From Verrucomicrobia bacterium S94 (lineage in GTDB: Bacteria; Verrucomicrobiota; Kiritimatiellia; Kiritimatiellales; Pontiellaceae), in assembly GCA_004299845.1 (NCBI GenBank), contig CP036201.1:3348001-3412000 (forward strand): a DNA stretch of 64,000 bases, given 5' to 3'. Positions 1-64,000 of this stretch are shown here, in pieces. Both the position numbers and the translations under genes were made by a program. Each line of letters opens with the position of its first letter. Within the stretch, counting starts at the first letter, position 1. The notes beneath the pieces were generated by a model that did no database searches, was not told where the DNA came from, and saw only the letters and a list, made by a program, of their open reading frames with translations.

Positions 1-569
1 GAGGCCTGTCGGTTCGTCAGATCGATTTTTTCAGTATGTATATTTTCCATACTGTCGAGCACCTGACGGGCACCTGCAACTTTTACCGATGCCGGTGTTG
101 CTATAATTCTTTCTATTTCAATACCTTCGGGTAAATTTCCGGTGGTGGCCGCTTTTACCGGAAGCAGGCGTTCTCCTTTCTGGTCCATACGGACCACCAT
201 TTCGGAAGGACTGAAACTGACAATTTTCGCGCCTGTAGGATTGCGCAGAAACGCGCCTGTAAGTTTAATGGTCATCTCTTCGCCTTGAACGGGGTTCTGA
301 ACCGGAACCACAAGATGAAGCTGGTCGCTGTTCAGGTAGCGAATGTCCTCGCGCGAACCGCGGAATACAATATTCACCCGCTGCATCGATTTTTCCCAGA
401 CCGCCCAGCCTGAAGGGGCTTCCACATCCACCGGGATGCCGGAAACTGAAACTTCAAACCCAATAGTTTTCCGGATACTCTGCCAGCCCAGAAAAGCGAG
501 GACAAAGCAGAGAAGGATCAGAAAACGATCTTTCCAGAACTGATGCCAGGCGTTGGAAATTCTATTCAT
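1..569 (-). CDS. cdaR: CdaR/YbbR-domain regulator of c-di-AMP synthase (partial, cut by window start)
   Basis: Reading from the ATG at 569, 189 codons are open to the window edge, so the C-terminus is missing. The protein begins with a short cytoplasmic stretch and one membrane anchor (about residues 16-30, FLILLCFVLAFLGW), followed by extracytoplasmic beta-rich YbbR repeats. CdaR (YbbR) proteins sit on the outer face of the membrane and modulate the diadenylate cyclase CdaA. The start overlaps the end of cdaA by 8 bases (ATGAATAG), so translation is probably coupled. The assignment rests mainly on position behind cdaA plus the anchor/YbbR pattern. Confidence 0.85.
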   Translation of the reverse strand, partial: MNRISNAWHQFWKDRFLILLCFVLAFLGWQSIRKTIGFEVSVSGIPVDVEAPSGWAVWEKSMQRVNIVFRGSREDIRYLNSDQLHLVVPVQNPVQGEEMTIKLTGAFLRNPTGAKIVSFSPSEMVVRMDQKGERLLPVKAATTGNLPEGIEIERIIATPASVKVAGARQVLDSMENIHTEKIDLTNRQA

Positions 570-1422
570 CGTTTTTCTCCTCGCCGAAAGGCATCAGTAC
601 GGTATCGGAGAGATCCGCTTCACCGGTCTGGATCTTTTCACGGAAGCGCGAGAGGCCGGTACGTTCCCGCCGCAGCATGGACTGCAGAACCCGCCGCAGT
701 CGCTCCTCGCCAAGGCCTCGCCGCAGTCGACCGTTATAGGCAAGGGAAACAGCACCGGTCTCTTCTGAAACCACCACCACAATGGCATCCGTCTCTTCGG
801 TAATGCCGATGGCTGCGCGGTGGCGTGTTCCGAGTGTTTTACTTAATTCCTCTTTCTGGGATAGGGGAAAAAGGCAGCCGGCTGCACAAATCCGGTCTCC
901 GGAAATTATAACACCGCCGTCATGAAGCGGGGTATGCGGGAAGAAAATGGTGGAAAGCAGCTCGGCACTGACCGAACTGTTCATTTTCGTTCCGGTGTCC
1001 TGAATGGTGCGTGTACCGATTTCCCGTTCAATAGCAATAAGAGCTCCGATCTTACGTTTTGAAAGCAGTTTTACCGTCTGCATAATAGGTTCAATCAGAT
1101 TGCGCTGCGAAGCCATACTGTTGGTGCGCCACGGCTGACGGCCGAGCCGCGCCAGAACACGGCGTATTTCCGGCTGGAAAATCACCACAATTGCCAGTGT
1201 AATATAGAGCATCAGCTTCGAGAGAATCCAGTTAAGCACCTCCAGATGGCTGAGATTGGTGATGGCATTGAGTGCGCCGAAAAGGATGATAAGGCCGGTG
1301 AGAATGGCTGAGCCGCGTGTTCCTTTAAACAACCGGAAGATAAAATAGAGGAGGGCGGCGAGAATCAGAATCTCGACCCAGCCAAGCACATCAGGCAGTT
1401 CAAAAGCATCTTTCCATTGCAT
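562..1422 (-). CDS. cdaA: Diadenylate cyclase CdaA (c-di-AMP synthase)
   Basis: 286 aa. Three membrane helices (about residues 14-33, 39-58, 63-82) are followed by a DisA_N diadenylate cyclase domain. The two catalytic signatures are visible: LHDGGVII at 166-173 (the DGA motif, here with Gly in place of the usual Ala) and GTRHRAA at 198-204. It joins two ATP into c-di-AMP at the inner face of the membrane; c-di-AMP controls K+ transport and envelope homeostasis in other bacteria. The ATG overlaps the folP stop by one base (TAATG) and the stop overlaps cdaR, so folP-cdaA-cdaR is one transcript. Confidence 0.95.
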   Translation of the reverse strand: MQWKDAFELPDVLGWVEILILAALLYFIFRLFKGTRGSAILTGLIILFGALNAITNLSHLEVLNWILSKLMLYITLAIVVIFQPEIRRVLARLGRQPWRTNSMASQRNLIEPIMQTVKLLSKRKIGALIAIEREIGTRTIQDTGTKMNSSVSAELLSTIFFPHTPLHDGGVIISGDRICAAGCLFPLSQKEELSKTLGTRHRAAIGITEETDAIVVVVSEETGAVSLAYNGRLRRGLGEERLRRVLQSMLRRERTGLSRFREKIQTGEADLSDTVLMPFGEEKNDE

Positions 1423-2279
1423 TATAAGTCACCGTTGCAAAGTGTATCCACGATACGACATACATCGCAAGTGTCTAATACGTCGTGCACCCGCAAAATA
1501 TGCGCACCGAACGCCGCCGACCATCCGGCAACACCCAGGCTTCCTGCCAGACGCTGATTCGGATCTTCCCGCTCCAGAATTTTTCCGATCATGCTTTTAC
1601 GTGATGCCCCGATCATAACCGGTGCTGTTGCTGCAAAGTCGGGAATACGGCGCAGTAATTGAAGGTTGTGCTCGAGTGTTTTGCCGAATCCGATCCCGGG
1701 ATCAATCACGATGTTTTTCCGTTTAACACCACGATCAACGGCAAAAGCGATCCGCTTTTCCAGATAGTGGAACACCTCGCGTACGGGATCTTCATAATCC
1801 GGATTGGTCTGCATCGTCTGAGGGGTACCTTTCATATGCATCAGAACAACCCCTGCACCCGATCCGGCCGCAACATCCGCCATCTTTTCATCAAATTCAA
1901 ATCCGGAAACATCATTAATAATATCCGCGCCGGCTTCCAGAGCCTGGAAAGCGGTTTTCGATTTCATGGTATCGATCGAAATCAGGACATCGGTTTTTGC
2001 GCGCAGTTTTTCAATCACCGGAACCGTACGCCGGATTTCTTCTTCCACAGTAACGGGCTGCGCGCCGGGCCGTGTAGATTCCCCGCCGATGTCAATAAGG
2101 TCCGCACCTTCAGCAATCATCTGCAGCGCGTGTTCAACCGCTATTTCGGGATCCATAAAAGTCCCTCCATCGGAAAAAGAATCCGGGGTGACATTCAGAA
2201 TACCCATCACCAACGTTTTTTCACCAAGGCGGACCGTGCGGTTTCCACACCCCCATGAATATGTTTTTCGTTTAGTCAC
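1422..2279 (-). CDS. folP: Dihydropteroate synthase
   Basis: 285 aa with GTG start. It condenses p-aminobenzoate with 6-hydroxymethyl-dihydropterin pyrophosphate in folate synthesis and is the sulfonamide target. Family signatures are all present: MGILNVTPDSFSDGG near residue 25, DIGGESTRPGA, INDVSG, and the C-terminal IGASRKS phosphate-binding loop. The GTG overlaps the preceding gene's TGA (GTGA), and its own stop overlaps cdaA. The folP-cdaA pairing is seen in other PVC genomes and makes folP the third gene of a five-gene operon. Confidence 0.96.
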   Translation of the reverse strand: MTKRKTYSWGCGNRTVRLGEKTLVMGILNVTPDSFSDGGTFMDPEIAVEHALQMIAEGADLIDIGGESTRPGAQPVTVEEEIRRTVPVIEKLRAKTDVLISIDTMKSKTAFQALEAGADIINDVSGFEFDEKMADVAAGSGAGVVLMHMKGTPQTMQTNPDYEDPVREVFHYLEKRIAFAVDRGVKRKNIVIDPGIGFGKTLEHNLQLLRRIPDFAATAPVMIGASRKSMIGKILEREDPNQRLAGSLGVAGWSAAFGAHILRVHDVLDTCDVCRIVDTLCNGDL

Positions 2280-3046
2280 AGCTCAACCTCCAGGCCGTCC
2301 CACGGAACGGTAATGGCATCACCCAGCTGGGTCTGCAGCTGTTCGTGATCGGAATCGTGGGTGATGTGGGTGATGTAGGCTTTTTCCGCATCGATTTTAT
2401 GCAGATGATCGATGCATTCACTGATCGAGAAATGGGTGGGGTGGGGTTTGGGGCGCAGACCATCCAGAATCATGACATTGAGATGCTTCAGAAGCTGAAA
2501 TGTGGTTTCCGGGATGCCGTTGCAGTCAGGAATGTAAGCCATGCGTCTTTCATCACCCTCAATAAGATAGCCGTAAACCGGATCATTTCCGTGTGAGACA
2601 GGCAGGGGGGTAATCCGGGCTCGACCCACCGATACCGTTTCCGTCATCTCCGTAAACTGTACACGGGGAACACTTTCAAATCCATAGCTTGCCCGGTCCA
2701 CATAATCGAATTTCTTGCGCATCTGTTTGATGGTGCGCGGCTGGGCGTAAACCGGAATGTGCTGTTGCTGCATGGTACTGAAACGGCGGACATCGTCGAA
2801 CCCGTAAATATGGTCGGCATGCGGATGGGTCAGGAAAACCGAGTCCACCCGCCCGACACCGAACGACAGAACCTGATCGCGAAAGTCCGGGGGCGTGTCA
2901 AAAACGAGGTGCTTGTTTTCCGTCACAACATAAATACTGCTTCGCCGGCGATAATTGCGCGGATCGGTGGATGTGCAGACCGCGCAGGAGCATCCAATCA
3001 TTGGAACCCCGTGAGAGGTTCCGGTTCCGAGAAAAGTCAATTTCAT
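2276..3046 (-). CDS. MBL-fold metallo-hydrolase (PhnP-like phosphodiesterase family)
   Basis: 256 aa, beta-lactamase fold. The metal-binding signature is HPHADH at about residues 74-79, with further ligands in PVSHG and a late THITHDSDH stretch. An N-terminal GCSCAVC cluster resembles the PhnP/phosphoribosyl cyclic phosphodiesterase subfamily, where such cysteines bind structural zinc. The substrate is unknown; no phn genes are nearby, so a phosphonate role is not supported. One base separates it from the upstream hypothetical gene, and it overlaps folP by 4 bases. Confidence 0.85.
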   Translation of the reverse strand: MKLTFLGTGTSHGVPMIGCSCAVCTSTDPRNYRRRSSIYVVTENKHLVFDTPPDFRDQVLSFGVGRVDSVFLTHPHADHIYGFDDVRRFSTMQQQHIPVYAQPRTIKQMRKKFDYVDRASYGFESVPRVQFTEMTETVSVGRARITPLPVSHGNDPVYGYLIEGDERRMAYIPDCNGIPETTFQLLKHLNVMILDGLRPKPHPTHFSISECIDHLHKIDAEKAYITHITHDSDHEQLQTQLGDAITVPWDGLEVEL

Positions 3047-3047
3047 A

Positions 3048-3818
3048 TCAGTCTACCACACAGTGTCTTACCAGAGCCTTGGAACGAGGAAAGATGATAT
3101 CAAACCGTTCCGACAGTTTCTGATTGGTTTTGAGATTGAGGTCAGGTGAAAACTTCACATTCCGGATCAGAAGATATTTTCCGGAATATTCCTGCAGCAG
3201 TCCAGTGAACTCGAGCACCGTTTTATCTTCCGGCATTTCCACCACCACTTTCCGGCCGAGATATTTTTCAAGCACCGGTTCATAAGCACTGGGTACGGTA
3301 TCGAGCAGGGTGTTTCCGATTTCACCGGCGCGTTTGTCGGCACCGGCAATTTTCCCCATTTTCGTTGTTTTTTTCATACTTCCGATAATGACGGTTAGCG
3401 ACTGTGAGACCGCATCGCGCAGGGTGTTGAACACATTCCAGATCCAGCGGCGGAAGCGTCGCAATAGAGAGGGGTGGGCAATCGATCGGATTTCACGTTC
3501 CCATCGTTTATGTTCCGGTGTTCCCTCGCCGGGAACGGCCTGCAGGATTTTACGGATGCCTTCAATTTCCGGATCATAGAGCACATAGCTGGATTTTCGG
3601 ATGCCGTTCTCATCTTTTTCCGGAGACTGGAAAACCAGTTCGAGGGTGGCGGGGTAGGCCATAAAGTCGCCCCAGAGCCACTTTCCGTTCTGCATAAGAA
3701 TCAGGACGGGTTCGTGGTTGAAATATTTCAGGCAGCGGTCGCGCCGCCGCTGTGCAACAATTGCCGTGATGGTTGCCGCCAGAAAAATCAGCGCCATCGG
3801 CAGCCAGAAGTCGAGCAT
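3048..3818 (-). CDS. Hypothetical membrane-anchored protein, first gene of the folP-cdaA operon
   Basis: 256 aa; I do not recognise the family. One N-terminal membrane segment (about residues 5-22) is followed by a basic stretch and a soluble, presumably cytoplasmic, part of mixed alpha/beta character. The central part (about 125-165) is rich in Arg, Trp and Lys and could be amphipathic. The ATG at 3818 has a GAAGGGA ribosome site 6 bases upstream. As the leading gene of the operon with folP, cdaA and cdaR it may have an envelope role, but that is context only. Confidence 0.75.
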   Translation of the reverse strand: MLDFWLPMALIFLAATITAIVAQRRRDRCLKYFNHEPVLILMQNGKWLWGDFMAYPATLELVFQSPEKDENGIRKSSYVLYDPEIEGIRKILQAVPGEGTPEHKRWEREIRSIAHPSLLRRFRRWIWNVFNTLRDAVSQSLTVIIGSMKKTTKMGKIAGADKRAGEIGNTLLDTVPSAYEPVLEKYLGRKVVVEMPEDKTVLEFTGLLQEYSGKYLLIRNVKFSPDLNLKTNQKLSERFDIIFPRSKALVRHCVVD

Positions 3819-3864
3819 GGTTTTCCCTTCGTGTAAAAACTACTCTGGCAATACACGGAACCGG

Positions 3865-3902
3865 GAAAAAAATAAAGCCCCGTTTGAAAACTCAAACAGG
3901 GC
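3865..3902 (-). terminator. Rho-independent terminator of the small 3914-4135 gene
   Basis: Read on the minus strand, a GCCCTGTTTGA / TCAAACGGGGC stem with a four-base loop is followed by a CTTTATTTTTTT tract. It lies 12 bases past the stop of the small gene and upstream of the folP-cdaA operon, separating the two transcripts. Confidence 0.85.
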
Positions 3903-3913
3903 GGAGGTTAACC

Positions 3914-4135
3914 TTATGCTGCATGTTCGTGTTTATAGTAGTGCACATCACGCCAGCACAAAGGCAGCGTTTCTCCCGAAGGGAACACCAGTTCCGTCTT
4001 CAGGAAGTTTTTCGGACGCTGGATGATCTCCCCGGTATGCGACCGGGCGCGAATCGTCGGAGAATTCGGATTGATGACATCCGGCAGGTCGATGACTTCG
4101 ACCAGATCTCCGGTGGGTACATGTTTAAGAAACAT
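3914..4135 (-). CDS. Small conserved protein (about 73 aa) of the family often mislabelled 'acetyltransferase'
   Basis: 73 aa with a strong ribosome site (GGAGG, 4 bases before the ATG). It starts MFLKHVPTGDLVEV and ends with FPSGETLPLCWRDVHYY. From memory, this pattern matches a family of about 70-residue bacterial proteins frequently annotated as acetyltransferase, although they are far too short for one. The function is unknown. It is transcribed alone and ends in its own terminator. Confidence 0.7.
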   Translation of the reverse strand: MFLKHVPTGDLVEVIDLPDVINPNSPTIRARSHTGEIIQRPKNFLKTELVFPSGETLPLCWRDVHYYKHEHAA

Positions 4136-4254
4136 TTCAACCTCCTGGTTTCATTTTCTCTCTTCCTACAAAACATTCGACCATGGCTGATGGAAAGAGT
4201 TCATTCCGGAGGATGGAATTTAAGACCGGGAACCTATGAAATTCCGAGAGGGAT

Positions 4255-5547
4255 TTATACGTTCCGTGCGGTATCGTTTCCGGCTTTTTTCATCATGAAC
4301 CATTTCATCGGAAGTCCCAGCGAAGCGGTAATCAGCCCGCGGCCAACGAAAAACATGCAGATGACGCCGATGGTGAACGACGCAATAATCAGCCGTCCGA
4401 TACTGCGGAATCCGAAACCGTTGATAAAGCCGGCTGAAATCGAGGAGACAATCATGCCGCAGGTCAGCAGCAGGTTCACGACGGTGTCATAGACAAAATG
4501 ACCGACGGTATAGGATGAGCTCTGTGCTTCGGCCGGATCGACCCCGAAGAAACCGGCCACCAGATTGAGCAGACCGAAAATCGTCGTCAGCAGCAGCAAC
4601 GTAATCATCACATAGCCACTGGCAAACAGAAAGGCGGCGAACTTGGTTCGTTTCTGAATGGTCCGTGAAAGAAAGAGCTTTTTACCATGTGCCATAAACG
4701 CGCGCATCACGCCATAAGCCCAGCGCATCTGCTGTTTAAAGAGATCTCCGGGGGTATATGGCACTTCGCAACGGACCCGCAGGTCGTCAACATAGGCAAT
4801 ACGTTTTCCCGCAGTGATGACCCGCAGTGAATAATCCACATCTTCAGTCAGCGCGCCCATCGTCCAGCCGCCCTGTTCAATCAGCAGGCTCTTTTTCACC
4901 AGTTCACCTGATCCGCAGAAAACGCATTGATTGGTGGCGACTTTCAGGAAGGGCAGGATTACAGAGTGAATAATATTCACAATACCGGTTCCCATCAACG
5001 TACTTTGGTTGTTGTGGACATTGATAATGCGCCATGCGGCCTGGGCACCAGCCAGTTCCGGATTTTTGATGACCGGAACAACAAGGCGTTTCAGGAAATC
5101 CCGTTTCGGCAGAAAGTCGGAATCGAGAATCAGCAGATAATCGCCTTTTGCTTTCGGCAGCATAACATTCAGATTACCCGGTTTGAAACCGATATTCTCG
5201 CCACGACGGCTCAGCTCGCATTTCGGGTTGGCGGCAATGAAGGCATCAATCTTTTCAGAAACCTCCGGGTCGTTGGAGTCGTCGCCGATCATGACCTGGA
5301 GCTTATCCGCCGGATAGTCGAAATCCAGACAGCGGGCCGCACAGTTCAGTGCCGCCAGTTCATTATACGTTGGAATCTGGACGGTGACGCTTGGGTAGAG
5401 CGATTCATCGGCAATAATTTCGGGTTTATTCCGAAGTCTGGAAAGCGCCAAAGCAAAAGCGGTCACCAGGAAATAGCCCAAAGAGAGTATAAAAGCTCCC
5501 ATCAATGCAGTTTCAAAAATGGTTTTAATAATGGAATGGAATCCCAT
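4255..5547 (-). CDS. Processive family 2 glycosyltransferase (BcsA/HAS-like), membrane protein
   Basis: 430 aa from the ATG at 5547, preceded by GGGGGA; a GTG at 5574 would add nine residues but lacks a good ribosome site. One N-terminal membrane helix, then a GT-A domain with SVTVQIPTYNE, the DDS and DSD metal/nucleotide motifs, TEDVD (catalytic Asp region) and QQMRW (the QxxRW motif of processive enzymes). Several C-terminal helices follow. Such enzymes polymerise and export beta-linked polysaccharide, or add single sugars to lipids. No cellulose- or exopolysaccharide-specific partner is adjacent, so the product is unknown. Confidence 0.88.
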   Translation of the reverse strand: MGFHSIIKTIFETALMGAFILSLGYFLVTAFALALSRLRNKPEIIADESLYPSVTVQIPTYNELAALNCAARCLDFDYPADKLQVMIGDDSNDPEVSEKIDAFIAANPKCELSRRGENIGFKPGNLNVMLPKAKGDYLLILDSDFLPKRDFLKRLVVPVIKNPELAGAQAAWRIINVHNNQSTLMGTGIVNIIHSVILPFLKVATNQCVFCGSGELVKKSLLIEQGGWTMGALTEDVDYSLRVITAGKRIAYVDDLRVRCEVPYTPGDLFKQQMRWAYGVMRAFMAHGKKLFLSRTIQKRTKFAAFLFASGYVMITLLLLTTIFGLLNLVAGFFGVDPAEAQSSSYTVGHFVYDTVVNLLLTCGMIVSSISAGFINGFGFRSIGRLIIASFTIGVICMFFVGRGLITASLGLPMKWFMMKKAGNDTARNV

Positions 5548-5662
5548 GTTTTCCCCCGATTTTTTGTAACTCACGTTAATTGTGTGAATTGACGGCGTTG
5601 TTTATAGGGATTTTTAAGCCTTGGCAACCCTGCAAGTGAAATAAATTTCCGAATTAAAGGGT

Positions 5663-5698
5663 GAAAAAAACAGGTTTCCAACCCGTGAAAACCTGTTT
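5663..5698 (-). terminator. Rho-independent terminator of hppA
   Basis: On the minus strand, AACAGGTTT and AAACCTGTT form a stem around an 11-base loop and are followed by TTTTTTT. It lies about 30 bases past the hppA stop. Confidence 0.85.
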
Positions 5699-5728
5699 AC
5701 TAAGGTTTGAAACGCTTGAGCAACCGAT

Positions 5729-8032
<2,304 letters not shown>

Positions 8033-8198
8033 ATAACCCCCTGGTTAAACTGGAAAAAAGTTTAAACAGGATACGGAGCGGGGGAGATTGAATCAATGGT
8101 AAAGAAGGGGCATTCAGAAAAGGCTGCAGAGTTCATGCGGTAAATAAACCGTTCATCCGGACTTGTTCGACTGCGCCTGATTATAGGAAGGTGCGCGG

Positions 8199-9194
8199 AT
8201 GGATTTTACACGGGTTATGGATGTTCTGGTAATCTGCGTTCCGGTGTTTGCTGTACTGGGGCTCGGGAAACTGCTGGGTATTAAGGGAAAGATCAACGAG
8301 GACCACTGCCAGTTTATTAACTGGCTGGTGTACACGTTTTCACTGCCTGCACTGATTTTCAATGAAGTGGTTCGGCAGCGTTTTGATATGTTTCTGGATC
8401 CGGCCCTTCTTCTTATGCCGCTTCTGGGAATTGCCGTGCTGGTGGGGGGCACGATGGGGATTGCGAAAATCAGTGGCTACCGGGGCGGTTTTGCGGCAGC
8501 CTTTGTTTTCGGGACCTTCTGGCCGAATGCCACTTATGTCGGCCTGCCGCTCTGTCAGAATGCATTTGGTTCCGAGGGGCTGGCAAAAGCGGCGATTTAT
8601 AACGGGTTCGTTCTGCCGTTTGTGATTGTTGCCGGTTATCTGCTCATCGGGTTCTACGGAGCCGGTGACGGCAATATCAGGATCGGCGAACGGATAAAAA
8701 ACGCGTTTATCAATCCTATCCTGCTTTCCGCAGTGGTCGGTATTGTGATTGCTCTGATCGCGGAACAGTTCCGCACTCTGGAAGGGGATCTGAATCTTCC
8801 GATGCCGGTGCTGGCATCGGCTGAGCTTTGCGGATCGTTTCTGAAACTGATCGGCACTATGGGGCTTCCGCTGGCGCTGCTTTCTATCGGCGCCTCGCTG
8901 AAGTGGGAGCAGACCCGGTCTCATTTGGGGGCATTAAGCTGGTCGGTGGGTTGTAAACTGCTGGTGCACCCGTTGTTGACGCTGCTGCTCATCCTTTTTC
9001 TCTGCCCGGAGGCCGATGCGGCAACAAAAGGGGTTGCTGTGATTCTTTCGGGAACTCCCAGTGCGGTGGCGATGTATGTAATCAGCTGTCAGCTTGGTGT
9101 GGAACGCGGATTTGTCTCTTCTATGCTGGTGCTCAGTACCGCGTTGAGCGTCATCACCATTCCGTTATGGGTTTATGTGGTGACGGGGTTGTAG
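8199..9194 (+). CDS. AEC-family (auxin efflux carrier) transporter
   Basis: 331 aa, about ten hydrophobic helices in two five-helix halves, with the N-terminal FAVLGLGKLLG and the WLVYTFSLPALIF stretch typical of the family. AEC proteins move small organic anions such as malate. Ribosome site AGGAAGG precedes the ATG. It converges on the PAS gene (stops 5 bases apart). The substrate is unknown; the xylose locus nearby is separately promoted. Confidence 0.85.
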   Translation: MDFTRVMDVLVICVPVFAVLGLGKLLGIKGKINEDHCQFINWLVYTFSLPALIFNEVVRQRFDMFLDPALLLMPLLGIAVLVGGTMGIAKISGYRGGFAAAFVFGTFWPNATYVGLPLCQNAFGSEGLAKAAIYNGFVLPFVIVAGYLLIGFYGAGDGNIRIGERIKNAFINPILLSAVVGIVIALIAEQFRTLEGDLNLPMPVLASAELCGSFLKLIGTMGLPLALLSIGASLKWEQTRSHLGALSWSVGCKLLVHPLLTLLLILFLCPEADAATKGVAVILSGTPSAVAMYVISCQLGVERGFVSSMLVLSTALSVITIPLWVYVVTGL

Positions 9195-9199
9195 ATCAC

Positions 9200-9643
9200 T
9201 TAGGTATCTGTCGCGACCGGAAGATCCAGACAGTAGAATTCCGGTGTAGATGAATTTTCCCATAAAAAGGCCAGATGCCCGGAATATACGGTTACATATT
9301 GTCCATTGGCCTGTAGCAGATCACAGATGCAGGGCTCGGGCATAATACCGTTTTTTGCTCCAAGTTTGATGGTATCACGGACATATTTCCGCATCTCCGG
9401 CGGGATGATGAGTTCAACCAAATCCTTGTTGATGGCCTCTTCGAGGCGATGGCCGTAAAGCGTAACGGATGCATTGTTCCAGTAGAAGATTTTACCGAAG
9501 CTGTTATAACCCTGCACAGCAACATGCGGATTCATGGCCAGCATGTCCATAAAGGATTCACGGGTCGGAAATCTGTTTTCCTCATTAAAACAGCACAGTT
9601 TTTTTATGATGGTTTTGGCTTCATGAATTGAAAACTGTGTCAT
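9200..9643 (-). CDS. Single-domain PAS protein
   Basis: 147 aa. Residues about 30-140 look like one PAS domain (PHVAVQGYNSFGKIFYWNNA, then a YGHRLEEAINKDL helix region and a C-terminal strand with FYCLDLP). There is no kinase, HTH or GGDEF part, so it can only sense or bind a partner. It sits directly downstream of the AraC regulator gene on the same strand (111-base gap) and may be cotranscribed with it. Confidence 0.75.
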   Translation of the reverse strand: MTQFSIHEAKTIIKKLCCFNEENRFPTRESFMDMLAMNPHVAVQGYNSFGKIFYWNNASVTLYGHRLEEAINKDLVELIIPPEMRKYVRDTIKLGAKNGIMPEPCICDLLQANGQYVTVYSGHLAFLWENSSTPEFYCLDLPVATDT

Positions 9644-9754
9644 CTCTAAATCCCGTGCAAAAGATAGGGATATTAATAGAGGATCAGGCGGTATATTTCA
9701 AAAACTTTTATACCCTTAAATCCGTGGTATAATCTGCTGGATAAAATTGCAGAT

Positions 9755-10651
9755 CTAAGCCTTTGTTTGGCGGAAGGAGCGGGGCGATTCGCCCAGAATA
9801 CGGCGGAACTGACGGGTGAAATAGTTGCTGTCGTTGAAGCCGACCTCCAGTGCAATTTCTGTTATCGTCAGATCCGTATTGCGCAGCATTTCCATGGCTT
9901 TCTGGATCCGAAGGCGCACCAGATATTCAATCGGGGTCTGTCCGGTGGCTTTCCGGAAAACGCGCATCAGGTTACTGCGCGACATATGGGCGATATCCAG
10001 CAGTTCATTGAGTTTCCAGTCTCTGGCATAATCATTTTCGAGTGCTCCGATGACATTGCCGACGCGGAGCAGGGCATGGGCTTCAGTGGTGTCTGAACTG
10101 GTATAGGCTCGCGAAAGAAAAACCATCATTTCGAGCAGTTTGGCCCGCAGGGCGACTTCTTTTCCGGCTTCATCGCGTTCGCACTCGTTCTCCATCTCTT
10201 CGGCAAGTCGTTCAACCCGGGCGAGCGGTACGCGCTTGAGATGCAGGCGGCTGGCAAAACGATGCTGCCGGCGGTAGGTCGGTTCGAGCATAAACATGGC
10301 GCAATAGCCCGGCATACGGCGAAGCTCCCCTTCCGGCAGTTCGATTTTATCCGGATCATACATGATGTTGATCAGATCGAGGTTATGCCGTTCATAAAAA
10401 TAGTGTTTCTGGCGGCCCTGCAGCAGAAAAACATCGCCAGCCGTGACCGGAAAGGGGGAACCTTCGAGCATGTGCATGGCACTGCCTTTGGTCACAATCA
10501 CGAGTTCGCAGAAATCATGACTGTGTTCAATTTCGGTTAGATCGTGCGGGTGTGAGGGGGTGCATTCCGTATCCGTTCGCACACGACGAACTGCCAAAGG
10601 AAAGCCTGTAAGGCCGAAATAGTGTATTCCATCTGCAATGGTCGATTTCAT
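9755..10651 (-). CDS. AraC-family regulator, probable regulator of the xylose operon
   Basis: 298 aa from the ATG at 10651; a GTG at 10723 would extend it by 24 residues but would swallow the candidate operator, so I prefer the shorter form. The N-terminal half is a cupin sugar-binding domain (HSHDFCELVIVTKG, then VTAGDVFLLQG). The last 100 residues hold two helix-turn-helix motifs (LNELLDIAHMSRSNLMRVF and ITEIALEVGFNDSNYFTRQF). Divergent from xylB across 99 bases, which points to control of xylB-xylA and possibly the sugar porter. Confidence 0.9.
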   Translation of the reverse strand: MKSTIADGIHYFGLTGFPLAVRRVRTDTECTPSHPHDLTEIEHSHDFCELVIVTKGSAMHMLEGSPFPVTAGDVFLLQGRQKHYFYERHNLDLINIMYDPDKIELPEGELRRMPGYCAMFMLEPTYRRQHRFASRLHLKRVPLARVERLAEEMENECERDEAGKEVALRAKLLEMMVFLSRAYTSSDTTEAHALLRVGNVIGALENDYARDWKLNELLDIAHMSRSNLMRVFRKATGQTPIEYLVRLRIQKAMEMLRNTDLTITEIALEVGFNDSNYFTRQFRRILGESPRSFRQTKA

Positions 10652-10654
10652 AGT

Positions 10655-10687
10655 TATGGGAATATAGTGCTTAAAATTGGGATGATA
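10655..10687. promoter_or_regulatory. Candidate AraC-type operator between regulator and xylB
   Basis: Two direct repeats of TGGGAnnATA lie exactly 21 bp apart (10657 and 10678), the half-site spacing of AraC-family regulators on DNA. They are in the 99-base divergent region between the regulator and xylB. The match is short, so chance is not excluded. Confidence 0.5.
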
Positions 10688-10750
10688 TTCAAGGCAATCG
10701 TTGCTGAACTTTGAAACATTCACCCTAGATTTTTAGCGAGGAATACAGGA

Positions 10751-12229
10751 ATGAGTTACTTACTGGGCATAGATATCGGCAGTTCGTCTGTAAAGGCCTC
10801 ACTGCTCGACAGTAAAACCGGGAAATGCGCTGGCGACGCACATTATCCGAAAACGGAACAGATCATTGAATCCCCCGAGCCGGGATTTGCTGAACAGGAT
10901 CCGCAATGCTGGTACGATACGGCAAAACAGTCCATTGCCGATGCCATGGCCGAAGCCGGTGCGAAACCGGATGATGTTAAAGCCATCGGTATTGCCTATC
11001 AGATGCACGGACTGGTGTGTGTGGATAAAGATCAGAAAGTACTGCGTCCGGCCATTATCTGGTGCGATTCCCGTGCCGTACCGTACGGTGAAGAAGCATT
11101 TAAAACGCTCGGTGCGGAACAGTGTCTGGGTCATCTTATGAATTCACCGGGGAATTTCACCGCTGCAAAACTGGCGTGGGTGAAGGAACATCAGCCGGAA
11201 ATTTACGGAAAAATCGATAAAATCATGCTGCCCGGCGACTGGATGGCGATGAAACTGACGGGCAAGGCCAGCACGACAGCATCCGGTCTTTCCGAAGGGA
11301 TGCTCTGGGATTTTAAGGACGAAGCGCCGGCAAAGTTTCTGATGGATTATTGGGGGTTCGACGAAAATCTGCTGGCTGAACTTGTTCCAACCTTTGGAAT
11401 TCAGGGCACGGTTTCTGCGGAAGCTGCGGCCGATCTCGGTCTGGCGGAAGGCACGCCGGTTGCATACCGCGGCGGCGATCAGCCGAATAATGCGCTTTCG
11501 CTCAACGTGCTGAATCCCGGAGAAATTGCCGCAACCGCCGGGACATCCGGTGTAGTGTACGGGGTGACCGAGCAGAAAAAATATGATCCGCAATCGCGCG
11601 TTAACACCTTTGCCCATGTGAATCACCGAGCAGAAGATCCGCGCCTGGGCGTGTTGCTCTGCATTAATGGAACCTCCAGTTTTATCGCCTGGCTTAAACG
11701 CACGCTCGATAACATCTCCTATAAGGAAATGGATGAAATTATCACAGATATTCCCGTCGGTTCTGAAGGCCTGATTGCGCTTCCGTTCGGAAACGGAGCG
11801 GAGCGCGTGCTGGGCAATAAAGAGGTTGGCGCGCAGTTTGCCAATATTGATTTTAAACGACACACCCGTGCCCATATGTGCCGTGCGTTGCAGGAAGGCG
11901 TCGTTTTTTCCTTTATTTACGGCATGGAGGTGATGGAACAGGCCGGGATTGAACTGAAAACCATTCGCGCCGGATTTGCCAATATGTTCATGAGTGATGT
12001 CTTCTGTGAAACACTCGCAGGCGCCAGCGGAGCTTCTATTGAACTGTATAAAACCGACGGTGCGCTCGGCGCGGCGCGCGGAGCCGGTTACGGGGCCGGT
12101 ATTTTCCAATCGCTGGAAGAAGCCTTCTCCAATCTGGAACTGAAGAAAAAAATTGAACCGACGGTAGGTCCCTATAAAGAGGCCTACGCCGCATGGAAAG
12201 CCCATTTAGAGAATGTGTTAAGTCATTGA
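10751..12229 (+). CDS. xylB: Xylulokinase
   Basis: 492 aa FGGY-family kinase that phosphorylates D-xylulose to xylulose 5-phosphate. The N-terminal phosphate loop is LGIDIGSSSVKASL; substrate-site motifs QMHGLV and WCDSRA follow; the C-terminal half has YRGGDQPNNALS with the expected catalytic Asp and the ATAGTSG nucleotide-binding loop. The AGGA ribosome site lies just before the ATG. xylA follows after 83 bases, so kinase and isomerase form one unit divergent from the AraC gene. Confidence 0.95.
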   Translation: MSYLLGIDIGSSSVKASLLDSKTGKCAGDAHYPKTEQIIESPEPGFAEQDPQCWYDTAKQSIADAMAEAGAKPDDVKAIGIAYQMHGLVCVDKDQKVLRPAIIWCDSRAVPYGEEAFKTLGAEQCLGHLMNSPGNFTAAKLAWVKEHQPEIYGKIDKIMLPGDWMAMKLTGKASTTASGLSEGMLWDFKDEAPAKFLMDYWGFDENLLAELVPTFGIQGTVSAEAAADLGLAEGTPVAYRGGDQPNNALSLNVLNPGEIAATAGTSGVVYGVTEQKKYDPQSRVNTFAHVNHRAEDPRLGVLLCINGTSSFIAWLKRTLDNISYKEMDEIITDIPVGSEGLIALPFGNGAERVLGNKEVGAQFANIDFKRHTRAHMCRALQEGVVFSFIYGMEVMEQAGIELKTIRAGFANMFMSDVFCETLAGASGASIELYKTDGALGAARGAGYGAGIFQSLEEAFSNLELKKKIEPTVGPYKEAYAAWKAHLENVLSH

Positions 12230-12312
12230 TTTAAGGAGTTGAGACGCCGGTGCTTAACCCCTAAGTACGTAAAACTTAACGCCGCTATATTAACCTAACG
12301 GAGGTACGTGAA

Positions 12313-13641
12313 ATGAGTATTGTAACGGGAAAAAAAGAATATTTTCCGGGCATTGGAAAAATCGCCTATGAAGGAAAAGACAGCGACAATCCGCTGGCAT
12401 TTAAATGGTACGATGAAAACGCCGTAGTCGGTGGAAAAACCATGAAGGAAGCTCTGCGTTTCGCCGTAGCCTACTGGCATTCGTTCTGCGGTGGCGGTGC
12501 AGATCCGTTCGGGGCAGCCACACGTCCGATGCCCTGGAACGAAGGTTCCGATGTTGAAACCCGTGCGAAAAATAAAATGGATGCCGCTTTTGAATTTATT
12601 ACCAAGCTCGGTGCTGAATATTTCTGTTTCCACGATTTCGACCTGGTTGAAGAAGGAGCGGATCTGGCGGAATCCACGAAACGTCTGGATATGATCACTG
12701 ATTATGCCAAAGAGAAAATGGATGCTTCCGGTGTTAAACTGCTTTGGGGTACGGCCAATCTTTTCTCTAATCCGCGTTATATGAACGGTGCCGGCACCAA
12801 TCCCGATTTCAATACGGTGGCTTATGCCGGTGCCCAGCTGAAAAACGCACTCGATGCCACGATCAAACTCGGTGGCGAAAACTATGTTTTCTGGGGTGGA
12901 CGCGAAGGTTACATGAGCCTCCTTAATACCAACATGAAGCAGGAACTTGATAACTTCGGGAACTTCCTGCGCATGGCACGCGATTATGCCCGCGCACAGG
13001 GATTCAAGGGAAATTTCTTTATTGAACCCAAGCCGGCGGAACCGAGCAAACATCAGTATGATGTGGATGCCGCTACCGTGATCGGATTTCTGAATGCACA
13101 GGGATTGGCAGACGACTTTAAACTGAATATTGAAGTCAACCATGCAACCCTGGCACAGCACACCTTCCAGCACGAACTGCAGGTTGCGGCCGACAACAAT
13201 ATGCTCGGCAGTATCGATGCAAACCGCGGCGATTATCAGAACGGCTGGGATACAGATGAATTCCCGGTGAATATCCGCGAAACGGTGGAAGCCATGCTGG
13301 TGATTCTCGAGGCCGGCGGTCTGCAGGGCGGAGGTACAAACTTCGATGCCAAAGTCCGCCGTAATTCCACTGATCTTGAAGATCTGTTTATCGCGCACAT
13401 CAGCGGCATGGATACATTTGCCCGTGCACTGGTGATTGCCGACAGAATCCTCAACGAATCTCCCTACCGCAAACTGCGTGCAGACCGCTATGCCAGCTTC
13501 AGTGAAGGCAAAGGCGCGGAATTCGCTGCCGGTAAACTGACGCTTGAGGAACTCGCGGCGATTGCGGCCGAAAACGGTGAACCGGCACAGATCAGCGGTA
13601 AGCAGGAGCTCTACGAAGCACTGATTAACCGATACATTTAA
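12313..13641 (+). CDS. xylA: Xylose isomerase
   Basis: 442 aa, class II length. It converts D-xylose to D-xylulose in the cytoplasm with two divalent metals. Visible signatures: [12 protein letters not shown] (catalytic His/Asp pair), [15 protein letters not shown] with metal-binding Glu, [15 protein letters not shown], and [17 protein letters not shown] strong GGAGG ribosome site precedes the ATG. No signal peptide. The gene is intact, and the long antisense reading frame over it is a shadow. Confidence 0.97.
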
Positions 13642-13658
13642 GATACGGTGCAATAAAA

Positions 13659-13697
13659 ACAGGGGATACCTTTGTGCCGGTATCCCCTGTTCTGTCT
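13659..13697 (+). terminator. Strong hairpin between xylA and the sugar porter
   Basis: A perfect 13-base stem (ACAGGGGATACC... / ...GGTATCCCCTGT) with a seven-base loop, followed by a poor U tract (CTGTCTTTATC). It probably terminates part of the xylBA transcript or protects its 3' end, lowering expression of the transporter relative to the enzymes. Confidence 0.65.
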
Positions 13698-13744
13698 TTA
13701 TCGGGGAGATCGTCTGCTGACAGCATAAAAGGAGAACGTGTAAT

Positions 13745-15148
13745 ATGAGTGAAAAACAAGACACAACGAACATGGGCTTTGTCATCCTGATCAGCATTGT
13801 TGCCACTATCGGCGGTTTCCTGTTCGGTTTTGACAGCGGTGTGATTAACGGTACGGTTGACGGTCTTTCCGAGGCTTTCGGTTCCAATGCAGCCGGGACC
13901 GGTTTTGCAGTGGCATCGATGCTGATCGGTTGTGCCATCGGGGCATTTTTTGCCGGAACGCTGGCCGATAAAGCCGGGCGCCGTGCCATCCTGATTGTTT
14001 CGGCGGTTTTCTTCTCGGTCAGTGCCTGGGGATCCGGTATTGCGGGCGGAACTACCGAGTTTATTGTCTACCGGCTGCTGGGCGGTCTGGCGGTAGGGGC
14101 GGCTTCGGTTCTGGCACCGGCCTATATTTCGGAAGTGTCGCCGGCAAAATACCGGGGGACCCTTTCCTCTATTCAGCAGATTGCAATTATTTCGGGCCTG
14201 TTTGCGGCTGCATTAAGTAACTACATGATCGCAAAATCCGCTGGCGGATCCACCTCCGAATTTGCCTGGGGGTTCCATGCCTGGCGCTGGATGTTCTGGG
14301 TTGAGCTTGTTCCGGCGGTCACTTTTTTCTTCGCTTTGCTGGCTATTCCGGAGAGTCCGCGCTTTCTGGTGGCATCGGGTAAACGCGAGAAATCAATCGG
14401 GGTTCTCACCCGCCTGATGGGGGCCGAGAGTGCAGAATCCAAATATAACGAGATCAATGATTCTCTGGCTGGGGACCATCATAAGCCGAGTCTGAAAGAT
14501 ATTGTGGATCAGAAACATGGTATTCGCCCGATTGTCTGGGTGGGTATTGGTCTGGCGACATTCCAGCAGTTTGTCGGCATTAACGTGGTATTCTACTACA
14601 GCGCGGTCGTTTGGCAGGCTGCCGGATTTTCGGAGGGACAGGCTCTGTTGACAACGGTGATTACCAATGCGTTCAGCATTGCGGCCTGCGTTGGTGCCAC
14701 CGCACTCGTGGACCGTGTCGGCCGCAAGCCGCTGCTGCTGGTGGGTTCCATCGGAATGTCGGTTTCGCTGGCCATTATTGCGGTTGTATTTGTTACCGCC
14801 GGAGTGGTTGATGAAAAACTTGCACTGACGTCCACCACAGGGCCGATTGCACTGGTATCACTTATTGTCTATACCGTTTTCTTCAATATTTCCTGGGGAC
14901 CGATCATGTGGGTCATGCTTGGGGAAATGTTTCCGAACCAGATCCGCGGTTCCGGACTCGCTATTGCCGGCCTGGCCCAGTGGGGATCCAACTTTCTGGT
15001 TACCTGGACGTTTCCGATGCTGCTGGCCGGAATCGGATTGGGCGGTGCATACGGAATCTATACTGCCGGTGCAGTAATTTCGGTTTTCTTCGTTATGAAG
15101 TTTGTGAAGGAAACCAAAGGGGTTGAACTCGAGGATATGAAAGGCTGA
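13745..15148 (+). CDS. MFS sugar porter, probable D-xylose:H+ symporter
   Basis: 467 aa with twelve predicted helices. Sugar-porter signatures: GFLFGFDSGVINGT in helix 1, DKAGRR after helix 2, PESPRFL at the end of helix 6, VDRVGRKPLL, and a central QQFVGINVVFYYS that lines the sugar site in XylE/GLUT proteins. It is behind xylA and in the same direction, so xylose is the likely substrate, but specificity cannot be read from the sequence. AAAAGGAG ribosome site. Confidence 0.9.
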   Translation: MSEKQDTTNMGFVILISIVATIGGFLFGFDSGVINGTVDGLSEAFGSNAAGTGFAVASMLIGCAIGAFFAGTLADKAGRRAILIVSAVFFSVSAWGSGIAGGTTEFIVYRLLGGLAVGAASVLAPAYISEVSPAKYRGTLSSIQQIAIISGLFAAALSNYMIAKSAGGSTSEFAWGFHAWRWMFWVELVPAVTFFFALLAIPESPRFLVASGKREKSIGVLTRLMGAESAESKYNEINDSLAGDHHKPSLKDIVDQKHGIRPIVWVGIGLATFQQFVGINVVFYYSAVVWQAAGFSEGQALLTTVITNAFSIAACVGATALVDRVGRKPLLLVGSIGMSVSLAIIAVVFVTAGVVDEKLALTSTTGPIALVSLIVYTVFFNISWGPIMWVMLGEMFPNQIRGSGLAIAGLAQWGSNFLVTWTFPMLLAGIGLGGAYGIYTAGAVISVFFVMKFVKETKGVELEDMKG

Positions 15149-15182
15149 GTCCTTCAGATCTGGTAAATCTGTAACGTATTAC

Positions 15183-15209
15183 GCCCCGGATTTCCGGGGT
15201 GTTTTTTTA
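15183..15209 (+). terminator. Rho-independent terminator after the sugar porter
   Basis: GCCCCGGA-TT-TCCGGGGT stem followed directly by GTTTTTTTATTT. It ends the xylose locus and touches the stop of the convergent GT39 gene. Confidence 0.9.
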
Positions 15210-16745
15210 TTTCCGGGTTTCAATGAATGCATCCCAAAGGGTGCGGTCGATGTGCAGAGAGAGCAGGGTATCCTGGCGGAGTGAGTAGAATTCAGTCAGA
15301 AACTCTTCGGGGTCGCTTTCAAAATCCGGTCCCGCAATAACGAGGGACGGTTTGATTTCACCGGGGACTTCGGTGGCATCAGTCCAGTATCCAACATTCG
15401 GGAAACGGCGGAGATAGAAAGGTAACGGCCAGGTGGAATCCGGCGCGGCAATCACCTGTACATACATTTCTTTTCCTTCGGGACTGACTGCAGCCATTTC
15501 ATCGATCCGTCTGATCAGATTCTTGAAATCCGGTGCGGTGTGGGCGTAGACGTAGGGATTCCGGTAGTCTGCTGCATAACGGAAGACCGTGTTTTCTGCA
15601 AGGCGATAGGTTTTATATACCGGCCAGCCGAGTAACAGAAAAAGGACGATCTTCACAGAACGAACGGCACTTGGAATGGTGATTTTATCGGCACAGCAGT
15701 TGAGGATGGAAGCTACAGCGATGCCGGCCAACAGAATCCAGCCGTGCAGAAAAGAGAGAATACACCATGGGGTTTTGTACGAAATCACAGAATAGGCCAG
15801 CGTGAGCAGAATCGTATAAAACATAATGAACCGGGCGAGGCCGAGATCGATTTCCGGCGGAAGTTTTTTCCGAAGAATGGCAATACAGCCCAGAAGGCCC
15901 AGACCGAAAAACAGACCTTCGCTCCAGCGGGGTCCGCCATCGAACTGATACCGCGTCAGCATTCGAAGATAAAAATTCCAGGGGTGTACATGATCGGTAT
16001 CCATACCCGTTCCGCGCGCAAAATAGCCTTTGAAAGCCAGAACAGCATCAACAGGCCCATTCATGTTGGTCATAAAGGAGGAGAACAGCAGAAAGGCGAT
16101 AAGAAGCGCGAAGATCAGACCAAGCGCCATGTTTTTCAGGGGAAAATGGGTCGTATGCGCCACTAGAGCGCAAAGCAGAGCGGCTCCGAACATGGCGGCA
16201 TAGGCAATGATAGCCGTCTCTTTGGTGGCAAACATTAAACCGATGGAAAGCCCGGCGACAATGGCCCAGAACCGGGAGCCGATCTGAATGGAGCGCCATC
16301 CGCCGGCAATCGCCATAAAAGTAAAAAAAACGAGGAGCGATTCCTGGATATAAAACCGGCTGTAATAGGCCATACCCGGCGAGATCGCGGTAAAAAGGGC
16401 GGCGGTGCATACGGATGTTGTTCCGAGTCCGCACCGCAGCAATGGAATGGCAAGAATCAGCAGCAGACCGAATACAACCGGTACTGAACGATAGGTACCC
16501 TCAACAGAATCGGCAAAGGTTTTGACACCGGTTATCCAGCTGACCGGCAAGGTGAGATAATAGAGCGTCGGACCATGGTGATCATCGGCATCGTATTCAT
16601 ACACACCGTCTTCAAGAAGCAGACCGAAACGGTAGGCCTGGTTGGCTTCATCATGATGAAGCGGGCGTTCCGCCAACCGTGGAATACGCAGGGCCATACC
16701 GGCCAGCAGGATCAGCAGCATGACCAAGGGAAACCATTTATTCAT
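15207..16745 (-). CDS. GT39/PMT-like membrane glycosyltransferase (TIGR03663-type)
   Basis: 512 aa with about ten or more membrane helices. Right after helix 1 comes the GT-C motif HHDEANQAYRF (the acidic pair expected to act in catalysis), then YYLTLPVSW and SPGMAYYSRFYIQES. This pattern is that of the TIGR03663/Agl23-like group, which uses lipid-linked sugars on the outer membrane face. A short extracytoplasmic tail follows the last helix. Acceptor unknown. It is transcribed towards the xylose terminator as a single gene. Confidence 0.82.
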   Translation of the reverse strand: MNKWFPLVMLLILLAGMALRIPRLAERPLHHDEANQAYRFGLLLEDGVYEYDADDHHGPTLYYLTLPVSWITGVKTFADSVEGTYRSVPVVFGLLLILAIPLLRCGLGTTSVCTAALFTAISPGMAYYSRFYIQESLLVFFTFMAIAGGWRSIQIGSRFWAIVAGLSIGLMFATKETAIIAYAAMFGAALLCALVAHTTHFPLKNMALGLIFALLIAFLLFSSFMTNMNGPVDAVLAFKGYFARGTGMDTDHVHPWNFYLRMLTRYQFDGGPRWSEGLFFGLGLLGCIAILRKKLPPEIDLGLARFIMFYTILLTLAYSVISYKTPWCILSFLHGWILLAGIAVASILNCCADKITIPSAVRSVKIVLFLLLGWPVYKTYRLAENTVFRYAADYRNPYVYAHTAPDFKNLIRRIDEMAAVSPEGKEMYVQVIAAPDSTWPLPFYLRRFPNVGYWTDATEVPGEIKPSLVIAGPDFESDPEEFLTEFYSLRQDTLLSLHIDRTLWDAFIETRK

Positions 16746-16776
16746 AAAGTAAGCATAGTCCTTTACCGGGGATTGA

Positions 16777-16808
16777 AAATAAAAAACCCGGAGGGGGATC
16801 CTCCGGGT
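16777..16808 (-). terminator. Rho-independent terminator of the discoidin-domain gene
   Basis: On the minus strand, ACCCGGAGG-ATCCC-CCTCCGGGT is followed by TTTTTTATTTT. It lies 24 bases beyond the stop of the 16833-17489 gene. Confidence 0.88.
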
Positions 16809-16832
16809 CTACATGCTGAACACTCAGCCGGT

Positions 16833-17489
16833 TTATTTACCGAAGACTTCCACTTCGATGTAGTGATTCATATCAGATCCGGTCGATCCATTGGAATAAA
16901 GGCGAATGTACTGTCCTTTAATACCTTTAGCGTCAACCAGTTTTCCTTTGTAGGTCTCGATGTATTCTTTGCCTTTTCCAACCCCAAGGCCGGCAGAGTT
17001 GTCATGGTCGTTATTAAAGATGGTTGTAACACCTTCAACAAACTCAGCATCGTCAGAAACCTGAATGATTACATCGCGGTAAGCGCGGGCCTGTGCATGA
17101 TAGTGCCACAAAGCAACGGCATAGATTGTTTTGACTTCACCGAGATCAATCTGCACCCACTGAACCCCGGGGCCGAGTTCAACATAGGAACCGTCTGCTC
17201 CGTCTTTGTCGCCATCGGTGATGTACTCCAGTTCGCCGATGACCGGAAAGTCGTCCGAACTGGTGACTTCTTTGCCTTCAGCGATATTGACCGTGCCTTT
17301 CGGAACCATAATTTCCGGCGGAGGCGTACCCGGCTTTTCAAGATTACGGGTGCGGATCTGTTTCGGGGTACCGGCAAACAACGGTTTCGGCAGCTCGAGT
17401 TCGAGTTTTTCCATTTCTTCAGCAATAGCGGATCCGGTGAACAGAATGGCAAGTGCTGCAACAGTTACTGTTTTCAATTGGTTTTTCAT
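16833..17489 (-). CDS. Secreted discoidin (F5/8 type C)-like protein
   Basis: 218 aa including a Sec signal peptide (MKNQLKTVTVAALAILFTGSAIA, cleavage near residue 23). Residues about 65-217 look like a jelly-roll carbohydrate-binding domain: WVQIDLGEVKTIYAVALWHY, then RDVIIQVSDDAEF and a C-terminal YIEVEVFGK. It has no catalytic domain, so it is likely a periplasmic or surface sugar-binding protein. GGAGG ribosome site 8 bases before the ATG. It has its own promoter region carrying one of the three shared operators, linking it to the carbohydrate locus upstream. Confidence 0.8.
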   Translation of the reverse strand: MKNQLKTVTVAALAILFTGSAIAEEMEKLELELPKPLFAGTPKQIRTRNLEKPGTPPPEIMVPKGTVNIAEGKEVTSSDDFPVIGELEYITDGDKDGADGSYVELGPGVQWVQIDLGEVKTIYAVALWHYHAQARAYRDVIIQVSDDAEFVEGVTTIFNNDHDNSAGLGVGKGKEYIETYKGKLVDAKGIKGQYIRLYSNGSTGSDMNHYIEVEVFGK

Positions 17490-17540
17490 TTATATTACCT
17501 CCATAAATTCGCGGATAACCTATACCGCATATTGGTTGGT

Positions 17541-17571
17541 TGTCTTGTATATAAAACGAAGGGGGTTGTAC
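17541..17571 (-). promoter_or_regulatory. Operator A: 21-bp-spaced TTGTA direct repeats upstream of the discoidin gene
   Basis: GTCTTGTA (17542-17549) and GGTTGTA (17564-17570) are in the same orientation with their TTGTA cores 21 bp apart. On the minus strand the gene-proximal half-site contains AAGACA, which is 16 bp from TATAGG (17519-17524), a plausible -35/-10 pair. The same arrangement occurs at 23260-23290 and 31163-31193. Confidence 0.65.
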
Positions 17572-17574
17572 ATT

Positions 17575-18375
17575 TCAGACACCGATTTTAATTAACGATT
17601 CATCGGGTTCAACGACATAAGCCGTAATTTCGGGGTGCATTTTACAGAGCGCTTCAATTTTTTTATTCTCCATCATCATAAAGGCTGTTGACAAAGCATC
17701 GGCTTTTGCTGCGGAGGGATGAATGGCCCAGGCAGCAAGGTGCCGTTGAGCGGGTTTTCGGGTTTTCGGGTTGATAATATGTGCTCCTTTCACCTCGGTT
17801 CCGGAACCGCTCAGTGCCCGGTTTTTAAGGGTGACTTCCGAGAGCCCGACTTTTTCACCCCAGGGGCCGCCGACGCCCAACGTCCATTCACGGCCGAGGG
17901 CCAGCACTGTACTTCCGCCGCCGTTGAGCACGACTTCGGTCATATCCCAGTCCTCCAGAATTGTGGTTACATCATCCAGGGCATAGCCTTTTCCGACTCC
18001 GCCGAGATCAAGCGAAGCCTTACCTTCGGATTTCCAGCCGACCGTGAAATTTTCGCGGTCGATTTCCAGCCATTGGATACCGGCTCCCAGCGTCGGGTCA
18101 AAAAGTCCGCCGGTAACGCTGTGCGCCCATAGGGCCGCTTCAAGGCATTCAATCACTTCGGTTCCCACGCGTATGGATTCTCCGGCATCAAGCAGGTTAA
18201 TCTGTCCAACATCACTGCCGGCATTATATCGGCTCAGCAGATTTTCAAGATGGTCGATACGGCGGAAAACAGCGTCAGCGGTCTGCCGGGCATATTCCCG
18301 GTTTTCAGAATCAATGATGACCTCAAACGAAGTGGTCATTGCTTCATGAGAAAAACTGTGGACGTTTTCGTTCAT
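17575..18375 (-). CDS. apbE: ApbE-family FAD:protein FMN transferase (no signal peptide)
   Basis: 266 aa. ApbE attaches FMN to a Thr/Ser of target proteins, such as NqrB/NqrC, RnfG or FMN-binding-domain reductases. Motifs: NLLSRYNAGSDVGQIN (FAD site), DLGGVGKGYALD, VLNGGGSTVLALG, and the metal-binding SAAKADALSTAF near the C-terminus. It is shorter than secreted ApbE (about 330 aa) and lacks a signal peptide, so it would act in the cytoplasm. It follows DUF1080 after 6 bases. No target with an FMN-binding domain is in this window, so its substrate is unknown. Confidence 0.88.
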   Translation of the reverse strand: MNENVHSFSHEAMTTSFEVIIDSENREYARQTADAVFRRIDHLENLLSRYNAGSDVGQINLLDAGESIRVGTEVIECLEAALWAHSVTGGLFDPTLGAGIQWLEIDRENFTVGWKSEGKASLDLGGVGKGYALDDVTTILEDWDMTEVVLNGGGSTVLALGREWTLGVGGPWGEKVGLSEVTLKNRALSGSGTEVKGAHIINPKTRKPAQRHLAAWAIHPSAAKADALSTAFMMMENKKIEALCKMHPEITAYVVEPDESLIKIGV

Positions 18376-18381
18376 CGCAGA

Positions 18382-19185
18382 TTAAAGTTCGCGCACCCAG
18401 ATGTTACGGTAACGAATCGGATTGTTGTGGTCCTGCAGCAGGAGAGGACCCTTTTCAGGATGGGGCCAGTATTTCGGTAGTTTTTTATAGGTTGAAATCC
18501 CCAGGAATTCGGTGTTGTTCTGAACCACCACACCATTATGGATCACGGTGGCCGCTGCCGGGGAAATCACTTTGTCGCCTTCAAAGCGCGGTGCCCGGAA
18601 AATAATGTCATACGTCTGCCATTGACCGGCCGGTCGGCAGGCATTGGCCAATGCCGGATGCTGGCCGTAAAGCGCAGCGGTCATACCGTCGGCATAGGAG
18701 GTATTTTCAAAACAGTCGAGTACCTGAATTTCATATCTTCCCATAATGAAAACACCGCTGTTGCCGCGGCCCTGATCTTTTTTATTTAAACTTTCAGAAT
18801 CGTTCGGGGTCATCCATTCGAGGTGAATCTGGCAGTCACCGAACTGTTTTCTGCTGATCAGACTGCCGGTACCATTGACTTCCATATATCCGTCCTGCAC
18901 CTTCCACAACGCTTTTCCGTCCGGATTGTAATATTTCTTTTTATTGGTACTCACCGTACCGACCCATTCTGTCAGATCGGTACCGTCGAACAGGACATAG
19001 GCATCAGAAGGAGGCAGGCAGGATTTTTCGCCCGGTGTAACCACAGGAGGAAGAGGCCGACTGTAATCATGCACGCGATATCCGTCCGGCAGGAAAGGAT
19101 TATCGGCGTGAGGGTTCTTTTTTTCGGCGGCGTTTACAGCAAACGCTGCAGCAACTGCTGTGAAAGTAAGGATTGTTTTTTTCAT
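18382..19185 (-). CDS. Secreted DUF1080 protein (3-keto-disaccharide hydrolase-like)
   Basis: 267 aa with a Sec signal peptide (MKKTILTFTAVAAAFAVNA). The rest is one DUF1080 domain of the concanavalin-like jelly-roll fold: YVLFDGTDLTEW, WKVQDGYMEVNGTGSLISR, NSGVFIMGRYEIQVLDCF, and a C-terminal RYRNIWVREL. Some DUF1080 members hydrolyse 3-keto-glycosides after a dehydrogenase has oxidised the sugar. Its presence between ApbE and the Gfo/Idh-cytochrome pair fits that route. It lies beyond a terminator, so it needs read-through or an unrecognised promoter. Confidence 0.88.
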   Translation of the reverse strand: MKKTILTFTAVAAAFAVNAAEKKNPHADNPFLPDGYRVHDYSRPLPPVVTPGEKSCLPPSDAYVLFDGTDLTEWVGTVSTNKKKYYNPDGKALWKVQDGYMEVNGTGSLISRKQFGDCQIHLEWMTPNDSESLNKKDQGRGNSGVFIMGRYEIQVLDCFENTSYADGMTAALYGQHPALANACRPAGQWQTYDIIFRAPRFEGDKVISPAAATVIHNGVVVQNNTEFLGISTYKKLPKYWPHPEKGPLLLQDHNNPIRYRNIWVREL

Positions 19186-19199
19186 CTTATCTTTTCCAG

Positions 19200-19247
19200 T
19201 AAAAAAATACCGTCCGAAAAATCGGAATTCGATTTATCGGACGGTAT
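19200..19247 (-). terminator. Terminator after the cytochrome gene
   Basis: Minus strand: ATACCGTCCGA / TCGGACGGTAT perfect 11-base stem with an inner ATCGAATTCCGAT helix, followed by TTTTTTT. It separates the Gfo/Idh-cytochrome pair from DUF1080-apbE. Confidence 0.85.
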
Positions 19248-19261
19248 TCAGTTTCAATCCA

Positions 19262-21763
19262 TCAGCCCTTCGTTTTTTTAGCGGACAGACAGCCCATACC
19301 CGCAGCAATCAGGCTGATGACCGCAGCGGTTCGGTGTACCACAATCGCGGTGTGCTGCCCGTGTGTTCCCAGAACAGGGAACATTGCCAGCAGTACGCTG
19401 AGAATGAGCACAATACCGCTGATCAGCAACACCCAGAACCAGGGGCCGCCGCTTTTTGCACGGACAACGGCATAAACGACCAGAGCAACGGCATAAAGGG
19501 CTCCGAAGCCGGTATGGCTCAGCAGCGGGAAGCCGTTCAGCGGATACGAAAACGGCCAGCCGAACAGGAAGCCGGTCAGAGCGAGCACCAGCATGCACAC
19601 CATCAGCACGATTTTCACCGGGCGGGTGTTGATCTCTTTTTCGCCTGCAATGTTGACGAGTTTATAAACCAGCGGCAGTCCTGCCGCCAGTGCAATCAGC
19701 ACCAGCAGCAGTGAAAGATTGCTCATGATGCATTTGAACAGACTGCGCACTTTGAACGAGTTTCCGAACAGCTTATTGAAGCCGGCGCTCACGTTCTGGA
19801 ATTCATGCATCGAAACCGTTTTCGCCTTATCCGTAAGCAAAGGACCGGTGGCGGTTACAGTACCGAACAGGAAGTTTGAATCTTCTGCATGACACTCCGT
19901 GCAGGATTTAGCACCGAGAGCCTGTGCCGTACCGCGTACATCATGACCCAGTGGCCAGGAAACCGGTTCGGCGGATTCATGGTCTGAATCCACCAGTGTA
20001 TCGCCGGAAAGATCAAATTTCCGGCCGTTGGAAATATAGGATGCACCATTGCCGAGTTTTTTCAGCATTTTCACAACCTGCTCTTCGTTGAATGCTTTAT
20101 CGGTACCGACGATATCGGTCACTGCTTTTTCCACAAACGGATCAACCAGTTTTTTACCGTCTTTGGTGTACCAGCCGTCAACGAGTGTCGTGTTGGTGCC
20201 CACCAGCCAGCCATCCTGAACTTCAAACAGTTTTCCCTTTGAAGCCAGAATAATCTCGGTCGGCTCGAAGGCCTTCATGATTCCGAGAATCCGTTCTTCC
20301 GCATCGAAATCAAGCTGCTCTGCATTGACGTCAAATTCCGGAATGGTGGATACGATATTACTCGGTGTTTTCCAGGCCCAGGTAACCGGCAGATCGGTCT
20401 GGCCGATCAGATCCAGTCCGCCATCGGCATTCTGCACATAGGCATTGCCGGCGGCAATATAGACCGGTTCGCCGATCGGGAACGGCGTGGCATCATCAAT
20501 ACTGCCCCAGATGGCGAGTGTTGAAGCCACCTGCTGAGCGGTATCGAGAATGCCTTCAGCGGCTTCAGCAACCACCTCTTCGGGAAGCGGATTACCTTCG
20601 GCATCGGCCCAGAAGGCCGGCCACATCATCCGGCGGGGTTCAATCCTGCCTTCATCGTTCCGGACATAGACCGGCTCAACAATGAATGGCGATTCGGTGT
20701 ACCATTGTGCACGGCCGTAAATTCCAAGCTTGTTCGCACGTGATGTACGAATCAGCTGAGGTTCTTCCCCCGGTTCCAGACCGGAATGGCAGGCGGTGCA
20801 GGTCAGTTCATCGAAGTGCACCGGCGGAAGCCCTTTATGATGGGCAACCGGGGCGCCGGCCTGACCGGCTATCAGCCCGTCTTCCGTATGACAGGCCGCA
20901 CAGCTCATGGTTTCCGTAGTACCGCGCAGCATTTGATGATCTTCACCGTTGCGGTGGCAGTCCACACACGACAGTCCGGCCGCCGCATGGACATCACCGG
21001 GAACATCCATACGGGCTGCCGTTACAGGATGCGTAGAGTGGCACTGTACACAGTTACGGTCCTGCGGTCGTCCGATGTCGAACCACATCCGATGCTTGGA
21101 ATCGAACAGGGTTTCGTCAAAATCAGCGGAAGGCGGAACCCGGTAGACTTTATCGTCCGGACTGCCGCCCATATACATATTCCACCATTCCGGCATGCGC
21201 GACGCCATACCGCTCACCTCGGCCATACCGGATGCTGCAGTGGAAGCCCAGCGGAAGTTTTCGCGGGCAATCTGTTTTGCCCACTCGGTCATATCCTGAC
21301 GGTGGGAGTTATTATGACATGCCAGACAGTTCATTTCCAGCCCGCCGGAAATTTCCCAGCGTGCATCCGGATCGGCCAGCTTATCTTCCGGATCACTGAT
21401 GGACCCGCCGGGAAGGTGACTGCCGAACTGTTTGGTGAATTCCCAGGCCGAAAGGCTCATGCGTTCAGCCGGAACCTGAACCCCGATGGTTTCATCGACC
21501 ACAATCCAGGGTTCTGTTGCCCGACCCTGGCCGGCACCCTTAAAGTGCGATCCGCCATGAATTTTCTCATAGTCATGGCACGCACCGCACGTCATTTTCG
21601 ACGAAAACGGCAGGTTTTCCGGCAGGGAGGTGTTGATGGGCTGACCATCTTCCGAAAAAAGCGGAATGCGATGAACAGGCGTCGTTCTGCTTCCATCAAA
21701 ATGATTTGCGAAAACAGATACCGCTGTTCCCAGCAGGGATAGTATCAGATATTTTGTTTTCAC
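19262..21763 (-). CDS. Seven-heme membrane c-type cytochrome with C-terminal helical domain
   Basis: 833 aa, GTG start, signal peptide (about residues 1-19). Seven CXXCH heme sites lie at residues 59, 146, 238, 266, 288, 322 and 621. The stretch 340-615 has none. The last 150 residues form about five membrane helices containing several His (near 750, 801, 804, 810) that could hold a b-type heme. It looks like a periplasmic multiheme reductase/oxidase fused to a quinone-facing membrane domain. The GTG overlaps the Gfo/Idh stop (GTGA), so the two are made together and may exchange electrons. Confidence 0.85.
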   Translation of the reverse strand: MKTKYLILSLLGTAVSVFANHFDGSRTTPVHRIPLFSEDGQPINTSLPENLPFSSKMTCGACHDYEKIHGGSHFKGAGQGRATEPWIVVDETIGVQVPAERMSLSAWEFTKQFGSHLPGGSISDPEDKLADPDARWEISGGLEMNCLACHNNSHRQDMTEWAKQIARENFRWASTAASGMAEVSGMASRMPEWWNMYMGGSPDDKVYRVPPSADFDETLFDSKHRMWFDIGRPQDRNCVQCHSTHPVTAARMDVPGDVHAAAGLSCVDCHRNGEDHQMLRGTTETMSCAACHTEDGLIAGQAGAPVAHHKGLPPVHFDELTCTACHSGLEPGEEPQLIRTSRANKLGIYGRAQWYTESPFIVEPVYVRNDEGRIEPRRMMWPAFWADAEGNPLPEEVVAEAAEGILDTAQQVASTLAIWGSIDDATPFPIGEPVYIAAGNAYVQNADGGLDLIGQTDLPVTWAWKTPSNIVSTIPEFDVNAEQLDFDAEERILGIMKAFEPTEIILASKGKLFEVQDGWLVGTNTTLVDGWYTKDGKKLVDPFVEKAVTDIVGTDKAFNEEQVVKMLKKLGNGASYISNGRKFDLSGDTLVDSDHESAEPVSWPLGHDVRGTAQALGAKSCTECHAEDSNFLFGTVTATGPLLTDKAKTVSMHEFQNVSAGFNKLFGNSFKVRSLFKCIMSNLSLLLVLIALAAGLPLVYKLVNIAGEKEINTRPVKIVLMVCMLVLALTGFLFGWPFSYPLNGFPLLSHTGFGALYAVALVVYAVVRAKSGGPWFWVLLISGIVLILSVLLAMFPVLGTHGQHTAIVVHRTAAVISLIAAGMGCLSAKKTKG

Positions 21764-23100
21764 ACGTGGAAGTCCGATTTCTTGAATTCAATTTTCTGGC
21801 TGGTTGCAACAGCCTGGTTTACCGACAGAACAGCAACTGCAGTTTCGTATCCTTTTTCAGCGGGACAGTTCAGCGGGGTTCCGTAGCGGATGGCATTGAA
21901 AAAGTTTTCCAGATGCGGCTGGTGGGCCGGTTTTGAAAGGTCAATCGGCAGCGGCCATCCGGTGGCGGCTTCCGTAACACGGACATCGACCGCTTTATTC
22001 TTTGTGGCTGTTTTCTTAATGGCCGTCGGTTTGGCTTTGATCAGCCCTTTGGCCGCCAGCTCTTCCCACTGGGATTCCGGAGCGTGTGCTTCACGGAAAA
22101 CCGCATTGCCCTGAGCCGGGACTTCCGCAATTTCAAGATAGCCGTTGGTTCCGCGGAATGCCTCGGAGAATCCGCCGCGCCCCGTGGTCGTCTGCGTTTC
22201 ATAAAAAGCACGGGCCGTGCCGGTAGGTGTGTCAAATTCATAAATGGCCATAACATTGTCATACCATTCCCGGTGGGCATAGAAATCGTTGCCACCGGAG
22301 GCAATGACGGATTTAGCGTTGGTTTCCCAGACCCATTCAAAAATATCAATCTGGTGTGAACCCAGGTCGACAATCGGACCGCCGCCGTATTTTTTGTACC
22401 AGCGCCAGTTACGGAACTCCATCATGGAGTTATAGCCATACTGATCCAGCACTTCCGCCGGAACCGGGTATTTGGCCGGGAAGCCGATATCATCCGCTTT
22501 GGCACGGTTCCACTGTGCGGTTGCCGTGGTCACCTGACCCAGCAGTTGTTGTTCGTGAATCAGTAGATCAATGGCATGGAGATAACGCGGATTGGAACGG
22601 CGCTGGTGACCGATCTGCAGCAGTTTACCGGTGGCTCGCTGGGTTTTCACCATTGTGGCTGCTTTTTCCAGCGAGTTGGACATTTCCTTTTCGCAGTAAA
22701 CATGGAGGCCTGCTTCCATGCACGCATTGGCATGTTCGGCATGCATCCAGTCCGGGGAGGCAACCACGACGGCATCAAGCTCATCTTTGTGGTTCGCCAG
22801 CATTTCTTTGTAGTCCACATAGCCTTTGGGCATTTCACGCTGCTGACTGTAAATATAGCGTGTTCCATAGCGCAGATTGTATTTTTCCCAGATATCACAT
22901 ACCGCTTTAATACGGATGCCTGGAATACGAACGCAGGACTGCATCAGAATCTGGCCCTGTGCGCCGGCACCGATAAAGGCGATGTTCAGCTGATCCGGAT
23001 TCTTCCGGGCTGAAAGCTCGGCATTTTCCACCGCACGCGCCTTCAGCGACGCCAGAACGGTTCCGGCCGCAGCCGTTTGCATAAATTGAGTTCTATTCAT
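21760..23100 (-). CDS. Exported Gfo/Idh/MocA-family oxidoreductase, coupled to the cytochrome
   Basis: 446 aa. A Tat-like leader with a degenerate motif (MNRTQFMQTAAAGTVLAS; only one Arg) precedes a Rossmann domain (IAFIGAGAQGQ at about 39-49). The usual EKP substrate/nucleotide motif is CEKEMS here, with Pro replaced by Glu. A later GGGPIVDLGSHQIDIFEW region supplies the expected His. Family members oxidise sugars or cyclitols with a bound NAD(P). First gene of an operon with the multiheme cytochrome; operator B lies about 160-190 bases upstream. Confidence 0.88.
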   Translation of the reverse strand: MNRTQFMQTAAAGTVLASLKARAVENAELSARKNPDQLNIAFIGAGAQGQILMQSCVRIPGIRIKAVCDIWEKYNLRYGTRYIYSQQREMPKGYVDYKEMLANHKDELDAVVVASPDWMHAEHANACMEAGLHVYCEKEMSNSLEKAATMVKTQRATGKLLQIGHQRRSNPRYLHAIDLLIHEQQLLGQVTTATAQWNRAKADDIGFPAKYPVPAEVLDQYGYNSMMEFRNWRWYKKYGGGPIVDLGSHQIDIFEWVWETNAKSVIASGGNDFYAHREWYDNVMAIYEFDTPTGTARAFYETQTTTGRGGFSEAFRGTNGYLEIAEVPAQGNAVFREAHAPESQWEELAAKGLIKAKPTAIKKTATKNKAVDVRVTEAATGWPLPIDLSKPAHQPHLENFFNAIRYGTPLNCPAEKGYETAVAVLSVNQAVATSQKIEFKKSDFHV

Positions 23101-23236
23101 TATGATCCCCCGACTAATTTGTGTAATAAATTAACAAATAGCGTTTCTACTTGGTCTTATTCTCATCATCAAACAAAAAACACTTCCTCAGCTGTATTTT
23201 TCATACCGCAGATCGTTTCTTGTATTTATGCCGGAG

Positions 23237-23290
23237 AATATATCTCTCGTCCCGGCATAAGTCTTGTAGAATCAACGCCGGGACTTGTAC
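23237..23290 (-). promoter_or_regulatory. Operator B and promoter of the Gfo/Idh-cytochrome operon
   Basis: GTCTTGTA (23261-23268) and GGACTTGTAC (23281-23290) have their CTTGTA cores exactly 21 bp apart (23263 and 23284). On the minus strand the proximal half-site contains AAGACT, followed after 17 bp by TATATT (23237-23242), a good -35/-10 arrangement. A third CTTGTA at 23219 is not in phase. This leaves a 5' leader of roughly 130 bases. Confidence 0.7.
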
Positions 23291-23321
23291 AAAACGGACA
23301 ACAGACCCTGTGAATAAAAAA

Positions 23322-23348
23322 CAAAAAAGCGCCCCGGATGGAGCGCTT
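23322..23348 (-). terminator. Terminator of the MFS...HEAT operon
   Basis: Minus strand: AAGCGCTCC-ATCC-GGGGCGCTT followed by TTTTGTTTTTT, 27 bases beyond the stop of the HEAT-repeat gene. It insulates the Gfo/Idh-cytochrome promoter from the upstream operon. Confidence 0.88.
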
Positions 23349-23374
23349 CTCTTCGATCGGCAGCAGAATACGGT

Positions 23375-25348
23375 TTAATTCATCACCGATTCAATGGTCT
23401 GCAGTGCATAGGACTTCATCTGTTCATTTTGGGTGCGTTCTGCATAGTGTTTAAGGTGCGGAACCGCCGGTTTTTTAGTTTTCCAATGCCAGGTCTGTTC
23501 GATCATGGCCTGACCGGCTTCATCCACCACTTCGGGATTATCGATGTACGGCGCAATAAACTGAATTACGTCTTCACTTTTGTACCGTTTCACCGTTGAG
23601 AGAATCATACGGATTTCCTCGGGCCGCGAGGCCAGGGCCGCCGCATTTCTGCACATCGGCAGCGCTTCCGCCTCCGTATTAAAGGTTCCGGCCAGGCGAA
23701 TATAACCGCGAAGAGCGAAAAGCTTGTATTTATCTTCCGGCGCATTTTTCGCGAGTTCCAGCAGCTGGTCCGCCACATCCGCATTCGGCCAATTACAAAG
23801 TCCACGGATTGCCGCATCCCGCGCCAGCGGATCTTCACTGCTCATGGCCTGTTCAAGAACGCCACGCGCATTTTTTCCTCCGATACTTCCGAGTGAGCGG
23901 ATAATGGTATAAAGTACTTCGCCTTCCGCTTTATTATAAGCAGCGATCAGTGTTGCTGCACAGGCGTCCGGGTCAGGCATACGCTGGGCGGCCTGGGCAA
24001 TGGATTTTTCCAGTGCCCCTATTTTCTTTTTACTGTCTGTTTTCAGCAACAGGTCGGCATAGGTACCGAATGTATCCACGTTAACCAGATTGGCCATGCC
24101 ACTGATGGTCGCCGCGCAGGTGCGGCTCCAGTCTTTGGAAGCCAGTTTCACAAATTCCGGAAGAGCACCTTCGGCCTGACGGGCGGAAAGACAGTTGATA
24201 TATTGAACTTTCACCTTTTCGTCTTTGGCACTTTTCAGTGCATCAAGAATAGCGGCATCAAGCCCCTCGGCATTTGCAGCACACAAAGCATCGAAGGCGG
24301 TCTGATCGGATGCCGCCGCCGGAATCAGCTGAAAAGCCGATGTGCCGCCGATCTGACCCAGCGCATATATCGCCGCTTTCCGAACCGCATCGTTTTCCCG
24401 CTGCATTTTTTCAACGGCAAACGCCTCGCCGGCCGCTTCGCGGCGGACCGCCAGTTCATGAAGTACGAGCAGTTCAATTTCAGGATCTTCTGATTCAATA
24501 TCCGTCAGTGATTGGGTCGGCAGCTGAGGCAGCAGCGAGTATGCAGTTTTCCGAAGATCGGAATTTTCATTTTCCAGGGCCTGGAAAACAGCATCGGCCG
24601 CGTCGGCAGGATCGGTCTTCACCATGGCGCCGAGTGCAGCGGAACGGATTGCCGGATCTTCATCCGCCAGCATAGCGGCGTATACCTTTTTATCGGAATT
24701 CGCCGAAAAAAGCCCGAAGAAGGAGGGCTTTACACCTTCAACGGCGGCCAGCTGCGCTTCCTTCAAAACCTTCGAAAACTGTGGATTGACCGTAGCCTGA
24801 GCCAATGCTTTTACCGCTTTTTTACCACCGATATTTCCCAAAGCACGGATGGAGGAAAACTGGAGATCGGCATTTTCCGATTCCAGGAACGGTATAATTT
24901 CAGAAACCGCTTCCGTTGTTCCGCGGGCACTGAGTGTACTGATTATTCCGATTTGGAGGTCAGCCGGAGCCTCCGGCAGGGCGGCCAGCAGGGCGCTGTC
25001 CACCGCATCGCTTTCCAGTCCTTGAAAGACCATACGGACGAACGCGGACAGATCCGGGTTCAACAGTTCCTTTTTCAGTACCGGAACACAGGCCTCAGAT
25101 GCACAGTGGCGTAGCAGACGGCAGGTGTACCGTTTGCCTTCGAGCGTCGTTTCCGGCGATTGGAAAATTTCCAGGAGTTCATTTTCAAGTTTCCGGAAAT
25201 TTTCCGGTTCCGTTCCAAAAACCCGAGCTTCGATCGGGCGGCGTATTTTCTGATCCTGATCCGGAGTCAGTGTACGGAGTGCTTCGAGCTGTGCACCGGC
25301 AACGGATGCGGCGAAAACGAGGCAGAGAGTTGATAAACGTACATTCAT
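23375..25348 (-). CDS. Secreted HEAT-repeat protein
   Basis: 657 aa with a signal peptide (cleavage near residue 19). The whole mature protein is built from about 15-17 alpha-helical HEAT/PBS-type repeats of 30-35 residues (typical: ALGNIGGKKAVKALAQA; ALGQIGGTSAFQLIPAAA; GNARGVLEQAMSSEDPLARDAAI-like units). No catalytic motif is visible. Such solenoids scaffold other proteins in the periplasm. It is last in the operon after ThuA (11-base gap), in the arrangement common in Verrucomicrobia and Planctomycetes next to Gfo/Idh genes. Confidence 0.85.
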   Translation of the reverse strand: MNVRLSTLCLVFAASVAGAQLEALRTLTPDQDQKIRRPIEARVFGTEPENFRKLENELLEIFQSPETTLEGKRYTCRLLRHCASEACVPVLKKELLNPDLSAFVRMVFQGLESDAVDSALLAALPEAPADLQIGIISTLSARGTTEAVSEIIPFLESENADLQFSSIRALGNIGGKKAVKALAQATVNPQFSKVLKEAQLAAVEGVKPSFFGLFSANSDKKVYAAMLADEDPAIRSAALGAMVKTDPADAADAVFQALENENSDLRKTAYSLLPQLPTQSLTDIESEDPEIELLVLHELAVRREAAGEAFAVEKMQRENDAVRKAAIYALGQIGGTSAFQLIPAAASDQTAFDALCAANAEGLDAAILDALKSAKDEKVKVQYINCLSARQAEGALPEFVKLASKDWSRTCAATISGMANLVNVDTFGTYADLLLKTDSKKKIGALEKSIAQAAQRMPDPDACAATLIAAYNKAEGEVLYTIIRSLGSIGGKNARGVLEQAMSSEDPLARDAAIRGLCNWPNADVADQLLELAKNAPEDKYKLFALRGYIRLAGTFNTEAEALPMCRNAAALASRPEEIRMILSTVKRYKSEDVIQFIAPYIDNPEVVDEAGQAMIEQTWHWKTKKPAVPHLKHYAERTQNEQMKSYALQTIESVMN

Positions 25349-25359
25349 ATGGTGTATCC

Positions 25360-26241
25360 TTATTTAATTTCATCCGGGACATCGTAATCGCCGAGGGCAT
25401 ACTGGATTCCGGCGAGATAGTGCTGAAGAATGCGGTTATCCCAGAAGATGTGGTGGTTGTGTCCCATGGAGCAGTAGAACACACGGCCTTTTCCTTCCTG
25501 CCGAACCCAGGTGACGCCAAAATCGCCATCCGTGCGGCTCACCTTTGCCGGTTTTCCGCCTTTCACGGCTCTGGTGTCCGGATCATTCATATCAAGGCTC
25601 ACAAGTACACGTTGATTTTCACGGGAATAGGGTTCTTTAAACTGATAGATCTCGTCTTTCACTTTAAAGGATTCCCCATGAAAGCATTGGTTGATCGGAT
25701 GGTTTGGTTCATCGAGTTTCATCTGAACCGTGCAGCCGGCCGTCCACGGATGGCCGCAGAAGAGACCGCCCATCATTTCAGCACCTTCCGACCACCCGTA
25801 GAAATTATCCGTGGCGGCATGGATGCCGATGATGCCTTTGCCTCCGCGTACAAACTCCAGCAAAGCCTGCTGCTGTTCGGGGGTCGGTTTCAGCTGGGTG
25901 GTACTCAGAAACAGGACGGCATCAAAACGGGCCAGATCCTTGTCGTTGAACAGATCAAGTTCCCGTGTTTCCTCCATGGTATAGGCACCGGTTTTTTCCC
26001 CCATCAGCCTGACGGCCTCCGTACCGATGGCAATCGAGTCGTGCACAAAACCTTCACAGCGGGTAACAACCAGAATTTTCCGGTTTTTTCCCGGGAGGGC
26101 CGGTGCTTTTTCCGGGAGAGCCTTTTTGACCCTGGCCACATGTTCCGGTTTGGCAGGACCCTGATGGTTTTTATTTTTCTGTGCCGCCGCGCCGGCGGAA
26201 ATGACGGATGCCGTAATGAGTGTAATCCATTTTTTCATCAT
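25360..26241 (-). CDS. Secreted ThuA-domain protein (trehalose-utilisation family)
   Basis: 293 aa with a Sec signal peptide (about 20 residues). Residues 50-285 are one ThuA domain with a class-I glutamine-amidotransferase-like fold: KILVVTRCEGFVHDSI, FDAVLFLSTTQ, RGGKGIIGIHAATDNFYGW, and GHNHHIFWDN. In Sinorhizobium ThuA acts with the Gfo/Idh enzyme ThuB on trehalose through 3-keto-trehalose. Here it follows a Tat-exported Gfo/Idh gene by 15 bases, which suggests the same partnership in the periplasm. The exact chemistry is not known to me. Confidence 0.9.
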   Translation of the reverse strand: MMKKWITLITASVISAGAAAQKNKNHQGPAKPEHVARVKKALPEKAPALPGKNRKILVVTRCEGFVHDSIAIGTEAVRLMGEKTGAYTMEETRELDLFNDKDLARFDAVLFLSTTQLKPTPEQQQALLEFVRGGKGIIGIHAATDNFYGWSEGAEMMGGLFCGHPWTAGCTVQMKLDEPNHPINQCFHGESFKVKDEIYQFKEPYSRENQRVLVSLDMNDPDTRAVKGGKPAKVSRTDGDFGVTWVRQEGKGRVFYCSMGHNHHIFWDNRILQHYLAGIQYALGDYDVPDEIK

Positions 26242-26256
26242 GAAATTCCCCGCTTG

Positions 26257-27543
26257 TTAAAGAATCCAGGGTTCGCGAAACGACCGGGTAAGCAGGCCGT
26301 TGGCTACCGAATCGTTCGTGATGATCTCGTTTTCCGGATCCCACTTAAGAGTGCGACCGGTGTAGATCGCGAGTTCTCCAAGCAGTCCGGCACTGATGGA
26401 GCGGTGTCCGGTTTCGGCCGGGCAGATGCATGGTCGGCGGCTTTTCACGCAGTCGATAAAGTTCCGGTGATGATCCCGGCTTTCATAAAGCCGGATTCCG
26501 TTGCTGGGAATCGGATCTTTCAGAATGCCGGGTTTGCTGGCTTCGATTTTTTCGCGGGTGACGAGTATTTCGCCCTCTTCGCCCACAAAACGGGCGCCGG
26601 GACCGTATTTACTGGTGACTTTGATCAAAGAGCCGTCGGCATATTTCAGATCGAAATCAAAAGAGGTGATGACATTGAACAGATCGCTGTCTGCAAAGCC
26701 TCCGGTTCCGCTGATTTCCACCGGGCCGGTTTCATCGAGCCCGAGTGCCCAGTGGCAGATATCAATATTGTGTCCGGCCCAGTCGGTAATCTGTCCGCCC
26801 GAAAAATCGCGCAGCCAGCGCCAGTTCCAGTGCATGGAACCGCCACGGCCCAGATCACGGTGGGGTTGCATCGGGGCTGGTCCCAGCCACATCTCATAGT
26901 CCAGTTCCTTCGGAACCGGAACCGTTTTTGCGGAACCGCCGCCATAACCGCCCGGCAGGCGGGCTTCAGCAAACTTTATTTTTCCCAGCCTTCCGTTGCG
27001 CACCAGTTCGCAGGCCATCCGGAACCGTCCGTCAGAGCGCTGCTGTGAACCGGTCTGCCAGATTACCCCGTTGCGTTCAACGGCTTCGACAATGGCACGT
27101 CCCTCCGGAATGGTACGGGCGAGCGGTTTCTGGCCGTAGATATCTTTTCCGGCATTGGCGGCCGCCACGCAGATTATGCCGTGCCAATGGTCGGGCAGGG
27201 CATGGAAAACCGCATCGATGTCATCGCGGGCGAGCAGTTCGCGGAAGTCATTGTATTCAGTGCAGTCGGTGTTTCCGTATTTTGAATCGATGGTTCGTTT
27301 GGCATTGGCGCGATGGCGGGAATCCACATCGCACACTGCCAGCAGGCGGGTATCCGGCTGGTTGAGCAGTCCTTTGAGGTTGCCCATGCCCATCGAGCCG
27401 GTACCGATACCGCCGATGGTGATTTTATTGCTGGGAGCTGTTGCGCCCAATACAGTAGAAGGGACAATAGCCGGGAATCCGGCCGCCGCTCCGGCAAGGG
27501 CTGAGGTTTTCAGCAGGTTACGTCTGGAAAGTTTCGATGTCAT
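26257..27543 (-). CDS. Tat-exported Gfo/Idh/MocA oxidoreductase
   Basis: 428 aa from the ATG at 27543 (an ATG at 27555 adds four residues). A canonical twin-arginine leader, SRRNLLKTSALAGAAAG, comes first. The Rossmann motif is IGGIGTGSMGMGN; the active-site Lys motif reads GQKPLAR (EKP with Glu replaced by Gln); an ITDWAGHNIDICHWAL stretch supplies Asp/His. Tat export implies folding with bound NAD(P), as in Zymomonas glucose-fructose oxidoreductase. The substrate is probably a glycoside. It sits between the epimerase and ThuA genes. Confidence 0.92.
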   Translation of the reverse strand: MTSKLSRRNLLKTSALAGAAAGFPAIVPSTVLGATAPSNKITIGGIGTGSMGMGNLKGLLNQPDTRLLAVCDVDSRHRANAKRTIDSKYGNTDCTEYNDFRELLARDDIDAVFHALPDHWHGIICVAAANAGKDIYGQKPLARTIPEGRAIVEAVERNGVIWQTGSQQRSDGRFRMACELVRNGRLGKIKFAEARLPGGYGGGSAKTVPVPKELDYEMWLGPAPMQPHRDLGRGGSMHWNWRWLRDFSGGQITDWAGHNIDICHWALGLDETGPVEISGTGGFADSDLFNVITSFDFDLKYADGSLIKVTSKYGPGARFVGEEGEILVTREKIEASKPGILKDPIPSNGIRLYESRDHHRNFIDCVKSRRPCICPAETGHRSISAGLLGELAIYTGRTLKWDPENEIITNDSVANGLLTRSFREPWIL

Positions 27544-27624
27544 AGCAATTCCCATTGTTCCGAAAATCAGAGCCCGCCACGGCGGAACCGGGCGGGCGTT
27601 TTCATGAACGATTATCGTTCGAAC

Positions 27625-28617
27625 TCAGTTGTCAAAGGCTTCGTCGAAGACACGGTCGGACTTCTCGAAATCCACTTTTTTGGTGAATGCACAGGATTCG
27701 GTTGCGCCGGCAATACGATCCATCGCGGCATCTTCCCACTCAATGGAGAGCGGCCCCTGATAATTCTGGGCATTCAGCGTACGGATAATCTCCTCGAATT
27801 TCACATCACCGCGGCCGACACTGCGAAAATCCCAGCCGCGGCCGGGGGTACCGAAATTGAGGTGGGAGCCGAGAATGCCGCTTTCGCCGTCCAGCGTGAC
27901 CGCTGCATCTTTCATGTGCACGTGGTAGATGCGGTCCGGGAAGGTTTTCAGGAAGCGGACCGGATCCACGCCCTGCCAGACCAGATGCGAGGGATCGAAG
28001 TTGAAACCGAATGCTTCACGGTGACCGATGGCTTCGAGTGCGCGTTTTGCGGTGATGATATCGAATGCAATTTCGGTGGGGTGTACTTCGAGGGCAAAAC
28101 GAACGCCCTGTTTATCGAACACATCCAGAATCGGATTCCACATTTTGGCAAAATATTTAAACCCGTTTTCGATCATCTGCTCGGAGGCCGGCGGGAACGA
28201 ATACAGCATGTGCCAGATCGAGGAACCGGTGAAGCCGTTTACCACTTTTACGCCCATATTGGCAGCCGCCTTTGCGGTGTTTTTCATGGTTTTAACCGCC
28301 CATTTGCGCTGTCCTTCCGGATCGCCGGCAAGTTCCGGCGGTGCAAACATATCGGAGCGTCCGTCGTTGTTGAGATCGCAGACCAGCTGACCGGCGAGAT
28401 GGTGGCTGATGGCGTAGCATTCGAGCCCGTTGTCTTTCAGCAGTTCTATTTTTTCCTGACAGTATTTTTTGGAACGTGCGGCTTTATCGACTTCCATATG
28501 ATCGCCCCAGCAGGCGAGTTCAAGACCGTCGAAGCCCATTTCCTTGGCCAACGGGGCCAGTTCTGCGAGCGGGATGTCCGCCCATTGTCCGGTGAAAAGT
28601 GTTACAGGTCTTCCCAT
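27625..28617 (-). CDS. Sugar phosphate isomerase/epimerase (xylose-isomerase-like TIM barrel)
   Basis: 330 aa, cytoplasmic. TIM-barrel signatures: FDGLELACWGDH near the N-terminus, RFALEVHPTEIAFD (metal-binding Glu), FNFDPSHLVWQG (Asp/His), YHVHMKDA, and LSIEWEDA at the C-terminus, giving the Glu-Asp-His-Glu metal site of the AP_endonuc_2 fold. Members isomerise or epimerise keto-sugars, and some cleave 3-keto-glycosides by elimination, which would suit this cluster. AGGAG ribosome site 7 bases upstream. Confidence 0.9.
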   Translation of the reverse strand: MGRPVTLFTGQWADIPLAELAPLAKEMGFDGLELACWGDHMEVDKAARSKKYCQEKIELLKDNGLECYAISHHLAGQLVCDLNNDGRSDMFAPPELAGDPEGQRKWAVKTMKNTAKAAANMGVKVVNGFTGSSIWHMLYSFPPASEQMIENGFKYFAKMWNPILDVFDKQGVRFALEVHPTEIAFDIITAKRALEAIGHREAFGFNFDPSHLVWQGVDPVRFLKTFPDRIYHVHMKDAAVTLDGESGILGSHLNFGTPGRGWDFRSVGRGDVKFEEIIRTLNAQNYQGPLSIEWEDAAMDRIAGATESCAFTKKVDFEKSDRVFDEAFDN

Positions 28618-28651
28618 TGATCTTCTCCTAGGTAATTACCGATTTCCAATT

Positions 28652-28712
28652 GATGATTGCCGACTGAAATGCAGCAGAACGCGTGCGCTTCAATCGGCAA
28701 TCGCGAATCATC
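28652..28712. repeat. Imperfect inverted repeat between epimerase and Gfo/Idh genes
   Basis: GATTGCCGACTGAA (28655-28668) pairs with TTCAATCGGCAATC (28689-28702) with one mismatch around a 20-base loop, and the outer GATGATT can pair with AATCATC (28706-28712) past a three-base bulge. No U tract follows on either strand, so it is not an obvious terminator. It may be a processing or mRNA-stability hairpin, or a dispersed palindromic repeat. Confidence 0.7.
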
Positions 28713-28724
28713 TATCAGTAGGGG

Positions 28725-29885
28725 TTAAAGTTTCGTCCATTCGGCATTGTTGTTGGAACTTTCCACAACCGCCTTGATAAATTTCATACCGATAACGCCT
28801 TCTTTCACGCCTGGGAAATCTTTTTCCAGGTCGGTGGGTTTGCGTTTGGCTTCCTTTGCCAGAATGGTGTCGGCAAAGTTGCAGTAGTTATTCGCAAAGG
28901 CTTCGAGGAAGGCTTCCGGATGACCGAAGGGCAGGCGTGTTGCGCGGCCGGCAGCTTCAGAACGGGCTCCGACATAGTCATTACCGCGTTTCCAGATCTG
29001 CGTAGGCTCTCCGAGTTTGTCGACATAGAGCCAGTTCGGATGTTCCTGATGCCATTCCAGCGAGCCGTCTTCTCCGTGAATCCAGATGGCAAGGTTGTTT
29101 TCCTGTCCGATGGATACCTGAGATGCATGCAGCAGACCTTTGGCCCCTTTGGAGAAGCGCAGCAGGCAGTTGCCGTCGTCGTCGAGGCGGCGGCCTTTAA
29201 CAAAGGTGGTCAGGTCGGCAGCCACTTCGCGGATGGTCAGCCCGGTGATGTATTCCGCCAGATTTGCGGCATGTGTTCCGATGTCGCCGATGCAGCCGGC
29301 AATCCCGGATTTTTTCGGATCGGTGCGCCAGGAGGCCTGCTGATTGCCTTCTTTTTCGGTGGCGCGCGCCAGCCAGCCCTGCGGATACTGTACGATGACT
29401 TTGCGGACTTTTCCGATGTCGCCGTCTTTCACCATGTCTTTGGCCAGTTTGACCATCGGGTAGGCGGTGTAGTTATGCATCAGGCCGAAGACCTTTTTCG
29501 ATTTCTGGACAATGGTTTTGAGCTCTTCCGCTTCTTCCACGGTAAGGGTCATCGGTTTTTCGCACATAACGTTAAAACCTGCTTCCAGAAACGCTTTGGC
29601 GATCGGGAAATGGGTGTGGTTCGGGGTGCAGACGGAAACAAAATCGATCCGTTCATCGGCGGGCAGGGCCAGTTCGCCTTCAATCATCGACTGGACGTCA
29701 TTGTAGGTACGGCTTTTATCGATGCAGAGTTCTTGGCCCATTGCCCGCGATTTTTTCGGATCGATGTCAAAGGCACCGGCCACGATGTCGATTTTACCGT
29801 CGAGGCGCGCGGCTTTTCGGTGTACGTCGCCGATGAAAGCGCCGGGGCCTCCGCCGACCATTCCCATTTTGAGTTTTCTATCCAT
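28725..29885 (-). CDS. Cytoplasmic Gfo/Idh/MocA oxidoreductase
   Basis: 386 aa without signal peptide. Rossmann motif MVGGGPGAFIGDVHRKAA with a bound-nucleotide Gly cluster; FVSVCTPNHTHFP; the full canonical MCEKPMTL motif; and CIGDIGTHAANLAEY with Asp and His for catalysis. NAD(P)-dependent oxidation or reduction of a sugar or cyclitol after import is the likely role. It follows the MFS gene after 26 bases and has a strong AGGAGGT ribosome site. Of the three Gfo/Idh enzymes in the locus it is the only one with an intact EKP and no leader. Confidence 0.92.
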   Translation of the reverse strand: MDRKLKMGMVGGGPGAFIGDVHRKAARLDGKIDIVAGAFDIDPKKSRAMGQELCIDKSRTYNDVQSMIEGELALPADERIDFVSVCTPNHTHFPIAKAFLEAGFNVMCEKPMTLTVEEAEELKTIVQKSKKVFGLMHNYTAYPMVKLAKDMVKDGDIGKVRKVIVQYPQGWLARATEKEGNQQASWRTDPKKSGIAGCIGDIGTHAANLAEYITGLTIREVAADLTTFVKGRRLDDDGNCLLRFSKGAKGLLHASQVSIGQENNLAIWIHGEDGSLEWHQEHPNWLYVDKLGEPTQIWKRGNDYVGARSEAAGRATRLPFGHPEAFLEAFANNYCNFADTILAKEAKRKPTDLEKDFPGVKEGVIGMKFIKAVVESSNNNAEWTKL

Positions 29886-29911
29886 GATTGACCTCCTGTG
29901 TTAGTTAAAGA

Positions 29912-31075
29912 TTATTTAAGGAATCCGAGCGCAACGGCAAGGATGATAAGAAGTAGGCAGGCCGGAAGCAGAAGCTTGAGGCTTTTCTGAATGGTTGAAT
30001 TGCCGGCCATATTACCGATGGTTTTCGGAATGATTACGCCACCGAGCAGGCCGACCGCGAAAATGATGCCGAAGATGCTGCCGTAAAGTTCCGGTGAAAA
30101 CTTGGAAAAGGTGACCCCGACGGTGGTGGGGAAACAGGGTGCAAATGAGAACCCGGCTGCTGCGGCGAGAAGATTTGCCGTTTTTGCGCTTTTGCATCGA
30201 GTCATCGCCAAAATGATCAGTCCGGCCACCAGGGCCGCACCGGCGATGTAGTAACCGCCGAAAAAAGTGACTTTCGGAAGGGCACTGAAAACAAGACGAC
30301 CGACCATCATGGCGATGGCGAACATGGAAAGCAGATTCTGAGCAGATGCATCCGCTTTGGTTTCATCCGTATCCGGCGTTTCGTTCATGATCACTTCCTT
30401 GCCGAAAGCCGGCAGCCAGTTGCAGAACGAGGATTCGAGCGCGATATAGCAGAACAGAACAAATGCGGCCAGAAGGACGGCCGGCTTGGCCAGTAGGGCG
30501 ACCGCATCGCCAATGGCGAAAGCGTTGGCGGATTCGGGATACGTTGCCGTTGCCGCGAACACTACGGGAATCAGAATAATGACGCCGAGGGCGGAAACCG
30601 CTTTTTCATAACTGGTTTTACGGAAAAGAAAACTGACGATCATCGGCGTCAGGAACAGGCCGAGGCCGAAAAATACATTGCCCATATTGCTGGCTTCCGC
30701 CGGTTTTTCACCGCCGAAAAGCACCTGAGGAATCAGCGTGTTTCCGGCCGTGTTGAGCGCCATGGCCCCGAAGCCGAGCAGCAGACAGGCAATGAGCGTA
30801 GTGGTATAGCTTTTAGCGTAGGCCAGCAGGAAAATGACCACCGCAGTAACGGCAAAACCGAATATGGCCACCGGTTTATACCCCAGCTGATCGGTTACGA
30901 CTCCCATAATCAGTGATGCGACCAACGAGGTGAACATGAAGGCAGAAATCAGAGAGCCGAATCTGCCCTGATCGATCTTCAACCGGGGCATCAGTTTAAC
31001 ACTGACCGATCCCAGCAGGGCAAAGCACATACCCAGTCCGAACACACCCAGCAATGCTACAATTTTCACCATCAT
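29912..31075 (-). CDS. MFS transporter, first gene of the carbohydrate operon
   Basis: 387 aa with twelve hydrophobic helices; no signal beyond helix 1. Loop 2-3 has DQLGYKPV, the MFS motif-A position. A short hydrophilic loop (about 224-240, DTDETKADASAQN) divides the halves. It resembles FucP-like and other sugar/nucleoside MFS proteins; the substrate is not determinable. AAGGAGAGAG ribosome site. It is divergent from the PAS-AraC regulator, and operator C lies 88-118 bases upstream. Confidence 0.85.
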   Translation of the reverse strand: MMVKIVALLGVFGLGMCFALLGSVSVKLMPRLKIDQGRFGSLISAFMFTSLVASLIMGVVTDQLGYKPVAIFGFAVTAVVIFLLAYAKSYTTTLIACLLLGFGAMALNTAGNTLIPQVLFGGEKPAEASNMGNVFFGLGLFLTPMIVSFLFRKTSYEKAVSALGVIILIPVVFAATATYPESANAFAIGDAVALLAKPAVLLAAFVLFCYIALESSFCNWLPAFGKEVIMNETPDTDETKADASAQNLLSMFAIAMMVGRLVFSALPKVTFFGGYYIAGAALVAGLIILAMTRCKSAKTANLLAAAAGFSFAPCFPTTVGVTFSKFSPELYGSIFGIIFAVGLLGGVIIPKTIGNMAGNSTIQKSLKLLLPACLLLIILAVALGFLK

Positions 31076-31106
31076 TTTCTCTCTCCTTATCCCTTAGCTT
31101 CCCCTG

Positions 31107-31126
31107 AAAAGGCACTGTGCCTTTTT
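31107..31126. promoter_or_regulatory. Palindromic hairpin in the leader of the MFS operon
   Basis: AAAAGGCAC-T-GTGCCTTTT is a near-perfect palindrome with U/A flanks, terminator-like in both directions. On the minus strand it lies in the untranslated leader between operator C and the MFS ribosome site. It could be an attenuator for the operon or a binding site for another dimeric regulator. Confidence 0.55.
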
Positions 31127-31162
31127 ATAATTGTTAATCACAATGCAGGTTACGCAAAGAAG

Positions 31163-31196
31163 AGTCTTGTAAATGCTGGGTACAGATTTGTATATT
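31163..31196. promoter_or_regulatory. Operator C: shared by regulator gene and MFS operon
   Basis: GTCTTGTA (31164-31171) and ATTTGTA (31186-31192) have TTGTA cores 21 bp apart, as at operators A and B. On the plus strand TTGTAA (31167-31172) and TATATT (31191-31196), 18 bp apart, would be the regulator's own promoter and overlap both half-sites, which suggests autorepression. On the minus strand AAGACT is followed 17 bp later only by a weak CATTGT. Confidence 0.62.
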
Positions 31197-31222
31197 CTGC
31201 GCACTCTGGTGGAGTAGGATGC

Positions 31223-31966
31223 ATGGATAAGGAAAAGTTTAAATCAGAATTTCTCGCGAAGATGCATAGTCCGGAGCAGGTAAAGCTCCTGTTTAATCAT
31301 CTTCCCGATGTCTGGTATTTTTTAAAGGACAGTCAGGGACGTTTCATTCTCGGAAATGATCAGTTTGTGCGCCAGTGCGGAGTTGAAAGCGAGGAGGAGA
31401 TTATCGGTAAAACCGACTTCGATTTTTTCCCGCTCGGCCGCGCCGAGAGTTATGTGAATGACGACCGGTATGTGTTTAAAACCGGGCAGAGTATTATTGA
31501 CCGGGTTGAACTTGCACCGGACCCGGGAAACTCCATCAATTGGTTTATCACCACCAAAGTACCGGTTTTTTCTGCCGACGGTGAAATTATCGGTCTCGCC
31601 GGCACCGCTCGCGACATCACGCGTGCGGGTCTGGCACTGCAGCCCTACACCGAAATGCGCGTTGTCCTCGAATATGTACGCGACAATTATGCCCAGCCGA
31701 TTGAAATTAAAGAGCTCGCGTCACTTGTACACCTTTCCGTCAGCCAGTTTGAACGCCGATTCCGTAAGGTATTTCAGATTTCGCCGCTCAAGCACATCAT
31801 GCGCGTGCGTATCCGTGCCGCCAGTCTGCGCCTGACCACCACCAATGATACCATCGCCGCTATTGCCCTTGACTGCGGGTTCTACGACCACTCCCATTTT
31901 ACACGGAATTTCCGTAAAATTATGGGCACTTCCCCCAAGGAATACCGGAAGCAGTATATGGCATAG
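31223..31966 (+). CDS. PAS-AraC transcriptional regulator of the carbohydrate locus
   Basis: 247 aa. Residues about 20-135 form a PAS domain (NHLPDVWYFLKDSQGRF, GKTDFDFFP, then GLAGTARDIT), and 145-245 an AraC DNA-binding domain with helix-turn-helix motifs IKELASLVHLSVSQFERRF and IAAIALDCGFYDHSHFTRNF. A PAS sensor in place of the usual cupin is less common in this family; it could read a bound metabolite or heme rather than a sugar in a cupin pocket. Divergent from the MFS operon. The 21-bp repeats in front of it and of two other transcription units fit its expected DNA contact. Confidence 0.9.
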   Translation: MDKEKFKSEFLAKMHSPEQVKLLFNHLPDVWYFLKDSQGRFILGNDQFVRQCGVESEEEIIGKTDFDFFPLGRAESYVNDDRYVFKTGQSIIDRVELAPDPGNSINWFITTKVPVFSADGEIIGLAGTARDITRAGLALQPYTEMRVVLEYVRDNYAQPIEIKELASLVHLSVSQFERRFRKVFQISPLKHIMRVRIRAASLRLTTTNDTIAAIALDCGFYDHSHFTRNFRKIMGTSPKEYRKQYMA

Positions 31967-31988
31967 CAAGCTAGGTTCCGCGGTGTTC

Positions 31989-32027
31989 AGAAACGGATGA
32001 CGCTGGTGGGGAGCTCCGTTTCTTTTG
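31989..32027 (+). terminator. Probable terminator of the PAS-AraC gene
   Basis: AGAAACGGA and TCCGTTTCT form a nine-base stem around a 17-base loop, followed by TTTGG. The U tract is short, so it is a moderate call. The remainder of the gene-free stretch up to 32278 shows no reading frame or repeat that I would defend. Confidence 0.6.
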
Positions 32028-32278
32028 GCTAGCTGACCGATTAAAAATCCAAGGTCACTACTGTAAAGTCCAACCCCTGATCCGGTTTTTACCATAGGAT
32101 TACAGCGATTATTTCAAGAGCCACCAGAAGATGAATGAGAAGGAACAGTGTTGCTGAAAGAGGAATCTATTGAAAAATAGGCAGAACTTTTCTGCTGTGA
32201 AAATAAGATATTAAGTTTCGTCCGGATTCAGCTGCGGGCCGGGCGGCGTTTCCCGGGAATTGGAAAAAGGGGCGGGGT

Positions 32279-32989
32279 TCAGAGGCCGAGAAACTGAATG
32301 GCCATGCCGGAGAGGCCGATAGCGGCGCCGGCCAGAGCATGGGTATATCGTTCGAGCATGCCGAGGGGTACAAAGCGAATCCCCCAGCTGGCGCCAAGCA
32401 CCACGACCATCATGGTTCCAATGGTTGAAACCGCAAAGATTCCGGCAACCAGCAGCATCCCCCACCAGCTGTGCTCTGCCGCCGGATACATGATCAGCGG
32501 AATAAGCGGCTCGCATGGACCCAGCACAAAGATGGTGAAGAGAATCCAGGGGGTGACATTGCGTGATTTGAGGCCGTGTGGATGCGCATGTTCTTCGACA
32601 TGTGAATGGTTATGCGCATGGATGCTGCCGTCCTCATGAACATGTGCATGGGAATGCGACTTGTTTTTAACGGCCCGGTGAATGCCCCAGATACAATAGG
32701 TGAAGCCGAAAATGATCAGCAGCTGGGCGGCGAGGTTGCCGCGCCAGGCTTCGAACCATTCCAGTTTCCCGAGGGCAATGCCCAGCGCAGCGCCGATTAA
32801 ACCGAGCGCAATGGAGCCGACAACGTGGCCGATGCCGCAGAGAAAGGTGATTCCCATGGTTTTACCGATGGACCAGTTGCGCGCTTTGCCCATGACGATG
32901 AACGGGAGATAGTGGTCGGGACCGGCGAGGGTGTGGCCGAGTCCGATCAGGGCGGCGGTGCCGGCTAGAATGGATATGGCGTCTGTCAT
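32279..32989 (-). CDS. NicO/NiCoT-like divalent metal transporter with His-rich loop
   Basis: 236 aa with six to seven membrane helices. The first helix carries GHTLAGPDHYLPF, a His-x5-Asp-His arrangement like the nickel/cobalt transporter signature, and helix 3 has FGFTYCIWG. The central loop (about 108-140) is packed with His (SHSHAHVHEDGSIHAHNHSH), a metal-buffering segment. VLGPCEPLIPLIMYP follows. Nickel or cobalt is the likely cargo; direction is unclear. Database labels for this group vary (NicO, TauE-like). Confidence 0.75.
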   Translation of the reverse strand: MTDAISILAGTAALIGLGHTLAGPDHYLPFIVMGKARNWSIGKTMGITFLCGIGHVVGSIALGLIGAALGIALGKLEWFEAWRGNLAAQLLIIFGFTYCIWGIHRAVKNKSHSHAHVHEDGSIHAHNHSHVEEHAHPHGLKSRNVTPWILFTIFVLGPCEPLIPLIMYPAAEHSWWGMLLVAGIFAVSTIGTMMVVVLGASWGIRFVPLGMLERYTHALAGAAIGLSGMAIQFLGL

Positions 32990-33077
32990 ATGCCGGCGTA
33001 GATTGAAGATCTCGAAATTGAAAGTCGATTACATAATTCACTTTGCGATTTGAATAAAATCTCTTTAATGTGCGCCC

Positions 33078-33818
33078 ATGCCAACAGGGAAAACAGTTCA
33101 GGTCGGGCTGATCACCGATATTCATTACGATGGATCTGCGGTGGCGCTGAATCGTTTATATAATCATATCAACCAATTAAATGCGGGTAAGGCCGAGGCG
33201 CTGGTGCTGATGGGGGATCTGGTCAACGGTACCGGGGAAACCAATGCGAAGCGTCTGCTGCGCGAGGTTTCCGCTCTGTGTGATGCCTTCAAGGGTAAAA
33301 CTTATTTTATGCCCGGCAATCACGACCTGGACCATCTCTCGAAACCGGAATTTTATAATGCACTTGGGCGGGCGGGAGATCCGTCGCGTTTTCATTTTGA
33401 GGCCGGCGGTTATACCTTTATCTGTGTTGACTGCAATTTCACGCCCGATGGAGAGGAGTATGAACTCGGGAATTTCAACTGGGAGGAATCGTGTATGCCG
33501 CTGGAGGAGATCGAGTGGATGCGCGCCCGTATTGCGGCTTCGCTGAATCCTGTGATTCTGATCAGCCATCAGCGGATCGATAAAGAGACCCGTTTTGCGA
33601 TCCGTAACCATGATCTGGTGCGTGAAACCATTGCGATGTCTGATAAAGTGAAGGCGGTATTTCAGGGACACAACCATACGGATGATCTGCTCAGTGTGGA
33701 TGGAACGTCCTATTATACACTGAGCGCCCATATTGATGATGCCGGTCCGGCGATGCTGGAGCTTGCTCCTGTAAAGGTGCGCCTGATCCGGGATTTCCAA
33801 TCTTTGGAAACGGTATAA
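33078..33818 (+). CDS. Calcineurin-like metallophosphoesterase
   Basis: 246 aa, cytoplasmic. All five blocks of the family are present: DIHYDGS (Asp-x-His), GDLVNG, GNHDL, ISHQRID and GHNHTDD, giving the two-metal site. Substrate unknown; members cleave cyclic nucleotides, phospholipid head groups or protein phosphates. It directly precedes dmeF (stop and ATG adjacent), so the two are cotranscribed and a metal link is possible. Confidence 0.88.
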   Translation: MPTGKTVQVGLITDIHYDGSAVALNRLYNHINQLNAGKAEALVLMGDLVNGTGETNAKRLLREVSALCDAFKGKTYFMPGNHDLDHLSKPEFYNALGRAGDPSRFHFEAGGYTFICVDCNFTPDGEEYELGNFNWEESCMPLEEIEWMRARIAASLNPVILISHQRIDKETRFAIRNHDLVRETIAMSDKVKAVFQGHNHTDDLLSVDGTSYYTLSAHIDDAGPAMLELAPVKVRLIRDFQSLETV

Positions 33819-34712
33819 ATGACGAGCTGCGATTTACATGGGCATAATTTTCTGCATGCGCAGGAGCACGGGGAGCGGCGCATTTTTATCGTGTTGGCGT
33901 TGACGCTGATCACCATGGCCGCCGAAATTGCGGCCGGACTGCTGTTCAATTCCATGGCCCTGACAGCCGACGGCTGGCATATGGGCACGCACGCCGCCGC
34001 CTTCGGGATCACCATTTTTGCCTATCACTATGCCCGGAAGCATGCTCGAAATCCGCGCTTCAGCTTTGGTACCGGTAAAGTCAGTGTACTTGGTGGTTTT
34101 GCCAGTGCGGTAGCACTGGGGGTTGTGGCACTTCTGATGGCGGCCGAATCGATTCACCGTATCATCGATCCGCAGATCATCCGTTTTAATGAGGCCATTC
34201 TGGTGGCCGTGATCGGTCTCCTTGTGAATCTGGCATCGGCTTTTCTGCTTAAAGGAGAGCATCACGGGCACGACCACCATCACAGTCACGATGAAGATCA
34301 TAATCTGAAAGCCGCCTATTTTCATGTGCTCGCCGATGCTGTCACTTCGATTGCCGCCATTGTGGCACTGATCTTCGGGCGGGCCTTCGGTTGGACGGTG
34401 CTGGATCCGGTCATGGGTATTGTCGGTTCGCTGGTGATTACAAAATGGGCTGTCGGGCTTATGAAGGAAACCAGCGGCATTCTGCTCGACGGCAGTGTGG
34501 ATCCCGCCTTCTGCGATAAAATTCAGCAGACGGTTGAAGATGAAAAAAGCCTGAAAGTCACCGATCTGCATGTCTGGGCTGTAGCCCCCGGGCACCATGC
34601 GGTTATTCTTTCCGTTGATTCCTCCAACGATTGGAATCCTCAGCGGGTGAAAGCTCTTTTGGTCGGTATCAGACATCTGGTGCATGTGAACGTGGAGGTA
34701 CATCAGGTATGA
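33819..34712 (+). CDS. dmeF: Cation diffusion facilitator, DmeF-type Co/Ni efflux
   Basis: 297 aa with six membrane helices. The N-terminus (DLHGHNFLHAQEHGERR) and SMALTADGWHMGTHAAAFGI are typical of the DmeF branch of CDF transporters. A His loop, HHGHDHHHSHDEDH, lies between helices 4 and 5, followed by the second metal-binding HVLADAVTS. It exports divalent metal, in this branch mainly Co2+ and Ni2+, in exchange for protons. Its neighbour across the divergent region is the NicO-like transporter, making this a nickel/cobalt handling spot. Confidence 0.9.
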   Translation: MTSCDLHGHNFLHAQEHGERRIFIVLALTLITMAAEIAAGLLFNSMALTADGWHMGTHAAAFGITIFAYHYARKHARNPRFSFGTGKVSVLGGFASAVALGVVALLMAAESIHRIIDPQIIRFNEAILVAVIGLLVNLASAFLLKGEHHGHDHHHSHDEDHNLKAAYFHVLADAVTSIAAIVALIFGRAFGWTVLDPVMGIVGSLVITKWAVGLMKETSGILLDGSVDPAFCDKIQQTVEDEKSLKVTDLHVWAVAPGHHAVILSVDSSNDWNPQRVKALLVGIRHLVHVNVEVHQV

Positions 34713-35371
34713 TGAAGGTGCTCCGATCTGCGATTGCGGTTTTGATTCTGGGAGGGTTGGCCTTTGTGGGCGGTACTTTTTATTTCGGCACCAGAACCGT
34801 TCACGATCTGCTGGCTGAAAGTGAAGAGCTCAAGGCCGCCCTTTCAACGCTCACACACGAAGACCAGATCGGGTTTGCTAAAGTGGTTAAACAGGAAGAG
34901 CGTGACGGCACGCTTTATACAACCGTTAAATTTGTCGAAACCGCGCGCGACGACATGCTGAACCGTGTACTGGAAAAGGAATTTGAAATCGAAGGCGATG
35001 TGGTGCACTTCGATGCGCTGATTATCACGTTTTCCGATCAGGCGGTGCTGGATGGAAAAAAGCGCTCGCTTTATCTCTGGCGGCGCGTTTACGGCGAAAC
35101 CATGAATCCGGCCGAGGGCTTCGATATTACCACCCCGGGGTCACACCCCGAACGTTATGCCGATCTGCTGCGCAACCTGAAACAGTCTGAGCAGGATCTG
35201 TTCTGGGAGGCCATCTGGAATCTGTCCAATAACCCGAATGCCCTGCAGGAACACGGCGTGAAAGCCATCTACGGCAACGACATTTACAAACGTCTGCGCC
35301 CCGGCTTCATCTATGTTTTTAAAATCGGCACTGACGGCCAGATCTATCCCGAAACCGTGCTGGATATGTGA
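34709..35371 (+). CDS. Hypothetical single-pass membrane protein behind dmeF
   Basis: 220 aa from the ATG at 34709, which overlaps the dmeF stop (ATGA). One N-terminal helix (about residues 7-26, AIAVLILGGLAFVGGTFYFG), then a soluble part with no motif I know; it holds an acidic start and a WRRVYGE stretch. Longer upstream in-frame starts would lie inside dmeF and are less likely. Function unknown; cotranscribed with the phosphoesterase and dmeF. Confidence 0.8.
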   Translation: MMKVLRSAIAVLILGGLAFVGGTFYFGTRTVHDLLAESEELKAALSTLTHEDQIGFAKVVKQEERDGTLYTTVKFVETARDDMLNRVLEKEFEIEGDVVHFDALIITFSDQAVLDGKKRSLYLWRRVYGETMNPAEGFDITTPGSHPERYADLLRNLKQSEQDLFWEAIWNLSNNPNALQEHGVKAIYGNDIYKRLRPGFIYVFKIGTDGQIYPETVLDM

Positions 35372-35417
35372 GGGGGTGGGGTTGAAGGCCGCTTACTGAA
35401 CGGGGATTATTCGTTGT

Positions 35418-36953
35418 TTATTGAACGGTATCCGTATGCACTGAACAGGTGCACTCCATACCGACGGGGTTGATGGAATAGGTTCCGCCGTTCGGGCAGA
35501 CCAGCGCGTTGAAACCGCCCGGGATATATTCGGAAATATCGGCTTCGGTCACCGGGGTGCCTACCGGTTTTCCGTTTTCCATGGCCCATTGTTCTTTGGC
35601 GGATTCAATAATGCGGCGATTGTTCCGGCAGGTGCTTTCCTGCGCAGTGCTCCGTGCTTTCTGGAAGCTGGGGATTGCGATGGCCGAGAGCAGGCCGAAA
35701 TAGGATGAAGCTGCAAGTTCCAGGGGGTTTGCGCTGCCGTAGTTGATATAGGATTCTGAATAGAATCCGGTTGGTGTTTTCAGCGTATAACTGCCGAAAT
35801 ACAGATTTCTAAAGGATTCCGTCGTTATGTCCATCATGGATTCAAGTTCCGGATCGCCGGTGCCGATTACGATTTTTTTGAGCACATCGAGATAGGTGGT
35901 CATGAAACGCGGCGAGATAAATTCCAGTGATGTGGTTTCGTCGGGCGCGTTATTCAGCAGTTGTTTATAGAGCGGGGTTGCAACGAGACCGGTTTTATTT
36001 TTCGCGCAGCCGAGGGCTCCTTTAACGAGATCGAGGGTAGAGCCGATCAGCAGATAATCGTCGGTCATCACGAGTGTAGGAGAAAGCGGGAAGGGGGAGG
36101 AAGCGCTAAGATGTACAGTATAGAGCTCGTTTTCACCGTGCATGGATTTTACGGGGTGCAGATTGGCCTGTTGCAGTTTCTGCAGTATAATATTTCCTGC
36201 CAGAGGATCATTAATGCCGAATCCGATCAGGAGGCTCGGTTCCGGAAAATTGAAGTCTGTTCCGGTGTGTTGCGGAAGGGTGACGGTTTTAGCGTTCGAA
36301 AGCTGAAGCGAAATCAGGATGTCGTTTTCAATGGATTCTGTGATGGCACTGATGTTGGTGCCGATCAGCATCTGGGCCATCATGATCTGCTGATCAAATG
36401 CCGCCGCGGCTTCCGGTCCGCCGAATTCGTTGACCGCTTCGTTAACGATTTTCCATGTTTCATCAAGACTTATGCTGGAGTTTGCGGTGTAGACGGCGTT
36501 GGATGGAACAAATTCAATACCTTTGAGTTGGTGCGGTGCGGAACCCAGCAGTCGCCAGATTGGTTTGCCGGCATCTTTTTCTGCATGCTGACCGATGGAA
36601 ATGACGCGGCTCAAACTTTTTTCCGCAGGGGCCATACTCATGGCATATGCTTTGAGTGAGAACAGGCCGCTCCACTCAATCGTTTTTTTGATGGTTTCAA
36701 CGCCGTCTCCCACAACCCGGACATTTTCCGGGGTGGAACCGGTCATTGATTTCATCACCATTTGGCCCATCTTATCGATATGATCCAGAATACGCTGTTC
36801 AAGGGTTTCGGTATTCAGAAAAAGGACCATGTCGCCATCGAGATCGAGCTTTTCGACCGCCGGGTGCATCGGTTTTTCTGCTTTTACCGAAATCGTGAAA
36901 ATTCCGGTCAGCACGATGAAAAGTAAGAAGATAGAAATATTTTTCCGGCTCAT
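35418..36953 (-). CDS. Secreted DUF3352-like protein with a pilin-derived C-terminal segment
   Basis: 511 aa with a signal peptide (about 25 residues). Residues 30-400 form a long domain resembling DUF3352-type secreted proteins (VLFLNTETLEQ; DDYLLIGSTLDLVKGALG). From about residue 415 the sequence turns into something like a type II secretion/IV pilin body: ASSYFGLLSAIAIPSFQKAR, then RNNRRIIESAKEQWAMENG and YIPGGF...CPNGGTYSINPVG. No prepilin cleavage site precedes it, because it is internal. I infer a domain fusion; the function is unknown. Confidence 0.75.
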   Translation of the reverse strand: MSRKNISIFLLFIVLTGIFTISVKAEKPMHPAVEKLDLDGDMVLFLNTETLEQRILDHIDKMGQMVMKSMTGSTPENVRVVGDGVETIKKTIEWSGLFSLKAYAMSMAPAEKSLSRVISIGQHAEKDAGKPIWRLLGSAPHQLKGIEFVPSNAVYTANSSISLDETWKIVNEAVNEFGGPEAAAAFDQQIMMAQMLIGTNISAITESIENDILISLQLSNAKTVTLPQHTGTDFNFPEPSLLIGFGINDPLAGNIILQKLQQANLHPVKSMHGENELYTVHLSASSPFPLSPTLVMTDDYLLIGSTLDLVKGALGCAKNKTGLVATPLYKQLLNNAPDETTSLEFISPRFMTTYLDVLKKIVIGTGDPELESMMDITTESFRNLYFGSYTLKTPTGFYSESYINYGSANPLELAASSYFGLLSAIAIPSFQKARSTAQESTCRNNRRIIESAKEQWAMENGKPVGTPVTEADISEYIPGGFNALVCPNGGTYSINPVGMECTCSVHTDTVQ

Positions 36954-37084
36954 AACGGTCCTTTTGTTATTATATTCTTTCTTAAAAGAAGATTAAATAA
37001 ACCGTAATCCGACGATGAAATCGATCTCTATTTTTCTGATTATTGGAATCGTTTGATCCTTCCGGCTTCGGTATAGCTTTTCCA

Positions 37085-37695
37085 ATGTTGGATATTGTAT
37101 TTCAGGATGAAGCACTTGTTGCGGTGGATAAACCGACGGGTCTGTTATCGGTGCCGGGGCGGGGGCCGGATAAGCAGGACTGCTGTTTCAGTCGCGTGAA
37201 AAAAGTGTTTCCGGAGGCGCTGATGGTGCACCGGCTGGATATGGATACGTCCGGTCTGATTCTTTTTGCGCGGTCGCCGGCCGTACAGCGTGTGCTTTCG
37301 CTGCAGTTTGAAAAGCGTGAAATCTGTAAAACCTATACGGCGCTCGTGGAAGGGATTGTTGAGCAGGATGAGGGATTGGTCGATTTTCCGATGCGCAAAG
37401 ATATGGAGCAACGTCTGCCGCCGAAACATATAGTGGACTGTGTGCGTGGAAAGAAGGCTGTTACCCGGTGGAAAGTGCTGGAACGGGGGAGCATTCAACG
37501 CGTGTAGCGCTGTTTCCAGAGACCGGACGTTCGCATCAGCTTCGGGTGCATATGAGTGCAATCGGTTTTCCAATCGTTGGAGATAATATCTATGGTACAG
37601 CCGGTGAACGGCTGATGCTGCATGCACAGCATCTGACGCTGGCTCATCCGGTTTCCGGAGAGCCGGTCAGATTTGAATGTCCGGTTCCGTTTTAG
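37085..37695 (+). CDS. RluA-family 23S/tRNA pseudouridine synthase, apparent -1 frameshift
   Basis: About 203 aa if repaired. From the ATG at 37085 ([17 protein letters not shown]) the frame runs through the catalytic HRLDMDTSG and [14 protein letters not shown] motifs, then stops at 37507. The remaining conserved part, [18 protein letters not shown] through to the stop at 37695, is in another frame. Adding one G to the GGGGG run at 37485-37489 restores a continuous protein. An in-frame TTG at 37043 could extend the start. Target uridine unknown. The stop overlaps the convergent DUF2059 gene by four bases. Confidence 0.85.
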
Positions 37696-38171
37696 GGAGT
37701 GGTCATGCCTTCGGTCATGATGGCCTGAATTTTGGCCTGGAATACAGCCTGATGTTTCATCGCCACCTGTTGGCCGACCATGGCTCCTTCCTGCATGAGC
37801 CGGGGCAGTTCTTCGAGGGTTTTCTTGCCGATCGGTGTTTTATAAAAAGCAATCAGTTCTTTCAGTTCGGTTTCGCTGAAAGCACCCTGATAAATGGTGA
37901 TCATCCGGGCGGTCAGTTCGGGGTCGTTGGCGACTGCGGAACCGAACTCTTTGGATGCGACAATGATTTTATCAATTTTTTCCTGATCCAGCCCCATCTG
38001 TCTGAACTGGTCAACCTGTGCTGCGAAAACCGAGTTGAAACTTTCCATGAACATTTCTTTCGGAGCAACCATGGAAATGAGTTCTTCGGCGGCCGCCTTG
38101 TGGCTTTCAGCATCTGCGAATCCATTGGTAATACAGGTGGTCAGTGCGAGCAGTGCGATCAGTTTTTTCAT
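37692..38171 (-). CDS. Secreted DUF2059 protein
   Basis: 159 aa with a Sec signal peptide ([19 protein letters not shown]). The mature helical domain matches DUF2059: [14 protein letters not shown] near the start, then [20 protein letters not shown] and a [13 protein letters not shown] tail. The function of the family is not established. AAAAGGA ribosome site. Monocistronic. Confidence 0.85.
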
Positions 38172-38304
38172 TTTGTATTCCTTTTGAGGTTATGTATGCC
38201 TGTATGATTTTCTGACAAACTTTTAAACAGTTTTGTGTTTAATCTGCGGAAGGGCAAGGCGAATCCGCTTGAATGTGCCGCCCGATTCTGAACAATCCGG
38301 TGCC

Positions 38305-39201
38305 ATGGACGATTTACTCTACAAAGGACATTTCAAGGGACTGGACATTGCGTTCACCTATGTGGTTGCCACGAAAGCCGTGAATGAAAGTGTGGTTCGG
38401 CACGATTGCGATCCGGCCGGTGCGCATATACTGGGTCGTGCAACGGCGGCCGGACTGCTTGCGGCGGCACTGCTGCCGGAACAACGCCGGCTTAACGCCT
38501 GCTGGAAATATGAGGGCGGACTGAAAACGGTGGTGGTTGATGCGGGGAACGACGGTACGGTACGGTCGCTGATTTCGCCGAATCATCTGCATGAATTTGA
38601 AGATGCGCATGAAGCGCTTTACGGAAATGAAGGGCAGCTTCAGGTCATTACCACGGAAAAAGGCGGTATTGTGAATTCCGGCACGACACCGATTGCACTG
38701 CATGATGTGGTGAATGATCTGGCGTATCACTATTCAATTTCCGATCAGGTGGAAACCGGGATGAGTGTGATGATCGGGTTTGATGCGGATCCGGAGAAGC
38801 CGGTGGCACTGTGTCAGGGCTGGATGATTCAGGCACTGCCGAATACCGATCTTGAACGGTTCGACCGCATCCGCAACCACATGGGCGGCCATGGATTCCG
38901 TGAATTACTGGGCCATGAAAGCGCGGCGGAGAGTTATTTTGAGCAGATTGCTCAGGTCCTGGTCGGGAATGAGCAGGATTACGAAGGTGTACATATGGAC
39001 GTCTGTCCGACTCCGGAATACCGATGTACCTGCAGTCGGGAGAAAATGGCCGCCGTTTTGCGCTCCATCCCGATTCCCGACCGCATGACCATCGTAAAGA
39101 AAAATGAGCCGCTGGGGATCAGCTGTCAGTTCTGCAACAAACGCTATGAACTCTCCATTCCCGAATGCATTGCGGCCTGGAATGAGAAGATTCAGGGTTG
39201 A
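38305..39201 (+). CDS. hslO: Redox-regulated chaperonin Hsp33
   Basis: 298 aa from the ATG at 38305, the usual length; a TTG at 38233 would add 24 unrelated residues. The N-terminal substrate-binding domain starts YKGHFKGLDIAFTYV. The C-terminal redox switch has the four zinc cysteines, CTCSREKM and CQFCNKRYE. Oxidation releases zinc and activates the holdase against aggregation. It overlaps or abuts sfsA, so the two are probably cotranscribed. Confidence 0.95.
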   Translation: MDDLLYKGHFKGLDIAFTYVVATKAVNESVVRHDCDPAGAHILGRATAAGLLAAALLPEQRRLNACWKYEGGLKTVVVDAGNDGTVRSLISPNHLHEFEDAHEALYGNEGQLQVITTEKGGIVNSGTTPIALHDVVNDLAYHYSISDQVETGMSVMIGFDADPEKPVALCQGWMIQALPNTDLERFDRIRNHMGGHGFRELLGHESAAESYFEQIAQVLVGNEQDYEGVHMDVCPTPEYRCTCSREKMAAVLRSIPIPDRMTIVKKNEPLGISCQFCNKRYELSIPECIAAWNEKIQG

Positions 39202-39236
39202 ACGGTTTCCGGGAGGGAAGCGTTTCGCACAGTCAT

Positions 39237-39929
39237 ATGGATATGCCGAAGGCCATACAAGGCACTTTAATTAAACGATATAAGCGCTTTCTGGCGGATG
39301 TGAAACTGGATGATGGAACGGTGATTACCGCCCACTGTCCGAATACCGGCCGGATGACGACGTGTGCCGAACCGGGATACCGCGTGGTTCTTTCCGACTC
39401 GGAAAATCCCAAAAGAAAATACCGCTATACCTGGGAGCTGGCGCATAACGGCGATTGCTGGATCTGCGTCAATACCGGTCGCGCGAATGAAATGGCGTTT
39501 GAAGCGGTTTCTGAAGGCCGGATTCCGGAACTGACCGGTTATGAAGAGGTGGTCCGTGAGCGGAAATTCGGAAACAGCCGCTTTGACCTGTTTTTAAAAA
39601 CAGGTGATAATCTATGCTATGTGGAAGTCAAAAGCGTGACACTGCTGGCGGATGACGGCCGGTATGCGTTTCCGGATGCTGTTACCGAGCGCGGCCGCAA
39701 ACATTTGAATGAACTGATCGAAGTGGTGAAGGCCGGACACCGCGCCGCTATGCTTTTTGTTATTTCCCGCTCAGACGGTTCCGGCTTTCGGGCTGCGCAC
39801 GAAATTGATCCGGCATATGCGGAAATGCTGAAAATCGCAGCAGGAAACGGCGTGGAACTTCATGCCTGGCAGGCCGATCTGTCGCCGGAAGCGATCCGGC
39901 TGAATCAGGCGGTTCCTATTATTGCTTAA
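39237..39929 (+). CDS. sfsA: SfsA family protein (sugar fermentation stimulation/DNA-RNA nuclease fold)
   Basis: 230 aa from the ATG at 39237; ATG 39243 and a TTG at 39198 overlapping hslO are alternatives. The typical GTLIKRYKRFLADV start is followed by CPNTGRM, the nuclease-like ELAHN...GRANEM block, FGNSRFDL, YVEVKSVTL and FPDAVTERGRKHL. The E-x-K pair of a PD-(D/E)xK nuclease fold is visible in EVKSVT. Role in the cell remains unsettled in the literature known to me. Confidence 0.93.
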   Translation: MDMPKAIQGTLIKRYKRFLADVKLDDGTVITAHCPNTGRMTTCAEPGYRVVLSDSENPKRKYRYTWELAHNGDCWICVNTGRANEMAFEAVSEGRIPELTGYEEVVRERKFGNSRFDLFLKTGDNLCYVEVKSVTLLADDGRYAFPDAVTERGRKHLNELIEVVKAGHRAAMLFVISRSDGSGFRAAHEIDPAYAEMLKIAAGNGVELHAWQADLSPEAIRLNQAVPIIA

Positions 39930-40013
39930 AAACTTTAGGTTATCCGGCTGAGCGTTATTATCTTCCTCCAAAGATGTTGAGTAATAGGAGCTCCATTGAA
40001 AGAGGATAAGACG

Positions 40014-43000
40014 ATGATGTATCGCAGAAGAATTGTTCTTGGTGCCGGGATCGTTCTGGGCCTTTTGTCCGCAGTTTATCTGTTTCGCTTACGGGAAACC
40101 GGAGTACTGCGACCGCCGATGTCTTCATCTTTTTCCGTTTCGGCAGAAGTTCTGTTAAAACCTTCCGGAAAGTGGATTGAGCAGGTTTCGGCAGCGGAAC
40201 CGGATGAAGCCATGGAGCTGGCAAAATTACGCGGCCGGCAAATGAAGGAACTGATTCGGACCGATCCGGAAAAGGCCTTGTCTCTGGCCTTATCGTGGGC
40301 GGAATGGCAGGCGCTTTCCCCTGAACTCCGGGCACATGTGGAGCAGCCTTTCAGTATGCAGGCTGATGTTGAAGTACTGGTGGCCTGCGGCGAACAGAGC
40401 CGATCTTTCATCGAAACCGATTTCCCCGGTCTTGGGAAAATGGAGACGTATGTGTACGGCCGCCGCAATGAGGTGAATACCAAAAAAGGGCTTCCGGTTC
40501 AGGGGATTCGTGTGGGAACAGTGGGTGCGCTTCGGGAGGAAACATTCCAGCTGTTGAAACGCAACGATGAAATTGCAGTGCTTAATCTGTTCCCGGTTGC
40601 GGGGACCAAGCCGGCATCGGATGCGGTTGCGGCCCTCGCCGGCGGATACCTTTTTTATTTTGAAAACGAAGCCGCACTGGAAGCGGCGAACCGTAAACTG
40701 GCGGAGCTGGAGGCCCTGCCTGGTCCGGATGCGGGCCTGCAGCAGCTTTTCGAGAAACTGGACGCCTATCTTTACGACGAGGGCGGAATCGATTTCGAGG
40801 CGCTGGAAACCGCAGTGCGTTCTGCTTCAGCCGAATGGACCGGAACGCCGCGCGAGGTCTATGTGATTCTGGTCGATTTTCCTGATATTTCCGGCCAGCC
40901 GGTGGATCCGGTTGAATTTTCGAACCGGCTGAATAATGCGGTATCGGAGCAGATCTGGGAAATGTCCTATAAAAAAACGCATATTGTCGCCGAGGTGAAT
41001 CCAAAGACCTATCGCCTTACCCAGACAAGTATGAATTATACGAATAAAACGAGTGCTTTGCACAGCGAAGCGAAAGCTCTTGCTGAAGTGGAGGTGGGTT
41101 CGCTGGACGGCTATGACACCATTTGCGTCGTATTTCCTCACGTGGCGGGCATGGGGTTTGCCGGACTCGCCAGCGTCGGCGGACAGAATCTGTGGCTGAA
41201 CGGAACCATGAATAACGATGTAGTGATCCATGAACTGGGGCACAACTACGGTTCGTATCATGCTTCATTCTGGCAGGTGGCGGGCAGCGATCCGGTCGAT
41301 CCGGCCGGTGAAAAAATCGAATACGGCGATTTTACGGATATTATGGGGGGTGGTGACTCGCCGGAGGGGCACTTTAATCATTGGCATAAAAAGCACATCG
41401 GCTGGCTGGAAAGTACCAACTGGACGGCGGCAACGACCTCCGGAACGTATCGTATTCATCGTTTTGATCATCCGGATACCACGGCCGCCATTCGGGGACT
41501 TCAAATCCCGAAAACGGGAAATGATAATTACTGGCTCGGTCTGCGGCAGGAATATACTGCATACGATGCCTTCGGTCGCGGGGCTTATCTGCTCTGGAAA
41601 AAATCGGTTGACAACCGCTCCTATCTGGTCGACACCACGCCGGACTCCGCTGATGGAAAATATGACGGCGGTCTCGCGCTGGGCCGGACCTATTCCGATG
41701 TTGCAGCCGGCGTGCACATTACGCCGGTTGCGCGCGGCGGACGGTCGCCGAATGAATGGATGGATATTCGGGTGAACTTCGGCAGTTTCCCCGGAAATTC
41801 CGCGCCGATGGCATCAATCAGCGGACCGGCGACCGGTTCCGTTCAGGAGAGTATGATTTTCAGTGTTTCCGCTTCCGATGCGGACGGCGATGAGTTGGCC
41901 TATTATTGGAACACGGGCGATGGCCTGGTGAAACCGAACAGCCCGACGATCGCCACCGCCTGGCTTTCCGGCAGTACCGTGACCGTCAGTTGCGTGGTCT
42001 CGGACATGAAAGGCGGTACCGTTGAGGTTTCTCAGGAGGTCGTTCTCTCCAGTCCGCTGGATAACTGGACGCAGCGGACGTCGGGGGTGACCGCTCAGTT
42101 AAATGATCTTGCTGTCGGGAACGGCCGGGTGGTGGCTGTTGGGGAAACAATGGAACTACTGCATATTCAGACGATGGTATAAACTGGACTGTTCATACCA
42201 GCGGCAGTCATTGGTTGGGCAATGTGTATTTATCCGGAGTAATATATGATGGATCTCAGTTTGTTGCCGTTGGTATGGATCATGACGAAAGCGGATGGGA
42301 GCAGGTGATCTACACTTCTGCTGATGGTACGTATTGGACAAAAAGGTACGAGTCAAATTCTGCCAGTACCAATAACATTCGGCTGTATGATGTTGCCTAT
42401 GGAAATGGCGTTTATGTGGCGGTGGGTGATAATGGAACCATTGTGCGGTCTACGGATAGTGTTACCTGGAGTCCTGTTGTCTCCGGTACAACGACCACCC
42501 TAGCGGGGATAAGCTATGGAGACGGTGTGTTTGTTGCTGTTGGACCAAAATATTCCGGAGCTTCAGCCATTGCTTTGACTTCTTTGGATGGACTTTCATG
42601 GACGAATAATGCATCGGGAATAGATCTTGATAGCTGGAAGCTATTGAGTGATATCGAATATTTTAACGGACAGTTTCTGGCTGGAGGTTTTTATGCTCGG
42701 ATTCTTACTTCTAGGGATCAGGGACAGACATTTACTACGACTATGGCGGATGATCGCTATACCATTTATGGTTTGGCTCATGGTGGAGATATCTTTTTCG
42801 CTACTGGTATCAATGAAGATACCGGAGGAGTCGATATCAACCTGATTTCGGCGGATGGAGTGAACTGGTCGGAACTTTTCACGGCCCAGAAGGATAATCA
42901 GAATGCGGCTGTTTATTTTAACGGAACGTTTATCACGGTCGGCGATAACGGATCGATCTGGCAGTCGGGTGCGGTGGAAGGTTTGGCGCAGGGATTTGCC

Positions 43001-43369
43001 GGATGGCAGCTGGAACACGGGGATGATCTTGGTTTTAACCGGGATCCGATGGATGATGCGGATTTTGACGGGGAAGTGAATCTGGTGGAATATGCACTGG
43101 GTTCAGTGGCGACCGATGCGGAGTCCCGTCCTTCGGTCCGGTCGGAGGTGAACGCCGGGTATTTTCAGGTGAACTATCCGCGCACCGCCAAACGGGATGA
43201 TATTGCCTACACGGTTGAGCGTGCCTCCAATCTGATTTCCAATGACTGGAGTGCGGCGGAAGCGGTGGTGGTGGAAAATTCGGAGACGAATCTGGCCGCC
43301 CGGTCTGTTTACACGATTGATGCACAAACGAATGAATATCTGCGTCTGAAGGTGGAACTCTCCGATTAA
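40014..43369 (+). CDS. Large secreted zinc metzincin-like protease with PKD-type and repeat domains, apparent frameshift
   Basis: About 1118 aa if repaired. One N-terminal membrane/signal helix; a long prodomain; a catalytic domain with HELGHNYGSYH (HExxHxxxxxH zinc site) near residue 404 and a DIMGGG Met-turn; a PKD/cadherin-like domain (SASDADGDELAYYWNTGDG); repeats of the VAVGxNGTI type (beta-propeller-like); and a C-terminal DPMDDADFDGEVNLVEYALG module common in Verrucomicrobia exoproteins. The frame breaks at GGGGAAA (42141-42147): the frame from 40014 ends at 42182, while the repeats continue in another frame. One extra base there joins them. Confidence 0.8.
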
Positions 43370-43716
43370 GCATACTTAACGACAGCGTTATTCCGCGCAG
43401 CGACGCAGAGAGCGCGGAGCCGTTTATGACTGAATTTCTCTGCGTCCTCAGCACCTCTGTGAGGGATCAAATTTATACCGGATAGCTTTAACGTTTGGTA
43501 TTACATGCTATTGGGTTTGGTTTGTGTACAAAAAAGTCGTAATTTATTACCTTATTGTTAATGCATTATAATGAGTTGCTTATAAAACCGTTCTGAAAAA
43601 TCCACCGTTGAATATGGGAAAATTCACCGAAACCGGTGGGCGCGTCCGCGATCCATTTCAAACCGTATCGGGAAAACAGGCTGTGTGAATGCTGCATTTC
43701 AGGTAGTTTGACGATT
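43370..43716. other. Gene-free stretch with a 9-base inverted repeat
   Basis: GACGCAGAG (43402-43410) and CTCTGCGTC (43438-43446) are perfect inverted repeats in a CGCAGAG-rich stretch (43391-43464), 27 bases apart. It resembles dispersed palindromic sequences but I see only one copy here, and no U tract. The rest (43465-43716) is A+T-rich and may hold the promoter of the 43717 gene; I see no protein worth calling. Confidence 0.55.
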
Positions 43717-44097
43717 ATGACGAAAATTTCAGAACAAATGAGGGTCGTGGTGCTTGGGGCGAGTCCGAAGCCGGAGCGGTATGCCAATAAAGCTGTGCAC
43801 CTTCTGCTCGAACATGGTTATTCAGTATTGCCGGTGCATCCGGCGGCGGCGGAAATTGCAGGACAGAACGTCTATGCCGGGCTGCGGGATATTGAGACCG
43901 CCGTTCATACGGTTACGGTTTATCTTTCAGCTTCTCAGTCCGCATTGCTGGCGGCGGATCTCATGGCATTGCGGCCCCGCCGGGTGATCTTCAATCCCGG
44001 TGCGGAAAATCGGGAACTTCAGCACATGCTGCAGGAGAACGGGATTGAAGTAGAGGAAGCCTGCACGCTGGTATTGCTGAATACAGGACAGTTTTAA
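43717..44097 (+). CDS. CoA-binding (Rossmann) domain protein
   Basis: 126 aa from the ATG at 43717; an ATG at 43741 is an alternative start. A single CoA_binding_2 domain: VVVLGASPKPERYANKAV, then GYSVLPVHPAA, VYLSASQ, RRVIFNPGAEN and the C-terminal ACTLVLLNTGQF. These small proteins bind CoA or nucleotides; their cellular role is unclear. The stop overlaps the next ATG (TAATG). Confidence 0.88.
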   Translation: MTKISEQMRVVVLGASPKPERYANKAVHLLLEHGYSVLPVHPAAAEIAGQNVYAGLRDIETAVHTVTVYLSASQSALLAADLMALRPRRVIFNPGAENRELQHMLQENGIEVEEACTLVLLNTGQF

Positions 44098-44546
44098 TGA
44101 AGGATTCCGGGTACTGGAAAAAGGAAATCGGTCTGGAACCGCATCCGGAGGGCGGATGGTACCGGCGTGTTTTTGAGTCGGATATCCGACTGGAAAACGG
44201 CCGCCCGGCCATGACCTCCATTTATTATCTCCTGGAGGCGCCCGGTTTTTCTGCGCTGCATCGGTTGAAGTCGGATGAACAGTGGCATTTTTATTATGGA
44301 CAGCCGATCACCATTCACGAGCTGACCGCCGGCGGAGTGGTGCATACCCGGCTGGGCGGGACCCGGTTCCAGCATAGCGTGAAAGCCGGAACGGTTTTCG
44401 GGGCAACGGTTGAAACGGGATATGCCCTGGTGGGCTGTGCGGTGGCTCCCGGCTTTGATTTTTCGGATTTTGAATTGCCTGCGCGTGAGGAACTGCTGAA
44501 AGAATTTCCAGATCAATATGACTTTATTGTAAGCCTATCTTATTGA
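44097..44546 (+). CDS. Cupin_5 (DUF985) protein
   Basis: 149 aa. A single cupin fold: GLEPHPEGGWYRR at the start, SIYYLLEA, SALHRLKSDEQWHFYYG with the metal-ligand-like His/Glu, and VGCAVAPGFDFSDFEL. The HPEGGWY start is the mark of the DUF985 family (YML079-like). Ligand unknown. One-base overlap with the CoA-binding gene points to a two-gene operon. Confidence 0.9.
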   Translation: MKDSGYWKKEIGLEPHPEGGWYRRVFESDIRLENGRPAMTSIYYLLEAPGFSALHRLKSDEQWHFYYGQPITIHELTAGGVVHTRLGGTRFQHSVKAGTVFGATVETGYALVGCAVAPGFDFSDFELPAREELLKEFPDQYDFIVSLSY

Positions 44547-44568
44547 ATGTTAATCATTTATTTAAAAT

Positions 44569-44596
44569 TTGACATCGATCGTTATCGGCATAAAAT
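44569..44596 (+). promoter_or_regulatory. Sigma-70-type promoter of the ferritin-like gene
   Basis: A perfect -35 box TTGACA (44569-44574) is separated by 16 bp from TAAAAT (44591-44596). It lies 27 bases before the ATG, with an AAAGGAG ribosome site between. It is the clearest consensus promoter in the window. Confidence 0.75.
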
Positions 44597-44622
44597 TCTT
44601 TCAACAGCGAAAGGAGCATCAT

Positions 44623-45108
44623 ATGCCATTCAATCAGACGAAGGATGTATTCGAGCAGGCCTGTAAATTCCACCACAAGCTGAGTGAGTTTTATGAAAAT
44701 CTCAAGGACTCGGCTGCAAAAGAACGGACAAAGGCACTGCTGGATTATCTCAGCCGGCATGAACAGTATCTGGAGGACTGTCTCAAGGAATTTATGCAGG
44801 ATGTTTCCAGAAATGTTGCAGATTCTTTTCTGCAATACGGACCGGATGCGTCGACACTTAAGGAAATTAACGATTTTCAGATCAAGTCCTCCATGGAGGT
44901 GGAGGATGTGGTGGCCGCCGCGATGCATTTCGACGCGTGCCTGATCAAATTCTACCGCGAAATGGCGGAAAAGACACAGAACAGTAAAGTGCGTGAGATT
45001 TTCGAAAATCTCCTGATTATGGAAGAGCATGAGCAGATCGAGCTCAGCAAAACCACGATGGAGTTCGGCCTGCTGGATGAAAAACTGGTGGTTGATGAGA
45101 CGATATGA
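44623..45108 (+). CDS. Ferritin-like four-helix protein (rubrerythrin/DUF-type)
   Basis: 161 aa from the ATG at 44623 behind AAAGGAG. All-helical with Glu and His placed as for a ferritin-like fold: HHKLSEFYENL, RHEQYLEDCL, AMHFDACLIKFYREM and LIMEEHEQIELSK. It lacks a complete pair of ExxH di-iron motifs as far as I can tell, so metal binding is uncertain. Transcribed from its own strong promoter, which suggests a stress or storage role. Confidence 0.78.
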   Translation: MPFNQTKDVFEQACKFHHKLSEFYENLKDSAAKERTKALLDYLSRHEQYLEDCLKEFMQDVSRNVADSFLQYGPDASTLKEINDFQIKSSMEVEDVVAAAMHFDACLIKFYREMAEKTQNSKVREIFENLLIMEEHEQIELSKTTMEFGLLDEKLVVDETI

Positions 45109-45144
45109 TTTCCAATGCCAGGAACTTTCAGTAGTTTTCCGGGC

Positions 45145-45666
45145 ATGATATATCAGTTCAAAGAGGTAAAACCGTCACTGCCGGATGAATATTATATTGC
45201 GGAAAACGCCACGGTGATCGGTGATGTGGTGCTGAAAAATCAGTCCAGCGTCTGGTTTGGAACGGTGTTGCGGGGCGATATTGAACCCATCGTTCTGGGT
45301 GAACGTTCCAATATTCAGGATAATTCCGTGGCCCACACCGGAAAAGGAGCTCCGACCATTATCGGCGACGATGTAACCGTCGGCCATAAGGTGACTTTGC
45401 ATGGCTGCACTGTTGGAAATAACTGCCTGATCGGCATGGGAGCCATTCTTCTTGATAACTGTGAGATCGGCGATAACTGCATTATCGGTGCAGGTTCGAT
45501 TATTACGCAGGGTAAAAAAATTCCGCCCGGTTCGCTGGCTGTCGGTTCGCCGGCGCGGGTGATCCGTAAACTGACGGAAGCTGATTTTATCAATATCCGG
45601 AGTTATGCTGAGCGGTATGTTGAAAACATGCGGCGGTACCGGGGCGGGATCATTAAGCCATGCTGA
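45145..45666 (+). CDS. Gamma carbonic anhydrase-like hexapeptide protein (YrdA family)
   Basis: 173 aa from the ATG at 45145; an ATG at 45115 would add ten residues that family members lack. It is a left-handed beta-helix of hexapeptide repeats (IGDVVLKNQSSVWFGTVLRG; VGNNCLIGMGAILLDNC). Metal-binding His are in SVAHTG and VGHKVTLHG (His-x4-His). It may hydrate CO2 or act as a transferase; activity of the YrdA branch is debated. The end overlaps the next gene by 7 bases. Confidence 0.9.
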   Translation: MIYQFKEVKPSLPDEYYIAENATVIGDVVLKNQSSVWFGTVLRGDIEPIVLGERSNIQDNSVAHTGKGAPTIIGDDVTVGHKVTLHGCTVGNNCLIGMGAILLDNCEIGDNCIIGAGSIITQGKKIPPGSLAVGSPARVIRKLTEADFINIRSYAERYVENMRRYRGGIIKPC

Positions 45667-46328
45667 ACGTGCTGAAAGATTTCAGCGAGCGGATAGGGCT
45701 GGGGGGTGGAAAACCGGTTTTCAATCCGGAGGTGTTTAACGATCCCGTTGCTCTGCAGACCGCCTGGTCACCGTTGAAAAAAGGCGGAGCCAGTTTCAGA
45801 ACACAGAAACTGGTGGAAATTGATCCGGATCGCCTGGAACTTAGAACAACAGCGGGAGCGATTCTGTTTTCCGTGTTGTTTGCGGGAATGGGGCTGCTGG
45901 CTATCGGCGGCGGGATTGCAATTTATATTCAATCGGACTTTTCTTCATTTAAAAGCATACTGCCGGTACTCATCGGGCTGGTCTTTACCGGCGCGGGGGG
46001 GTGTATGCTGTATTATTTTTCCACACCGTCGGTGTTTGACCGGCGCAATGGATTTTTCTGGAAAGGGCGCAAATCACCCGACGAAGTGGTGAACCGGAGC
46101 CGTCTGAAGCAGTTCGTTGAATTTGATCGGATTTATGCGCTGCAGCTGATTTCGGAATACTGCAGGAGCGATAAAAGCAGTTTTTACAGTTATGAACTCA
46201 ACCTGATTTTAAAGGACGGCAGCCGGATCAACGTTTTCGACCATGGGAAACTGGACGCCGCCCGGGCGGATGCGGAGAAGCTGTCGGCTTTTCTGAACCG
46301 GCCATACTGGGAAGGTCCGGTCGGTTAG
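45660..46328 (+). CDS. Hypothetical two-helix membrane protein
   Basis: 222 aa; family not recognised. Soluble N-terminus, two membrane helices (about residues 67-88 and 98-118), and a soluble C-terminal domain with a beta-rich YELNLILKDGSRINVFDHG stretch that recalls PH-like domains of small membrane proteins. It overlaps the carbonic anhydrase gene (ATGCTGA) and converges on the kinase gene with 5 bases between. Confidence 0.8.
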   Translation: MLNVLKDFSERIGLGGGKPVFNPEVFNDPVALQTAWSPLKKGGASFRTQKLVEIDPDRLELRTTAGAILFSVLFAGMGLLAIGGGIAIYIQSDFSSFKSILPVLIGLVFTGAGGCMLYYFSTPSVFDRRNGFFWKGRKSPDEVVNRSRLKQFVEFDRIYALQLISEYCRSDKSSFYSYELNLILKDGSRINVFDHGKLDAARADAEKLSAFLNRPYWEGPVG

Positions 46329-46333
46329 TCTGC

Positions 46334-49300
46334 TCAGGCGGATTCCAGGGTTGTGCGGATGGCCTGGCTGAGCGTGGGGGAAAAATAGGGTTTGTGCAGC
46401 AGGTTGCAGCGGCCGGTGGAGAGCAGGGGTTCCAGATCGGATTCCACGGAAAATCCGGTGGCGATCAGAATATGGATATGCGGATCAATTTCGCGCAGTT
46501 TCCGGAAGCAGTCGCGGCCGTTCATTACAGGCATCATCATATCGAGAATCACCAGATTGATTTCATGCCGTCCGGCTTTGAATTTTTCGAGGGCATCCGC
46601 ACCGTTTTCGGCGCAGCGCACCCGATAGCCGAGTCTGCCGAGCAGTTCCCGGGTGGTTTGCAGCACATGAATGTCGTCGTCTACCAGCAGAATGGTTTCA
46701 TTGCCGCGGAAAACGCTGACGGAGGTTGCGTGCTCTTCTTCGGCTTCGGTGATCGGCAGGTAGAGATGAAAACATGTTCCGGCATTTTCCACGCTCCTGA
46801 AATCGATTGCACCATGATGCTGCTGCACGGTTCCGAGTACGCTGGCGAGACCCAGACCGGTACCTTTTCCGATATCCTTGGTTGTGAAAAAGGGTTCGAA
46901 AATACGGCTTTGTAAATCGGCGGACATTCCGCAGCCGGTATCGGCGATGGAGATTTTAAGAAATGTTCCCGGAGTAATATCAAACGTTCCGCATTGGAAT
47001 ACGGCTTCTTCGAGTTCCACAAGCTCGGTTTTAATATCAATGGTTCCCCCTTCCGGCATGGCGTGGTCGCAGTTGATGCCGATATTGAGCAGGGTGTTTT
47101 GCAGTTGGGAGGCATCTCCGTATACGTTGGCTTCTTCGGCATCGAGATGAAGTTTCACCCGGCTTCGCTTATCGATGGAACTGCGTAGCAGAACCGCGGC
47201 ATCGCAGATCAGTGAATGCAGATTGATGACCTGTGAGCTTAGCTGCTGTTTTCTGGAAAAGGATAGCAGGTTCTGTGTCAGTTTAGCCGCCCGTCGGGTG
47301 GTTTTGAGGACAATGTTATGATATTCGAGGGCTTCGGGGTCATCCTTGATGCGCATGCCCAGGAGTTCGGTTGCGCCGGATATTCCGCTGAGCATATTGT
47401 TGAAGTCGTGTGCAACACCGCCGGCGAGCTGACCGATTGCCTTCATTTTTTCAGATTGATGAAGTGATTCCTCCAGCTGAATGCGCGGGGTGATATCCTG
47501 CAGAATGCCGACCAGATGGGCCGGATGTCTGTCGGATATTTGAATAGGACGGCATTGCAGATGTACGTGCCTGATGGAGTCATCGTGGCGTATAATACGG
47601 AAATCCCCGGACATGGCTTCATTTTCATTGCGCGCTTTTGCGCAGAGGTGCTGAACCAGCAGGGCATCATCCGGATGAGCGAGCGTCTCAAACAGTTTGC
47701 TGTCGGCAGGCTCCTGAGCGGGGTCGAGGGCAAGAATTCTGTAGACTTCATCGGAGAATGTGGTGATCCCGGTTTTCAAATCCACCTTCCAGTGGCCGAG
47801 CGAGGCGATTTCCTCCGCTTCTTTAAGCAGCAGTTTTTCAGATTCCAGTGCAAAGGTCCGGCGTCTCACCTCCCGCTTGAGCAGAATATTCCAGGCAATC
47901 ACCCCGAGGGTCAGCAGAGCACCGGGAAGAGAGATTTTCCAGAAGATGGAATAATCGTAAGGTTTGGGGGTGCGCGGCACCCACCGGGCATAAATCTGTT
48001 CCTTCTGGTGGGGATGGATAAGGCCGAGTGCTTTTGTAAGGACAGAAGACAGCATCGGCCAGTCTTCGCGGGAGGCCATTGAGAGTGACGTGATATAGGG
48101 AGAAACTCCGCCGGGTTTTATGGTGTGCAGATGGAGTTCGGCGATCTGTTGACCGACCTGGAGAGCATCTCCGGCCAGTGCATCAATGCGGCCGGCATCA
48201 AGCGCCTTGACTGCTTCGGCGGGCGATTCGAATTCCGTCAGTTTTAACAGCGGAAATTCGCGGTGGAGTTCTTCAGCATAATACCGGCCGTTCAGCAGCC
48301 CCACCGTTTTGCCGTTCAGGTCGGACAGGCTGCGGATATAGACGTCGCCTTCACGAATATAGATTTTAATATCCTGAGAAAAATAGGGCGGGGTCAGATT
48401 GAGTGCGGCCTCGGTTTCCGGAGCCCGGTAAACACCGGGAACCAGATCGACGCGGCGCTGTCGGAGCAGGTCGAGGCTTTCGTCGGGCCCGGATGACGGA
48501 ACAAACTCAAGATTCATGCCCAGATTTTTTTTAAGCAGATCGAGATAGTCGATGTTCAGTCCGCGCCAGCGGCCTTCTGCATTTTTCCAGGAAAACGGTT
48601 TTCGTTTTTTTTCCACAGCAACCCGGAAAGTCAGGTGTTCGGCCAGCCATTCGCGCTCTTCCGGCGTCAGTTCCATGGCCAGCAGTTGATAATGCGGATC
48701 TCCGGGGGAAATGTTCCATTTTTTGAGCAGTCCTGCCCGTTCTTCCGGGGTGAATGTGCGCAGGACTTTGTTGAGCATGTCGTGAAATGGCCGGTAGTCG
48801 TTTCGGGTGAGTACCGTAATCGGCATGCCGTATGGCGATACCCGGATCAGGCGCATATCATTCAGCTGATGATTAAGAATGACAAAGGACTGCAGTGCGG
48901 CGACTTCAAAAACCGCATCAGCCCTTCCGTCGATGACCATTTTTGCGCAGTCAAGATCGGTTTCCCCGAAAATAAGCTCACATCCGCCGAGGGAAAGCAG
49001 GGCCGGATGTTCGGCTTCCCATCCTTCGATAACCGCCACTTTTTTTCCTGCCATATGCTTCGGGGTAAATTCATCCGGATCGCGGTGACTGAGTGCAAAA
49101 AGGGCAAAAGGCAGAAAGGTGATGTCGTCGGATTTATAATAAACATTGGTGTAGGCGGGATAATCCGGCGGGTCAAACCCGGTGATAACCGGGCGGTCCG
49201 CATGTGCAACATGCATGACAATATCGTCGTAAAGTGCCGGTTCATAAATGATCTCAGTGCCGGTCAGCGTTGAGAACCGGTCCAGAACATCGCAAAGCAG

Positions 49301-49528
49301 GCCTGCAAATTCTCCGCGATCATTCATATGCGTGTAGGGCACACCGTCCGGATCGGCCACAACCGGAAGCTCCGGATGAGTACGTAACCAGTTCTTTTCT
49401 TCCGGACTCAGATTCAGCGGCGGTATTTCCGCTGTATTGATTCCGTATACTGCCGGTCGGGATAGGACGGTTAACAGGAGGATCAGTCCCGGTTTAAGGA
49501 CGGGGATACCGTTGGAGGGGAAGTTCAT
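46334..49528 (-). CDS. Hybrid sensor histidine kinase with two solute-binding sensor domains
   Basis: 1064 aa from the ATG at 49528 (a TTG at 49543 adds five residues). Signal/anchor, then two periplasmic SBP_bac_3-like domains in tandem (about residues 45-280 and 285-525), a membrane helix, a PAS domain (about 570-690), HisKA with [11 protein letters not shown], HATPase with [17 protein letters not shown] and GKGTGLGLA, and a C-terminal receiver domain (LVDDDIHVL; phosphate-accepting VILDMMMP). The BvgS/EvgS-like layout senses small ligands or pH. The output partner is not adjacent. Confidence 0.92.
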
Positions 49529-52356
<2,828 letters not shown>

Positions 52357-52368
52357 CGAAAGCGCATT

Positions 52369-54930
52369 ATGGACAACATTCTCAACGAACGCATTGACCT
52401 GATTAATATTGAAGATGAGATGCAGCGCGCCTACATCGACTACTCGATGTCGGTGATTGTCGGCCGCGCACTGCCGGACGCCCGCGACGGTCTCAAGCCG
52501 GGCAACCGCCGTATTCTCTACGCGATGAAGGAACGCGGCTGGACGCACAACAAAGCTTTCGTGAAATGCGCGAAGGTGGTGGGTGAAGTGATCGGTAACT
52601 ACCACCCGCACGGTGATACGGCGGTATACGATACGCTGGTCCGTATGGCCCAGGAGTGGGCGATGCGCGGCATGCTCATCGATGGTCAGGGTAACTTCGG
52701 TTCAATCGACGGCGACCGCGCGGCGGCCTATCGATACACCGAGTGCCGTCTCCGCCCGCTTGCGGAAGAGATGCTGGCCGATATCGACAAAAACACGGTT
52801 GATATGCGTCCGAACTTCGACGAATCGCTCATGGAGCCGTCGGTGTTGCCGGCACGTATTCCAAACCTGCTGGTCAACGGTTCAACCGGGATCGCGGTCG
52901 GCATGGCCACCAATATTCCGCCGCACAACCTCGGCGAAGTGATTGATGGAACGATTCGACTGATCGACAATCCGGATGCCACCATCGATGAACTGCACGA
53001 ACTGATCAAAGGGCCGGACTTTCCAACCGGTGGTACCGTCTACGGTCTGAATGCCGTACGTGAATTCTATACCACTGGTCGCGGGAAAATCAAAGTACGC
53101 GGTAAAGCCGAAATCGAAGAGGAAGATAACGGCAAGGCGCGGATCATTATCACGGAAATTCCGTATGCACTGAATAAAACGCTGCTTATTCAGAAGATGG
53201 TTCATCTGGTGCGGGATAAAAAACTGGAAGGTATTTCCGATATCCGTGACGAGTCCGGTAAAGAGGGCATTCGACTGGTGATTGAGCTGAAGCGCAATGC
53301 TGTGCCGAATGTGCTGCTCAACAACATTTATAAACACACGCAGATGGAACAGACCTTCGGCGGCATTATGCTGGCGATTGACAAAGGTAAACCGCGTGTG
53401 ATGAATCTGAAAGAAGCACTGCAGTGCTTTATCGATCATCGTTTTGAAGTGATTACCCGCCGCACGCAGTTTGATCTGGAAAAAGCGCAGGCCCGGGCCC
53501 ATATCCTGGAGGGTTATCTGCTCGCCATGGACAACATGGATGATGTGGTTCGGATTATCCGCGATTCCAAAAACCGGGAAGAGGCACAGGAGCGCCTGAT
53601 ATCTAAATTCGGATTTTCCGAAATTCAGGCCAAGGCCATTCTCGATATGCGTCTGTATCAGCTGACCGGCCTGGAACGTGAAAAGGTGGAAGCTGAATAT
53701 GCCGAGCTCAAGAAGCTGATTGAATATCTCGAGGATCTGCTGGCTCATCCGGCAAAAATCTACGGAGTCATTAAAGAAGACCTTGAGCAGATTCGCGCAA
53801 AATACGGCGATCATCGTAAAACCGATCTTTCCATTGATGAGGGGGAGATCGACATTGAAGATCTCATTGCGGATGAACCGTGTGTGATCACCCTTTCCAA
53901 TACCGGATATATTAAACGGGTGCCGACCGATACCTATCGGCAGCAGCGTCGCGGTGGTAAAGGCGTGGTTGGAATGAGCACGAAGGATGAGGATTTTGTG
54001 GAGCACATTTTCTCGGCTTCGACGCATGATTATCTGCTCTGCTTCACCGAAGAAGGACGTATGTATTGGCTGAAAGCCTACTATGTGCCGGAAGGTACGC
54101 GTCAGAGCCGCGGGCGTTCGCTGGCTAATGTGCTGCAGATGGGCCAGGATGAAAAACTTGCGGCGATTCTCTGTGTTCGTGAGTTGGATGATGATTCGCA
54201 CAACCTGATCATGGCAACCAAAAAAGGCACTGTGAAAAAGACCGTGCTTTCGGCCTATAAAAATGTCCGTGCCGCCGGAATCAATGCCATCAATATTGAT
54301 GAGGGCGACCAGCTGATCGGTGTGAAAATGACCAGCGGTGATGATGAAATCATCCTGAGTATGCGCAACGGTAAAGCGATCCGGTTCAACGAAAAAGATG
54401 CGCGTCCGATGGGTCGCGTAGCCCGCGGGGTTCGCGGGGTCCGCCTGGAAGGTGACGATGAAGTCGTGACCATCGAAATTGTGAATAATGAAGCCACCAT
54501 GATGGCCATCACTGAAAACGGCTACGGTAAACGTACAAGTTTCGATGAATACCGTACGCAGTCCCGCGGCGGTAAGGGTATCATCAGTATCCAGACCACA
54601 GAACGGAACGGCAAAGTGGTCAGTGCGCATGCCGTGACCGATGAGCATAAACTGATGCTGATTTCCGAAGGCGGGCAGATGATCTGTATTGGCGCCAGCG
54701 ATCTTCGTGTCATCGGCCGTAATACCCAGGGCGTTCGACTCTTTAATTTGAAAGAGGGCGATAAGCTGGTTTCGGCGGCGGTTCTGGAGCCGGAAGAGGA
54801 ACTTCCGGCAGCCGAGGAAAATACGGAAAATGCCGAAGGTCAGGCTCCGGCCGAAGCCGTGGAAGGTGAAACCCCTGTTGCGGATGATACGCCGGAAAAT
54901 GATATGCCGGATCGCCCAGACGAAGATTAA
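52369..54930 (+). CDS. gyrA: DNA gyrase subunit A
   Basis: 853 aa. Winged-helix and tower domain with [18 protein letters not shown] and [12 protein letters not shown]; the catalytic Tyr is in [11 protein letters not shown]. The quinolone-determining Ser83 position is Thr and Asp87 is kept. The C-terminal beta-pinwheel contains the GyrA box QQRRGGKG, so this is gyrase rather than ParC. A Glu/Ala/Pro-rich acidic tail of about 45 residues ends it. It works with gyrB just upstream. Confidence 0.98.
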
Positions 54931-54972
54931 ATCCTGTACAGGAGATCGACGGCCACGAAAAGGCACAGAATA

Positions 54973-55008
54973 CATGAAGGCTGATGGGAATCGGCCTTCG
55001 TGTTTTTG
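54973..55008 (+). terminator. Rho-independent terminator of gyrBA
   Basis: CATGAAGGC / GCCTTCGTG nine-base stem (one G-T pair) around a 12-base loop, followed by TTTTTGAG. It lies 43 bases after the gyrA stop. Confidence 0.8.
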
Positions 55009-55036
55009 AGCTGTTTTGCAGCCGGTTTTTGTTCCG

Positions 55037-55507
55037 ATGAAAACCACGCTTAAACAGATTGGATGGATACTGTTGATGAGTGGTTTTCTTGCATTTGCGG
55101 CAAACTCTGTGCATCCCCGGAAGCTACCCTGGGTGCAGAACTGGTCGGATCAGGTTGAAGCAAAAGCGAAGAAAGCGGGCCTCCGGGTCATTCCCTTTTC
55201 GACGGCACTGAAAAAGTTCCGGTTTTCGGAAGCCCTTTTTATTGATGCGCGTCTGAGGAAGACGTTTGAGGAGCGTCATATTCCCGGTGCACTTTCCATT
55301 CCCTTCGAATCGCTGGAAGATCAGTTTTCTGCGATTGGAGATCTTCTGGATTCCGGGAATGAGCTGATTGTCTATTGCACCAATCGCAACTGCGACGATG
55401 CGCTGCTGCTGGCCATTGAATTAAAGGCCATGGGTGCGGAAGATCTGAGTCTGTTTATTGACGGCTTCGAAGTCTGGGAAACATATGGCGGGAGCGTGGA
55501 ACCGTGA
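55037..55507 (+). CDS. Membrane-anchored rhodanese-like protein
   Basis: 156 aa from the ATG at 55037. One N-terminal helix (about 8-22), then a rhodanese domain: FIDARLRKTFEERHIPGALS and the active-site loop IVYCTNRNCDDA with the sulfur-accepting Cys. The domain probably faces the periplasm. GTGA overlap couples it to the next gene. Sulfur or thiol transfer is likely, but the acceptor is unknown. Confidence 0.88.
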   Translation: MKTTLKQIGWILLMSGFLAFAANSVHPRKLPWVQNWSDQVEAKAKKAGLRVIPFSTALKKFRFSEALFIDARLRKTFEERHIPGALSIPFESLEDQFSAIGDLLDSGNELIVYCTNRNCDDALLLAIELKAMGAEDLSLFIDGFEVWETYGGSVEP

Positions 55508-55962
55508 CGAAGGATCGGAAAATATACCGCCTGGCCTATTGGTGCTGTTGTGCAGTGCTGGCGGTTACATTTTTATCGGGATACCACAAAATCCTTTATC
55601 CGGACCGTTTTGCATTGGCGGTTTACCGGTTTCATCTGCTGCCGGATGCGCTGGTCAATATCAGCGCGCTTTTTGTTCCGTGGTTGGAAATGGTGTGTGC
55701 CGCCTGTCTTCTGCTGTTTCCGAAATTCCGGATTGCCGCACTCTGGATTACGTTGTTTCTGCTGGCTGCCTTCACGACAGCCATTGGCATCAACCTGATT
55801 CAGGGTACTGCGTTCAGCTGCGGCTGCTTCAGCAATGCGCCGGATGCCGAACCGATGAACGGAATGAGTATTGTGCGCAATTTTATGTTGATGGCACTGA
55901 CGGGGCTGGCGTTTGCTGCTGAAAAAAGAAGCCGGCCGAGCGCCGGCAATATGATGGTTTAA
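55504..55962 (+). CDS. MauE/DoxX-like membrane protein
   Basis: 152 aa, GTG start overlapping the rhodanese stop. Four membrane helices with the conserved YHKILYPDRFALAVYRF start, LVPWLEM-like second helix and a FSCGCFSNAP loop with two Cys. MauE-type proteins help form disulfides in exported enzymes or act with thioredoxin-like partners. The rhodanese neighbour supports a periplasmic thiol-redox role. The end overlaps the convergent ppa gene by 4 bases. Confidence 0.82.
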   Translation: MTKDRKIYRLAYWCCCAVLAVTFLSGYHKILYPDRFALAVYRFHLLPDALVNISALFVPWLEMVCAACLLLFPKFRIAALWITLFLLAAFTTAIGINLIQGTAFSCGCFSNAPDAEPMNGMSIVRNFMLMALTGLAFAAEKRSRPSAGNMMV

Positions 55963-56567
55963 CCGTATTCTTCGATGTAGTCTTCCATCGATGCGGCAAT
56001 AACTTTAAGGGCGTGTTCGCGGCCGTAGATTTCAGGAATGTTGACATCGGACGGCTGCCCGGGAACCAGTTTGTAGGTTTCAAAATAGTGGCGCATGCGT
56101 TCGATGAGGGCGTGCGATACATCCGCGATGTCATTTGCATGTTCCCAGAACTGATCGTTATCGAGTACGGCAATGATTTTATCGTCGGCTTCACCGCTGT
56201 CGACCATTTGCATGCCGCCGATGACGCGGGCACGGAGGATCACTTCGCCTCGATTGATCGGGCGCTCTGTGATCACGCAGATATCGAGCGGATCACCGTC
56301 ACCCTTTTCGGATGAGGGGGAGAGTGCGTGAACCCGGCTGGAGCAGTAGGTCTGCGGAATAAATCCGTACAGTGTAGGGGTTGTGGATGACGTCAGCTGA
56401 GGGCGGTCCACACGGAGATAACCGGTGGTTTTGTCCACTTCATATTTTACCGCATCGAATTCGGTCATTTCGATATATGCATTAACCACACCTTCAATGC
56501 CTTCATGGGCTTCAAGTCCATGCCAGGGGTGCGGCCGCCAGCGGTAGAATGTTTTCGGGAATGCCAT
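55959..56567 (-). CDS. ppa: Soluble (family I) inorganic pyrophosphatase
   Basis: 202 aa. It hydrolyses PPi in the cytoplasm with Mg2+. The family signature GDGDPLDICVITERPI (Asp-x-Asp-Pro-x-Asp) is complete, preceded by GFIPQTYCSS and followed by DDKIIAVLDND. The cell therefore has both this enzyme and the ion-pumping HppA. AGGA-type ribosome site before the ATG. Confidence 0.96.
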   Translation of the reverse strand: MAFPKTFYRWRPHPWHGLEAHEGIEGVVNAYIEMTEFDAVKYEVDKTTGYLRVDRPQLTSSTTPTLYGFIPQTYCSSRVHALSPSSEKGDGDPLDICVITERPINRGEVILRARVIGGMQMVDSGEADDKIIAVLDNDQFWEHANDIADVSHALIERMRHYFETYKLVPGQPSDVNIPEIYGREHALKVIAASMEDYIEEYG

Positions 56568-56584
56568 ATTCTCCTTCTTTCCTG

Positions 56585-57862
56585 TTAGTCTTCTCGAATG
56601 ATATCTGCTCCGAGTGCGGTTAGTCGATCTTCAATTGTTTCGTATCCGCGGTCAATCACCTGGGCGTTGTGGACCACGCTTTTTCCTTCGGCACAGCAGG
56701 CGGCGATGAGCATGGCCATGCCGGCGCGGATATCCGGGCTGGTCAGGTTTCCGCCGCGCAGTTCGGTGGGGCCGATGACGACGACGCGGTGGGGGTCGCA
56801 CTGGATGATGTTGGCGCCCATGCCCATGAGGTGGTCGACGAAATACATGCGGCTTTCGAACATTTTTTCAAAGAAGAGTGCGGTGCCCCGAGTCTGTGTT
56901 GCCAGCACAATGCAGACCGACATCAGGTCGGAGGGGAAGGCCGGCCATATGCCGTCTTCAATTTTCGGGGTGGCGTTCCCTTCGTCGGGAAGAATGGTCC
57001 GGTCGGGCTGTTCCGGAACCATCAGGTTTCGTCCGTCGCGGGTCCATTCGACGCCGAGTTTGGAGAATGCGCGCTGCATAACCTGCAGGGTGCGCGGTTC
57101 GCCGGCATCTGGAATGGTGAGCGATCCGCCGGTGACGACGGAGGCGGCGATGTAGCTGCCGACTTCAATATAATCCGGTTGTACGGTGTATTCCGCGCCG
57201 TGCAGTTTTTCCACGCCCCGGATGGTGATGTTGTTGGTTCCAATACCTGTAATTGCTGCTCCCATGGCATTGAGCAGTTTTGCGAGGTCCTGCACGTGCG
57301 GTTCGCAGGCGGCGTTGTAAATGGTGGATTCGCCGGCGGCGAGCGTGGCGGCCATCATGACATTTTCGGTTGCGGTTACGCTGGCTTCGTCGAAAACCAT
57401 GGGCCAGGCGGTGAGCGGACCGGCTTTAAAACGGTAGGCGGTGTCGGTGGTAATTTCGGCACCGAGCGAGCGCAGGCCGTAAAAATGAGTGTCGAGGCGC
57501 CGGCGGCCGATGACATCGCCGCCCGGCGGATGAATGACGGCACTGCCGTGTCGGGCGACAAGGGGGCCGGCGAGCAGAATGGAGGTTCGGACTTTTGAGC
57601 AGAGATCTTCGCTGAGTGCTGTGGTTTTCAGCTTTTCAGCACACAGCGTTACGGTGTGACCGCTGAGTGAAACCGCCACGCCGATGCTTTCCAGCAGCTG
57701 GAGCATGACGTTGACGTCGTTAATGCGCGGCACATTATGGAGAATCAGGGGCTCGTCGGTCAGCAGACAGCTGGCGAGCATAGGGAGTACTGCATTTTTA
57801 TTGCCGCGCGGATGGAAGGTCCCGCCGATGGGGTTTCCGCCTTTGATGATAAATTTTGCCAC
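56585..57862 (-). CDS. murA: UDP-N-acetylglucosamine 1-carboxyvinyltransferase MurA, Cys-to-Asp active site
   Basis: 425 aa from the GTG at 57862, which matches the usual AKFIIKGG start and has GAGGAAAG upstream; an ATG at 57925 would add 21 residues. It transfers enolpyruvate to UDP-GlcNAc, the first step to peptidoglycan. Motifs: GNKNAVLPML (Lys22/Asn23 region) and RTSILLAGPLVARHG. The loop that normally reads PGGC has PGGD (Asp at residue 116, E. coli Cys115), a change known to give fosfomycin insensitivity in other bacteria. Upstream of ppa on the same strand, 17 bases apart. Confidence 0.95.
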   Translation of the reverse strand: MAKFIIKGGNPIGGTFHPRGNKNAVLPMLASCLLTDEPLILHNVPRINDVNVMLQLLESIGVAVSLSGHTVTLCAEKLKTTALSEDLCSKVRTSILLAGPLVARHGSAVIHPPGGDVIGRRRLDTHFYGLRSLGAEITTDTAYRFKAGPLTAWPMVFDEASVTATENVMMAATLAAGESTIYNAACEPHVQDLAKLLNAMGAAITGIGTNNITIRGVEKLHGAEYTVQPDYIEVGSYIAASVVTGGSLTIPDAGEPRTLQVMQRAFSKLGVEWTRDGRNLMVPEQPDRTILPDEGNATPKIEDGIWPAFPSDLMSVCIVLATQTRGTALFFEKMFESRMYFVDHLMGMGANIIQCDPHRVVVIGPTELRGGNLTSPDIRAGMAMLIAACCAEGKSVVHNAQVIDRGYETIEDRLTALGADIIRED

Positions 57863-58032
57863 TGCTTTTCTTTCCTCAAAACGTGAAAGATTAATGTTCC
57901 AGACCTTGGAGGGAATAGAAAGCATTTTCCAAGGGCTGAAAACAGGAATGATGAATAGGTGTTCGAATATAGTGGTATTTTGGTTCCATTTTATTATGGT
58001 GTGCGCATAGGCTGAAATAACCTGTTGGTAAA

Positions 58033-58323
58033 ATGCGAATGATCAGATCTTTTAAAGAAGATGGCGCTTCATTTGAGGAGCGCAGGCGGACCGGTGCAGC
58101 CGTTGGTTTCGGGACCTCGTTTGCCGCCGGCATGGTGATTTTCGGGCTGGGCGGGCATTGGCTGGATACAAAATCCGGCAGGGAACCGCTGTTTACACTG
58201 ATCGGAATCGGGCTGGGTCTTTTTTACGGAGCGTATGAAATCTGGAAGCTGATTCTGATGATGAACCGGCAGAACGATGAGATGGAAATGAGCACAAATG
58301 ATGAAAAGGAATGCCGGAAATGA
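58033..58323 (+). CDS. atpZ: AtpZ/AtpI-type accessory protein of F1Fo ATPase
   Basis: 96 aa with two membrane helices (about residues 29-46 and 57-76), GFGTSFAAGMVIFGLGGHWL and a GLFYGAYEIWKL second helix, typical of the small AtpZ/AtpI proteins that precede Fo genes. They help c-ring assembly or Mg2+ uptake in other species. First gene of the atp operon; the 170-base gap to murA must hold the promoter. The stop overlaps the next gene (ATGA). Confidence 0.8.
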   Translation: MRMIRSFKEDGASFEERRRTGAAVGFGTSFAAGMVIFGLGGHWLDTKSGREPLFTLIGIGLGLFYGAYEIWKLILMMNRQNDEMEMSTNDEKECRK

Positions 58324-58745
58324 TTCATCCGATAGATCCCATGACGCTGGTCTGGACACGCGCTTTGGCGGTCTCAATGGGCCTTTTTTTAGGGGTGACG
58401 GCGTTAATTGCAGGAATAGATGATCAGAATACCCCTAGAAAAGAGTTATTTTATAGTTGGATACTCGTTTTGGTTAATGCATATATCGGTATCTTTATAG
58501 CGAATAAGGCCATAAAGCAGCAATTCGGCGGTTTTTTTGTGTGGGGTTTCCTGCTCAACGGCGTCCGGGCGGCTGTTTTTCTTTGCGCACTGCTGGCCAT
58601 TGTGGAATGGCAGTGTGTGGAAGTAACGAGTTTTGTGCTGATGTCAAAGTTCGGATATATGGCTTTTATTGCGGCGGAAATTTATGGATGGCACGTTTTT
58701 ACGTTGAAGGGCGGGTTGCCGGCAACCGGTGAAAAGAACGGATGA
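58320..58745 (+). CDS. AtpI-like membrane protein of the atp operon
   Basis: 141 aa from the ATG at 58320 (overlap with atpZ); an ATG at 58311 is also in frame. Four membrane helices and few polar motifs; no clear family match beyond its position, which is that of AtpI in Fo operons. It overlaps atpB by 4 bases (ATGA). Role in c-ring assembly is inferred from place only. Confidence 0.7.
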   Translation: MIHPIDPMTLVWTRALAVSMGLFLGVTALIAGIDDQNTPRKELFYSWILVLVNAYIGIFIANKAIKQQFGGFFVWGFLLNGVRAAVFLCALLAIVEWQCVEVTSFVLMSKFGYMAFIAAEIYGWHVFTLKGGLPATGEKNG

Positions 58746-59560
58746 CGAACGATTTGCATATAGTGGAGGATTTGCAGCATGCGGCGCATGAAACCGCTGA
58801 TCGCGCGCATTATGTAAACCAGTGGGTGATGCATCACGTAACGGATTCCGGGGAATGGCATACCCCGCTGTGGAGCCTGCATCTGCCGCCGTGGATGAGT
58901 AATAACGCTGTCATGCTGATTGTTGCCAGCCTTCTGCTTATCGTGAGCTTCGGTGCTTTTTACCGCTATCAGAAAGGAAAAGCGCCGCGCGGCTGGACCA
59001 ATGCATTGGAGGCGTTGGTGCTTTTTGTACGCAACGAAATCAGTATTGCCTATCTAGGGGAAAAAGACGGCCGGAAAATGGCTCCGCTTTTTCTGACCTT
59101 CTTCTTCTTTATTCTTACCAGTAATCTGATGGGGCTCTGCCCGCTTTTTTCCACGGCAACAGGCAATATCAATGTCACCTTCGGCCTGGCCTCGGTCACC
59201 TTCTTTTTTATGGTTTTCGGGGCGATGTATGTGAACGGCCCGATCAGCTTTTTCAAGGCTTTTGCGCCGGAGGGCGTGCCGTGGCCGATTCTGGTGATTC
59301 TGATGCCGATCGAGATGATCGGGCTGGTAATCAAATGCGTGGCGCTGACCATTCGTCTTTTTGCCAACATGCTGGCCGGACATATTGTGGTTTTTTCGTT
59401 GGTCGGGCTGCTTGTGACCTTCGGTTACTGGGCACTGCCGGCATTGGGTATGGCGCTGGCGATTAATCTGTTGGAAGTCTTTATTGCTTTCCTGCAGGCG
59501 TATGTGTTCACGGTGCTCTCTGCGATGTTTATCGGCGAGATGTATCATCCGGCTCATTGA
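58742..59560 (+). CDS. atpB: ATP synthase Fo subunit a
   Basis: 272 aa with five to six helices. The essential Arg is in LTIRLFANMLAGHI, followed by NLLEVFIAFLQAYVF with the conserved Gln and Glu. Subunit a forms the two half-channels beside the c-ring. A long hydrophilic N-terminus with several His precedes helix 1. ATGA overlap with the gene before. Confidence 0.96.
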   Translation: MTNDLHIVEDLQHAAHETADRAHYVNQWVMHHVTDSGEWHTPLWSLHLPPWMSNNAVMLIVASLLLIVSFGAFYRYQKGKAPRGWTNALEALVLFVRNEISIAYLGEKDGRKMAPLFLTFFFFILTSNLMGLCPLFSTATGNINVTFGLASVTFFFMVFGAMYVNGPISFFKAFAPEGVPWPILVILMPIEMIGLVIKCVALTIRLFANMLAGHIVVFSLVGLLVTFGYWALPALGMALAINLLEVFIAFLQAYVFTVLSAMFIGEMYHPAH

Positions 59561-59612
59561 TGAATTGATTTTGAATAAAGTAACGTAAACAAAATAGACT
59601 CAGGAGAACATT

Positions 59613-59813
59613 ATGAACTTAGCAGTACTCGGTGCAGGACTTGTTGTTTTTGCTGCGGCATTCGGTATCGGCTGGATTGGATCTTCCGCTATGAAAGCGA
59701 TGGCCCGTCAGCCGGAAGCAGCTCCGAAAATTCAGACGGCGATGCTGATTGCCTGCGCCCTGATTGAAGGTGTTGCCCTGTTCGGTGCGGTGATCTGCTT
59801 CCTGGCGAACTAA
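59613..59813 (+). CDS. atpE: ATP synthase Fo subunit c
   Basis: 66 aa, a two-helix hairpin: GLVVFAAAFGIGWIG, the ARQPEAAP polar loop, and the carboxylate in ALIEGVALFG. The Gln in helix 1 and the Ser/Thr after Glu that bind Na+ in sodium ATPases are missing, which points to proton coupling. AGGAG ribosome site 6 bases upstream. Confidence 0.96.
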   Translation: MNLAVLGAGLVVFAAAFGIGWIGSSAMKAMARQPEAAPKIQTAMLIACALIEGVALFGAVICFLAN

Positions 59814-59847
59814 TTCAACGTTAAAGCGGCATTGTCAAGGAGTGCGT

Positions 59848-60423
59848 ATGGCCGATTCGGCAAAAAATACCGAACAATCTCAGGGGCTGGCAGAGATCAT
59901 TGAAGCGCATGCCGTGCATGAGGGAGATCACCATGAGGGAGTGAATCCCATGGAAATCTCCGGCGGGATGGTTATCTGGACCTGGGTCCTGTTCGCGATC
60001 ACATTGCTGGCACTCTATAAAATCGCCTGGAAACCGATTCTCAGTGCGCTCGATAAGCGCGAAGAGGAGATTCAGGAATCGATCGATAATGCCGAAAAGC
60101 TCCGGCAGGAAATGGAGCAGCTTGAGGCGTTCAAAGCAGAACAGATCAAACAGGCGGAGAGCAAAGCCAGAGCGATTGTGGAATCCGGGCGGAAAGCCGC
60201 GTATGAACAGGCCAGAGTGATTGAGGAAAAAGCGCATGATGCCGCACAGATTCTGACCGAAAACGCGGCCCGCGATATTGAATCCTCCCGGGCCATTGCA
60301 GAAGAAACGCTCCGTATGGAGAGTGCAAAGTGGGCCCGCGAGCTCGCGGAGAAACTGATCGATGCCAATCTGGACGATGAGAAAAACCGGGCACTGACGG
60401 ATAAACTGATTCAGGAGCTGTAA
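59848..60423 (+). CDS. atpF: ATP synthase Fo subunit b
   Basis: 191 aa from the ATG at 59848 (AAGGAG 6 bases upstream; a GTG at 59842 is less likely). An N-terminal 45-residue acidic/His stretch, one helix (about 48-65, VIWTWVLFAITLLALYKI), then a long charged coiled coil to the end. It is the stator between subunit a and F1. Longer N-terminus than usual b subunits. Confidence 0.93.
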   Translation: MADSAKNTEQSQGLAEIIEAHAVHEGDHHEGVNPMEISGGMVIWTWVLFAITLLALYKIAWKPILSALDKREEEIQESIDNAEKLRQEMEQLEAFKAEQIKQAESKARAIVESGRKAAYEQARVIEEKAHDAAQILTENAARDIESSRAIAEETLRMESAKWARELAEKLIDANLDDEKNRALTDKLIQEL

Positions 60424-60428
60424 CCCCG

Positions 60429-60968
60429 ATGGAAGTGACATCCGTTTCCAGAAGATATGCGAGTGCGCTCTTTGATTTTGCCGGAGAGCAGCATGCAAAA
60501 GACGAGGTTCGTGCGGATTGTGCGGGAATTGCCGCACTCTATGATGCTTCCCGGGAGTTTTCGGATTTTGCGCTCAATCCGACCATTCCTCCGGCAGAAG
60601 CGGAGAAGACGATCGTGGCGTTGTTTGAAGCAACAGCGCATCCGGTTACCCTGCGGTTTCTCCGTTTTCTGGTTGCGCGGAACCGGCTGGCGGAACTGCG
60701 GGCGATCTGTGAGGTGTTTGAAGAGATGACCTGTGAGGAGCAGGAGATTATCAAAGTGAGTATTACAGCCGCTCATGAACTGACTGAACAGCAGCTTGAC
60801 GCGATGCTTGCGAAACTGCGCGAACAGTATCAGAAAACGATTGAAGCCGATGTGCAGGTGGACCGTTCACTCATCGGTGGTTTTAAAATCAGGGTTGGAG
60901 ATCATATCCGGGACTTCAGCCTGTTGAGTAAACTGGATCAGTTTGAACAATCTGTGATCCGTGCATAG
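60429..60968 (+). CDS. atpH: ATP synthase F1 subunit delta
   Basis: 179 aa. OSCP/delta family: SRRYASALFDFA start, FLRFLVARNRLAEL in the middle, and IGGFKIRVGDHIRDFSL near the end, joining the stator to the alpha3beta3 crown. Five bases after atpF. Intact. Confidence 0.93.
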   Translation: MEVTSVSRRYASALFDFAGEQHAKDEVRADCAGIAALYDASREFSDFALNPTIPPAEAEKTIVALFEATAHPVTLRFLRFLVARNRLAELRAICEVFEEMTCEEQEIIKVSITAAHELTEQQLDAMLAKLREQYQKTIEADVQVDRSLIGGFKIRVGDHIRDFSLLSKLDQFEQSVIRA

Positions 60969-61002
60969 TGCGAATGAGTCTTAAGTAGTAGAAGGTAAAA
61001 CC

Positions 61003-62528
61003 ATGGCGATAGATATCAAGCCAGACGAAGTTTCAGCCATTCTGAAGCAGCAGCTCAGAGATTTCAGCGGGAAGGTCATCGATTATGAAGTCGGTACTGT
61101 GCTCAGTGTGGGCGACGGAATCGCCCGTGTACACGGCCTTTCCCAGGTGATGTCCGGTGAGCTGGTTGAATTTGCCAACGGCATGAAAGGTATGGCACTC
61201 AATCTCGAAGAGGATAATGTCGGTGTGGCCATTTTCGGTGTGGATTCCGGTATTAAAGAGGGCGATCTTGTAAAACGCACCGAGCAGATTGCTTCGGTTC
61301 CGGCCGGTGATGCCCTGATCGGCCGGGTGGTGGATGCGCTTGGGGTTCCGATCGACGGTGGTCCCGCACTGCAGGACATTGAATACCGCCGGATTGAAGT
61401 CAAGGCTCCGGGGATTATCGACCGCCAGGATGTACATGAACCGATGCAGACCGGGATTAAAGTCATCGATGCGCTGACCCCCGTCGGCCGCGGGCAGCGC
61501 GAGCTGATTATCGGCGACCGTAAAACCGGAAAGACTGCGCTGGCGATTGATACCATCATCAACCAGCGCGGTGAAGATGTGCACTGTTTCTACGTGGCGA
61601 TCGGTCAGAAGCGTTCCACCGTTGTTCAGGTGGCGGAAACGCTGCGCAGCCACGGAGCACTGGAATATACCACCATTATTGCGGCTACGGCCTCCGATCC
61701 CGCGCCGATGCAGTTTCTGGCTCCGTTCTCCGGCACTGCGATGGCCGAATTCTACCGTGACAGCGGAAAACATGCGCTCATCATTTATGACGATCTCACT
61801 AAACAGGCTCAGGCCTATCGTCAGCTTTCGCTGCTGCTCCGCCGGCCGCCGGGCCGCGAAGCCTATCCGGGGATGTGTTTTATCTGCATTCCCGCCTGCT
61901 CGAACGCTCCGCCAAAATGAGCGCCGAAAAAGGGGGAGGCAGTCTGACTTCTCTTCCGATTATTGAAACGCAGGATGGTGACGTTTCGGCCTATATTCCG
62001 ACCAATGTAATATCGATTACCGACGGTCAGATTTTTCTGGAATCGGATCTGTTTAATTCCGGGCAGCGTCCGGCCATTAACCCGGGACTTTCGGTTTCGC
62101 GTGTCGGCGGCGATGCGCAGATCAAAGCGATGAAACAGACCGCCGGTACGCTCCGTCTGGATCTGGCCCAGTATAGGGAGCTGGCTGCTTTCTCCCAGTT
62201 TGCTTCGGACCTCGATGAATCGACGCGGAAGCTGCTGGAACGCGGACAGCGACTGATGGAAATCATTAAGCAGGGTGTTCATGTTCCGCTTGAAGCGGCG
62301 AAACAGATCGTGATTATTTTTGCGGGAACAGAGGGTTTTCTGGACGATATTCCGGTCGATAAAGTCGGTGCTTTTGAGGCTGCGCTGTATGAGGCGATGG
62401 ATTCAAATTATGCCGATGTACTGCGCCGTATCCGCGAAGAAAAAGCCATGAGCGACGATCTTAAGGAAGAGCTTCGGGCGGCTCTGGAAGCATTTAAAAA
62501 AACTACACCGTATAAAAAGATCCGGTAA
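61003..62528 (+). CDS. atpA: ATP synthase F1 subunit alpha, apparent -1 frameshift
   Basis: 508 aa if repaired. The first frame has the Walker A region [14 protein letters not shown] and the [11 protein letters not shown] signature, and stops at 61920 after a nonsense tail. The rest, [14 protein letters not shown] through to the stop at 62528, is in another frame. One more G in the GGGG run at 61869-61872 gives [19 protein letters not shown], the conserved sequence. Since alpha is essential for ATP synthase, a sequencing under-call is the best reading. Starts 34 bases after atpH. Confidence 0.93.
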
Positions 62529-62534
62529 AAACGC

Positions 62535-64000
<1,466 letters not shown>

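Follow-up and report, generated by a model that had tools for sequence, protein, structure and literature searches.

The window, a stretch of 64,000 nucleotides from Verrucomicrobia bacterium S94, contains a pair of overlapping genes which, like all the features described below, lie on its minus strand. The first (21760..23100; here GFO1) encodes a Gfo/Idh/MocA oxidoreductase of 446 residues, with PF01408, PF22725, and PF02894 all above cut-off, and the second (19262..21763; here CYT) encodes a membrane cytochrome of 833 residues with seven CXXCH motifs and five transmembrane helices. Stop and start codons of the two share the four nucleotides GTGA (21760..21763), an overlap noted in the original prediction and now verified in coordinates, strand, and reading frames; the same overlap of four nucleotides was seen in 8 of 13 loci of the genus. 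The pair is flanked on both sides by terminator-like hairpins carrying a U-run, one 3' of the upstream HEAT gene (23323..23352) and the other 3' of CYT (19186..19261, fold z = -5.8). As the former separates the HEAT gene from GFO1, the pair probably has a promoter of its own, and it looks like a separate bicistronic unit in the window.

Downstream of the pair lie genes for an exported protein of the 3-keto-disaccharide hydrolase family (18382..19185; PF06439, DUF1080) and three recurrent members of the module, namely an ApbE family protein (FAD:protein FMN transferase; 17575..18375, PF02424), an exported F5/8 type C domain protein of 218 residues (F58C; 16833..17489), whose identity across phyla is mostly 52-64%, and a GT39/Agl23-type membrane glycosyltransferase (15207..16745; TIGR03663, 173 bits against a cut-off of 126). 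A ThuA family protein (25360..26241; PF06283) belongs to a neighbouring set of keto-sugar genes; also encoded are a second Gfo/Idh protein with the canonical Tat signal SRRNLLK (GFO2; 26257..27555, PF10518 above cut-off and PF01408), a xylose-isomerase-like TIM barrel protein (AP_endonuc_2; 27625..28617, PF01261), and a third Gfo/Idh protein with no leader seen (GFO3; 28725..29885). The DUF1080, ThuA, and isomerase families are thus all represented in the window, and DUF1080 directly adjoins CYT in only some of the genus loci. Other Pontiella genomes have additional reading frames in the interval from CYT to ApbE; these were considered as DUF1080 candidates and rejected, being PDDEXK_3 or TIM-barrel proteins. 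Respiratory genes were sought in the genome one family at a time, and TatC, CcsA-type heme assembly, and cytochrome bd were found to be encoded.

GFO1 displays the hallmarks of its superfamily, with a Rossmann N-terminal and an alpha/beta C-terminal domain, the dinucleotide-binding GxGxxG motif at residues 44-49 (22954..22971, from translation and alignment), and the catalytic Lys, Asp, and His, the residues K138, D245, and H249 being invariant in the alignment. The EKP proline is replaced, the stretch reading EKEMSN. By analogy with known Rossmann folds, D69 after the second strand would fit a preference for NAD. Structure comparison placed sugar 3-dehydrogenases as the closest solved structures, led by the P2B11 glucuronide-3-dehydrogenase (8tdi, E 4.5e-22). 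Against the BT_2158 glycoside 3-dehydrogenase equivalog NF058561, GFO1 reached 81 bits where the cut-off is 750, with only the N-terminal half matched. Judging by fold and domains, GFO1 is probably an NAD-dependent sugar (C3) dehydrogenase.

CYT can be placed among the multiheme c-type cytochromes on account of its signal peptide, its seven CXXCH motifs (residues 59, 146, 238, 266, 288, 322, and 621), and its match to PF14537 above cut-off. Hydropathy revealed an N-terminal signal and five hydrophobic segments from residue 672 onwards, and the structure model predicted helices at residues 660-708, 714-733, 744-768, 774-793, and 796-832, so that the seven motifs and five helices originally described were borne out by motif count, hydropathy, and modelling alike. 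Hemes 1-6 occupy a cytochrome c3/c7-like region (residues 59-326; 20786..21589, PF14537 and PF14522 above cut-off), and heme 7 (residues 621-625; 19889..19903) adjoins the membrane domain. Between them lies a beta-rich domain (residues ~345-606; 19946..20731, pLDDT mostly 80-95) which is conserved across phyla, carries a near-invariant RMMWPAFW motif, and matched no known Pfam domain and no fold in the PDB. The membrane domain (residues 672-832; 19268..19750) contains two conserved histidines, H750 and H810, which were found in 16/19 and 19/19, respectively, of the fused or split membrane forms and are candidate ligands of a heme b. This domain of the window CYT reached no Pfam cut-off and the whole protein fell below every NCBIfam cut-off; its sequence relatives in the PDB were confined to heme stretches of NrfA and c3, and a fold search of the PDB, for which the query was a model without hemes at pLDDT 74, gave no match at E <= 0.001.

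The association between the two genes is greater than chance, recurring across phyla and in nearly every CYT-bearing genome. Wherever the sequence upstream of CYT could be read in loci of the genus, GFO1 was its neighbour, and the adjacency extends over at least six phylum-level groups (Kiritimatiellae, Lentisphaeria, Aminicenantes, Acidobacteriota, Planctomycetota, and Sumerlaeota). Among 388 genomes of the phylum, GFO1 is present in 18 of the 19 that carry CYT, where the background frequency is 68/388 (Fisher p = 5e-14, a statistic that ignores relatedness), and the CYT-linked GFO1s group together in the tree, requiring 3 changes as compared with 25.6 when shuffled. Conserved adjacency of the two families in relatives, on which the original prediction had been staked, is therefore present. 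No description of a Gfo/Idh-multiheme pairing was found in the literature, which is weak evidence as subscription journals lay outside the search.

The membrane part of CYT is itself variable, occurring fused, as a separate subunit, or swapped for a formate-dehydrogenase-gamma type cytochrome b. The split subunits match PF01292 at strengths ranging from weak to above cut-off, and those of two loci, L071 and L074, belong to the PF01292/formate-dehydrogenase-gamma type, with 41.3 and 56.0 bits at a cut-off of 30.1. Cytochromes b of this family are known to connect periplasmic enzymes with quinone by electron transfer. In the absence of CYT (~38 loci), the gene directly upstream of a related GFO1 encodes a DoxX-like protein with four transmembrane segments; CYT and this protein were mutually exclusive beside GFO1, never occurring together. 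The name DoxX comes from a subunit of thiosulfate:quinone oxidoreductase; the protein beside the CYT-less GFO1s resembles the DoxX/DoxD small subunit family in its four transmembrane segments, and its Pfam assignment is borderline (23.9 and 23.7 against a cut-off of 23.6). Both the variants of the membrane part and the DoxX-like replacement point to quinone. The notion of an exported sugar dehydrogenase that feeds the quinone pool through the cytochrome is thus supported in part, by the linkage across phyla, the split or FdnI-type cytochrome b as an alternative membrane part, and the DoxX-like replacement.

The reading that we favour, and regard as rather likely, is that GFO1 and CYT together constitute an exported sugar dehydrogenase:quinone oxidoreductase. 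GFO1 would fold with its NAD, probably be exported by the Tat pathway, and oxidise a hydroxyl group of a glycoside, most likely at C3. Electrons would then pass to the periplasmic hemes of CYT, and through its membrane domain to menaquinone, from which a quinol oxidase, for instance the cytochrome bd of the genome, would take them up, while the 3-keto product would be cleaved by the nearby DUF1080/ThuA-type enzymes. The proposed parts of this scheme are the direction of electron flow, the substrate, export within the genus, the NADH-to-heme step, and the role of any flavin. It is a somewhat bolder proposition, to which we give not quite an even chance, that a periplasmic Gfo/Idh enzyme has its bound NADH re-oxidised in place by a membrane multiheme cytochrome, or elsewhere by a DoxX-like quinone protein, perhaps via a flavin that ApbE attaches at a non-canonical position; an extracytoplasmic nicotinamide would then be connected directly to the quinone pool.

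Tight cofactor binding combined with recycling on a second substrate is well established among Gfo/Idh enzymes, glucose-fructose oxidoreductase being an example, and GFO1 might likewise run a closed redox cycle on a second sugar or keto-product, with CYT serving another enzyme of the pathway and being merely co-regulated. The PDB relatives of GFO1 include 1ofg and 5a02, no flavin or electron exit site was identified in GFO1, and the two genes lie on separate contigs in four genomes, all of which would suit such a cycle. It is nonetheless unlikely, given the translational overlap and apparent bicistronic unit in the window, the scarcity of loci with any other redox enzyme between or directly beside the two genes (most have none), and the attachment of the DoxX-like alternative, too, to GFO1 itself.

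The leader of GFO1 (23008..23100) raises a separate question. It is of a degenerate Tat type, having R3-x-x-F6 and an A-x-A site and lacking the second Arg; the "Tat-like" label of the original prediction holds for R3, F6, and the A-x-A site, which are kept in 15/15 Pontiellaceae GFO1s, and fails for the twin arginine, which is reduced to R-x-x-F. The second arginine was found in 0/15 of these proteins, leaving them outside the S/T-R-R-x-F pattern, and GFO1s outside Pontiellaceae possess the canonical SRRxF (SRRxFLK). Export of GFO1 is consequently uncertain in this family, and the enzyme could have become cytoplasmic in the genus, leaving a relic pair whose CYT receives its electrons from a different exported enzyme such as the neighbouring GFO2, which retains its twin arginine. 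We consider this improbable, for the remaining leader residues are conserved, the overlap with CYT is kept in most loci, and GFO1s within the genus maintain 71-96% identity to the window copy. A reversed flow, in which quinol via CYT would keep the cofactor of GFO1 reduced and GFO1 would act as a periplasmic keto-sugar reductase, is very improbable, as reduction of NAD (about -320 mV) by menaquinol (about -75 mV) runs uphill at textbook potentials and the cluster encodes a protein of the 3-keto-sugar hydrolase family, the substrate of which requires prior oxidation, even though Gfo/Idh reactions are reversible and the fold matches of GFO1 include a reductase (2glx, 1,5-anhydrofructose reductase). 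Cytochromes of the CbcL/MtrH/MtoC type, for their part, are thought to be bidirectional (PMC6295460), which would be in keeping with such a reversal.

Within the favoured oxidative scheme, ApbE may provide a covalent flavin that accepts the hydride with its two electrons and releases these to the hemes one at a time. ApbE is usually present in the GFO1-CYT cluster, and the clustered protein (PF02424, 139.6 bits) has the metal-site motif DALSTAF, conserved D226, T230, and H199, and no signal peptide that could be seen; a further ApbE is encoded elsewhere in the genome. The target motif D-x-x-[ST]-G-A-[ST] had 0 strict matches in the GFO1, CYT, F58C, GT39, ApbE, DoxX, and TM families, nor was an FMN-binding domain found in the module proteins, so that no flavin acceptor could be identified. 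F58C was rejected as a flavin carrier, its sole similar stretch, SNGSTGSD, being a normal domain end. As in the ApbE-dependent systems for extracytosolic flavin electron transfer (PMC8238504, PMC11334425), the ApbE gene is grouped with genes for a membrane cytochrome and for redox proteins that are exported; the module differs from those systems in having neither FMN-binding domain nor canonical motif and an ApbE devoid of signal peptide; the terms "Gfo", "Planctomycet", and "Verrucomicrob" are absent from the main texts of both papers.

The CbcL/MtrH/MtoC family couples a periplasmic multiheme c portion to a HydC/FdnI-like membrane part (PMC6295460), and CYT resembles it in its multiheme N-terminal half and quinone-type C-terminal half. 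That family has a six-helix diheme b half; with five helices and a single well-conserved pair of His residues, the window CYT falls outside it, although a true PF01292 subunit takes the place of this part at L071 and L074. CYT further differs in its central RMMWPAFW domain and in partnering a sugar dehydrogenase rather than serving extracellular electron transfer. The BT2158, P2B11, and DgpA glycoside 3-dehydrogenases share with GFO1 the Gfo/Idh fold, P2B11 being the nearest structure, and the pair also has a DUF1080-type neighbour; GFO1 departs from them in its EKEMSN in place of the usual superfamily EKP and in its dedicated membrane cytochrome. We know of no cytochrome adjoining BT2158. The proposed function resembles that of the FAD-dependent (GMC-type) glucoside 3-dehydrogenase of Agrobacterium and Caulobacter (the Caulobacter lactose dehydrogenase type), by which sugars are likewise oxidised at C3 on the outer side of the cytoplasmic membrane and cytochrome c receives the electrons; its catalytic subunit is unrelated, whereas the present pair consists of a Rossmann enzyme of the NAD type and a membrane cytochrome with seven hemes.

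The retention of the pairing in at least six phyla suggests that sugar is oxidised outside the cytoplasm with the electrons entering the respiratory chain. To our knowledge, the periplasmic sugar dehydrogenases that feed respiration have so far been FAD or PQQ enzymes. If the proposal is true, the coupling of a nicotinamide enzyme to quinone would run counter to the rule that extracytoplasmic NAD chemistry must close its own redox cycle, and the exchange of DoxX for CYT would represent two unrelated wirings of one enzyme, open to direct testing. It would also explain where the electrons of redox-assisted (3-keto) glycan breakdown go in these bacteria, and would offer Kiritimatiellota, Aminicenantes, Acidobacteriota, and related sugar-degrading bacteria a means of deriving energy from the initial oxidation of glycans.

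GFO1, the Gfo/Idh/MocA oxidoreductase (21760-23100, minus strand; 446 aa by translation of the window), stops at position 21760, and CYT, the membrane multiheme cytochrome (19262-21763, minus strand; 833 aa), begins with a GTG start at 21763. Both positions were upheld as originally predicted, as were the overlap of stop and start in GTGA and the seven CXXCH motifs and five membrane helices of CYT, which also carries a signal peptide. A strong hairpin with a U-run lies 3' of CYT (fold z -5.8) and a second hairpin follows the HEAT-repeat gene upstream of GFO1, so that the two genes appear to form a bicistronic unit. Beyond the CYT hairpin are genes for DUF1080, ApbE (FAD:protein FMN transferase family), F5/8 type C, and GT39/Agl23 proteins.

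The adjacency of the two genes proved to be conserved, GFO1 being directly upstream of CYT in every locus of the genus with a readable upstream side. The organism is Pontiella-like (Kiritimatiellales), records of its genus including Pontiella sulfatireligans and P. desulfatans. CYT was present in 17 of the 58 genomes searched, comprising the same genus (the window's own genome included) and the only other genus of the family covered, and the 4-nt overlap with GFO1 was retained in 8 of 13 genus loci. When a CYT profile was run once against 84,980 species genomes, it hit 38 loci, distributed over Kiritimatiellae, Lentisphaeria, Aminicenantes, Acidobacteriota, Planctomycetota, and Sumerlaeota. 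Among the 26 loci L055-L080, GFO1 was found upstream of CYT in 21 of the 23 that could be read, L077 and L078 having none there though the side was readable; L056, L057, and L080 are cut off upstream and were not counted. Across 388 genomes of the phylum, CYT occurred in 19, GFO1 (counted at E <= 1e-100) in 68, and both in 18 (Fisher p = 5e-14, in a test that ignores relatedness). On a tree of 78 GFO1s, the CYT label required 3 changes against 25.6 in shuffles; L123, L142, L143, and L144, labelled "other" inside the CYT-linked group, have CYT on another contig of their genomes. GFO1 and CYT are almost certainly functionally linked.

The AlphaFold model of GFO1 is a Gfo/Idh fold predicted with confidence (pLDDT 83.5), with P2B11 glucuronide-3-dehydrogenase as the closest PDB fold and WlbA, GenD2, KanD2, and DgpA among the best 50 matches; several of these enzymes act at sugar C3. 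Action on C3 of the sugar is documented for DgpA (PMC12724307). K138, D245, and H249 are invariant in the GFO1 alignment, and the EKP motif is replaced by EKEMSN in the CYT-linked group. GFO1 is not a member of the BT_2158 equivalog, scoring far below its cut-off; because of this and EKEMSN, it was placed outside the equivalog, and is a probable sugar 3-dehydrogenase judging from fold and neighbourhood. The Tat-like leader is the only weak point of the original prediction: R3, F6, and the A-x-A site are invariant across 15 GFO1s of Pontiellaceae, all of which lack the second arginine, relatives outside the family having a normal SRRxFLK.

Kiritimatiellae have the C-terminal membrane domain fused to the rest of CYT; in Aminicenantes, Acidobacteriota, and others it is encoded by a separate gene (180-240 aa). 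Aligned membrane forms share H750 (16/19) and H810 (19/19; window residue numbers). The separate forms match PF01292 (cytochrome b561/Ni-hydrogenase type) weakly, and the subunits of L071 (Sumerlaeota) and L074 (Sedimentisphaerales), nearest to formate dehydrogenase gamma, match it clearly (41.3 and 56.0 bits, cut-off 30.1). This family links periplasmic dehydrogenases to menaquinone. CbcL, which has nine hemes and six helices (PMC6295460), is similar to CYT in overall layout. CYT differs in having five helices and, at its centre, a beta-rich domain bearing RMMWPAFW. A structure search returned no solved fold matching CYT. The beta-rich domain (19946-20731, minus strand; residues 345-606), conserved between hemes 6 and 7, contains no known Pfam domain and could serve to bind a substrate or a partner.

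Since NADH donates a hydride and hemes accept single electrons, an intermediate flavin would be logical. The ApbE flavin transferase is a recurrent gene of the module; no module protein has a canonical ApbE acceptor motif. No signal peptide was seen on ApbE, so it could act only in the cytoplasm, where it may flavinylate, for example, GFO1 before Tat export. The genome (single contig, 4.1 Mb) encodes TatC, heme assembly, a second ApbE, and a bd quinol oxidase, giving the proposed route an outlet. Passage of electrons from sugar to quinone through CYT is reasonably likely; re-oxidation of NADH in place is a more tentative proposition. GFO1-CYT would work like the periplasmic flavin- or PQQ-dependent sugar dehydrogenases without being a member of them. 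Searches of the open literature turned up no account of the pair.

F58C, a small exported F5/8 type C protein (16833-17489, minus strand), is usually encoded near GFO1, also in L055-L080, and its identity to the window protein across phyla, 52-64% for the most part, is unusually high for a binding domain; one Pontiella-like genome carries an F5/8 type C tandem duplicate (L036:5864-7203). The GT39 protein, a glycosyltransferase in a redox cluster, matching TIGR03663 "flippase activity-associated protein Agl23" (15207-16745, minus strand), accompanies the module in many phyla. Three Pontiella genomes encode a PDDEXK_3 protein between CYT and ApbE (L022:8325-9137, L027:11552-12355, and L031:1658-2455). 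In some Kiritimatiellae, a Pfam-confirmed ETF-quinone oxidoreductase gene lies directly upstream of GFO1 (L127:6524-8149 and L123:7891-9495), as it probably does in L169, judging from ORF length and position only.

Outside the CYT group, about 38 loci of the phylum (36, plus L114 and L117 by eye) have, immediately upstream of GFO1, a gene for a four-helix DoxX/MauE-like protein (Pfam DoxX scores 23.9 and 23.7, cut-off 23.6). Examples among L112-L168 are L113:7179-9126, L116:7088-9068, and L161, the last from G004, a genome of the same genus lacking CYT. This conserved, unnamed pair has no cytochrome, and CYT and the DoxX-like partner never occurred together among the loci examined. F58C, the GT39/Agl23-like protein, and ApbE are usually common to both forms, which leaves a constant core of GFO1-F58C-GT39-ApbE with an exchangeable membrane partner, as is expected if that partner takes electrons from, or gives electrons to, GFO1.
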